From NCBI GenBank assembly GCA_021827495.1, contig JAKAVN010000014.1:1-41616 (forward strand): a stretch of DNA of 41,616 bases. Direction: 5' to 3'. The notes under the pieces were generated by a model. The model searched no databases. It worked only from the letters and a program-made list of their open reading frames with translations, and was not told the origin of the DNA. The DNA comes from Deltaproteobacteria bacterium. GTDB lineage: Bacteria; Desulfobacterota; Binatia; Binatales; Binataceae. Below, in pieces: positions 1 through 41,616 of the stretch (position 1 is its first letter; every line of letters begins with the position of its first letter). Position numbers and translations under genes: made by a program.

Positions 1-429
1 GAAGCGGCCGCGCGCGTCGCACTCGATACGGGCATAATGGCCGGTGGCGACGTAGTCCGCGCCGATCGCGGCGGCGCGCTCGCGGAGCCGGTCGAACTTG
101 ATCTCGCGATTGCACATCACGCACGGGTTGGGCGTGCGGCCGGCCAGATACTCGGAGACGAAATTGTCGATCACGCGGGCGCCGAATTCCGCGCGCAGAT
201 CGACCACGTAGAACGGAAAGTCCATCCGCTCCGCAACCCGGCGCGCGTCCTCGAAATCCGCGTACGAGCAACAGGTCCCGCGCCGCCGCGCCGCCGCCGC
301 CAGCGGCGGTCCTTCCGGCGCCAAGCGCATCGCCACGCCGACCACGTCATAGCCGCGCTCACGCAAGATCGCCGCGGCCACCGAGCTGTCCACCCCGCCC
401 GACATCGCGACCAGCACCCGCGCGCTCAT
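1..429 (-). CDS. mnmA: tRNA-specific 2-thiouridylase MnmA (N-terminal part, cut by window edge)
   Basis: Only the first 143 codons are in the window; the gene runs off the left end, so the ORF track does not list it. MnmA adenylates U34 of Lys/Glu/Gln tRNAs and replaces the 2-oxygen with sulfur. The PP-loop SGGVDSS lies near residue 10. It is followed by a [11 protein letters not shown] segment, the [14 protein letters not shown] motif holding the first catalytic cysteine, and [11 protein letters not shown], all hallmarks of the family. The ATG overlaps the stop of the upstream cysteine desulfurase as ATGA, so the two are probably translationally coupled. The desulfurase is the obvious sulfur donor. 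Identification is firm; only the C-terminal half is unseen. Confidence 0.95.
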
Positions 430-1649
430 CGCGTAGCCTCGGCGATGGCGGCCGGCGTGGCCGGTTCGGCCGTGGTCAACGGCTCGGCCGCTCTGACCCG
501 CCGCCATACGCGCGGGATAATCTCGGCCACGCGCTCGATCTCGCCCTCGGTCGTGCTCCAGCCAAGGCTCAGCCGAAGCGAACTGCGCGCTTCGTCACGG
601 CTGAGACCGATGGCGAGCAGCACGTGCGAGGGCTCGACCGCGCCGGCCGCGCACGCCGACCCCATCGAGACTTCCACCCCCTCGAGGTCGAGCGCGATCA
701 GCATGCTTTCGCCGAGCACGTCCGGAAAAGTCAGATTGAGCGTGTTGGCAATTCTTCCGACGACCGGGCCGTTGCCAACGGCCGGACCGTTGAGACGAAG
801 CCCCGGAATTGACGCGGACAGCCGCTCGAGCAACCGCCGCGCCATCGCCGCGACGCGCGCGGACTCCTCGTCCAGATGCGCCCGCGCGGCCTCGGCCGCC
901 GCGCCGAAAGCAATCGCGCCGAGCAGATTAGGAGTCCCGGCGCGCATCCCGGCCTCCTGCGGCCCGCCCAGCATCGCGGGCGCGAGCGCCACGCCGCCGC
1001 GCACGTAAAGCGCGCCGATTCCCGCCGGTGCGCCCAGCTTGTGGCCGCTGAGCGTCAAAAGATCGCAGCGCAAATCACCGGCGCTCAGCGGGATTCGGCC
1101 CGCGGCCTGCACGGCGTCGATATGAAACAGCGCGCCCGCGCGTGCGATCGGTTCGGCCATCGCCACCAGATCCTGGACCGTGCCGACCTCGGCGTTGGCG
1201 AGCCCCAGCGTCACCAGCGCCGTGTCGGCGTCGAGCGCCGCGGCCACCGCCGCGGGCGCGATTCGCCCTTCGCGGTCGGGATCGATCCGGACGATCTGGA
1301 AGCCCGGCTCGAAGCCGCCGCCGGCGAGATATTCGAGCGGCGCCAGGATCGACGAATGCTCGATCGCCGAGCTGACGATCCTGCGCCGCGCCGCGCGCAT
1401 CTCCGCCACGCCGCGAAGGGCGAGGTTGTTCGACTCGGTGCCTCCGCTGGTGAAGACAATTTCGCGCGCGGCGGCTCCGATGAGGCTGGCAACCTGGGCG
1501 CGGGCCTGCTCCAGCGCGCGGCGGGCGCGCTGGCCGCCGCGATGGATCGCGGCGGGATTGGCCTCGCCAGCCTCGGCGAAGCGGGCGATGGCGGCGCGCA
1601 CCTCGGGCCGCAATGGCGCGCCGGCGTTATGGTCGAGATAAATGCGCAT
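426..1649 (-). CDS. iscS: cysteine desulfurase (NifS/IscS family), probable sulfur donor for MnmA
   Basis: A 407-residue fold-type I PLP enzyme that takes sulfur from cysteine as a persulfide. Visible landmarks are YLDHNAGAP at the N-terminus, [22 protein letters not shown], the PLP-lysine segment [11 protein letters not shown], and the catalytic-cysteine loop [17 protein letters not shown] near residue 335. The SACxAGxxxPSHVL type of loop is also found in desulfurases paired with MnmA (YrvO-like) in other bacteria. The four-base ATGA overlap with mnmA supports a dedicated tRNA-thiolation role over general Fe-S assembly; no iscU or other isc genes lie nearby. The symbol is a family-level choice. 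The start ATG gives the usual MRIYLDHNA beginning. Confidence 0.93.
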
Positions 1650-1732
1650 ACGGGTTTGATAGGCCCAAGGCGAACGATTAACTTAGCCTAGCGGATCGGT
1701 CGGCAAAAGTCGTCGCAACGCAAGTCATCAAT

Positions 1733-1852
1733 ATGGCGATGCCTGAAGTAATCGTGGTGGGCGCGGGAATCGTGGGATGCAGCCTCGCATTCCATCGCGC
1801 CCGTGCCGGGACGGGAGCCACAATGGGCGCCAACTTCGGTCACAAGCTCTGA
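1733..1852 (+). pseudogene. N-terminal remnant of a FAD-dependent oxidoreductase
   Basis: A 39-codon ORF reads MAMPEVIVVGAGIVGCSLAF and ends in TGA. This is the beta-alpha-beta dinucleotide-binding start (GxGxxG) of a DadA/ThiO-type FAD oxidoreductase. The usual next segment, with the E that binds the ribose, is missing; the frame runs into unrelated residues and stops just before the beta-propeller gene. A protein of this size could not bind FAD, so I read it as the stump of a deleted gene. A short functional peptide is possible but less likely. Confidence 0.5.
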
Positions 1853-1869
1853 GCCGCCGTGATCCATAG

Positions 1870-2961
1870 ATGAAGCGCGCTCGCCCCAGACGGCCGCGGA
1901 TAGCCGTGCTGGTCGCGGCCTGTTTGGTGGCCGTGCTGGCCGTGGGATGCGTGGTCGAGAACCCGCCCCTGCCGCCTCCACCGCCGCCGCCGCCGGCCCT
2001 GCCCACCGGGCTGGTGATCCAGCCCTCGTCGCTGGCCGAAGACGCACAGGGGAATCTGTGGTTTACGATCCTGGGAATTCCCAAAGTCGGACGGCTCGAC
2101 CGCAGCGGATCGCTGACCGAATTCGCACTGCCGCCGGTCAGCTTCGGCGCCAACATCGTTTACGGGCCCGATGGCAATCTGTGGATGGTCGGGATTACGA
2201 CGCTCGGCTTGGCAGTCGCCGGCAACATCATCAAAATGTTGCCCGCTGGGACAAGTACGTTTTATGAACTGCCAGGCACCTGGGTGCCCGAGGGGCTGAC
2301 CGTGGGGCCCGACGGTAATCTGTGGTTCACGGCATGGGCGGGCGCGAATCCGGACGGAGCGGTGACGATCGGGCGAATCACTCCGGCGGGCGCCTTGACC
2401 ATCTTTCCGCTGCCCGAGGCTGGCACCGGTCCCGCCACTATCACGAGCGGCCCCGGGCCTAGCCTGTGGTTCACCGAATCGCCGGTGGGACGAATTGGCC
2501 GGGCCACGCTCGACGGCAAGGTGGTCGAATATCATCTGCCCCGCAAGGGCGCATTGCCGGCGCAGATCGCGGCCGGCTCGGACGGCAACGTCTGGTTCAC
2601 GGAAAATTTCAGCGACCGGGCCGCGCGACTGACGCCCAAGGGCCAGGTCACCGAATTCACGCTGCCGGTGCGCGGCGAGTACGAGGCAATCGTGGCCGGC
2701 CACGACGGCAACCTGTGGATCGCCGTCAATCGTCCCGGCTCGGCGCCGAACTCCACGGCAGGCGCGATCGTCAGGATGACAACCACGGGCGTGGCGACCG
2801 TATTCCCGATCCCGAACAGCGCCGACGTGACCGGTCTTATCGCCCGGCGCGACGGGACGTTGTGGTTCAGCGAGCGATGGGTGACCGGCGGACCGACCTA
2901 TATCGGACGCATCACCACCGCCGGCCAGATCACCGAGACTTCGCTCAGCCTCAAGAAGTGA
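1870..2961 (+). CDS. seven-bladed beta-propeller lipoprotein (streptogramin-lyase/Vgb-like)
   Basis: A 363-residue secreted protein. The N-terminus is a basic start, a hydrophobic stretch and a lipobox LAVGC at about residue 27, so it should be lipidated. A run of prolines forms a linker, and then about seven repeats follow, each with a GNLWFT-like strand (variants GNLWMV, PSLWFT, GNVWFT, GNLWIA, GTLWFS). That spacing fits a seven-bladed propeller of the Vgb (virginiamycin B lyase)/NHL type. Vgb linearises streptogramin antibiotics, but most proteins with this fold in environmental bacteria are of unknown function, and a resistance role cannot be claimed here. The gene stands alone, flanked by decayed sequence on both sides. 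Confidence 0.8.
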   Translation: MKRARPRRPRIAVLVAACLVAVLAVGCVVENPPLPPPPPPPPALPTGLVIQPSSLAEDAQGNLWFTILGIPKVGRLDRSGSLTEFALPPVSFGANIVYGPDGNLWMVGITTLGLAVAGNIIKMLPAGTSTFYELPGTWVPEGLTVGPDGNLWFTAWAGANPDGAVTIGRITPAGALTIFPLPEAGTGPATITSGPGPSLWFTESPVGRIGRATLDGKVVEYHLPRKGALPAQIAAGSDGNVWFTENFSDRAARLTPKGQVTEFTLPVRGEYEAIVAGHDGNLWIAVNRPGSAPNSTAGAIVRMTTTGVATVFPIPNSADVTGLIARRDGTLWFSERWVTGGPTYIGRITTAGQITETSLSLKK

Positions 2962-3100
2962 CGCGGCGCATTCGCGCGGCGCGCGCCGGCGCGACATGCG
3001 GGATCCCACTTGCGCCCACCGTCGCCATCGCGACCAGCCGCACGCTCTGCCAGCACTCGACGAACTCGGCCGCCGCCGGGCCGGCCGACGCGCTGCACTG
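2951..3100 (-). pseudogene. possible fragment of a PPOX-type (pyridoxamine-phosphate oxidase-like) gene
   Basis: In the otherwise empty stretch between the propeller gene and the helicase, one minus-strand frame contains VRLVAMATVGASGIPHVAPA and then a stop that overlaps the 3' end of the propeller gene. That pattern (LATVgxxGxPHvxPv) is typical of the first two strands of flavin- or F420-binding split-barrel proteins. No start codon or further barrel is present. I treat it as a gene fossil; chance resemblance in GC-rich DNA cannot be excluded. Confidence 0.28.
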
Positions 3101-3187
3101 AAATCGATCAACCTCTGCAAGGCCCGCAAGCCCTGCAAATCGGCTAAATCCTTGCCTCAGGTGCCATCGTAGTGTTCGCGCGCCAGC

Positions 3188-5365
3188 CTAGCGGTGGATC
3201 GCGGCGCGCGCGGGCGCCGGACCGGGCAATCCGTCGTAGACCAGCGCGCGGCCGTCGGAATGAAACCCCATCGCCGCCATCGCGCCGACCCGTGTCGAGC
3301 CGAGCGCGGCGGCGCCGTCGATCGTCTCGACCACGACTTTGCGCCTGAGCTCGATAAGGGCTCCGAGCGCGGCCGAGAACGCCTCATCGTCGAGCGCATC
3401 GATACTGATTAGCGTGCGCCCCGCAAGTCCCAGCATCACGCGTCCGGCCCGCAGGACGACAAAGTTGCCAGCCTCGCGCGCAACGCCGCATCCGGGCAGC
3501 ACTGCGCCGTACGGATTGGCCGGGTCGGCGGCGCTGAGCGCGACCGGGCGCGCGCGCTCAGCGCCGCGCACCGCCGCGAGCATCTCGAGTGCGGCGGGCA
3601 GCGCGTACTGCTCGCCCGAAAGCGCGCGAACGAAGTAGCCACGCCGGATCGCGCCGGCGTACTCCATCCTGCGCAGCGCGAATGAAACCTCGCGCCACGC
3701 CAGCGGCTCGCGCTCGAGCCCGAGCATCTCGCGCGCCACGATCCCATTGCGCTTGAGCAGCATCTCGGCGCGCTCACGCGCCCGGTCGCGCGCCGCGCCG
3801 TCGCCGGTGCCGGACTGCGGCGCCGCCACTGCGGCGGCGCCCGCGCCCAGCGCCGACCAGCGCCCGCTCACGCTCGAGCGCAGACGCGCGCGCAGCGCCG
3901 CGTCGTGGCGAGTGCGGCGATGGACGCCCGGCGCCATCGCGCGCACCACCTCGGGCGCGGCCCACAGCAGGCGCAGCGGCGCGAAGCTGTCGTTGGAGAC
4001 GCGGCCGGCGGCCGCGAGCCGCCATAGCGCGGCGAGCGCCGTCCGCTCCGCCAGCCCGGCGCGCTCGGCGAGCTGATCAAGGTACTGCGCGCCGCCCGCG
4101 GCCAGCGCGAGAAAGACGCTGTGCTCGTCGCGGTCGTCGAGTTCGGCGGCAGCCGCGTCCGCCGCTGCCGCATCGAAGTGCGCGCCGCCGGCGCGCCGGC
4201 GCCTCAAGAACGTGATTCGCGCCGGCACTTCGCCGCCGGCGTCTTCGCCGGGGACGGCGGCCCATACCACCTCGCCCCCGAGGCAGAGCAAATCGAGCCA
4301 TTCGGGGCGGTAGCCGACAATACGCGCCGGCAGGATCGCACGCTCCCACAGCTCGGGACTCAACGCGATGCCCGAGAGCTGTTCGAGCACGGCGGCGACG
4401 CCGGACTGGCCGGCGGCGATTCCCGCGCCGCCCACATGATTCCATCGCAGCCGAAAAGCGGCGTACTCGTGGTCGGCGCAGGGCTCGGTTTCGGAGCGCA
4501 GCCGGCTAAGCGTCCGGCGATGAATCTTCTCCAAGTTGTAGCGGTCGCACCATTGTTCGGCGCCGGCCGTGGCGTGCGCGCGGATGGCGCCGAGCGCCGG
4601 GCGGCGCGGCGTGAAATGGCCGCGGAAGACCAGCCCCTTCGCTTCGAGCGCGAGCAGATGCCGCTCGAGCGCAGCCGGCGCCATCCTTAGCCGCTCGCCG
4701 AGTTCCGCGGTCTCGAGCGGTCCCGACGTCGCCATCGCGCGGCGAACGATCTCGCGTTGCGCGTCGCCGGCTTCGGGTGCGCAGGCCTCGCGGGTCGCGG
4801 CCGCCGGCGGCGCCTCGGCATGGCGCTCGATGCGCGCTTCGGGATAGGCCGCGGCGAAAAGCGCGGCATCCTCGGCCGCGATCAGCAGCTCGGGCGCGCC
4901 GGGCGCCAGGTGCGCGCGCACCACGCGGCCTTCGCGCTCCAGCGCGGAGAGCATCGCATGCGCCTCACCGGCGACGCGCTCCTCCAGCGCGCCGGTGGCG
5001 AGCGCGCCGTGCGCGCGGATCAATTCATACAGCTCGTCGCGATCGCGCGCGCGGCGCGCCATCGCCCGGCCGCTGGCTTCGGCCGCGACGCTCTCGACCG
5101 CGTCCGCCGCGAGCATCGTGGACAGGTCCTCCGTTCGCAGCACCTCCTCGGCCATCGTGCGGTTGAGCGAGACCGTGCGGCTGCGGCGGTTGGCGCGCTC
5201 GCCGTCGTCGAGGAACGAGTAGTCCCAGGCGAGCAGGATGCGATGGGCAAAGACCGAGGGCGCCACGGCGTCGACCGTCACGACCCGCATCGCGCCCTGC
5301 TCGATCCCGCGCAGCAGCTCGACAATACGACTGATATCGGCCGACTCGGTGAGGCACTCGCGCAT
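3188..5365 (-). CDS. lhr: Lhr-type helicase, C-terminal part (downstream of an in-frame amber codon)
   Basis: This 725-codon ORF is in the same frame as the ORF ending at 5483. The 39 codons between the amber codon and this ATG have no stop and read as Lhr sequence (IQRLRAQEL, FPQREACLE, ELPDHFIMAETMREC). The ORF-track methionine lies inside that conserved stretch and has no Shine-Dalgarno sequence, so it is probably not a true start. The product covers the end of the Lhr core and the long C-terminal region with tandem winged-helix-like segments characteristic of full-length Lhr proteins of about 1500 residues. Joined to the upstream ORF, the total is about 1540 residues, the normal family length. 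Whether it is translated depends on the amber codon being real. Confidence 0.75.
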   Translation of the reverse strand: MRECLTESADISRIVELLRGIEQGAMRVVTVDAVAPSVFAHRILLAWDYSFLDDGERANRRSRTVSLNRTMAEEVLRTEDLSTMLAADAVESVAAEASGRAMARRARDRDELYELIRAHGALATGALEERVAGEAHAMLSALEREGRVVRAHLAPGAPELLIAAEDAALFAAAYPEARIERHAEAPPAAATREACAPEAGDAQREIVRRAMATSGPLETAELGERLRMAPAALERHLLALEAKGLVFRGHFTPRRPALGAIRAHATAGAEQWCDRYNLEKIHRRTLSRLRSETEPCADHEYAAFRLRWNHVGGAGIAAGQSGVAAVLEQLSGIALSPELWERAILPARIVGYRPEWLDLLCLGGEVVWAAVPGEDAGGEVPARITFLRRRRAGGAHFDAAAADAAAAELDDRDEHSVFLALAAGGAQYLDQLAERAGLAERTALAALWRLAAAGRVSNDSFAPLRLLWAAPEVVRAMAPGVHRRTRHDAALRARLRSSVSGRWSALGAGAAAVAAPQSGTGDGAARDRARERAEMLLKRNGIVAREMLGLEREPLAWREVSFALRRMEYAGAIRRGYFVRALSGEQYALPAALEMLAAVRGAERARPVALSAADPANPYGAVLPGCGVAREAGNFVVLRAGRVMLGLAGRTLISIDALDDEAFSAALGALIELRRKVVVETIDGAAALGSTRVGAMAAMGFHSDGRALVYDGLPGPAPARAAIHR

Positions 5366-5482
5366 CGTCTCGGCGATGATGAAATGGTCCGGCAGTTCGA
5401 CCTCGGGCGGGCGATTCTCCAGGCAGGCCTCGCGCTGCGGGAAAATCGCGGCGGCGAGTTCCTGCGCGCGCAGCCGCTGGAT

Positions 5483-7816
5483 CTAGGCCGGCACCTTGCG
5501 CCCCCGCGCCGAGCGCATCACCGCCAGCGCCCGCGTCGCGACGTGGCGCATGCGGACCTCGAACATCGGCGCGGCCAGCAGCGCCTGCTCGAGCACGCGG
5601 CGCACGCTGCGCGAGGAAAGCATCGCGATGAGCGAATCGAGCGGGAAACTGTGGCGCGCGTTGAGCGCGAGCAGCACCGCGTCGTCAATCGCCGAGGCCT
5701 GAATTTCGAAGTCGAACGACTGGCAAAGCCGTTTGCGCAGCGCCAGCCCCAGCCCGCGGTTGACGCGCATCCCGAACGGCGAGTGAATCACCACCTGGGT
5801 GCCGCCGAGGCCGTCGAAGAAGCGCTCGACCACCAGCGTGCGCTGGTTCGGAATCGCGCCGAGCGCGCCCTGGCCGCGGCGCACATAGGCGACGGCCTGA
5901 GTCGCCGCGCGCTCGTCCATCGCGCAGTCACCGCAAAGGAAGGCGGCAGCCGCGGCCACGCCGGCGCGCGTAATGCGCTCGAAGATTTCACCGCGCAGCT
6001 CCGAGACTTCCGACGACAGCGCGGGCGAGCGGCCCGCCGCCTCGGTCTGCCAAAACGGCAGCGACGGCGCCATCCCAGGCGCCGGCTCGACCAGGAAGCG
6101 GTTGCGCGAGATTCCGAGCACCCGCCACGGCATCGAGCCCAGCGCGAAGATGTCGCCGCGCGAGGACTCCTGGGCGAAGTCCTCTTCGACCTCGCCGATC
6201 TTGCGCCCCTGCGATTCGATCACGACATCGAGGTTGCCGCTTTCGGGAATCGTGCCGCCCGCAGTGATCGCGGCCAGGCGCGCGCCGCGTCTGGCGCGCA
6301 CGCGAGTGCCGATGCGGTCGTGGAAGATCTTCGGCGCCGCGCCCTGGATCCGCGCCGGCAGTTCGGCCGCCATCTGATCGAGCAGCTGCGCCAGCGCGCC
6401 GCGGTCGAGCTCGGCGAAGTTATACGCGCCGCGCAGAACGCGCAGCAGGTCGGCCTCGCCGATTTCCTCCTCCTCGGCGGCGATCGCGACGATTTGCTGG
6501 GCCGCGACGTCAAGGCATCCGGCCGGAATCTCGACCTCATCGAGCCGGCCCTGGCGGATCGCGCGCACCGCGGCGGCGCATTCGAGCAGATCGTCGAGCG
6601 TGAGCGCGAAGAGGCGCCCTTTGGGCGTCGCGCCGAGGCGATGGCCCGAGCGGCCGATACGCTGGATCGCGGCCGCGATGCTCTTGGGCGAGTCGATCTG
6701 GCAAACCAGCTCGACCGCGCCGACGTCGATCCCCAGTTCCAGCGACGCGGTCGCAACCAGCGCGCGCAGCTCGCCGCGCTTGAGGCGCTGCTCGGCCTCC
6801 AGCCGCTCGGCGCGCGCCAGACTCCCGTGATGCGCCATCACGGCGCCGGCGCCGAGGCGCTTTTGCAAGTTGAGCGCGATGCGCTCGGCCCAGCGCCGGC
6901 TCAGCGTGAAGACCAGCGTGGTGCGATGCTCCCTGACCAGCGCGGCGACCGCGTCGTACATCGCCTCCCAGTGCTGATGAGTCGCAAGCGGGCCGAGCTC
7001 GGGCCCCGGTGCGATAACCTGGAGATCCATCCGGCGCGCGGGATCGTCGGCGCGCACCACTTTCACCGGGCGCGGGCTGTGTACGCCGTCGGCGCCGATC
7101 TCAGCGCCGGCGAGAAACCCGGCCAGCCGCTCGATCGGATTGAGCGTCGCGGAAAGCCCGATTCGCGCCGGGCGCGGCGCGCCGGTTGCGCGCACCATCC
7201 GCTCCAGCCGCTCCAGCGTGAGCATCAGGTGCGCGCCGCGCTTGTTGGGCGCGAGCGCGTGCAGCTCATCGACCATCACGTAACGCACGGCGCTTAGGCT
7301 GTGACGGAAGCGCGGCGAGGTCAGCAGGATGAAGAGCGATTCAGGCGTGGTGACCAGGATATGGGGTGGCCGGCGCAGCATCGCCGAGCGCTCGCTGGCC
7401 GGCGTGTCGCCGGTGCGCAGCCCAGCACGTACTTCAAGTATAAGTTTAATTTCTTCGGAGCGGCCCGCGTCCCCGGCCAGGCGCCGCGCCGTCCGCCGAA
7501 TCCCGACCAGCGGCTCTTCGAGATTTACCCGAATGTCATTGGCGAGCGCCTTGAGCGGCGAGACGTAGAGCACCGAGACGCGGTCGCCGAGTTCCCCGCG
7601 CTCGGCGTCGCGGAAGAGCCGGTCGATGGCCCACATGAAGGCGGCGAGCGTCTTGCCGCTGCCGGTGGGCGCGCACAGGAGTACGTCATGGCCGGGGGGC
7701 GCATCGCATTGGGCGATTACCGGCCAGCCCCGGCTCTGGGCCGGCGCAGGCTCGCCGAAGCGCTCAACGAACCAAGCGCGGACGGCGGGATGGAAGGCGT
7801 CGAGCACGGAGGCCAT
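5483..7816 (-). CDS. lhr: Lhr-type superfamily 2 DNA helicase, N-terminal core (ends at in-frame TAG)
   Basis: A 777-residue ORF carrying the ATPase core of a large helicase-related (Lhr) protein, a 3'-to-5' ssDNA translocase implicated in DNA repair. Walker A is CAPTGSGKTLAAFMW near residue 50, the Walker B/DEVH-type box is VMVDELHAL, and motif III is SATLNP. In RecA domain 2, ATASLELGIDVG and QRIGRSGHR are the motif V and VI regions. The ORF ends at TAG inside the Lhr-specific beta-barrel/winged-helix region. The next in-frame codons continue the family sequence, so this is one gene split by a single stop. In relatives the stop position is often Trp as I recall the family (PxWxQRxRA), which would make it a TGG-to-TAG change. 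A sequencing or assembly error is the main alternative. Confidence 0.88.
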   Translation of the reverse strand: MASVLDAFHPAVRAWFVERFGEPAPAQSRGWPVIAQCDAPPGHDVLLCAPTGSGKTLAAFMWAIDRLFRDAERGELGDRVSVLYVSPLKALANDIRVNLEEPLVGIRRTARRLAGDAGRSEEIKLILEVRAGLRTGDTPASERSAMLRRPPHILVTTPESLFILLTSPRFRHSLSAVRYVMVDELHALAPNKRGAHLMLTLERLERMVRATGAPRPARIGLSATLNPIERLAGFLAGAEIGADGVHSPRPVKVVRADDPARRMDLQVIAPGPELGPLATHQHWEAMYDAVAALVREHRTTLVFTLSRRWAERIALNLQKRLGAGAVMAHHGSLARAERLEAEQRLKRGELRALVATASLELGIDVGAVELVCQIDSPKSIAAAIQRIGRSGHRLGATPKGRLFALTLDDLLECAAAVRAIRQGRLDEVEIPAGCLDVAAQQIVAIAAEEEEIGEADLLRVLRGAYNFAELDRGALAQLLDQMAAELPARIQGAAPKIFHDRIGTRVRARRGARLAAITAGGTIPESGNLDVVIESQGRKIGEVEEDFAQESSRGDIFALGSMPWRVLGISRNRFLVEPAPGMAPSLPFWQTEAAGRSPALSSEVSELRGEIFERITRAGVAAAAAFLCGDCAMDERAATQAVAYVRRGQGALGAIPNQRTLVVERFFDGLGGTQVVIHSPFGMRVNRGLGLALRKRLCQSFDFEIQASAIDDAVLLALNARHSFPLDSLIAMLSSRSVRRVLEQALLAAPMFEVRMRHVATRALAVMRSARGRKVPA

Positions 7817-7852
7817 CGGCGCTCTTTATAGCATCCTGGCGGGTTGGTAAAA

Positions 7853-7964
7853 AAACACGGGCCGTTCACGAACGGCCCCTACGGAAACAGAATGGCGGCT
7901 CCCGCACAAAACCCCGGCCGTTCACGAACAGCCCTTACGGCAACACCACGGCGGCTCCCGACGG
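7853..7964. repeat. two tandem copies of a palindromic (REP/MITE-like) repeat
   Basis: Two imperfect copies of a unit of about 56 bp follow one another. Each begins with a hairpin core (GGGCCGTTCACGAACGGCCC in the first, a slightly decayed form in the second), continues with a C-rich YCTTACGG/CCTACGG segment, and ends with GGCGGCTCCCG. The first core is a 9-bp inverted repeat around AC. The element lies between the helicase start and the 3' end of the receiver-like gene. Cores of the form GGGCCGTTCGTGAACGGCCCC look like a type of dispersed palindrome common in environmental genomes, but only a genome-wide count would show this. Confidence 0.7.
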
Positions 7965-7990
7965 AAAGGGAGGCAGAAGTCGCGCGTCTC

Positions 7991-8338
7991 CTAAGACTTG
8001 AGCAACTCGGGCAGACGCTGGGTGAACTCGCTGCGCGAGAGCGTCATCTCGAAGCCCGCGTCGCGCGCCGCGCGCAGCGCCTTGAGGTCGACGTGCGAGG
8101 CGAAACCGATAAGCCGCGCGCCGGGCGCTGCGGCGCGCATCGCGCCGGCGGTGTCGAGCGCGGGAAACTGCGGGTCGGCGAGGTCGGCGAAGATTATCGC
8201 CGGCGGCTCTTCGGCGCAGCGCGCGTTGGCTTCGTCGAGAGAGCTCGCGTACACCACGTCGACACCCAAGGCGTGGGACACCGCGTCCACCTTGGAACGA
8301 AAGAGCAAATCGTGCATCAAGCCGAGGATCCGGTTCAT
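7991..8338 (-). CDS. degenerate CheY-like receiver-domain protein
   Basis: A stand-alone 115-residue protein whose strand order resembles a response-regulator receiver domain. It has a possible phospho-acceptor Asp in AIIFADLAD (about residue 50), a GFASHV segment where receivers have the conserved Thr/Ser, and an amphipathic C-terminal helix (RLPELL). The acidic pair at the end of strand 1 is reduced to LMHD, and the conserved Lys near the C-terminus appears as Arg in LSRSEF, so normal phosphorylation is doubtful. It starts three bases after the thiO stop, so it is probably co-expressed with thiO. No kinase adjoins it. Function unknown; a pseudo-receiver binding a partner protein is one possibility. 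Confidence 0.6.
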   Translation of the reverse strand: MNRILGLMHDLLFRSKVDAVSHALGVDVVYASSLDEANARCAEEPPAIIFADLADPQFPALDTAGAMRAAAPGARLIGFASHVDLKALRAARDAGFEMTLSRSEFTQRLPELLKS

Positions 8339-8341
8339 GGG

Positions 8342-9451
8342 CTATTGCTCCCTGAATCGCGCGGCGGAAAACGCGCCCAATTCTATCGCGGGGCGGCGCC
8401 CCTTGACCAAATCGGCGATGATCTCGCCGGTGATTGCGGAGAGCAGGATACCGCTGCGAAAGTGGCCGGCGGCCCATAACACGTTGGGCACGCTGGGCGA
8501 AAAACCGAGCACGGGCAGTAGATCGCGGGTGGCCGGACGCAGGCCGGCCCAAGCCTGGCGAAAGGCCGCAGTCCCCAGCCCGGGCACGATCGCGGCCGCG
8601 CCGCGCGTGATCTTCTCGATCCCCGCCAGCGTGACGGCCTTGTTATAGCCCGCCTCCTCCGTGGTCGAGCCGGCAAGCAGGCGGCCGTCGCGCCGCGGCA
8701 CCAGGTAGCCGCGCAGCGAGAACAGCGCGGGGCCGATGGTTCCGGGCGCGGCCTCGAGGCATACGATCTGACCGCGCACCGGACGGAGCTTCACCCGGTC
8801 GGCCTCGAGGCCGCGGATTTCACCCGCCCACGACCCGGCCGCGTTGATCACCACGTCGGCCTCGCGCGTCGCGCCGTCATCCATCAGCACACCGGCGGCG
8901 CGACCGCCGCGAATCGCCAGGGCCTCGACCAGCGCCCCTTCGGCGAATTCAGCGCCCGCCTTGCGCGCGGCGGCGGCGTAGGCCTGCGTGAGCTTGCGGT
9001 TGTCGGTGCGCCGGTTGGTCGGCATGTGGATGGCGTAGACGGTTTCCGGCGAGAGCATCGGTTCGATCCGCCGCGCCTCGGCGCCGCTTAACTCCTCGAC
9101 CTCGGCGCCGGCCGTCCGTTGCCACTTGGCACGCCGCTCGAGCTGGGCGCGCTCGGCCGCATCCAGGGCGACGTAGAGGATTCCAGCGCGATCATATTCG
9201 GGGTCGATGCCGCCGTCGCGCATCAGGCGATCGACAATCGCCTCGAAGGCGTCACGCGCCTTCATGCAAAAATCGAAAAAGGGGCCGGGGCCATCGGCTT
9301 CGGCCTGCGGTGCGATCATCCCGGCGGCGGCCCACGACGCCTCCTGCCCCACCCGGCCGCGCTCGAGCACGGTGGTGGCGACGCCCTCGGCGGCCAGCCG
9401 CCATGCCACCGAGCATCCGATGATCCCGCCGCCTATGACGATCGCCTTCAA
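8342..9451 (-). CDS. thiO: glycine oxidase ThiO (FAD-dependent)
   Basis: A 369-residue FAD oxidoreductase of the DAO family. ThiO oxidises glycine to iminoglycine (dehydroglycine) for the thiazole ring of thiamine. The N-terminus MKAIVIGGGIIGCSVAW is the GxGxxG Rossmann motif. VLERGRVGQEASWAAAGMIAPQ is the ThiO-type segment with the ribose-binding Glu and the flavin-contacting SWAAAGM, and AGLRPATRDLLPVLG with AAGHFRSGILLSAITGE is the C-terminal flavin/substrate region typical of ThiO. No thiazole genes (thiG, thiS) and no TPP riboswitch signature were seen nearby, so the thiamine role rests on the family alone; another D-amino-acid oxidase activity is possible. Confidence 0.85.
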   Translation of the reverse strand: MKAIVIGGGIIGCSVAWRLAAEGVATTVLERGRVGQEASWAAAGMIAPQAEADGPGPFFDFCMKARDAFEAIVDRLMRDGGIDPEYDRAGILYVALDAAERAQLERRAKWQRTAGAEVEELSGAEARRIEPMLSPETVYAIHMPTNRRTDNRKLTQAYAAAARKAGAEFAEGALVEALAIRGGRAAGVLMDDGATREADVVINAAGSWAGEIRGLEADRVKLRPVRGQIVCLEAAPGTIGPALFSLRGYLVPRRDGRLLAGSTTEEAGYNKAVTLAGIEKITRGAAAIVPGLGTAAFRQAWAGLRPATRDLLPVLGFSPSVPNVLWAAGHFRSGILLSAITGEIIADLVKGRRPAIELGAFSAARFREQ

Positions 9452-9617
9452 TCCCTTGCGCTCCCTGCCGCGGCCGCGCTCACGCGCATCTTCAACGATT
9501 CAGCTTAGCTGCGCCGGGCGCGGCGCGAAAGCCAGCGGCGCGGCGGTGTGAAAGCGCCAAGGGTGATGCTAAAAGCCCTCACTGGAAAGGGTCCGCTGGA
9601 GAATCGGAAGGGAGCGA

Positions 9618-9643
9618 GAGGCCGCACGGCGGGCGGCGGCCTC
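9618..9643 (+). other. strong hairpin in the 5' leader of the Cys/Met PLP enzyme
   Basis: An 8-bp perfect stem (GAGGCCGC / GCGGCCTC) with a 10-base loop lies about 25 bases before the start codon, just ahead of the GGAGGAA ribosome-binding site. It is followed by a smaller GGGC-TAT-GCCC hairpin. The leader does not match the SAM, SAH or cobalamin riboswitch consensus as I remember them. A role in translation control is a guess. Confidence 0.3.
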
Positions 9644-9667
9644 GGGCTATGCCCGCGGAGGAACGCC

Positions 9668-10828
9668 ATGGCAAAGGTCATCCGGGCGATCGAAACGAAA
9701 CTCATCCACGCGGGCGAGCCGGAGCCGCTCATCGGCGGCGCGGTCGCGATGCCGATATTTCAGTCGGCGACCTTCGCCTATCGCGGCGAGCAAACCTACC
9801 ACGACCTGCGCTACATCCGGCTCAGCAACACGCCCAATCACGAGGTGCTGCATCGCAAGCTGGCGGCGCTCGAGAATGCCGAAGCGGCGCTGGTAACGGC
9901 GAGCGGGATGGCGGCGATTTCGACCACGCTGCTGGCGCTGCTCGGCGCGGACGGCCATCTGCTGGCCCAGGATTGCCTATACGGCGGCACTCACGACCTG
10001 CTCACGTCCGATTTGCCGGCGCTGGGGATAAAGACGGATTTCATCGACGGCAACGACCCGGCCTCGTGGCGCCAAAGGCTAACCCAGCGCACGCGTGCGA
10101 TTTACGTCGAGACGGTTTCCAATCCGCTGATGGGCGTGGCGGACCTGCGCGCGGTGGTCGAGTTCGCCAATGCGCACGGGCTGGTGTCGATCATCGACAA
10201 CACGTTCGCAAGCCCGGTGAACTTCCGTCCGGCCGAGATGGGCTTCGATCTCTCGCTGCACAGTTGCACCAAGTATTTAAACGGCCACTCGGATATCGTG
10301 GCCGGCGCCGTGATCGGACGCTCCGAACTGGTGCGGAAGGTGGCGCATAAGCTCAACCATCTGGGCGGCGTGCTCGATCCGCACGCCTGCTTTCTGCTGC
10401 ATCGCGGGATGAAGACGCTGGCGGTGCGGGTGCGCTACCAGAACGAGAGCGCGCTCAAGATCGCGCGTTTTCTGGAGGCCCATCCCAAGGTCCGCCAGGT
10501 CAACTACCCGGGCCTGGAGAGCAGCCCCGACCATCTGCGCGCCTGCGAGCTGCTCGATGGTTTCGGCGGGATGCTGAGCTTCGAAGTGGAGGGCGGAGTG
10601 GCCGCCGCCAACGGCTTTATCGCGCATGTCACGCTGCCCATCTCGGCGCCCAGCCTGGGCGGGGTCGAGAGCCTGATCACGCGGCCTGCGACGACCTCGC
10701 ATTCCGGAATGTCAGCCGAGGAGCGCTCGCGCGCCGGGATCGCCGAGGGGCTGATCCGTTTCTCGGTGGGACTCGAAGCGACCGAGGATTTGATCGAGGA
10801 TTTTACGCGCGCCCTGGCCGCTTGCTGA
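9668..10828 (+). CDS. trans-sulfuration-type PLP enzyme (cystathionine gamma-synthase/lyase family)
   Basis: A 386-residue Cys/Met-metabolism PLP enzyme. I chose the ATG at 9668 over the ORF-track start because GGAGGAA sits directly upstream and the protein then begins IRAIETKLIHAGEPEP, as in the family. Landmarks are YIRLSNTPNHEVLHRKLAALE, the stacking segment near DCLYGGTHDL, and the PLP-lysine site LHSCTKYLNGHSDIVAGAV. SLGGVESLITRPATTSH and a C-terminal RFSVGLEATEDLIEDF complete the signature. The family includes cystathionine gamma-synthase, beta- and gamma-lyases and methionine gamma-lyase; sequence alone does not separate them, and the neighbours give no clue. It is divergent from thiO. 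Confidence 0.88.
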   Translation: MAKVIRAIETKLIHAGEPEPLIGGAVAMPIFQSATFAYRGEQTYHDLRYIRLSNTPNHEVLHRKLAALENAEAALVTASGMAAISTTLLALLGADGHLLAQDCLYGGTHDLLTSDLPALGIKTDFIDGNDPASWRQRLTQRTRAIYVETVSNPLMGVADLRAVVEFANAHGLVSIIDNTFASPVNFRPAEMGFDLSLHSCTKYLNGHSDIVAGAVIGRSELVRKVAHKLNHLGGVLDPHACFLLHRGMKTLAVRVRYQNESALKIARFLEAHPKVRQVNYPGLESSPDHLRACELLDGFGGMLSFEVEGGVAAANGFIAHVTLPISAPSLGGVESLITRPATTSHSGMSAEERSRAGIAEGLIRFSVGLEATEDLIEDFTRALAAC

Positions 10829-11073
10829 GGCTCGCCCGTCAACGCGACACCGCCCGCGGCGCGCTTTATGCTTCTCCTCTGATCGCGGGCAGATTTCGCA
10901 CATGGATTGCGTCTGATTCGAGACGCTTGGCGGTCTCGATGCCTCAATCCTGAGTCATAGCGGAACAGAAACATTCGGCATAGGTCGGCGGGACTCGCCG
11001 GTGGTGGACACTCCCGCACAGGTTAAACCGTTTAAGAGCGGGATCGCGCTTGTTACGACGAATTGCTACGATT

Positions 11074-14000
11074 ATGCGGCTTTTCCGTCTCGGGGGACCG
11101 TTGGCAAAGAGCCAGCCTATGGCAGTCAGGAAAACCGGGCCGACAGCTTCGAGCGTTGACGCGCGTACGTCGGCCGATACGCTGACGTGCGCAGCGCCCA
11201 CTCCAGCCATAGAATTTGAGCCGCGGGAGGGCGGGCGGCTGGCCGAGGCGTACGATTCCGCGACGATGAGTCGGGGCTGGAGCCTGCGCCTGATGCGCTC
11301 GGGCGCGGCCCTGCTGGTCATCTTCGAGGTCATATACTTCATCTTTGATCGCTATATTTCTCCACCGCTGACGCCGGCAACTACAGCGCTGCACGCTGGC
11401 GCGGTGGGCCTCACGGTGCTTGTGCTGGCGCTCACGACGTCAAAACGTTTCGAGCGCAAGTGGCAGCCGATCTGCCTTGCGAACCTGCTGGCGATCTATG
11501 GAGTAACGCTGGCACTACGGCTGCTCAACGGCGAGACCGAGCCGCTGTTCATCACTGTGGCGCTCAGCCTGGTTGGCACTGGCGCGCTACTGCCGTGGTC
11601 GAATCGCTGGCAGGCCGGGCTGAGCGCGGCTGCTTTGGCCACGATGGGGATGCTGGCGTTAGTGCCTGCGCCGGCCGACTCGCAGGTCGGCTACCAATGC
11701 GTTGGCGTGCTGACAGCAGCCATCCTCGGGCACTTTATCCTGCTGATGCGCCATGGGTACCAAGCCGAACTGGCCGGGTGGATGAGCAGCCTGCGCGACA
11801 GCCATCAGGACTTGGCCGACGCGCTCGCGCGCAGCGCGGCGGTAATGGCCGAGCGCGAGCTGGCCGAGCGCCGCCTGCGCAACAGCGAAGCGAAGCTGCG
11901 CAAGGTGTTCGAGGCGAGCTGCGACGCGATCACCATCAACCGGCTGAGTGACGGCCGCTATCTCGACCGCAACCAAGGCTTCTGCGACGAAACGGGATAC
12001 ACGCGCGAGGAGACCCTCGGGCGCACCCCGGGCGAGATGGGGCTCTGGGCCGACCTGGAGCAGCTGCGGAGCTTCTTGCGCCTGCTCAAGGCCGAGGGGC
12101 GAGTGCGCAATCTCGAGTGCACCTTCCGCGCGAAGAACGGCCGCCTCGCTCAGCACCTGATGTCGGCCTCGGTGATGGAGCTCGATGGCGAGGCCTGCGT
12201 GGTGTCGATCATGCGTAACATCGGCGAGCTCAAGCAGACCCAGCGCGAACTGGCCGAGGCACGCGAGGCGCTCTCGGCCGAGGTGCGCGAACTCGAAGCG
12301 AGCCAGCGCCACTTGCGCAACCGCGAAGCCGATCTGCACAAGGTGTTCGAGGCCAGCGTCGACGCGATCGCGATCAGCCGCATCCCCGACGCCCGCCTGC
12401 TCGACTGCAACCTCGAGTTCCTCAGGATAACCGGGCTCAGCCGCGAAGAAACGCGGGCGTTGACCATACCCGAGATGGCCATCTGGGCCCGTGTCGAGCA
12501 GTACCGGGATTTCGTCCGCCAGCTCAAGGAGCACGGCTTCGTGCGCGGCATGGAGATCGACCTGAGAAGGCGCGACGGCGTGGTGATGCCCTTCCTCCTA
12601 TCGGCGGTAAAGACTGAGATCGACGGCCAGCCCTGTGTCGTGACCGTCACCCGCGACATCAGCCAGCTCAAGCGCACGGAGTGCGAGCTGGTCGCCGCGC
12701 GCGAGGCCGCGCTGGCCGGGTCGGAGGCCAAGTCCGAGTTCCTCTCGGTCATGTCGCATGAGATCCGCACGCCGATGAACGCGATCCTCGGGATGGCCGA
12801 CCTGCTGTGGGAAACGCCGCTCGGGGCGGAGCAGCGGCGCTATCTCGACACCATGCGTAGGAACGGCAACTCGCTGCTCAGCCTGATAAACGGCATCCTC
12901 GACCTGGCCAAGGTCGAGAGCGGGCGGCTGAGCCTCGAGCGCGTCGGCTTCAACCTGGTCGAACTGTGTGAGGATGTGATCGAGACGCTGGGCGTGCGCG
13001 CCCACGAAAAGGGCCTCGAACTGGCACTGCGCATCCGGCCCGGCGTCTCCACCGCGCTGATCGGCGATCCGCTGCGCCTGCGCCAGATTCTGATCAATCT
13101 GCTCGGCAACGCGATCAAATTCACCAAGCACGGCGAAGTGACGTTGACCGTCGAGGCGGCCGCCCCCGCGCAGTTGAGCGAATTCCTGGTCCCGCCGCCC
13201 GGGACCGAAGCCGCCTGCGGACCCTTGGACGCCGACACGCCGCAGACCCGCCAGCTCCTGCGCTTCGTGGTCCGCGACACCGGCGTAGGGATCGCCGCCG
13301 ACAAGCTGGAGGCAATCTTCTCGAACTTCACTCAAGCCGATTCGACCATCGGCCGCAAATACGGCGGCAGTGGCCTCGGACTGGCGATCGTCAAGCGCCT
13401 GGTCGAGTTGATGAACGGACAGATCGAAGCCGACAGCCGTCTCGGCGAGGGCACCACTTTAAGCTTTGTCGTCCCGCTCGACATTCAGCCTGGAGCCGCC
13501 ACGGGATCGCCTGCTTGCGCCGCCGCAGCCGACGGCCATGCGTATCGCAACGGCGGCGCGGCGACTGGGGCGGCGGATGCCGCCGCTGTCCCGCCCGGCG
13601 CCGCCAGGCCGCGCGCGGTGGCGCGCGGCGCCACCGCGATGGTCACGCGGCCGCTCAGAATTCTGCTCGCCGAAGATTCCCCGGATAACCGCCTCTTGAT
13701 CGAAGTCTATCTCAAGAGCACTCCGTACCGGCTCGATTACGCGGAGGACGGCGAGGCCGCGGTGCGCAAGTTCATGACCGCACAGTATGACGCGATCCTG
13801 ATGGACCTCCAGATGCCCGTGATGGACGGCTACGAAGCGGTCGCCGAAATCCGCCGCCTGGAGCAAACCGGCCATCGCCGCCGCACGCCGATCATCGTTT
13901 TGACAGCCTCCGCGGACGACGAAGCGGCCCGCATGAGTTTTAAAATGGGATGCGACGCCCACGTGACCAAACCGGTGAAACGCTCCACCCTGCTCGAAGC

Positions 14001-14400
14001 GATCCGCGACGCGGTCGAGCCGGCCGCGCAAGCCGCGCCCTCCAGCATCGGCAACGGCGGCTCCGCAGACCCCGCCGCAAAGGTCCCGCAGGAGCCGCTC
14101 GTGGTTCAGCTCGACCAGGATCTGCGCGACCTCGTCCCGGGCTTTCTCGCCCGCAAGCGCGAGGACGCCTGCGCTATCCTGGCCGCGGCGGAGCACGGCG
14201 AATCCGAAGCCATCGCACGGCTGGGCCACAACATGCGGGGCGAAGGCGGCAGCTATGGACTCGACACAATCAGCGAAATCGGCCGGGAACTCGAGCAGGC
14301 GGGCAAGGTAAGCGACCTCGACGCGGCAAGGCGCCTGGCCCGCAATCTGATTAGCTTCCTCGACCGGATCGAGATCGTATACCACCCGACGGAAGACTGA
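11074..14400 (+). CDS. membrane hybrid sensor histidine kinase (6 TM, 2 PAS, HisKA, HATPase, REC, HPt)
   Basis: A protein of about 1108 residues. Six hydrophobic segments fill roughly residues 75-235. Two related PAS domains follow (each starts with a KVFEAS.DAI segment), separated by coiled-coil helices. The HisKA box is SHEIRTPMN with His562. The ATPase has an N box (LLGNAIKFT), a G1 box (DTGVGIA) and a G2 box (YGGSGLGLAI). A receiver with Asp911 (ILMDLQMPVMDG) and a C-terminal HPt domain with His1052 (GHNMRGEGG) complete a His-Asp-His relay. It lacks a final DNA-binding partner in the neighbourhood. The start is uncertain: the track uses TTG at 11050; ATGs at 11074 and 11119 are in frame, none with a clear ribosome-binding site. 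The two PAS domains look like an internal duplication. Confidence 0.9.
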   Translation: MRLFRLGGPLAKSQPMAVRKTGPTASSVDARTSADTLTCAAPTPAIEFEPREGGRLAEAYDSATMSRGWSLRLMRSGAALLVIFEVIYFIFDRYISPPLTPATTALHAGAVGLTVLVLALTTSKRFERKWQPICLANLLAIYGVTLALRLLNGETEPLFITVALSLVGTGALLPWSNRWQAGLSAAALATMGMLALVPAPADSQVGYQCVGVLTAAILGHFILLMRHGYQAELAGWMSSLRDSHQDLADALARSAAVMAERELAERRLRNSEAKLRKVFEASCDAITINRLSDGRYLDRNQGFCDETGYTREETLGRTPGEMGLWADLEQLRSFLRLLKAEGRVRNLECTFRAKNGRLAQHLMSASVMELDGEACVVSIMRNIGELKQTQRELAEAREALSAEVRELEASQRHLRNREADLHKVFEASVDAIAISRIPDARLLDCNLEFLRITGLSREETRALTIPEMAIWARVEQYRDFVRQLKEHGFVRGMEIDLRRRDGVVMPFLLSAVKTEIDGQPCVVTVTRDISQLKRTECELVAAREAALAGSEAKSEFLSVMSHEIRTPMNAILGMADLLWETPLGAEQRRYLDTMRRNGNSLLSLINGILDLAKVESGRLSLERVGFNLVELCEDVIETLGVRAHEKGLELALRIRPGVSTALIGDPLRLRQILINLLGNAIKFTKHGEVTLTVEAAAPAQLSEFLVPPPGTEAACGPLDADTPQTRQLLRFVVRDTGVGIAADKLEAIFSNFTQADSTIGRKYGGSGLGLAIVKRLVELMNGQIEADSRLGEGTTLSFVVPLDIQPGAATGSPACAAAADGHAYRNGGAATGAADAAAVPPGAARPRAVARGATAMVTRPLRILLAEDSPDNRLLIEVYLKSTPYRLDYAEDGEAAVRKFMTAQYDAILMDLQMPVMDGYEAVAEIRRLEQTGHRRRTPIIVLTASADDEAARMSFKMGCDAHVTKPVKRSTLLEAIRDAVEPAAQAAPSSIGNGGSADPAAKVPQEPLVVQLDQDLRDLVPGFLARKREDACAILAAAEHGESEAIARLGHNMRGEGGSYGLDTISEIGRELEQAGKVSDLDAARRLARNLISFLDRIEIVYHPTED

Positions 14401-14509
14401 TTTTTTCACCGACCCTCGCGGCGCGCCTCCACTGGCGGCGCTTCGGCAACTCGCGCGCATGCGCCCATCGCCTCGCGATCCATCCTCGCGTGCGCGCCCG
14501 CACGAACGG

Positions 14510-14908
14510 CTAGGGCAATGCGGCGACGGCCTCGATTTCGATCAGCAGCCCGTCGATCGCCAGCGCCGCCACGCCGATGAGCGTCGACGCGGGCGCGTTC
14601 TCCTTGGGAAAGAACTCGCGGCGCATGTCGGCAATCGCCCGGTAGTCGTCCGGTTTGTAGTTGACCACGTAGGTGTTCATCTTGACCACGTCGGCGAGCG
14701 ACGCGCCGGCGCTCTTGAGCGCCGCGGCCAGGTTCTCGGCCGCCTTGCGCGCCTGCGTTTTCAGATCGCCGCGGCCCACTATCTGGCCCTCCTTGTCGAC
14801 CGCCACCTGGCCCGCGACGAACAGCATCCGGCCGCCCGCAACCGTGACGACGTGAGTGTAGCCGCGCGGGGCATGGAGGGTGTCTGGGTTGATGAACTTC
14901 TTTTCCAT
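14510..14908 (-). CDS. Rid-family protein (YjgF/YER057c/UK114-like) lacking the catalytic Arg
   Basis: A 132-residue protein of the Rid superfamily, small trimeric proteins; RidA itself hydrolyses reactive enamine/imine intermediates from PLP enzymes. Family signs are LFVAGQVAVDKEGQIVG, QARKAAENLAAALKSAGAS, VVKMNTYVVN and a C-terminal IEIEAVAAL. In RidA the substrate carboxylate is held by an Arg in the PAR-S segment; here the same place reads APASTLIGV, so the Arg appears replaced by Ser, as in some non-deaminase Rid subgroups. The alignment was done by eye. AAGGAG lies upstream of the ATG. It stands alone between the kinase and the TolC-like gene, so its partner is unknown. Confidence 0.85.
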   Translation of the reverse strand: MEKKFINPDTLHAPRGYTHVVTVAGGRMLFVAGQVAVDKEGQIVGRGDLKTQARKAAENLAAALKSAGASLADVVKMNTYVVNYKPDDYRAIADMRREFFPKENAPASTLIGVAALAIDGLLIEIEAVAALP

Positions 14909-15020
14909 CGCCGGTCTCCTTACTCATGCGCCGGGGAGCAGTTGCGCAATTCGCCGGGCAACGCGCTCACGGCCTGTCAGCTTTGAGCCTTCGATACGGC
15001 GTCACAACCTCGCCGGGGCC

Positions 15021-16922
15021 CTAAAACTTCGAGTACCAGGGCGAGCGATGTGGATCCCGGAGCTGGAAGTCGATCTGGAAGGCCCGCAACAGCGTGCCCT
15101 GCTCGTGCTCCAGCGAGAGCCGGGCGTCCTCGAGGTCAACCTCGGCCTGCACCTGGTTGCCCTGCGCCGAGATCAACTGCTCCTGGAACTGCAACAGGTC
15201 ATGCGTGGTCGCCATGCCGACCTTGAAGCGCACTTCCTCGTCGTGGAGCGATTGCGCGGCGTAGTAGGTCGCCTCGCGGGTGGCCTGGACACGCTTCTGG
15301 TCGGCCCCGAGGTTGGCGAGCGCGGTCTGCACGGCGACCACCGCGGTCGAGATCGACGCCCGGTACTGCATCCTCATCGTCTCGTACTGCACACGGGTCT
15401 GCGCCAGCACCGCGCGCGCGGCGGCGTTGTCGATCGGGAACTCGAAGTTCATTACCGCCGCGTAGTTGTAAAAGCTGAAGCCCCACAGGCGACTGAGCGC
15501 GTCGCCGTAGAGGCCTTTGAACGGCAGCCTGATGCCTTGCGTCGCCAACCTTGTAGTGCAGTTGGGCGTGATGCCGGGAAACACCGAGAGGCAGTTAGTC
15601 GCGCCGGCGGTGGAGGTGAGGCCGAACTGCGCGCCCAGGTTGAGTTGCGGCAGGGTCTGGTTCTCGGAGAACTTGACCTGCATCAGGGCGCCGCGGATCG
15701 CCTCGCGCATCGCCGCCAGCGAGGGCCGATACTGAATCGCGGTCTCCAGTGCGACCTCCTCGTTAGGGTTATTCTCCCTGGCCGGATTAGGCTTGTCGGT
15801 CGGCTCGATCTCCTGCGGCATGAAGGTCGACGACGGGTTCAGCATTATGTCCTGGCGCAGCGCCGCGCGCGCGGCGCGCGCCGCCGCTTGGGCGGTGTAG
15901 ACGTTGGCCGCCGAGGTCGCTTCGGCGGATTGCGCCTCCTGCAGATCGATCGGCGCGAGGGTGCCGACCTGCAAGGCGATCCGGTTCTGGCGCACCAGAT
16001 CACTGTTGAGCCTGAGCGCATACTCGGCCACTTGCAGGTTCTCCTCGGCCTGCACCAGGTTCCAATAGTCGGTGCCGACCCGGAGCACGAAGTCTTCGAT
16101 ATTCTGCTCCATGTTCCACTGCGACTGCTTCTGCGAGGACTGGGCGATACGCACGTTGAGCGTGGCGAAGTTCCAGCCGAAGTTGCGCAACAGCGGCTGC
16201 GACACCGACAAATCGAGTTGCGGAACGTATGCCGGGTTGACCGAAGAGAAGATCGAGTTGGAATAGAGGCGCTGGTTGTCGAAGGTGATGCCGAAGGTGC
16301 CGTTAGTCAGCGCCGACACCTTGTTGAGCCCGAAGTTCCAGTCGTACAACTTGTTGGTAAACGCGTTGCCGCTGGCCTCGAATGGCGAGGTGACCGGCAC
16401 CACGCTCTTCATGATGTCGCTTTCGGCGGCGAGCGACGGATCGAACGCGCCGTTGGCGGTCTTGACCGCCTCCTCGCTGGCCAGCGGATCAAGCTCGGCC
16501 ACTTTGACGCTGGGATTGTTCATCAGCGCGATATAAATCGCCTGCTTCAGCGACAGGCCGCGCACCGTGTCGTCGCGCGAGCGCAGGTAGGATTGGCTGA
16601 TGATGCTCTCGGGCGGCACCTGCTCGGTGGGCGACATCTGCTTGGCGAAGATTCCGGGCAGCGACAGCACCGAGGCGCCCTGCTCAAACGGCGCGGTCTG
16701 GCTCGAGGGCGTGTCGAGGTCGGGCGCGGGCTGCTCGGGCACCGGGATGACCTGTTGGTTGCGCGGGGTGGCGATCGGCGGCAACTTCGGCACGCCAACG
16801 GCAAGCCCCGACGGTGGCGCGGCCGCTGGCATCGGCGCCGTCTGTGCGCGCGGCGAAGAGGCTCCGCCCGCCAGCGCCGGCAAAATCAACATCATGAGCA
16901 CGGCAAAGGTCTTGCGCAACAT
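15021..16922 (-). CDS. TolC-family outer-membrane efflux/channel protein
   Basis: A 633-residue outer-membrane factor. The internal ATG at 16922 was chosen because AAGGAGG precedes it and it opens a clear signal peptide (MLRKTFAVLMMLILPALAG); the longer ORF adds an unlikely leader. After a Pro-rich linker, two TolC-type halves follow. LSLKQAIYIALMNNPSVK is the usual first helix (LxxAixxAlxNNPxv), and heptad-rich helices such as QAEENLQVAEYALRLNSDLV and ATHDLLQFQEQLISAQGNQVQAEVDL build the periplasmic tunnel. It is longer than canonical TolC (about 470), mainly in the N-terminal linker and the loop before the second half. No RND or MFP partner genes adjoin it, so its transport system is unknown. 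It is divergent from the secreted Cys-rich protein. Confidence 0.88.
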   Translation of the reverse strand: MLRKTFAVLMMLILPALAGGASSPRAQTAPMPAAAPPSGLAVGVPKLPPIATPRNQQVIPVPEQPAPDLDTPSSQTAPFEQGASVLSLPGIFAKQMSPTEQVPPESIISQSYLRSRDDTVRGLSLKQAIYIALMNNPSVKVAELDPLASEEAVKTANGAFDPSLAAESDIMKSVVPVTSPFEASGNAFTNKLYDWNFGLNKVSALTNGTFGITFDNQRLYSNSIFSSVNPAYVPQLDLSVSQPLLRNFGWNFATLNVRIAQSSQKQSQWNMEQNIEDFVLRVGTDYWNLVQAEENLQVAEYALRLNSDLVRQNRIALQVGTLAPIDLQEAQSAEATSAANVYTAQAAARAARAALRQDIMLNPSSTFMPQEIEPTDKPNPARENNPNEEVALETAIQYRPSLAAMREAIRGALMQVKFSENQTLPQLNLGAQFGLTSTAGATNCLSVFPGITPNCTTRLATQGIRLPFKGLYGDALSRLWGFSFYNYAAVMNFEFPIDNAAARAVLAQTRVQYETMRMQYRASISTAVVAVQTALANLGADQKRVQATREATYYAAQSLHDEEVRFKVGMATTHDLLQFQEQLISAQGNQVQAEVDLEDARLSLEHEQGTLLRAFQIDFQLRDPHRSPWYSKF

Positions 16923-17131
16923 TTGGGTCCGAAACCTCCTTGAGTAGCCTGCGGACTTACACCAAGACGAAACTGCTGGCTGGTGCGTTTCGCAAATCGG
17001 GCGAAAGGCGCACAGGGCACTTTTGCCCAAACGCGCCGCGCTTGCAACGCGCCGCCGCCTTCCGGATCATAGCCGGGCGCGCTATCGATTCGCCGGATGC
17101 GCCCGCGCGAAAGCGACCGCCGCATCATCCG

Positions 17132-17719
17132 ATGAGAATTTCTTCGGCCTCGAGCGGAATCACTCGCTTCGCACCCGCCATTGCGCTGGCACTCGCCATC
17201 GCGGGACACGCCGGCATCGCGCACGCGCAAGCGCCCGCGCCACCGCCTGGTCCCCCGCCGCTGACGCAGCCCTCGGTGCCGGTTTTGCCCGGCGCGCCGG
17301 CGCCGCTGGTGAGTGTGCCGCTGGTGGTGTCGACGCCGCTGGCAACGCCCGTGCCCATTCCAACCGCGTTGCCGACGCCTGTGCCACGGCTATTCAATTG
17401 CAGTTGCTTTACCACGGCCTCGGGTACGCAATGGTCGGGCACTGTGACGGCGCCCGATTATGCGGCGGCGCGCGCCGCCGCGTCAGGCGCCTGTTTCAGC
17501 TACCTCATGCGCACGCCGCAGTCGCCTTTTATTCCGCCCGTACAGTCTCCGGGGCTCAATGCCGAGACCGAAGCCAATGCCGCGGCTGCGGCCACGCCCG
17601 GCGTTGGAGCGATGGCTGGGGGACCGTTAACGGGCGCCTCAAACTCGCCTGCCGCGGCCTTGCAGAACTCCCCTTCGCTTACCGGGCAGACCTTCTGCAA
17701 CGTCTGCGCCTGTAACTGA
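17132..17719 (+). CDS. secreted Pro/Ala-rich protein with six cysteines, function unknown
   Basis: The ORF-track start at 16940 adds 64 implausible residues. The ATG at 17132 gives a 195-residue protein with a clear signal peptide ending near AGIAHAQA. Residues 35-90 are a Pro/Val-rich low-complexity linker. The core contains six cysteines in three groups: FNCSC, GACF and a terminal FCNVCACN. The segment between the first two groups (SGTQWSGTVTAPDYAAARAAASGAC) looks like a small folded domain. The cysteines could form disulfides in the periplasm or bind a metal; nothing decides between these. It is divergent from the tolC-like gene, about 210 bases apart, so a shared regulatory region is possible. 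I recognise no family. Confidence 0.6.
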   Translation: MRISSASSGITRFAPAIALALAIAGHAGIAHAQAPAPPPGPPPLTQPSVPVLPGAPAPLVSVPLVVSTPLATPVPIPTALPTPVPRLFNCSCFTTASGTQWSGTVTAPDYAAARAAASGACFSYLMRTPQSPFIPPVQSPGLNAETEANAAAAATPGVGAMAGGPLTGASNSPAAALQNSPSLTGQTFCNVCACN

Positions 17720-17775
17720 GCTCCGCGCGGCGATGCCGCGGCGAGGCCGTGAAACCCGCCGCCCTCGCCACGCGC

Positions 17776-18024
17776 CTACTCGATGTCGTCCTGGCTGGGC
17801 GGCGGCGAACTCTGGCTGGGCGGCGGCGAACTGTTGGGTGGCTTAGCCTGGCTGGATTGGTGATGGCCCGACTCGTACTTGTAGCCCTGGTAGGCGAGAC
17901 TCGGAACCGCAAGCCACAGGCAGCCGCTGCATCCCGCGCTCATCGCCAATAGCGCCACCGCCGCCGCCAACCGCGCCGCCACCGACCTCCATCCATCTTT
18001 ACGCTTGCCACCTTGGTATTTCAT
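17776..18024 (-). CDS. small lipoprotein, paralogue A
   Basis: An 82-residue lipoprotein starting MKYQGGKRKDGW, with a hydrophobic segment and lipobox AMSAGC around residue 32. A short LWLAVPSLAYQGYKYESG region and a Ser/Pro/Gln-rich tail containing a repeated SPPPSQ follow. It is a paralogue of the lipoprotein at 20391-20633: the first ten residues and the DNA around both starts are nearly the same. The start ATG overlaps the stop of a four-codon leader ORF (MKYR). It is divergent from the FadH-like gene at 18217. Function unknown; the Gly/Ser-rich unordered tail suggests an envelope-anchored short protein. Confidence 0.6.
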   Translation of the reverse strand: MKYQGGKRKDGWRSVAARLAAAVALLAMSAGCSGCLWLAVPSLAYQGYKYESGHHQSSQAKPPNSSPPPSQSSPPPSQDDIE

Positions 18025-18035
18025 CGGTATTTCAT
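18021..18035 (-). CDS. four-codon leader minigene (MKYR-stop) overlapping lipoprotein A
   Basis: Sequence ATGAAATACCGATGAAATACC: the first ATG opens ATG-AAA-TAC-CGA-TGA, and its TGA overlaps the ATG of the lipoprotein gene (ATGA). A purine-rich AGAGGGGAGCCAGG lies upstream of the first ATG, so ribosomes would load here and re-initiate at the second. The arrangement recurs at 20630-20644. It may equally be a duplicated start, with only one used. Confidence 0.35.
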   Translation of the reverse strand: MKYR

Positions 18036-18216
18036 CCTGGCTCCCCTCTTGGCAAGGCCACCATCAAAAAGTCGCAAGAACCCTGCATGGCCACGCCCTG
18101 CTGCTTGAGTTGCGCCCGAGAAGAGACGTATGTTCTGAGCGCTTGGGCCCGGAGTAGTACGCAGCGATTTAAGACGCGCAAGACCCGACGGCTCAGTTTG
18201 CGGACGGAGGTATATC

Positions 18217-20172
18217 ATGGCGGGCCAGTTTCAGTACCTTTTCAGCCCCATCCAGATCGGTCCGGTCAAGATTCGCAACCGCATCTTCTCGCCGCCCTAC
18301 GAGACCAATTTGGTCGAGGATGAGGCGCGCGGCTGGTGGGACCGCCTGGCGCATTACCATGCCGAGCGGGCCAAGGGCGGAATCGGCCTGATCGTGATGT
18401 CCGATATCTGCGCCCATCAGGCCGCAGTAGTATATACGATGACGCCGATCGACGACCGCCACACGCCCCATCTGCGCAAGGTCACCGACATGGTTCACGC
18501 GCACGGGGCGAAAATCTTTCAGCTTATCCACAACCCGGGACGGCAAGCGCAGCCAATGTGGTCGCATCATGCCAACTGGGGCCCCTCGCCGATCCGCGGC
18601 CCTTTCAACGTCGAAATCCCGCACGAGATGGACCAGGACGACATCCGCGAGATGGTGGCTGGCTATGCGCGCACCGCGCGGATTATCAAGGAGGCGGGCT
18701 TCGATGGTATCGAGCTGCAAGGGTCGCACGGCTTCATGATCGGCAGTTTTCTGTCGCCGGCCAGCAACAAGCGCAGCGATGAATACGGCGGATCGCTTGA
18801 GAATCGCATGCGTTTTCTCAACCAAATCCTCGAAGGGATACGCGAACAGGTCGGGCGCGACCTGGCGCTGGGCGCAAGCATCAGCGTCGACGAGCTGAAC
18901 CCTAACGGGCTGAACATCGAAGGAACCCAGGAGATCGCGGCCCGGCTCGATTCAGGCGGCATGGTCGATTACCTCAATACTCGCATCGGTGATTATGCGG
19001 CGGTCCCCATCTGGATCGGTGACATGAGCGTAGCGCCGGGTGCGGCGGTGCCCTATGCGGCGGCCATCAAGCGTGTGGTCAAGATGCCGGTGGCGACCGT
19101 GCTGAGGATCAAGGATCCACTGCACGCCGAGCAAATCCTGGCCGACGGAGCGGCGGACATGATTGGGATGGGGCGGGCGACCCTGTGCGACCCCGAACTT
19201 GCGCGCAAGGCCGAAACCGGCCGCCTGGAGGAGATTCGCCTTTGCATTTCGTGCAACCAGGGCTGCATCAGGCGCGTGCAGATGGGGCTTACCATCGAGT
19301 GCGTGCTCAACCCGGTGGCCGGCCTGGAGCGCCAGTACGGGACCGGCAAGATCAACCCCGCCGCGCGCAGGAAACGGGTGGTGGTGGTGGGCGGTGGCCC
19401 CGCGGGGCTCAAGGCGGCCGAGACTCTGGCGCTGCGCCAGCATAAGGTTATTCTGCTCGAGCGCGAGGCTGAGCTGGGCGGCCAGATTCTGCTTGCGGGG
19501 CGGCTGCCGGGCCGCGAAGAGATAACCGAATCGGTTTCCCACCTGGCCGGCCAGATTCGCCGCCTGGGCGTGGAGACGCATCTAAAGGTCGCCGCAACAC
19601 CCGAGAAAATCAAGGAGTTAGCCCCCGATGCGGTCATCCTGGCGACCGGCTCGGCCCCACTGGCGCCGAAGATTCCAGGCATGAACGGCTTCCCAATCTA
19701 TCACGCGATACAGGTGATCAAGCGCGAGGTCGAGCCGGGCAAGAACGTGCTGGTCTACGATTGCGGAGAAAGTCACTGGAAGTTCTGCGGCACCGCCGAG
19801 CTGCTCGCCCAGCAGGGCCGGAAGGTAACGGTCGTCACGCCGCGGCTATTTCTCGGCTTCGGCATCCCGCCGACCGCGGTGCCAGGCGTCTACGAACGGC
19901 TGGCGGAACACGACGCCACAGTGATCGAGCATACGGCGCTAGTGCGCATCGATAAGGGCGCGGTCGTCCTGATGGACGTTTTCTCGCACAAGGAGAGGGT
20001 GCTCGCCGGGATCGATACGGTGGTATGGGTGGGCGACGACCACGTGGTCAACGACCTTCACGGCGTGCTCAAGGGCACCGTGCCGGAAGTCTACGCCGTG
20101 GGCGACTGCGTGGCCCCGCGTAAAATCGACGCCGCCATACGCGAAGGATTTTTCACGGCCCTGAAAGTTTGA
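18217..20172 (+). CDS. FadH-like NADH:flavin oxidoreductase (Old Yellow Enzyme plus FAD/NAD domain)
   Basis: A 651-residue enzyme of the 2,4-dienoyl-CoA reductase/trimethylamine dehydrogenase/BaiC group. The N-terminal TIM barrel binds FMN (LFSPIQIGPVKIRNRIFSPP; active-site region GSHGFMIGSFLSP). A 4Fe-4S site with all four cysteines follows (CISCNQGC and a fourth Cys 11 residues on, before VLNP). The C-terminal part binds FAD and NAD(P)H (VVVVGGGPAGLKAAETL; YAVGDCVAPRKIDAAIREG). Such enzymes reduce activated C=C bonds or demethylate amines; the substrate is not evident. GGAGGT lies 6 bases before the ATG. A second, diverged copy is at 28627-30618, and the tail of a third is fossilised at 26931-27032. 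Confidence 0.9.
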   Translation: MAGQFQYLFSPIQIGPVKIRNRIFSPPYETNLVEDEARGWWDRLAHYHAERAKGGIGLIVMSDICAHQAAVVYTMTPIDDRHTPHLRKVTDMVHAHGAKIFQLIHNPGRQAQPMWSHHANWGPSPIRGPFNVEIPHEMDQDDIREMVAGYARTARIIKEAGFDGIELQGSHGFMIGSFLSPASNKRSDEYGGSLENRMRFLNQILEGIREQVGRDLALGASISVDELNPNGLNIEGTQEIAARLDSGGMVDYLNTRIGDYAAVPIWIGDMSVAPGAAVPYAAAIKRVVKMPVATVLRIKDPLHAEQILADGAADMIGMGRATLCDPELARKAETGRLEEIRLCISCNQGCIRRVQMGLTIECVLNPVAGLERQYGTGKINPAARRKRVVVVGGGPAGLKAAETLALRQHKVILLEREAELGGQILLAGRLPGREEITESVSHLAGQIRRLGVETHLKVAATPEKIKELAPDAVILATGSAPLAPKIPGMNGFPIYHAIQVIKREVEPGKNVLVYDCGESHWKFCGTAELLAQQGRKVTVVTPRLFLGFGIPPTAVPGVYERLAEHDATVIEHTALVRIDKGAVVLMDVFSHKERVLAGIDTVVWVGDDHVVNDLHGVLKGTVPEVYAVGDCVAPRKIDAAIREGFFTALKV

Positions 20173-20390
20173 GCGCGCGGCGGCGTTGCGCTCGGGCAGA
20201 CTAGTGACCTGCAGTGAGCACCACCAGAGTGCGCCGGCGACCTTTTACGATCGGGTCGGTGAGCCCGGCGAAGCTCTGATCTATGCCCAACGCCTCCATG
20301 AATTAAGGCCCGGAAATCCACCCGTGCGGTAGCTACGCAACCGCTAAACGACGAGTCGCAAGGGCTACCGGCTGGCCCCCAACCGACCAC

Positions 20391-20633
20391 CTATGGAGTA
20401 CGGCCCTGGCCCTGCGGCTGCGTGCCGCTTTGTTGCTTGTTCTGATTGGCCTGGTCGTTCGCGGGCTCGGCCGGCTGGCTATCGGAGGGCTGCTGATATG
20501 TGGTGCTGGGGCCGGCCATCGCCGGAATCACGGTGTACAAACATCCACCGCACAGCGCCGCCGCCAACAGCGCCGCTCCCGCGACCGCCATCGACATCCA
20601 TCGATCCTTACGCCTGCCACCTTGGTATTTCAT
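20391..20633 (-). CDS. small lipoprotein, paralogue B
   Basis: An 80-residue lipoprotein, MKYQGGRRKDRW, with a hydrophobic segment and lipobox AALCGGC near residue 30, then YTVIPAMAGPSTTYQ and a Gln/Pro/Asn-rich tail. It shares the start region, size and layout with paralogue A at 17776-18024, but the tails have diverged freely. It lies downstream of lpxD on the same strand and could be read from the same transcript. A GTG-started copy of the MKYR leader overlaps its start. Function unknown. Confidence 0.6.
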   Translation of the reverse strand: MKYQGGRRKDRWMSMAVAGAALLAAALCGGCLYTVIPAMAGPSTTYQQPSDSQPAEPANDQANQNKQQSGTQPQGQGRTP

Positions 20634-20644
20634 CGGTATTTCAC
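20630..20644 (-). CDS. four-codon leader minigene (GTG start, MKYR-stop) overlapping lipoprotein B
   Basis: GTG-AAA-TAC-CGA-TGA, with the TGA overlapping the ATG of lipoprotein B, preceded by AAGGGGCGCCAGG. It has the same layout as 18021-18035. The first start differs (GTG against ATG) while the four codons and the overlap are kept, which argues mildly for selection. The two copies may simply be a recent duplication. Confidence 0.33.
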   Translation of the reverse strand: MKYR

Positions 20645-20720
20645 CCTGGCGCCCCTTTTCGCAAGGCCAACATTTGCACGTCCAAAACGTGTCACCGCCG
20701 AGACCCGTCCCCTTCGCCGC

Positions 20721-21749
20721 TCAGCGCCGCTCGTCCGCGGCGCGCAGTCCCAGACGCTGCTCGATCGCGCGCAAGCGCCGCATCGCCGCCGGCAGCCGCG
20801 GCACGATCGCGGCCATCCGCCGCCAGGTGCGCACGTCGACCGCTGGCGTGCCGCCGACAGTGGCGTCGTCGGCGAGATCGTGCGGGATTCCCGACTGCGC
20901 GACCACGCGCACGCGATCGCCGATTTGCGCGTGGTCGGCCACTCCGGCCTGTCCGCCGAACTGGCACCAGCGGCCCACCTTGACCGAGCCCGAGAGGCCC
21001 ACCTGCGCGGAGAAGCGCGAGTATTCGCCCACCTCGCAGTTGTGGCCAATATGCACGTGGTTGTCGAGCTTGGCGCCGCGCCGGATCAAGGTCGCGCCCA
21101 TCGTGGCGCGATCGATAGTGGCCAGCGCGCCGATCTCCACATCGTCCTCGATCGCGACCGCGCCGACCTGCGGAATCCTGACCAGGGAGCCCGCGTGCTC
21201 GATGAAACCGAAGCCTTCGGCGCCAATCACCGCACCGTTGAGAATCGTCACGCGGTCGCCAATCGTTACGTGCTCGCGAATCGACACGCCGCTGTGGCAG
21301 ACCAAACCGTCGCCGGCGCGCACACCGGGATAGATCGTGACGTGGGGATGGATGACCGCGCCGCGGCCGATCTCCACCCCCGCGCCGATCACGCAGTAGG
21401 CGCCCACCGAGGCGCCCTCGCCCAGTTTCGCGCCGGGCGCGATGCGTGCGGTCGGATCGATCCCGCCGGGCGGCCGATACGGCGGAAAGAAAATCTCCAG
21501 CACGCGGGCGAAGTCGGCGTAAGGGTTGTCGCTTACCAGCACCGCGCAGGGCGCGTCCGCGGCAAACTCGGCGGGCACGATGGCGCAGGCGGCGGCGGTG
21601 GTGCGCAGCGCTTCGAGGTACTTGGCCGCGGCGACGAAGATAATCGTCCCCGCCGCGGCGGCCTCCAGCGGGGCCGGCGCGCTTATTTCGATCTCGCCGC
21701 TGCCGCGCAGCGGCAAGTCAAGCCGGGATGCGAGTTCCTTGAGTTTCAT
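20721..21749 (-). CDS. lpxD: UDP-3-O-(3-hydroxyacyl)glucosamine N-acyltransferase LpxD
   Basis: A 342-residue enzyme of the Raetz pathway that adds the N-linked hydroxyacyl chain to UDP-3-acyl-glucosamine in the cytosol. The N-terminal uridine-binding domain starts MKLKELASRLDLPL. Then comes a long left-handed beta-helix of hexapeptide repeats, with the catalytic-His region DNHVHIGHN and the segment EGFGFI.....VRIPQVG characteristic of LpxD. The C-terminal helix is WRRMAAIVPRLPAAMRRL. Length is normal. It lies between waaF-like upstream and lipoprotein B downstream on the same strand, an envelope cluster. Other lpx genes are not in the window. Confidence 0.93.
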   Translation of the reverse strand: MKLKELASRLDLPLRGSGEIEISAPAPLEAAAAGTIIFVAAAKYLEALRTTAAACAIVPAEFAADAPCAVLVSDNPYADFARVLEIFFPPYRPPGGIDPTARIAPGAKLGEGASVGAYCVIGAGVEIGRGAVIHPHVTIYPGVRAGDGLVCHSGVSIREHVTIGDRVTILNGAVIGAEGFGFIEHAGSLVRIPQVGAVAIEDDVEIGALATIDRATMGATLIRRGAKLDNHVHIGHNCEVGEYSRFSAQVGLSGSVKVGRWCQFGGQAGVADHAQIGDRVRVVAQSGIPHDLADDATVGGTPAVDVRTWRRMAAIVPRLPAAMRRLRAIEQRLGLRAADERR

Positions 21750-21864
21750 ACCAGAGCCCCATCGCCGCCCTTGCCGATCAAGCTTGGCGGGCGCTTCAAA
21801 GCGTAGCGGGTTTTTCGCCCCAACGCTCGCGTCACGAGGCGGCCAGCGCGGGCGCGTGCAGCGG

Positions 21865-23031
21865 CTAGGCGAAAACTCCGGACTCCTCGAGCGCGCCGGC
21901 GATCTCTTCGGCCGCGATGCCGCACAGGCAGTTGTAATGTCCGAAGCGGCAGGTCCGTTCCAGGCAAGGGCTGCATTCGAGCGCGCGGTAGACGATTCGG
22001 CAATGCGGCCCCATCGGACCCGTGCGCGCGGGATTGGTCGAGCCGAAGATCGCCACGGTCGGCACCCCGAGCGCGCCCGCCAGATGCATGCATCCGGAGT
22101 CGTTGCCCGCGAACCCGTGGCAGAGCGAGAGCAGCGCCATCAGCTCGCCCACCGTGGTCTCGGCGGCGGCGACGATCGCGCCACGCTTGCACTGCGCGGC
22201 GATTTGCTCGCACTGCGGACGATCGTCGATCCCGCCCACCAGCAGGCACTCGGCGCCATGGCGGTCGGCAAGGAGGTCGGCCAGCGCGGCGTAGCGCTCC
22301 GGCGGCCATTCCTTGGCCGGCCCATAGGCCGCGACCGGCGCAAGCGCGACCAGCGCGCGCGCCGGCCGGGTGCGGCGGTTGGCGAGCCAGGCGCGCATCT
22401 TGTCGCGGCTCTGGACGTTCACGTCGAGGTGATAAGCCTCGGCGTTTCCCTCGGCGCCGATCGTCTCCGCAACCATCACCAGCCAGTGATGAGCCTGGTG
22501 GACGCGCTCGAGTTCGGCGCGTGGCGCCGCCTTGTGCGTCAGCATGATGCCGCGGCGGTCGGCCGCGTAGCCGGCGCGCCGCTGCACCCCGGCGAGCGTC
22601 ACCCACAGCGCCGACTGGAAGCTGTTGGGCAAAACCACCGCGAGATCGAAGTGGCCTCTGCGAATCCGGTTGATGATTGAAAGCTGATCGAGCAGCCCGG
22701 CCGCGCAGCCGCGCAGCCGATAGGGAATTACCTCGTTCACCCACAGCGCGCCGTCGAAGAAGCTTGCCAACTCGCGGCGCACCAGCACCGCCAAGTGCGC
22801 GCCGGGAAAAGTGTCGCGGATCGCATGCAGCGCGGGCCCGCTCATCACCAGGTCGCCGAGCCAGTTAACCGCCTTGACCAGGATGCGATGCGGCGTTGGC
22901 GAAGGCAGCGGGCGCAGCCTGCGCAGTGGCGGGAGCGGCACGCCCTCCGCCGACCACTGCGCCTCGAGCGGCGGCGGCAACGCCGAGTCAGGATCGGCTG
23001 TGTCGAATAACTGCGGCTTGCTCGTAGCCAT
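21865..23031 (-). CDS. waaF: ADP-heptose:LPS heptosyltransferase, WaaF-like (GT9)
   Basis: A 388-residue GT-B glycosyltransferase of family 9, adding heptose to the LPS inner core. Seen are KAVNWLGDLVMSGPALHAI (the VNWLGD of WaaF), APVAAYGPAKEWPPERYAAL, VGGIDDRPQCEQIA and the sugar-nucleotide site FAGNDSGCMHLAGALGVPTVAIFG. The C-terminus is unusually rich in cysteines (CSPCLERTCRFGHYNCLCGI). I chose ATG 23031 over the ORF-track start because the extra leader is encoded by the inverted repeat upstream. A nonstandard feature is about 45 Pro-rich residues before the Rossmann start. It is probably transcribed with lpxD, 115 bases downstream. Confidence 0.85.
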   Translation of the reverse strand: MATSKPQLFDTADPDSALPPPLEAQWSAEGVPLPPLRRLRPLPSPTPHRILVKAVNWLGDLVMSGPALHAIRDTFPGAHLAVLVRRELASFFDGALWVNEVIPYRLRGCAAGLLDQLSIINRIRRGHFDLAVVLPNSFQSALWVTLAGVQRRAGYAADRRGIMLTHKAAPRAELERVHQAHHWLVMVAETIGAEGNAEAYHLDVNVQSRDKMRAWLANRRTRPARALVALAPVAAYGPAKEWPPERYAALADLLADRHGAECLLVGGIDDRPQCEQIAAQCKRGAIVAAAETTVGELMALLSLCHGFAGNDSGCMHLAGALGVPTVAIFGSTNPARTGPMGPHCRIVYRALECSPCLERTCRFGHYNCLCGIAAEEIAGALEESGVFA

Positions 23032-23050
23032 CCCCACCGAGACAGTAAAT

Positions 23051-23089
23051 GCGCTTTGCGGCGGCGCGCAAGCCGCCGCCGCAAAGCGC
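23051..23089 (-). terminator. 15-bp perfect inverted repeat after the enoyl-CoA hydratase gene
   Basis: GCGCTTTGCGGCGGC and its exact complement flank a 9-base loop. The hairpin begins about 20 bases after the enoyl-CoA hydratase stop and ends 19 bases before the waaF start. There is no T-tract in either direction, so it is a terminator-like or mRNA-stabilising hairpin and not a classical intrinsic terminator. Confidence 0.5.
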
Positions 23090-23109
23090 CCGCGCACATC
23101 CCGCGCACG

Positions 23110-23907
23110 CTAGTTGAAGCGAGCGGGCCGGCGCTCGAAGAATGCCGTGATACCCTCGCGGAAATCTGGAGTGCGTGTCGCGGCGACGAAGCCTGCTTTT
23201 TCCTGATCGAGTTGCTGGTCCAACGTGCACGTATCGGCGGCGCGGACAAGACGCTTCACCGTGGCAAATGCCTTCGCTGGACCTTCAGCGAGGCGCTGGG
23301 CTACGTCCAGAACCCTGGACTCAAGAAGATCGGCCGGCACCACCTGATTTACAAGACCAAGCTCCAGTGCCTTGTTCGCGTCAATCACGTCGTTGAGCAG
23401 GATCAGCCCCAGCGCGCGACGCGCACCGAGCAGGCGGGTAAGCGTCCAAGACCCGCCGCCATCGGGATTCGTACCGAGGCGAGTGTAGGCGGACAGGAAG
23501 GTGGCATCTTGCGACGCGATGCTCAGGTCGCAGGCCATTGCGAGGCTGAACCCACCGCCCGCAATGGAGCCTTGCAGGGCGGCGATAACGGGCTTTGCCA
23601 TGTCGCGGATCGACCGGATGCACTCATGAAACCGTCCGACCATATCCTCTGCCACCTTTGGCGCCCTCTCAAAATCGGCACGAAACTCGGTCAGATCGCC
23701 TCCTGCGGAGAAGGACCGGCCATCTCCCTTGAGGATAACGGCTTTGATGGACGGGTCGCTGGCGACTGCCACAAGCGCCTCATTCAAGCGTCCCACGAGG
23801 TCTACACTCAGCACGTTGAGCCGCTTCGCGCGGTTCATGCAAATAACGGCCACCGCACCAGAACGTGTCATCGTCACTGCATCTGTCGAATTAGCTCTTT
23901 CACTCAT
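23110..23907 (-). CDS. enoyl-CoA hydratase/isomerase family protein
   Basis: A crotonase-fold enzyme of about 265 residues acting on acyl-CoA. The oxyanion-hole segments are SFSAGGDLTEF and GSIAGGGFSLAMACDL. The usual hydratase Glu positions are not conserved in an obvious way: LGTNPDGGGSWTLTRLLG has D-G-G-G-S where hydratases often have PEGG, so isomerase or another crotonase activity is possible. The start is uncertain: the 24009 ATG overlaps the SnoaL-like gene's stop (ATGA) but adds 34 non-family residues, while the 23907 ATG has GGAG upstream and gives the normal N-terminus. It is likely in one transcript with the SnoaL-like gene. Confidence 0.85.
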   Translation of the reverse strand: MSERANSTDAVTMTRSGAVAVICMNRAKRLNVLSVDLVGRLNEALVAVASDPSIKAVILKGDGRSFSAGGDLTEFRADFERAPKVAEDMVGRFHECIRSIRDMAKPVIAALQGSIAGGGFSLAMACDLSIASQDATFLSAYTRLGTNPDGGGSWTLTRLLGARRALGLILLNDVIDANKALELGLVNQVVPADLLESRVLDVAQRLAEGPAKAFATVKRLVRAADTCTLDQQLDQEKAGFVAATRTPDFREGITAFFERRPARFN

Positions 23908-24005
23908 AGCCTTGACTGCTCCATATCGATGAAACCGCGCAGGTGTGTAGGCGAGATCGGCTGGCACGGCGCTTGCGGCCGATTTTCTCGACTTCGACCG
24001 AAAAT

Positions 24006-24473
24006 TCATGCACGGTGGCGTGCTACCTCCGGCCGCGTTAGCAGCAACGCGCCTTGGCGCCCAAGAATCTTGGCCACCCGCTCCGGCGTGAAGCCCATAT
24101 CGAGCAGTGCCGGTCCGGTGTTTGCTATTTCGCGATACTTTGCGATCAGCCCCCCTTCCAGCTCCATGAGGCCCACCCCCTCGAACAGCACGCGCCGACC
24201 TTGCGCTTCGGGAAGAGTGGACACATAGCTGAACACGTATCGCGTATAGAGGTTGCGGCCATCACTGACCGGGTCAATCATATCCCATCGGAGATCACGG
24301 GCGTGCCGATAGAACCAGTCTTCAATCATTTCGGCGATGCGCGGCCGCCCTTCGAAAATTCCATAAAACACATCGTGGTAAATACCCTTTTCCGTAAATA
24401 GGGCAGCCATTGCCGCGCCGTTGCGATCTTCGGCGGCTCTCGTGAACGCTTTCACTAAATCCTGCGGGGTCAT
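24006..24473 (-). CDS. SnoaL-like (NTF2-fold) protein
   Basis: A 155-residue protein with the NTF2/SnoaL pattern: an N-terminal helix (LVKAFTRAAEDRNGAAMAALF), then the TEKGIYHDVFYGIFEGRPRIAEM strand-helix unit, and strands ending in GLIAKYREIANTG. Such proteins include polyketide cyclases, limonene-epoxide-hydrolase-like enzymes and many of unknown role. The C-terminal tail (PERVAKILGRQGALLLTRPEV) extends the fold. It is upstream of, and overlaps or adjoins, the enoyl-CoA hydratase gene, which suggests a shared acyl or cyclic substrate. GGAGGAGGGT lies just before the ATG. Confidence 0.75.
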   Translation of the reverse strand: MTPQDLVKAFTRAAEDRNGAAMAALFTEKGIYHDVFYGIFEGRPRIAEMIEDWFYRHARDLRWDMIDPVSDGRNLYTRYVFSYVSTLPEAQGRRVLFEGVGLMELEGGLIAKYREIANTGPALLDMGFTPERVAKILGRQGALLLTRPEVARHRA

Positions 24474-24489
24474 ACCCTCCTCCTCTAAC

Positions 24490-24523
24490 CAATTGTTCTT
24501 TTATCCCAATTGTCCCTTTATCC
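24490..24523. repeat. 17-bp tandem direct repeat upstream of the SnoaL-like gene
   Basis: CAATTGTTCTTTTATCC followed at once by CAATTGTCCCTTTATCC, matching at 15 of 17 bases. It lies 17-50 bases upstream of the SnoaL-like start, in an AT-richer island. It could be a tandem operator or part of the leader; each unit carries the palindrome CAATTG. Confidence 0.5.
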
Positions 24524-24635
24524 TGAACCTGACAACCACTGCTTTCGTCCTGATCACCAGCAACTGCGCGCCGATCTTCAAGGGGCCTATGGAGATCGCC
24601 ACACCATCGACCCGCATGGTCCACCACGCGATCAT
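24501..24635 (-). other. 44-codon ORF in the 375-base gap before the acyl-CoA dehydrogenase (unsupported)
   Basis: The gap 24474-24848 holds the tandem repeat, a promoter candidate near its right end, and this minus-strand ORF (MIAWWTMRVDGVAISIGPLK...) with hydrophobic and basic composition. It has no ribosome-binding site and no recognised family. It may be a gene fossil or chance; I would not annotate it as a gene without expression or conservation. Confidence 0.15.
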
Positions 24636-24785
24636 CACGGCATGTCAATCTGCACACTTACCACACTAGCAGGGCAAAGACCCGTACAATCAACGGCCCG
24701 GACGCGACCGGCTAGCGCAGCCGCGAGGCCATGTGAAACCCGCGCTTTGCCCGGTGGGCGATCCGCGCAAACCTCGCTATAAGAT

Positions 24786-24815
24786 TTGACAACTACTGCG
24801 CAGGGCAACGATACT
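24786..24815 (+). promoter_or_regulatory. sigma-70-type promoter candidate for the acyl-CoA dehydrogenase
   Basis: A perfect -35 TTGACA, an 18-base spacer and GATACT as -10 (4 of 6 matches). Transcription would start about 25 bases before the acyl-CoA dehydrogenase ATG at 24849. The surrounding sequence is relatively AT-rich for this genome. Confidence 0.45.
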
Positions 24816-24848
24816 CGGTCCATCTTTCACGGAGAAGAATAACGACTT

Positions 24849-26045
24849 ATGGATTTTTCGCTGTCGGATGAAATCAAGGACTACCGCAACCGAGTGCGCA
24901 CGTTCGTCGAGCAGGAGCTTATTCCCTTAGAAGCGGACCGCGCGACTTTCGATGAGTATGAAAACATCCGAGCCGACCTGTTGCAGGAGGTTCGCGCCAA
25001 GGTCAAGCGGGCCGGCCTTTGGGCGCTTCAGATGCCCAAGAAATACGGCGGCCAGGGGCTCAGCACTGTCGGCATGGCGGCCTGTTACGAGGAGATGAAT
25101 CGTTGCCTCTTTGGGCCCGTCTGCTTCAACTGCGCGGCGCCCGACGACGGCACCATGATGGCGCTCAACAAAGTTCTGCCGGAGGAGCAAAAAGCCCGCT
25201 GGCTCCAGCCGATCATCGACGGCAAGGTGCAGTCCGCCTTCGCCATGACCGAACCCCACCCTGGAGCCGGTTCAGACCCTTCGATGATGAAGACGCGGGC
25301 TGAAAAGAAAGGGAATAAATGGGTGGTGCGCGGCCGCAAGTGGTTCATCACTGGCGCCGCCAATGCCAAACATTTTATCCTGGTGGCCCGCACCTCCGAT
25401 GACCCGCGCAAGGGGCTCACCGCTTTTCTGTTTGATGCTGACCAACCCGGCTGGCGCATTGAGCGGCGCATCGAGATTATGGGGCCAGAAGACCACGGCG
25501 GGCACTGCGAAATGGTGTTCGACGGCCTGGAGATCCCCGAGGAGAACGTCATATTGAAGGTGGGCGACGGCCTCAAGTTGACCCAGATTCGCCTCGGCCC
25601 AGCTCGCCTGACTCACTGTATGCGCTGGACCGGCCTGGCCCGCCGCGCGCTGGAGATCGCCACGGAATATATCTCCGAGCGGCAAAGCTTCGGGATGGGC
25701 TTGCACCAGCATGAAGGGGTGCAGTGGATGCTGGGGGATGCCGCTGTGCAAGTGGACATCGGCCGGCTGCTCATTATGCGGGCCGCCTGGCTGCTCGACC
25801 AGAACGACCGCGCCAGCAAGGAAATCTCCATGGCCAAGATGGTGGTTTCCGAAGCCCTGAACCACGCGGTGGACACCGCCATCCAGTTGTGCGGGGCCAA
25901 GGGTTATTCCAAGGACCTGCCCTTGGGATGGATTTACCGCTATGCACGGATGGCGCGGATCGGTGACGGGGCTTCGGAAGTACACAAGATGGTGCTGGCT
26001 GGGCGCGTCCTCAAGGAAGGCAAGGACTTCTATTCGTGGCGGTGA
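24849..26045 (+). CDS. acyl-CoA dehydrogenase
   Basis: A 398-residue FAD enzyme that oxidises acyl-CoA to enoyl-CoA. The flavin and substrate signature is FAMTEPHPGAGSDPSMMKT and KWFITGAANAKHFILVART. The C-terminal domain contains RLGPARLTHCMRWTG, QSFGMGLHQHEGVQWMLGDAAVQ and AIQLCGAKGYSKDLPLGWIYR. The usual catalytic Glu position near the end reads IGDGASEVHK, a pattern of the long/very-long and ACAD10/11-like branches. Its ACAD11-type relatives are often next to an APH-type kinase gene, and a truncated piece of such a gene overlaps the stop here. Substrate unknown. Confidence 0.92.
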   Translation: MDFSLSDEIKDYRNRVRTFVEQELIPLEADRATFDEYENIRADLLQEVRAKVKRAGLWALQMPKKYGGQGLSTVGMAACYEEMNRCLFGPVCFNCAAPDDGTMMALNKVLPEEQKARWLQPIIDGKVQSAFAMTEPHPGAGSDPSMMKTRAEKKGNKWVVRGRKWFITGAANAKHFILVARTSDDPRKGLTAFLFDADQPGWRIERRIEIMGPEDHGGHCEMVFDGLEIPEENVILKVGDGLKLTQIRLGPARLTHCMRWTGLARRALEIATEYISERQSFGMGLHQHEGVQWMLGDAAVQVDIGRLLIMRAAWLLDQNDRASKEISMAKMVVSEALNHAVDTAIQLCGAKGYSKDLPLGWIYRYARMARIGDGASEVHKMVLAGRVLKEGKDFYSWR

Positions 26046-26170
26046 AGGTCGCAGACCATCGCGATGCCCTGGGCTGTTTTCTGGCTCAGGCGGTGGAGCG
26101 GCCGGGGTTGAAAATCACCAGCGCCCGCGCACCGTACCCTTGCGCACACTTGGCACTTAAATGTAGATAA
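26042..26170 (+). pseudogene. truncated N-terminus of a phosphotransferase (APH family), overlapping the acyl-CoA dehydrogenase stop
   Basis: A GTG overlapping the dehydrogenase TGA (GTGA) opens a 42-codon frame with GCFLAQAVERPGLKITSARA, which resembles the start of APH-type phosphotransferases commonly found beside ACAD10/11-like dehydrogenases. The kinase motif that should follow (SGGxSxxT) is absent and the frame stops. I read it as the remnant of a deleted partner gene. The similarity is short and was judged by eye. Confidence 0.4.
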
Positions 26171-26283
26171 ACGACCAGGTTCGTGACAGCAGCCGAGCCG
26201 GGGCATCAAAGAGTAGCGCGCCGAGTTAGACGCGCTGCGAGCCAACGACCCGGCGGTTGCACCACAGAATTCGGAGGAGATTA

Positions 26284-26868
26284 ATGCCGCACATCAGTTC
26301 TATTCCTTTAGAAGAGGTGACGCCGGAACTGCGCAAGATAATGCGCGCGTATGACAGCTCCATCGGAGCGTCGGATTTCGTGCGAATCTTCGCCCACTCG
26401 CCCGAGGTCTCCAATGCGTTCTTCCGATTCTACCTTCCCGCCATGGTGGCCACGCGCGGCCGGATCGATATGCGGATCACCGAACTTGCGCGGCTGAAAG
26501 TCGCCGAAAGAAGCAGTGCCAAGCCTTGAATGGGCGTACGGGTTGCCTTGGCAAGGCAACAGGGAGTGACCGAGGAGCTAATCTCCGAAGTTAAGAACTA
26601 TCGCGAAAGCAAGATTCTTGCGCCTCACGAGAAGGCTGCAATTCACTTCGCCGACGTGCTCGCGGGTGACCATTTGTCGGGTGGCAAGGAACTGTTCGAC
26701 GAGCTGCGCGAACATTTCAGCGAGTCGGAAATCATTGATCTCGGGGTCCGGATGATGGCCTACGTCGGTTACACGCGCTTCCTCGCAACGATGGAGGTCG
26801 AGACTTTCGGCGGAACCTGTCCGCTGTCGGGTCAGCCGGCGGAGGTTCCAGGTTCGGCCGCCTCGTAA
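26284..26868 (+). pseudogene. carboxymuconolactone decarboxylase (AhpD-like) gene, broken at the CxxC region
   Basis: GGAGGAG lies upstream of ATG 26284. The frame runs 81 codons (MPHISSIPLEEVTPELRKI ... ITELARLKVAERS), then hits TGA at 26527. It resumes in the same frame at ATG 26530 with VALARQQGVTEELISEV and continues to the end of a normal-length family member of about 195 residues. Between the two, a shifted frame reads QCQALNGR, where relatives have the Cys motif (Q-C-x-x-C-x-N). This fits small compensating indels plus loss of the second Cys. The family includes decarboxylases and peroxidase-like proteins. It could be a genuine pseudogene or an assembly error, as with lhr. Confidence 0.75.
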
Positions 26869-26930
26869 GGTCCAGTGCGCCGCCGCTGCCAACCGGTGAC
26901 GGGCTCAAGCTGGCGGCGGTTGGGCGCGAT

Positions 26931-27032
26931 TTAGATTCTGCGGGCGGTGAAAAATCCTTCGCGGATCGCAGCGTCTATCTTGCGCGGGGCCACGCAGTCG
27001 TCGGTTGAGTAAATCCTGGGCGCGGCCCCCAT
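26931..27032 (-). pseudogene. C-terminal remnant of a FadH-like oxidoreductase
   Basis: The minus-strand frame ends DDCVAPRKIDAAIREGFF plus TARRI and a stop. This is nearly identical to the tail of the intact enzyme at 18217-20172 (GDCVAPRKIDAAIREGFF). The DNA is also clearly alike over about 60 bases. Upstream of the motif the similarity fades within a few residues. Nothing else of the enzyme is left. It lies just before the ntrC-type gene. Confidence 0.75.
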
Positions 27033-27155
27033 GCAACGCCGAGAACGACTCGCCTGCGGTACGGTTATCGCCCGCTCACCCCAGCGTGTTGACCCCAGCC
27101 AACAGCCGGTGGGCAGCCGTTTCGTGCTCCAGCCGCCGGCTTCGCGGGAGGCCTG

Positions 27156-28490
<1,335 letters not shown>

Positions 28491-28505
28491 GCGCCGCGCC
28501 GCATC

Positions 28506-28613
28506 TAGCGAAAAGCCGGGAGGTTCAGCGCGCACGCGACCCGCGAGCCGGTCTCGTTGACCACCCGTTCGTCGCTGAGCTTTTCGCCGGGCCACAGCTG
28601 AGCGGCCCTGCGC
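28506..28613 (-). pseudogene. internally deleted remnant of an LLM-class flavoenzyme
   Basis: 72 bases (28526-28597) match 31052-31123, inside the intact LLM gene, with 3 mismatches by eye (PGEKLSDERVVNETGSRVAC). They are joined by 6 bases to a 14-base piece matching the end of that gene (CCGGCTTTTCGCTA, stop included). About 345 bases in between are missing. The result is a short frame ending ALNLPAFR and a stop. It cannot encode a flavin-binding enzyme. The high identity suggests recent duplication. Confidence 0.8.
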
Positions 28614-28626
28614 AGTCAGTCCGGCC

Positions 28627-30618
28627 TTACAGGCTTCGGGCGAGGCGGTGTCCCTCGAAAATCGCCGCGCCAATGTCGCGCGGCGCCACGCAATCGCCGA
28701 TCGCGTACAGTCCGTTGACCTTGCCCTTCATCTCGGCGGACAGGGCACTCCTGGTCTCCTTGGTCGTGACCAGGATGACGCTATCGATGCCGTCGAGACT
28801 GGTCTCAACCTGCGGCGCGTACACGTTGAAGAGTTGAACCAAGCTTCCGTTGATTTTCTTGATATAGTGAGTGGGCAGGACTTCCACGCCACTCTCGGCC
28901 AGCCGGGCCAGCACGTGAGGCAGGACCAGTGTGAGAACCAGGTCCCTTCCCACGGATGGTTGGCTGGTTACGAGAGTCACTTTCTTGCCCTGCCGGGCCA
29001 ACAGCTCGGCCAGGCCTGGAGCCACCTGATTGTATTCCTCGTCGACAATCAGGACCCTGTGCCCCGGCTGCTTCTCTCCGCGCAGCACTTGTTCCGGCGT
29101 AAGCACGTGCGGCTGATCCCATCCCGGGATGGGATCGGGGATGACGCCCGAAAACCCGGTCCGATTGAATTCAGCGCCGGTAGCGATCACCAGCGCGTCG
29201 GGAGCCAGCCGACCGATCAGCTCTGGCGTCACCTCGCAGCCGAGATTCACCTCGACGCCGCATTTCGGCATCTGCCGGATGAGCCAGCCCGCGACCTCGC
29301 CGATTTCTTCGCGCCCGGGCAAGAGTGCAGCGAGATTCACCTGGCCGCCCAGCTCTTTGGCTCTTTCGTACAGCGTCACGTTATGTCCGCGCAGCGCCGC
29401 CACCCGCGCGGCCTCCAATCCCGCAGGACCGCCTCCCACCACCATCACACGCTTTTTCTTGGAGGCCTTGGTCAGCGTGCCGATGCCCCATTCTTTCTCC
29501 CTTCCGGTTGCAGGATTCTGAATGCATCCGATCGGCAGGCTGCCGAAGAGGCGAGCTATGCACTGCTGATTGGTGTAGGTGCAGTGGCGGATATCTTCGG
29601 CGCGGCCCTGCTGCACCTTCAAGAGCCATTCGGGATCGGCAATCAGCGCGCGCGCGACTCCAACCATGTCGGCCTGACCGTCGGCGAGCATCCGCTCGGC
29701 ATCCTGAGGGGTCCCGAGCCTGCCGGGAGCGCATAGCAGTGGCAGTTTCTTGAGCGCGGCCTTGATCGGAGCGGCGGCCAGAAGATTGTAATGCGGGGCG
29801 ACGTACATCGGCCCGATACCGATGTGGTAGTTGTGATAGCTGCCGACATCGATATCGATGAAATCCAACTGGCCCGTTTCTTCCAGTCTTCTGGCGATTG
29901 CCGTGCTCTCTTCAACGCCAAGCCCGCCAGGCAAGAGCTCCTCTCCCACCAGCCGCAGCCCCAAGGCCAGCTTTCTTCCTATGACTCCCCGTACCCGCTC
30001 GATGACCTGGAACAGGAAGCGCATCCGGTTATCCAGCAAGCCGCCGTATTCGTCGTGGCGCTTATTGAAGAACGGGGACAGAAAATTCTCGATCAGATAG
30101 CCGTGCGTGCCGTGCAGTACGATCCCGTCGTAGCCCGCTTCCGGCACGACGGCGGCGCTGTCGGCGAAGGCCTGGACCATTTCTTCGATCTCTTCGTGGT
30201 CCATTTCCTTGGGCGTGGTGAACGAATTGGGAACCGGTGAAGGCGCCAACGCCGGCCGGCCGGTGAGGAAGCAACTGGAGGCCTGCCCGGCGTGCCAGAT
30301 CTGGATGAACATCTTGGCCCCGTGCCGGTGAACTCTGCTGGTGACGTCCTTTAGCAGAGGAATGACCCGCTTGTCGTACAAACGCATCGTAGGCAGAGTT
30401 CCGTACTCGACTGTCGGATGGATATCGGCGACCGACTGGCAAATCAGTCCGACGCCGCTCTTGGCCCGCTCCTCGTAATAGTACGGCATCTGCGCATTGG
30501 GTAGCCACGTCTGGCGGTCTACATATACAGTGTAGTGCGGCGACATATAGAACCGATTCTTGATGTGCACCGGCCCCAGGTCGATTGGAGTGAAAAGATG
30601 ACGAAACTCATTAGCCAC
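28627..30618 (-). CDS. FadH-like NADH:flavin oxidoreductase with one Fe-S cysteine replaced
   Basis: A 663-residue enzyme with the FMN TIM barrel (LFTPIDLGPVHIKNRFYMSP; active site HGTHGYLIENFLSP), Fe-S segment, and FAD/NAD domains (VMVVGGGPAGLEAARVA; YAIGDCVAPRDIGAAIFEG). The cluster segment reads HCTYTNQQC with the fourth Cys 11 residues later (GCIQNP), so the second ligand Cys of CxxCxxxC is Thr. The relative at 18217 keeps all four. This could mean a 3Fe-4S cluster, a fourth ligand from elsewhere, or no cluster. The start is GTG (GTGGCTAATGAG) with an upstream GGGAG. It follows the LLM gene by 73 bases on the same strand and is likely co-transcribed. Substrate unknown. Confidence 0.9.
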   Translation of the reverse strand: MANEFRHLFTPIDLGPVHIKNRFYMSPHYTVYVDRQTWLPNAQMPYYYEERAKSGVGLICQSVADIHPTVEYGTLPTMRLYDKRVIPLLKDVTSRVHRHGAKMFIQIWHAGQASSCFLTGRPALAPSPVPNSFTTPKEMDHEEIEEMVQAFADSAAVVPEAGYDGIVLHGTHGYLIENFLSPFFNKRHDEYGGLLDNRMRFLFQVIERVRGVIGRKLALGLRLVGEELLPGGLGVEESTAIARRLEETGQLDFIDIDVGSYHNYHIGIGPMYVAPHYNLLAAAPIKAALKKLPLLCAPGRLGTPQDAERMLADGQADMVGVARALIADPEWLLKVQQGRAEDIRHCTYTNQQCIARLFGSLPIGCIQNPATGREKEWGIGTLTKASKKKRVMVVGGGPAGLEAARVAALRGHNVTLYERAKELGGQVNLAALLPGREEIGEVAGWLIRQMPKCGVEVNLGCEVTPELIGRLAPDALVIATGAEFNRTGFSGVIPDPIPGWDQPHVLTPEQVLRGEKQPGHRVLIVDEEYNQVAPGLAELLARQGKKVTLVTSQPSVGRDLVLTLVLPHVLARLAESGVEVLPTHYIKKINGSLVQLFNVYAPQVETSLDGIDSVILVTTKETRSALSAEMKGKVNGLYAIGDCVAPRDIGAAIFEGHRLARSL

Positions 30619-30691
30619 AGCAGCCTACTCCCTTAATCCGCAATTTCCATTTTTGAATCCTGATATACACTTGCACCGCTCTGCGATGCGC

Positions 30692-31774
30692 TTAGCGAAA
30701 AGCCGGCATGACCATCTCGGCGACGTCGCGGAATACCTTGCGCTGGTAATCGGCCGGCGGCAGCAAGGCGACTTCCTTGATCCCGGCCTGCTCCAGCGCG
30801 CGCAAGCGATGGATGACCTCCTCGGGCGTTCCCACGATGCAGACGTTCGCGATCGCCTCGGGCGTCATGAAGCGCCGCTCCTCGGGCTGCAGGAACGTGC
30901 AATGGCCTTCGTGGATTTGCCGGAAGCGCGCGGTCTCGGGCAGGCTGAAATTCTTCACCCGCTTGACGTAATCGTCCCAGATGTTGGCGAAGAACCGCGG
31001 TATCAATTCGTCCTTTTCGCCGCGCTGCTTCCAGATCTCCCAGGTGAAGTGCAGCGCGCACGCGACCTGCGAGCCGGTCTCGTTGATCACCCGTTCGTCG
31101 CTGAGCTTTTCGCCGGGCCGCAGCACGCACGCGGTGGTCAGGCAGCTGGTTAAAAAGTCCGGGCCGATTGTGCGCCCGGCTTCCTTCGCGCCGGCCTCGA
31201 CCGCCTGCATCGAGCGGCGGAAACCCTCGGCGCCGCCGGTCAGCGTGATCCATCCGTCGCCGTATGCGCCGGTCGCACGCAGCGCCTGGGGTCCATTGGC
31301 CGCGACGTAGATCGGGATGGGCTGGTCGAGGTTGATGAAGTAGCGATCGCGATGGAGAAATTTTATCTGGCGCGTCTTGCCGGCATAGGTGTATTCGACT
31401 TCCTTGCCCTCGAGCAGCGCGCGCACCACCCGCAGGTATTCGCGAAACTCGCGCGGCGGCATCGGCTCCTGCCCCATCACGCGCATCGCGGTATGGCCGG
31501 TGCCGATGCCGAGGAAGACGCGCCCGGGCGCGAGCTGGGCGATGCTGGCGATGGAGTGCGCGGTGACCGGAGCGATCCGGGTGCCGGGAATCGCCACCCC
31601 GGTGCCGATCCTGATGCGCCTGGTGTTGAACGCCGCCAGCGCCAGCGTGGCGTAGCAGTCCGACCAGATCATCTGCGAATCGGGAACCCAGGCGGTATCG
31701 TAGCCAAGCTCCTCGGCGTAGCGCACCAGTTCCCACTTGTCGATGTGCGTGTCGAACATGATCCCGAATTTCAT
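30692..31774 (-). CDS. LLM-class flavin-dependent oxidoreductase (F420 or FMN)
   Basis: A 360-residue bacterial-luciferase-like TIM-barrel enzyme. ATG 31774 was chosen over the longer ORF: AGAGGTG precedes it and it opens MKFGIMFDTHIDKWELVRYAEELG as in the family. The core has IRIGTGVAIPGTRIAPVTAHSIASI, GRVFLGIGTGHTAMRVMG and PIYVAANGPQALRATG with YGDGWIT. F420-dependent methylene-H4MPT-reductase relatives and FMN monooxygenases share these motifs, so the cofactor is undecided. It sits upstream of the FadH-like gene, forming a two-flavoenzyme cassette. A near-identical fragment lies at 28506-28613. Confidence 0.88.
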   Translation of the reverse strand: MKFGIMFDTHIDKWELVRYAEELGYDTAWVPDSQMIWSDCYATLALAAFNTRRIRIGTGVAIPGTRIAPVTAHSIASIAQLAPGRVFLGIGTGHTAMRVMGQEPMPPREFREYLRVVRALLEGKEVEYTYAGKTRQIKFLHRDRYFINLDQPIPIYVAANGPQALRATGAYGDGWITLTGGAEGFRRSMQAVEAGAKEAGRTIGPDFLTSCLTTACVLRPGEKLSDERVINETGSQVACALHFTWEIWKQRGEKDELIPRFFANIWDDYVKRVKNFSLPETARFRQIHEGHCTFLQPEERRFMTPEAIANVCIVGTPEEVIHRLRALEQAGIKEVALLPPADYQRKVFRDVAEMVMPAFR

Positions 31775-31902
31775 TGAGGCACCTCTTTTTGTGAGATCGG
31801 CTCCGTGGCCTGCCGGGACGAAGCCTAACGAAGCCTTATGTACAATCTTTCGGCGCGCGAGCATACCCCGCAGCGCAGGCGGGGCGCCGGATAGCAGGAC
31901 GC

Positions 31903-32499
31903 CTATTGCGTGATCGACAGTCCGGCCTCGCTGAGCCGTTGCTCGAGCAGCGCCACGCGATCGTGGCCCCAGAACGGCTCGCGCTCGAAGAAGAACAGCG
32001 GCACGCCGAAGACGTTGTCGGCCGCCGCTTCCTCCTGCGCGCGCGCGTAGGCCCGCGCGCCCTCGCCGCTCAAGTACTCGCGGTAATCGCCGGCCGAGAG
32101 CCCCAAGCCGGCGATCAGCGCGGCCACCGCCGCGGGCTGGTCGGCCTCGAACTCGCGGCGGAAGAACAGTTCGTAGGCCTTACGGCTGTACTCCAGCAGG
32201 AGGCCTTGCGCTTCGGCGAACAGGCCGCCGATCAGCGCGGGGGTCGTATCATAAACTTTCCGCGGCGCGCGGATCAGAATCCCACGCGGCTTGGCCCAGC
32301 GCCGCGCGTCGAGGTAGGAGTACTTCGCCTTGTAATCGGAGTAGACGCTGCGCTGGCCGCGGTCCTTGATCCGGAGCTGGAACGGAATCCATCGCACGCG
32401 CACGGCGAAGCGCTCTTGGAGCGCGAATGCCGGATCGAAGGCGAGATAGGCGAAGGGACTCTTGTAGTCCGAATACATCTTCAGTTCCTTGCGTTCCAT
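31903..32499 (-). CDS. DsbA-fold protein, 2-hydroxychromene-2-carboxylate isomerase-like
   Basis: A 198-residue thioredoxin-fold protein of the kappa-GST/HCCA-isomerase family. ATG 32499 was chosen because GGAG lies upstream and the family N-terminus then appears (MYSDYKSPFAYLAFDPAFAL, with the Ser of S-P-F/Y-x-Y/L). The C-terminal FGVPLFFFEREPFWGHDRVALLE (cis-Pro GVP and FWG.DR) is characteristic. HCCA isomerase acts in naphthalene breakdown, but many environmental members have unknown substrates. There is no catalytic CxxC, so it is not a thiol oxidase. It lies next to the FAD/Fe-S dehydrogenase downstream of that gene on the same strand. Confidence 0.8.
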   Translation of the reverse strand: MERKELKMYSDYKSPFAYLAFDPAFALQERFAVRVRWIPFQLRIKDRGQRSVYSDYKAKYSYLDARRWAKPRGILIRAPRKVYDTTPALIGGLFAEAQGLLLEYSRKAYELFFRREFEADQPAAVAALIAGLGLSAGDYREYLSGEGARAYARAQEEAAADNVFGVPLFFFEREPFWGHDRVALLEQRLSEAGLSITQ

Positions 32500-32528
32500 G
32501 GCGCGTCTCCGGATGTTTTGCCACCGGC

Positions 32529-35387
32529 CTATACTTTTAGATTGAGCACCTGGGCGAGATGGAGAGGACGGCGCCCGGGACAAAAATGGCGAATCTGGGT
32601 GCGGCAGGCAAACCCGTCGGCGACGATCAGCGTGTCGGGCGCGCTTTGCCCAAGCGCGGGAATCAGCACCCGCTCCGCGATCGCGCGTGAAACCTCGAAG
32701 CGCTCCGCGCCGTAGCCGAACGACCCCGCCATCCCGCAGCATCCCGCATCCGGCGCCTCGACTTCGAGCCCGCCAATCCCGCCCAGGATAGCCATCTCGC
32801 TCTTCATCCCAGCCAGCGCCTTCTGATGACAATGCCCGTGGACCAGCGCGCGCCCGGTAAGCGCCGGCCCGGCGAAGCCCGGCGCCTCGCGGGCGAGAAA
32901 CTCGTCAAACAGCATGGCCCGCGCCGCGAGCGCCGCGGCCCGCTGATCGCCGGAAAACAAAGCCGGCAATTCGCCGCGAAATGTAAGCAGACAGCTCGGC
33001 TCGAGCCCGACGACCGTAGCGCCACGCTCGACCATCGGCGCCAGCGTATCCATCGCCTGCCCAAGCCGCCATCGCGCGCGATCCAGCATCCCGGCGTCGT
33101 ACAGCGGCCGCCCGCAGCACAGATCGCGCGGCGGGATCACGACCTTGAAGCCCGCGCGATCCAGCACCTCGGTCGCCGCGATTGCGACCTCGGGCTCGAA
33201 AAAGTTGTTGAAGGTGTCGGGAAACAGCACGACCTCGCGCCCTTCGATGCTCGCGCGGCGCGGGCGGCGCGCGAACCACGAACGAAACGTCGCCGGGGCG
33301 AAGCGTGGAAGTTCGCGGGCGCGATGGACGTTCAGCAATCGCCGCGCTAGCGCACCCAGCCCCCTCGCATGCGAGAGCGCATTGGCGAGGCCCGGCGCGG
33401 CGGCGCCGACGCGGGCGAACTCGTGGAGGCGCGCGAAGAAGCGCACGTCCAGCGGGCGGCGGTTGCGCCGATAATAGTTGGCAAAGAACTCGGCCTTGTA
33501 GGCCGCCATATCGATCGCCGCGGGACACTCGCTCTTGCATGCCTTGCACGACAGACACAGTTCAAGTGCTTCTTTAAGGGCAGGATCGGCCAACCCGCCC
33601 TCGAGCAACCCGTTGCCGCTCAGCGCCTCCCACAACAGATGGGCGCGCCCGCGGGTGGAATGCAGCTCCTCGCGCGTCGCCATATACGACGGGCACATCG
33701 TGCCAGCATCGGTCTTGCGGCACTTGCCGATCCCCACGCATTTGAGCGCGGCGCCCGCTAGTCCGCCCTCGGCGGCGAAATCGAAATGCGTCTCGGCCTG
33801 CGTGGGGCGGTAGGACGGCGTGACCCGCAGATGGGAATCGAGCGGAACGGGCGCCACGATCACGCTCGGGTTCATCATCGAGTCCGGGTCGAAGATGCGC
33901 TTGAACTCCGCGAAGGCGCCGATCAGTTGCGCGCCGAACATCGTGGGCAAAAGCTCCGAGCGCGCGCGGCCGTCGCCATGCTCGCCCGAGAGCGAGCCGC
34001 CGAACTCGGCCACCAACTCGGCGATCTCGAGCATCGCGGCGCGAAATGTCGCGACCCCCCTGGCCGTAGTGAAATCGAAATTCACCCGGCAGTGGACGCA
34101 GCCTTCGCCGAAGTGCCCGTAGTAGGTCGCCGCCGCGAGATCGTGCGCCTCGAGCAGCCGCACGAAGCGGCGCAGGTAGTCGCCCAGACGCGCCGGCGGC
34201 ACGGCGGTGTCCTCGGCGCCCGGCCAGGTGCGCGGATGGCCCGGGATGAGCGCGCCGGCGCCGAGTCCGGACTCGCGTAGGCTCCACACCGCGCGTTGCT
34301 CAGCGGCGTCGAAGAGCGGTGCGACTCCCGCGCACGCGCGCACCCGCCGCGCCTCGGCAGTAAGCCGCTCCGCGGCCGCCCGCGCGGCGTCGTCGGTGTC
34401 GGCGCCAAGCTCGACGATCAGGAACGCGCGCCCGTCGGGCAACAGCCGCACCGCGTCGAGTCCCTTGGCGCGCGCGAAAGCGGGCAGATGATGATCGAAG
34501 CCCTCGAGCGCCTGCGGACGATGCTCGAGAATCCACGGCACCTGGTCGGCGGCAAGATAGACGTCATCGAAGCCAAGCACCACCAGCGCGAGGCGTCGCG
34601 GGCGCGCCACCAGCCTGAGGGTCGCGGCCAGCGTGACCGCGAGCGTACCCTCCGAGCCAACCAGCGCGCGCGCCAGGTTGTGCCCGCGCTCGGGCAGCAG
34701 TTCGTCGAGGTTGTAGCCGGAGACGCGGCGCGGAATTCGCGGATAGCGGCGGCGAATCTCGTCGCCGTAGCGCCTGGCGAGCGCGCGCGCCCCCGCGTGA
34801 ATCTCGCCCTCGCGCCCGCCGCGCGCGGCGAAGGCTTCGCCCTCCCCACCGGAGCCCAGCGAGAGCCGGGTGCCGTCGTAGAGCGCGACTTCGAGCGCCT
34901 CGACGTTGTCGACGGTCTTGCCGTGGGCGGCGGAATGGGCGCCGCAGGAGTTGTTGCCGACCATCCCGCCGATCGTGCAGCGGTCCTTGGTGGAAGGGTC
35001 GGGCGCGAAAAACAGCCCCCGCGGCGCAACCGCCGCGTTGAGCTGCGCCTGCACCACGCCGGGCTCGACCACCGCGAGGCCGCGCGCGACGTCGATACGG
35101 CGGATCGAGTTCATGTACTTGGAGAAGTCGAGCACGATGGCGGCGTTGCAGGTCTGGCCGGCGAGCGCCGTGCCGCCGCCGCGCGCAAGCATCGGGAGCC
35201 GGTTCTCGCGCGCCAGCGCGAGCGTGCGGATCACATCGCCCTCGTGGCGCGGAATCACGACGCCGAGCGGGACCTGCCGATAGACCGAGGCGTCGGCGGC
35301 GTAGAGCGCGAGCGTGGCGTTGTCGGCGCGCACCTCGCCGTCGATGGAGCGGCGAAGTTTATCCCATAGCGCGCGCGGCGGAGTCAT
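32529..35387 (-). CDS. FAD-binding and Fe-S-binding two-domain oxidoreductase (D-lactate/glycolate dehydrogenase-like)
   Basis: About 952 residues from ATG 35387; the track's start adds 13 residues. The N-terminal VAO/p-cresol-methylhydroxylase-type FAD domain shows ARGGGTALAGQT and TIGGMVGNNSCGAHS, and the middle is a FAD-linked oxidase C domain ending PSVIVAPVPLDSH. The Fe-S part has LSCKACKSECPAAIDM and an unusual KCVGIGKCRKTDAGTMCPSY. The C-terminal CCG motifs (DLCCGRPLYDAG; GCCGMAGSFGYG) are those of GlpC/LldE-like proteins. Fused dehydrogenases of this type oxidise D-2-hydroxy acids and feed electrons to the respiratory chain; the substrate is open. It stands 26-30 bases upstream of the DsbA-fold gene, probably one operon. 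Confidence 0.9.
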   Translation of the reverse strand: MTPPRALWDKLRRSIDGEVRADNATLALYAADASVYRQVPLGVVIPRHEGDVIRTLALARENRLPMLARGGGTALAGQTCNAAIVLDFSKYMNSIRRIDVARGLAVVEPGVVQAQLNAAVAPRGLFFAPDPSTKDRCTIGGMVGNNSCGAHSAAHGKTVDNVEALEVALYDGTRLSLGSGGEGEAFAARGGREGEIHAGARALARRYGDEIRRRYPRIPRRVSGYNLDELLPERGHNLARALVGSEGTLAVTLAATLRLVARPRRLALVVLGFDDVYLAADQVPWILEHRPQALEGFDHHLPAFARAKGLDAVRLLPDGRAFLIVELGADTDDAARAAAERLTAEARRVRACAGVAPLFDAAEQRAVWSLRESGLGAGALIPGHPRTWPGAEDTAVPPARLGDYLRRFVRLLEAHDLAAATYYGHFGEGCVHCRVNFDFTTARGVATFRAAMLEIAELVAEFGGSLSGEHGDGRARSELLPTMFGAQLIGAFAEFKRIFDPDSMMNPSVIVAPVPLDSHLRVTPSYRPTQAETHFDFAAEGGLAGAALKCVGIGKCRKTDAGTMCPSYMATREELHSTRGRAHLLWEALSGNGLLEGGLADPALKEALELCLSCKACKSECPAAIDMAAYKAEFFANYYRRNRRPLDVRFFARLHEFARVGAAAPGLANALSHARGLGALARRLLNVHRARELPRFAPATFRSWFARRPRRASIEGREVVLFPDTFNNFFEPEVAIAATEVLDRAGFKVVIPPRDLCCGRPLYDAGMLDRARWRLGQAMDTLAPMVERGATVVGLEPSCLLTFRGELPALFSGDQRAAALAARAMLFDEFLAREAPGFAGPALTGRALVHGHCHQKALAGMKSEMAILGGIGGLEVEAPDAGCCGMAGSFGYGAERFEVSRAIAERVLIPALGQSAPDTLIVADGFACRTQIRHFCPGRRPLHLAQVLNLKV

Positions 35388-35577
35388 CGTGGAAGGGCGC
35401 CGGGTCTGCGGCCCGCGCGGGCGCAATTGTAGTGGATCGCGTAGCTATGCCGGTAGCACCACAAGCGGACGACGCCATCGATGGCCGAAAAGTCATTTGA
35501 CTGGATTGGAGCACGGTGATAGCGATCTCTCGATGCTAAACTCACTAGCGCGCAATTGGACTACGGGGAACAAAATC

Positions 35578-35997
35578 ATGCCTGACTACTCTCGTGCCAT
35601 TTCCTTTACCACATTGGCCGCCGCTGCACTGCTCTTGGCACTTCCGGGGCTTTCATCCGCACAGGGGGGGACTGGAAAGGCCCGATTCGAGCAGTATTGC
35701 TCCAGTTGTCATGGCACTGACGCAAAGGGCGACGGGCCGCTCGCCAATCTGCTGACGACGAAGCCTATTGATCTGACCCAACTCGCGAAGAAAAACGGCG
35801 GCAAATTCCCTGGGACCAAGGTGATGCACGATATCGACGGGCGCGACACGGTCAGAGCCCACGGCACGAGCGACATGCCGGTGTGGGGTGAAAACTTCAA
35901 GATTGCGGGCACGCAGCCCGCTAACGTTCGTGAAACTGCCACGCGCGCCAAGGTCCAGCGGATCGTTCAGTATATCCAGTCTATTCAAGAAAAATAG
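35578..35997 (+). CDS. periplasmic c-type cytochrome (class I-like)
   Basis: 139 residues from ATG 35578, with GGGGAA upstream. The signal peptide is PDYSRAISFTTLAAAALLL with cleavage near SSAQ. The haem site is CSSCHG and the likely axial Met is in SDMPVWGE. The spacing fits a small monohaem cytochrome c. An upstream ATG at 35533 is in frame but lacks a ribosome-binding site. It is convergent with the zinc dehydrogenase, separated by a strong hairpin. Its electron partner could be the FAD/Fe-S enzyme encoded on the other strand, but nothing shows this. Confidence 0.88.
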   Translation: MPDYSRAISFTTLAAAALLLALPGLSSAQGGTGKARFEQYCSSCHGTDAKGDGPLANLLTTKPIDLTQLAKKNGGKFPGTKVMHDIDGRDTVRAHGTSDMPVWGENFKIAGTQPANVRETATRAKVQRIVQYIQSIQEK

Positions 35998-36059
35998 ACT
36001 GTTCTTGTCGGCATGAGCCGCCGACGCGCCGGTAGCGCCGCGGGCCGCCGCGAAAAATG

Positions 36060-36101
36060 GCGTGCGGCCGCGAGCGTCCTATTGCGCTCGCGGCCGCACG
36101 C
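36060..36101. terminator. 17-bp perfect inverted repeat between convergent genes
   Basis: GCGTGCGGCCGCGAGCG and its exact complement flank an 8-base loop (TCCTATTG), in the gap between the cytochrome c stop and the zinc dehydrogenase stop. Position and symmetry suit a bidirectional terminator; there is no T-run, so it may work with Rho or as a 3'-end stabiliser. Confidence 0.6.
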
Positions 36102-36166
36102 ATGGGTTTGCCCCTCAGATCGTCACGGGCCGGGCGTTTGCTGCCACGGTCCGCGACGCCTTTTTC

Positions 36167-37207
36167 TTATGCGGGCAGCATCACGATCTTTCCGGCCACC
36201 GCGTTGGTTTCCATCAGATCCTGCGCCCGGCCGAGATCCTTGAGCGCCATCGTGCGGTCGATGACCGGCTTGATCAGTCCGCGTTCGACAAAGCGCATCG
36301 CCTCGATCAACTCACCCTTGTTGCCCAGATGCGAGCCGAGATAGTTCTGCTGCTTGTTCCAGAGCAGCCGGATATCCATGTGGGCGTCGAAGCCGGACGT
36401 GGCTCCGCAGGTCACAATGGCGCCTCCCCACTTCAGACACTGCATCGAAAGAGGCCAGGTGTCAGCCCCAGTGTGCTCGAGCACGATGTCGGCGCGGCGG
36501 CCGTCGGTGATGCGCCGGACCTCGGCGAAGATGTCGTCACGCTTGCGGTTAAGCGTGAATTCGGCGCCGAGCTTGCGCGCCAGCTCGAGCTTCTCATCGC
36601 TCGAGGCGACCGCGATCGGCCGCGCGTTGAACAGCTTGGCGATCTGGATCGCCATCACGCCCAAGCCGCCGCCCGCGCCCCAAATCAGCACGAAGTCGCC
36701 GGCCTGGACCTTGGCCCGCGACACCAGCATCCGCCACACCGTGAGCAGCACCAGCGGCATCGAGGCGGCCTCTCCCCAGCCCAGGTTCTTGGGCTTGGCC
36801 AGCACGTTGACCGCCGGCACCTTGCAATATTCGCCGTGCGCGCCGTCGAGCGGGCCGGTTTGAAAGCCCCAAATCTTGAACTCGTGGCAGAAGAACTCTT
36901 CGCCACGGGTGCAGTAGTAGCAGTGGCGGCACGCGATGCCGCAGTGGACCATCACTTCGTCGCCGATCGCAACGTCTTGCACCTCGCTGCCGCGGTCGAC
37001 GACCACGCCGGCCGCGTCCGAGCCCGAGATGTGCGGCATGATGATCTTCATCCCGGGCAATCCGCGGCGCGCCCAGATATCGTTGAAATTGCACGCCGAA
37101 GCCTTGACTTTGAGGACGACCTCGTTGGGGCCGGGCCTAGGTTCGGCAATATCCTTGTACTGTAGGACTTCGAGGCCTCCGTTGCGCTCGAAAACAATCG
37201 CTTTCAT
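36167..37207 (-). CDS. zinc-binding alcohol dehydrogenase / quinone-oxidoreductase-like MDR protein
   Basis: A 346-residue medium-chain dehydrogenase/reductase. The N-terminus MKAIVFERNGGLEVLQYKDI, the Zn-type segment HISGSDAAGVV, the structural-zinc cysteines CGIACRHCYYCTRGEEFFC and the nucleotide site VLIWGAGGGLGVMAIQIAK are clear. The catalytic-zinc Cys seen in classical alcohol dehydrogenases is replaced here by Asn in KASACNFNDIWARRG, as in quinone reductase/crotonyl-CoA-reductase-like members, so an enoyl reductase role is as likely as alcohol oxidation. It stands alone, divergent from the malyl-CoA-lyase-like gene by a 398-base gap. Confidence 0.88.
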   Translation of the reverse strand: MKAIVFERNGGLEVLQYKDIAEPRPGPNEVVLKVKASACNFNDIWARRGLPGMKIIMPHISGSDAAGVVVDRGSEVQDVAIGDEVMVHCGIACRHCYYCTRGEEFFCHEFKIWGFQTGPLDGAHGEYCKVPAVNVLAKPKNLGWGEAASMPLVLLTVWRMLVSRAKVQAGDFVLIWGAGGGLGVMAIQIAKLFNARPIAVASSDEKLELARKLGAEFTLNRKRDDIFAEVRRITDGRRADIVLEHTGADTWPLSMQCLKWGGAIVTCGATSGFDAHMDIRLLWNKQQNYLGSHLGNKGELIEAMRFVERGLIKPVIDRTMALKDLGRAQDLMETNAVAGKIVMLPA

Positions 37208-37330
37208 CGGTTATTCCACAATTCCTGGGCCATCGCGCTCATGCGCGGGCGATGCGCAATTAGGTATATGTTTAGGGCGCCCTTGGCAACTGGGGGCATG
37301 CCCGGATACGCGCGCCCGCTCCGCATCGGG

Positions 37331-37359
37331 TTGACGACGGGTTATCAATCCCGTAAAAA
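37331..37359 (+). promoter_or_regulatory. possible sigma-70 promoter in the 398-base gap 37208-37605
   Basis: TTGACG, a 17-base spacer and TAAAAA. It would serve the lyase gene 250 bases downstream. The rest of the gap has weak ORFs on both strands (one plus-strand frame is Cys-containing, SQCQ.....PEC....YVC), none with a ribosome-binding site or known family. Confidence 0.25.
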
Positions 37360-37605
37360 CCATCCGCGAATCGGCCAGATTGTGCCGGTCGCCTATGAAG
37401 GCCGCCTGCTCTGCGGCGCGAGGCCCGGCTGGTCAATCGCCCTCCCATTTCGCCCTTTGGCAGGTGGAGCAGCAATCGCAATGCCAAACGGCGGAGGGCC
37501 TTTTCGCAGGGCCAGAATGTTTGTCGGCGCAGTATGTGTGCCGACGCTGGCCGCTGGGGCCGTAAACTAACGTGGCAAAAAAGACCATCGACGGAGAAAT
37601 TAACT

Positions 37606-38643
37606 ATGTACGTACTCGATAACGGCACCCGTTTCGTCATCCCGCGCACCGAGATGACCTATCCTGGCCACAACATGAAACTCCATCAGACCGCCGCTGA
37701 CGCCGTGAAGGCCCCGGTGGACCATGTGATGGCGGATTTCGAGGACGCCTGCCCTTACGAGTTCAAGGGCCTTAAGAGCCACAAGGTGATGGTCGAGGCG
37801 CTGAACACGCTCGACTTCGGCCGCAAGGTGGTCACGGTGCGGCCCAACAATATCCACTCGCCGTTCTTCAAGGGCGACATGGAGGCGGTGGTGCTGGGCG
37901 CGCCCAACCGTTTCCACGGCATCATGCTGCCCAAGACGCGCGGTCCCGAGGAAATCCGCGAGGTCTCGCGCCTGCTCGACGAACTCGAAAAGCGCGGCGG
38001 ATGGAAGTACAAGATTCAGATCGAGTCGCTGGTCGAGACGCCGCAGGCGCTGATCAACGCCTACGACATCGCGACCGCCTCCGAGCGGATGTGCGGTCTG
38101 GTCTTCGGCATCGCCGACTTCGCCGCCAACCTCGGGGTGCGCGAGATCGTCGAGAACCAGAACCAGAACTTCCATTACGCCAAGCAATCGATGGTAGTCG
38201 CGGCCAAGGCCGCCGGACTGCACGCGATCGACAACGTTTACCTGCGGCTGTGGCGCAAGGAGGACTCGCCCGAGCGGGTGGCCCAACTGCAACGCGGCCT
38301 GCGCGAGAAGAACGTCGGCGCGGCCAACCTCGGGATGGACGGCACCTGGGTCATCCATCCGCAACAGGCCGAAATCGCCAACGCCTGCTACACGCCGAGC
38401 TCCGAGCAGGTCGAGGACGCGCGCCGCGTGGTGACGCTCTACCATCAGAAGGGCGGCGGCTCGATGGCGGATCCCAAGAGCGGCGAGATGATCGACGAAG
38501 CGACGATCAAGATTGCGCTGATGGACCTTGCCAAGGGCGCGCAGGCAGGGATCGTCAGCGAAAAGGAGCTCAAGGAGTGGTCGGCCAAGAGCCGCTCGAT
38601 CACCGGCTACGACATCCTGGAATTCATGCGCCGCGTGGTGTAG
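37606..38643 (+). CDS. HpcH/HpaI-family lyase, malyl-CoA lyase (CitE)-like
   Basis: 345 residues from ATG 37606, with GGAGA upstream. The TIM-barrel signature is DHVMADFEDACPYEFK (Mg-binding acidic residues), VVTVRPNNIHSPF (the CoA-binding Arg) and KIQIESLVETPQALINAYDIA (catalytic Glu). GMDGTWVIHPQQAEIAN is the C-terminal acetyl-CoA-site segment. Length and sequence fit malyl-CoA/beta-methylmalyl-CoA lyases better than the shorter citrate-lyase CitE. Such enzymes split or join malyl-CoA and glyoxylate plus acetyl-CoA in the serine cycle, ethylmalonyl-CoA or 3-hydroxypropionate routes. None of the other enzymes of those routes is in the window, so pathway assignment is open. Confidence 0.88.
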   Translation: MYVLDNGTRFVIPRTEMTYPGHNMKLHQTAADAVKAPVDHVMADFEDACPYEFKGLKSHKVMVEALNTLDFGRKVVTVRPNNIHSPFFKGDMEAVVLGAPNRFHGIMLPKTRGPEEIREVSRLLDELEKRGGWKYKIQIESLVETPQALINAYDIATASERMCGLVFGIADFAANLGVREIVENQNQNFHYAKQSMVVAAKAAGLHAIDNVYLRLWRKEDSPERVAQLQRGLREKNVGAANLGMDGTWVIHPQQAEIANACYTPSSEQVEDARRVVTLYHQKGGGSMADPKSGEMIDEATIKIALMDLAKGAQAGIVSEKELKEWSAKSRSITGYDILEFMRRVV

Positions 38644-38664
38644 CGGCGCGAGCGCGATTGTTTC

Positions 38665-39483
38665 TTAATGCCGATCGACCGCGCGGTAGCGCGCCGCCAC
38701 CACGTCCCAATCGATATGCTCAACGAAGCGCGCGATGTACTTCGCGCGATCAGGATAGTTGAGCAGGTAGGCGTGCGAGGCCACGTCGCAGACCACCAGC
38801 GGATTGGCGCCCACCCAGCCCCCGGCGTCGCCCTCGCCTGCCGGCAGGTTGTGCCATCGATCGTCGTAGGGATCGTACACCAGGATCGCCCAGGTCTGCG
38901 CGATCCGCGCGCACTCGATGAAGTCCGCGCGCCAGCTCTCGATTGAGCCCATGTGCTCGTTGAGGTTGTCGAGCACGTAGCGCGGCGGCCTCGTCGGTTT
39001 CACCGCCAGGTTGCGGAAATAAAATTCGTGCAGCAGCACGGAGTTCGCCGCTTCGATCTGCTGGCGGCGGATCAGGCCGTAATCGTTGCCCTGGGCGGCA
39101 TCGCGCGCCATCGTGGCGAGCACCCGTTCGGCCACCACCAGGCGCTGGAAGTCGCGGCGATAGGCCTCGCAGTTCTGCGCCAGTTGGTCGTGCGAGAGAA
39201 AGCCGAGAATCTCCGGATGCGGCAGCGCCATCGGCTTGCGCGGCTGAAATCCCGCCTCGCCCTTGAGCAGACCCTCGTTGCTGAGGCCGCTTTCCGGCGG
39301 CGCAGCCGGCAGTGCGGCCGCGGCGCGGGAAATTCCGTTCGCCGCGGCGGCCGCGCCGAGCGTGATTGCCGCGCCCAGAAGCTCACGCCGGCCGACGCCG
39401 CGTCCGGTCGCCCAACCGGCTTCGCCGCCAGGTGCGTAGCGGGCTTCGCCCTTCTGTAGCTGACGGGCTTCGCCCTTTTTCAC
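38665..39483 (-). CDS. Tat-exported Fe/Mn superoxide dismutase-like protein, likely ligand-deficient
   Basis: 272 residues from GTG 39483, whose bases overlap the argC stop (GTGA), so translation is probably coupled. A short leader with repeated KGEAR is followed by a twin-arginine signal (GRRELLGAA, hydrophobic ITLGAAAAANGI). The rest is a SOD fold: HEFYFRNL (second ligand His), YDPYDDRWHNLPA, and DVASHAYLLNYPDRAKYI (third and fourth ligands, Asp and His). Aligned by eye with SodB, the first ligand His appears as Asn in LAQNCEAYRR, and the conserved His30 and Tyr34 appear as Tyr and Phe. Dismutase activity is therefore doubtful. Co-transcription with argC and ribosomal genes is likely from position alone. 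Confidence 0.8.
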   Translation of the reverse strand: MKKGEARQLQKGEARYAPGGEAGWATGRGVGRRELLGAAITLGAAAAANGISRAAAALPAAPPESGLSNEGLLKGEAGFQPRKPMALPHPEILGFLSHDQLAQNCEAYRRDFQRLVVAERVLATMARDAAQGNDYGLIRRQQIEAANSVLLHEFYFRNLAVKPTRPPRYVLDNLNEHMGSIESWRADFIECARIAQTWAILVYDPYDDRWHNLPAGEGDAGGWVGANPLVVCDVASHAYLLNYPDRAKYIARFVEHIDWDVVAARYRAVDRH

Positions 39484-40538
39484 GGCACGGCGGCCGCGCC
39501 CAGCAGTCCGGCCGCCTCGTCGTGTCCCAGCATCAGGTTGAGATCCTGGATCGCCTGGCCGGCCGCGCCCTTGCCGAGATTGTCGATCGCGGTCAGCACG
39601 CACAGCGTCTGCGAGCGGCGCTCGAGCACGAAGCCGAGTTCACAAAAGTTGGTGGCGCGGACGTTTTTCAACTCGGGCAACTCACCCGGCTTGAGCAGGC
39701 GCACGAAGCGCGACTTGGCAAAGGCCGCCTCGAAGGCCGCGCGCACGTCTTCCTCGGTGGTGCCGGCACGCGGGCGCATGAAGATGGAGCTTAGAATGCC
39801 GCGGGTGACGGGCAACAGGTGCGGCACGAACATCACCGCGACCTCGCGTCCGAGGGTGAAGCCGATCTCCTGCTCCATCTCGGGCACGTGGCGATGGTTG
39901 CCGACTTTGTAGGCGCGGAAGTTTTCGTTGACCTCGGCGAAGAGCTGGTCGATTTGCGCCGCGCGGCGCGCCCCGGTGGTCCCCGACTTGGCGTCGATCA
40001 CGATCGACGCCGGGTCGACCAGGTCGCGCCGGATGAGCGGCAGCACGCCGAGCAGCGCGCCCGTCGGATAGCATCCCGGCACCGCCACCAGCCGCGCCTC
40101 GCGCAATTCATGGCGATGGAACTCGGCCAAGCCGTAAACCGCTTCCTTCAGCAGCGCGGGCGCCGGATGCTCGGCGCCGTAGGTCTGCCGGTACTGGGCG
40201 GGATCCTTGAGCCGGAAATCGGCCGAAAGATCGACGATCTTAAGCCCGGCCGCAGCCAGCTCGGCGAGCAGCGCCGCACCGACCCGCTCGGGCAAACACG
40301 ACATCACGACTTCGGCGCGCCCGGCGACCAGATCGGCGCGCAGTTCCTCGAACGGCGGCAGATCGATCCCGGCCAGATGGCGATAGACTTCGGCCACCTC
40401 GCGCCCGGCGTAATGCTCGGAGGTGAGCACGCTCAGCTCGACGAATGGGTGCCCGGCCAGGATGCGCACCGCCTCGATACCCGAATAGCCGGACGCTCCC
40501 AGCACCGCTACCTTGATCTTGCTGCGCGACGACACCAT
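39480..40538 (-). CDS. argC: N-acetyl-gamma-glutamyl-phosphate reductase ArgC
   Basis: 352 residues from ATG 40538, preceded by AAGGAGG. The track's GTG at 40550 sits too close to that site. ArgC reduces N-acetylglutamyl phosphate to the semialdehyde in arginine synthesis. NAD-domain start VAVLGASGYSGIEAVRIL, catalytic Cys in VAVPGCYPTGALL, and HVPEMEQEIG and LTAIDNLGKGAAGQAIQDLN are diagnostic. It follows rpsI, an order found in several deltaproteobacteria, and precedes the SOD-like gene. Regulation is not visible. Confidence 0.95.
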   Translation of the reverse strand: MVSSRSKIKVAVLGASGYSGIEAVRILAGHPFVELSVLTSEHYAGREVAEVYRHLAGIDLPPFEELRADLVAGRAEVVMSCLPERVGAALLAELAAAGLKIVDLSADFRLKDPAQYRQTYGAEHPAPALLKEAVYGLAEFHRHELREARLVAVPGCYPTGALLGVLPLIRRDLVDPASIVIDAKSGTTGARRAAQIDQLFAEVNENFRAYKVGNHRHVPEMEQEIGFTLGREVAVMFVPHLLPVTRGILSSIFMRPRAGTTEEDVRAAFEAAFAKSRFVRLLKPGELPELKNVRATNFCELGFVLERRSQTLCVLTAIDNLGKGAAGQAIQDLNLMLGHDEAAGLLGAAAVP

Positions 40539-40721
40539 CGGAACCCCCACCCTCCTTGCCGTGTGTGGATAACGCCTGGCCGATGCAACCGCTTAGCTGT
40601 TGCCTAATGACCTAGCACTAACGCGCGATGCGAACCAGTTGGGCCGGCGCGCAAGGCGGCAAAAACAGCCATGCGCCCGGCTGCGAAAAGCGCATCCCGC
40701 GCCAGCGCGCCGCGGCGTGTC

Positions 40722-41120
40722 TTAGCGCTTGGAGTATTGAGGACGCTTGCGGGCCTTGTGGCGGCCGTACTTCTTGCGCTCGACCTCGCGCGGGTCGCGC
40801 GTAAGCATCCCGCCCTTGCGCAATGCCGGGCGCAGCGCCTCGGAGGCGACGACTAGCGCGCGCGAGATGCCGTGGCGCACGGCCTCGGCCTGCGCCGCGA
40901 TCCCGCCGCCGCGGACGCTGACGATCACGTCATAGTGGCCCTTGGTCTCGGTGAGTTCGAAGGGTTCGAGGATTTTCATGCGCGAGGTGTCGCGCGGAAA
41001 GTAGACCTCGAGCGCGCGCTCGTTGACACTGATGTTGCCGCTGCCGGGCGCCAGCCGCACCCGCGCGATCGCGCTCTTGCGCTTGCCGACCGTCCAGATT
41101 TCCGCCTTCTTGTCTGCCAT
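40722..41120 (-). CDS. rpsI: 30S ribosomal protein S9
   Basis: 132 residues. KRKSAIARVRLAPGSGNISVN, VRGGGIAAQAEAVRHGISRAL and the C-terminal RKKYGRHKARKRPQYSKR (with the conserved terminal K-R tail that reaches the P site) identify S9. It follows rplM by 34 bases, the standard pair. Confidence 0.98.
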   Translation of the reverse strand: MADKKAEIWTVGKRKSAIARVRLAPGSGNISVNERALEVYFPRDTSRMKILEPFELTETKGHYDVIVSVRGGGIAAQAEAVRHGISRALVVASEALRPALRKGGMLTRDPREVERKKYGRHKARKRPQYSKR

Positions 41121-41154
41121 CTCGTCTCGTTCCCCGTTGAGCGCGCTTGCCTGC

Positions 41155-41601
41155 TCAGACCTTCATCTGATGGGGCTGCTGGGCGGCATGCGGATGATCC
41201 GCTCCGCGATAAATCTTGAGCTTGGTGAAGAGCCGCCGTCCAAGCCGATTCTTGGGCAGCATCCCGCGCACCGCCGCCTCGAGCAGCCGCTCGGGCCGGG
41301 TCTCCATCAGGCGCGCCGCGGTGGTCGAGCGCACGCCGCCGGGATAGCCGGTGTGGCGGCTGTAAACCTTGCCCTCGAGCTTGGCACCGGTAAGGCGCAC
41401 CTTGCCGGCATTGATGATGATGACGAAATCGCCGGCGTCCTGGTGGGGCGTGTAGTCGGGGCGATGCTTGCCGCGGAGCACGCTGGCCGCGCGCGTCGCG
41501 ACGCGGCCCAGCGGCCGCTCGCTGGCGTCGATCAGCACCCAACGCCGGTCACGCAGCGCATTCTCGTGCGAAACGCTTCTGGTCTGTTCGCTCAGCTTCA
41601 A
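41155..41601 (-). CDS. rplM: 50S ribosomal protein L13
   Basis: 148 residues. WVLIDASERPLGRVATRAAS, KHRPDYTPHQDAGDFVIIIN, HTGYPGGVRSTTAARLM and VRGMLPKNRLGRRLFTKLKIY are the L13 signatures. It is the first gene of the rplM-rpsI-argC-SOD-like run; its own promoter lies beyond the window. Confidence 0.98.
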   Translation of the reverse strand: MKLSEQTRSVSHENALRDRRWVLIDASERPLGRVATRAASVLRGKHRPDYTPHQDAGDFVIIINAGKVRLTGAKLEGKVYSRHTGYPGGVRSTTAARLMETRPERLLEAAVRGMLPKNRLGRRLFTKLKIYRGADHPHAAQQPHQMKV

Positions 41602-41616
41602 CCATTCACCGTTCGT

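Follow-up and report, generated by a model that had tools for sequence, protein, structure and literature searches.

The four-codon leader at two paralogous lipoprotein genes of a Binataceae genome is probably a by-product of slippage and copying

The 4-nt ATGA overlap of a stop with the following start codon is well documented as a means of coupling gene pairs (Huber et al. 2019, PMC6728339); for leader ORFs, a role in raising expression through re-initiation has been proposed (Korolev et al. 2016, PMC4833913). Both systems resemble what is found in the window, that is, the whole 41,616-nt stretch analysed (contig JAKAVN010000014.1 of assembly GCA_021827495.1, family Binataceae), in which each of two small lipoprotein genes, A and B, is preceded by a leader ORF of four codons. 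As with the leaders of PMC4833913, the ORF is short, carries its own ribosome-binding site, lies before a structural gene and would be expected to feed ribosomes to it; that survey counted leaders without gene overlap, with a distance peak at 10-11 bp, whereas at A and B there is a 4-nt stop/start overlap, and the leader copies the first codons of the gene. As in the pairs of PMC6728339, a 4-nt stop/start overlap would couple the translation of two ORFs, but both partners there are real genes, while the upstream partner here consists of four codons without other visible role.

The original prediction described at A and B a leader reading MKYR-stop, whose TGA overlaps the lipoprotein ATG and which has a ribosome-binding site in front, and it placed the two copies on either side of a FadH-like flavoenzyme gene on the opposite strand. 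This layout and its coordinates were confirmed (Table 1), with the ATGA overlaps located at 18021-18024 (A) and 20630-20633 (B), both on the minus strand. By sequence, the two small lipoproteins are paralogues, and the shared first residues are real, the N-termini being near-identical (MKYQGGKRKD in A and MKYQGGRRKD in B); however, the likeness is that of a sharply bounded 89-nt DNA block, not of the first residues alone.

Table 1. Positions of the lipoprotein genes, their leaders and neighbouring features in the window
Feature	Position	Strand	Description	Basis
Lipoprotein A	17776-18024	-	82 aa, ancestral A-type, motif GC.WLA[IV]PSLAYQGYKYE	sequence, family alignment
Start block R, copy at A	17976-18064	-	89 nt	alignment of A vs B regions
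11-nt tandem duplication at A	18015-18036	-	(GATGAAATACC)x2, leader and start of A	TRF, 100%
Leader ORF A	18021-18035	-	ATG-AAA-TAC-CGA-TGA (MKYR-stop)	sequence
Shine-Dalgarno-like site of A	18041-18049	-	AGAGGGGAG; 5 nt before leader A, 16 nt before A start	-8.2 kcal/mol, assuming the standard anti-SD
OYE/FadH-like flavoenzyme, between B and A	18217-20172	+		nearest NCBIfam TIGR03997 mycofact_OYE_2, below cut-off
Lipoprotein B	20391-20633	-	80 aa, diverged paralogue; clear counterpart in G001 only	
Start block R, copy at B	20585-20673	-	89 nt, 89% identical to A copy	
11-nt tandem duplication at B	20624-20645	-	(GGTGAAATACC)(GATGAAATACC), leader and start of B	pattern search
Leader ORF B	20630-20644	-	GTG-AAA-TAC-CGA-TGA (MKYR-stop)	sequence
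Shine-Dalgarno-like site of B	20650-20658	-	AAAGGGGCG; 5 nt before leader B, 16 nt before B start	-7.0 kcal/mol, assuming the standard anti-SD
lpxD	20721-21749	-	upstream neighbour of the lipoprotein genes	

Inspection of the start regions found that leader and gene start together form an 11-nt tandem repeat, which for both genes can be written in one formula, (GRTGAAATACC)(GATGAAATACC), the leader being the first unit of the gene's own doubled start. The leader's MKY therefore repeats that of the gene, being read from a copy that is offset by 11 nt, i.e. by two frame positions, and because of this repeat the common MKY is not independent. When one 11-mer was deleted in silico, an ordinary start with a Shine-Dalgarno (SD) spacing of 5 nt was restored. 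In the same-genus genome G001, the B start reads GGGAG-GTACA-ATGAAA, with the same spacing as the leader's GGGAG-CCAGG-ATGAAA here; this short likeness suggests that the leader ATG could be the old start. A perfect 26-nt tandem duplication was also observed in the lipoprotein start region of G006 (Centralia_MAG_59; L044, 5901-5953), an independent case of doubling at such a site.

The 89-nt block begins 29 nt ahead of the leader and reaches about codon 16 of the lipoprotein, and its two copies match with E = 4e-27, while identity beyond its sharp edges falls to background (7/30 upstream and 8/30 downstream). The likeness of A and B is far above chance because the copies are duplicates, and both genes have a leader because one block was copied between them. 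Only these two copies occur in the genome; none was found in the 40 other family genomes, the best other match among all 41 being a 27-nt stretch (E 0.04). Likewise, the 22-nt start motif, with three mismatches allowed, occurs twice in this genome and in 0/56 relatives. As the block copies are 89% identical, compared with 65% for the third codon positions of lpxD between this genome and G001, the block was copied after the two lineages split. A sharply bounded repeat lying partly outside the coding frame could also be a structured regulatory RNA or a small mobile repeat; this we regard as extremely improbable, given that Rfam searches at gathering and relaxed thresholds returned no relevant match for the block, that its RNA folds no better than shuffles (z -0.15 and -0.66), that the predicted folds differ between the copies, and that the genome holds only two of them.

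Ten substitutions separate the block copies. Five fall in shared lipoprotein codons, four of which change the residue (read by hand from the alignment), and one falls in the leader, at its start codon (ATG vs GTG). The original prediction took this last change as a sign that the layout persists despite change; it is one of ten substitutions that show no sign of sparing the leader, in a single lineage-specific duplication. In simulations with ten random substitutions, 44% of trials left the leader layout intact; among the trials that kept the main start, the share was 58%. Since the leader would stay intact this often by chance, given a kept main start, its persistence is no evidence of selection.

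A selected MKYR-stop, kept at both genes and setting lipoprotein translation via re-initiation, would agree with the intact layout in both copies, with a leader start changed only from ATG to GTG, with the SD spacing, which favours the leader, and with the overlap by which some relatives couple the lipoprotein to lpxD. Against it, beyond the chance expectation above, stands its distribution. The A-type lipoprotein is present in 27 of the 41 Binataceae genomes including this one (26/40 others; one, G058, is weak), and 20 of those 26 have a same-strand lpxD upstream of it, usually as its immediate neighbour. The MKYR leader is absent from the 56 relatives searched, from the aligned family lipoprotein starts and from all other genus and family genomes examined, so that relatives keep the lipoproteins without the leader, contrary to its supposed conservation. 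Moreover, mini-ORFs that touch the lipoprotein start and are unrelated in sequence occur in 7/21 relatives, compared with 4.1 in shuffles of the upstream bases, which indicates that such ORFs are common background. A selected leader is therefore very unlikely in our judgement.

Within the genus, the comparison comprises two genomes, G001 and G002, and the persistence time of the leader is thus coarse. G001 has the order lpxD-B-A with a B-A gap of 31 nt, starts ATGAAAGGCCGC and GTGAATACCCCG, neither leader nor flavoenzyme between B and A, and the only clear counterpart of B. In G002 the order is lpxD-A, and A's ATG overlaps the TGA of lpxD (ATGA). The latter arrangement permits a more speculative history, which we hold to be improbable: the gene would have moved off a coupling lpxD stop, duplication of its own start would have rebuilt an ATGA-coupled start, and the module would then have passed to the paralogue separated by the flavoenzyme. 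If true, rebuilding a start from within would allow a leader cistron to arise by a single mutational step.

Comparison of gene orders indicates that the flavoenzyme is a lineage-specific insertion between B and A, because G001 is without it and, at E up to 1e-100, its only counterpart elsewhere in the family lies in G014 (67% identical), where the match covers the coding region alone and the neighbours differ. No convincing pair of terminal repeats marking it as part of a transposon was found in the region. Since the metagenome assembly comprises 264 contigs, the window being one of them, and wrong joins occur at repeats, the doubled block and the flavoenzyme might in principle stem from such a join; an artefact of this kind is highly improbable, since the gene order of G001 and G002 is kept on both outer sides (lpxD on the one, NCSC-type and TolC-like genes on the other) and the two block copies differ at ten sites.

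Elsewhere in the window, a second OYE/FadH-like gene (28627-30618, minus strand) lies between a luciferase-like (LLM) oxidoreductase gene (30692-31864, minus strand) and a decayed LLM fragment, which matches that gene over 79 nt at 94% (28508-28598 vs 31046-31124) and looks as if it were the remains of an old tandem copy. At 26942-27000, 59 nt remain of the 3' end of an OYE gene; they are 88% identical to positions 20103-20161 of the flavoenzyme, on the opposite strand.

Turning to translation at present, two features of termination-reinitiation were found at A and B, namely the ATGA overlap and a ribosome-binding site positioned for the upstream ORF, although the SD match of B is moderate. 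The part of the original prediction that proposed a re-initiation leader is thereby consistent with the sequence, while conservation of the leader, or its retention by selection, is not supported. Since the spacing of the ribosome-binding site suits the leader rather than the lipoprotein ATG, coupled re-initiation is likely how A and B start. A consensus scan found no Sigma-70 promoter in front of A. Alternatively, the leader could be inert: ribosomes would then start on the lipoprotein ATG itself, and the ATG/GTG before it would be a slippage footprint. The lipoprotein start, ATG followed by AAA, is a common strong start, and a weak SD-like match does lie 3-11 nt before it (-5.6 and -3.9 kcal/mol, on the same anti-SD assumption as in Table 1); the stronger site is, however, 16 nt from this ATG and 5 nt from the leader start, and we consider direct initiation unlikely.

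Taken together, the leader probably arose as a by-product of two mutations specific to this lineage, rather than being a conserved regulatory leader. For the order of events, we infer that slippage duplicated 11 nt of the start region (GATGAAATACC), which would have placed a second ATG 11 nt downstream, leaving the first ATG with the ribosome-binding site but out of frame, so that its reading would end after MKYR at the TGA within the second ATG. In the lineage that received the flavoenzyme, the 89-nt block with the doubled start would then have been copied between the paralogues, B being the probable donor and A the recipient. Ribosomes would now bind at the leader-spaced site and translate MKYR; after termination at ATGA they would start again on the lipoprotein ATG, by which the gene would still work. 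The leader is thus best read as a recent replication accident tolerated by the gene.

As for the lipoproteins themselves, neither A nor B matches a Pfam or NCBIfam family above cut-off. In a 23-sequence alignment of the A-type lipoprotein, judged by eye, a near-invariant GC ends the hydrophobic stretch and supplies the lipobox cysteine; the conserved motif (Table 1) follows, and then a variable tail, which in A contains a perfect 21-nt tandem repeat (17791-17832) encoding repeated SSPPPSQ. The A-type family as a whole is likewise without a Pfam or NCBIfam family. LptM (PMC10567701), likewise a very small lipoprotein, is similar in that a short conserved stretch follows directly on the lipid cysteine while the tail varies; as an LPS-assembly lipoprotein, it invites comparison with A, which usually adjoins an LPS gene, lpxD. 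In contrast to LptM, the A-type family has another conserved motif, its function is putative, and none of the 23 members matched PF13627 (LptM) at E up to 0.1. The A-type family may serve LPS or outer-membrane assembly.

These findings show how slippage that doubles a start region can create, in a single event, a correctly spaced leader ORF that has an ATGA overlap; once copied, such a leader looks conserved. Because slippage followed by copying mimics conservation, two copies in one genome are weak evidence for a leader. They also place an unnamed small lipoprotein family beside lpxD in Binataceae.
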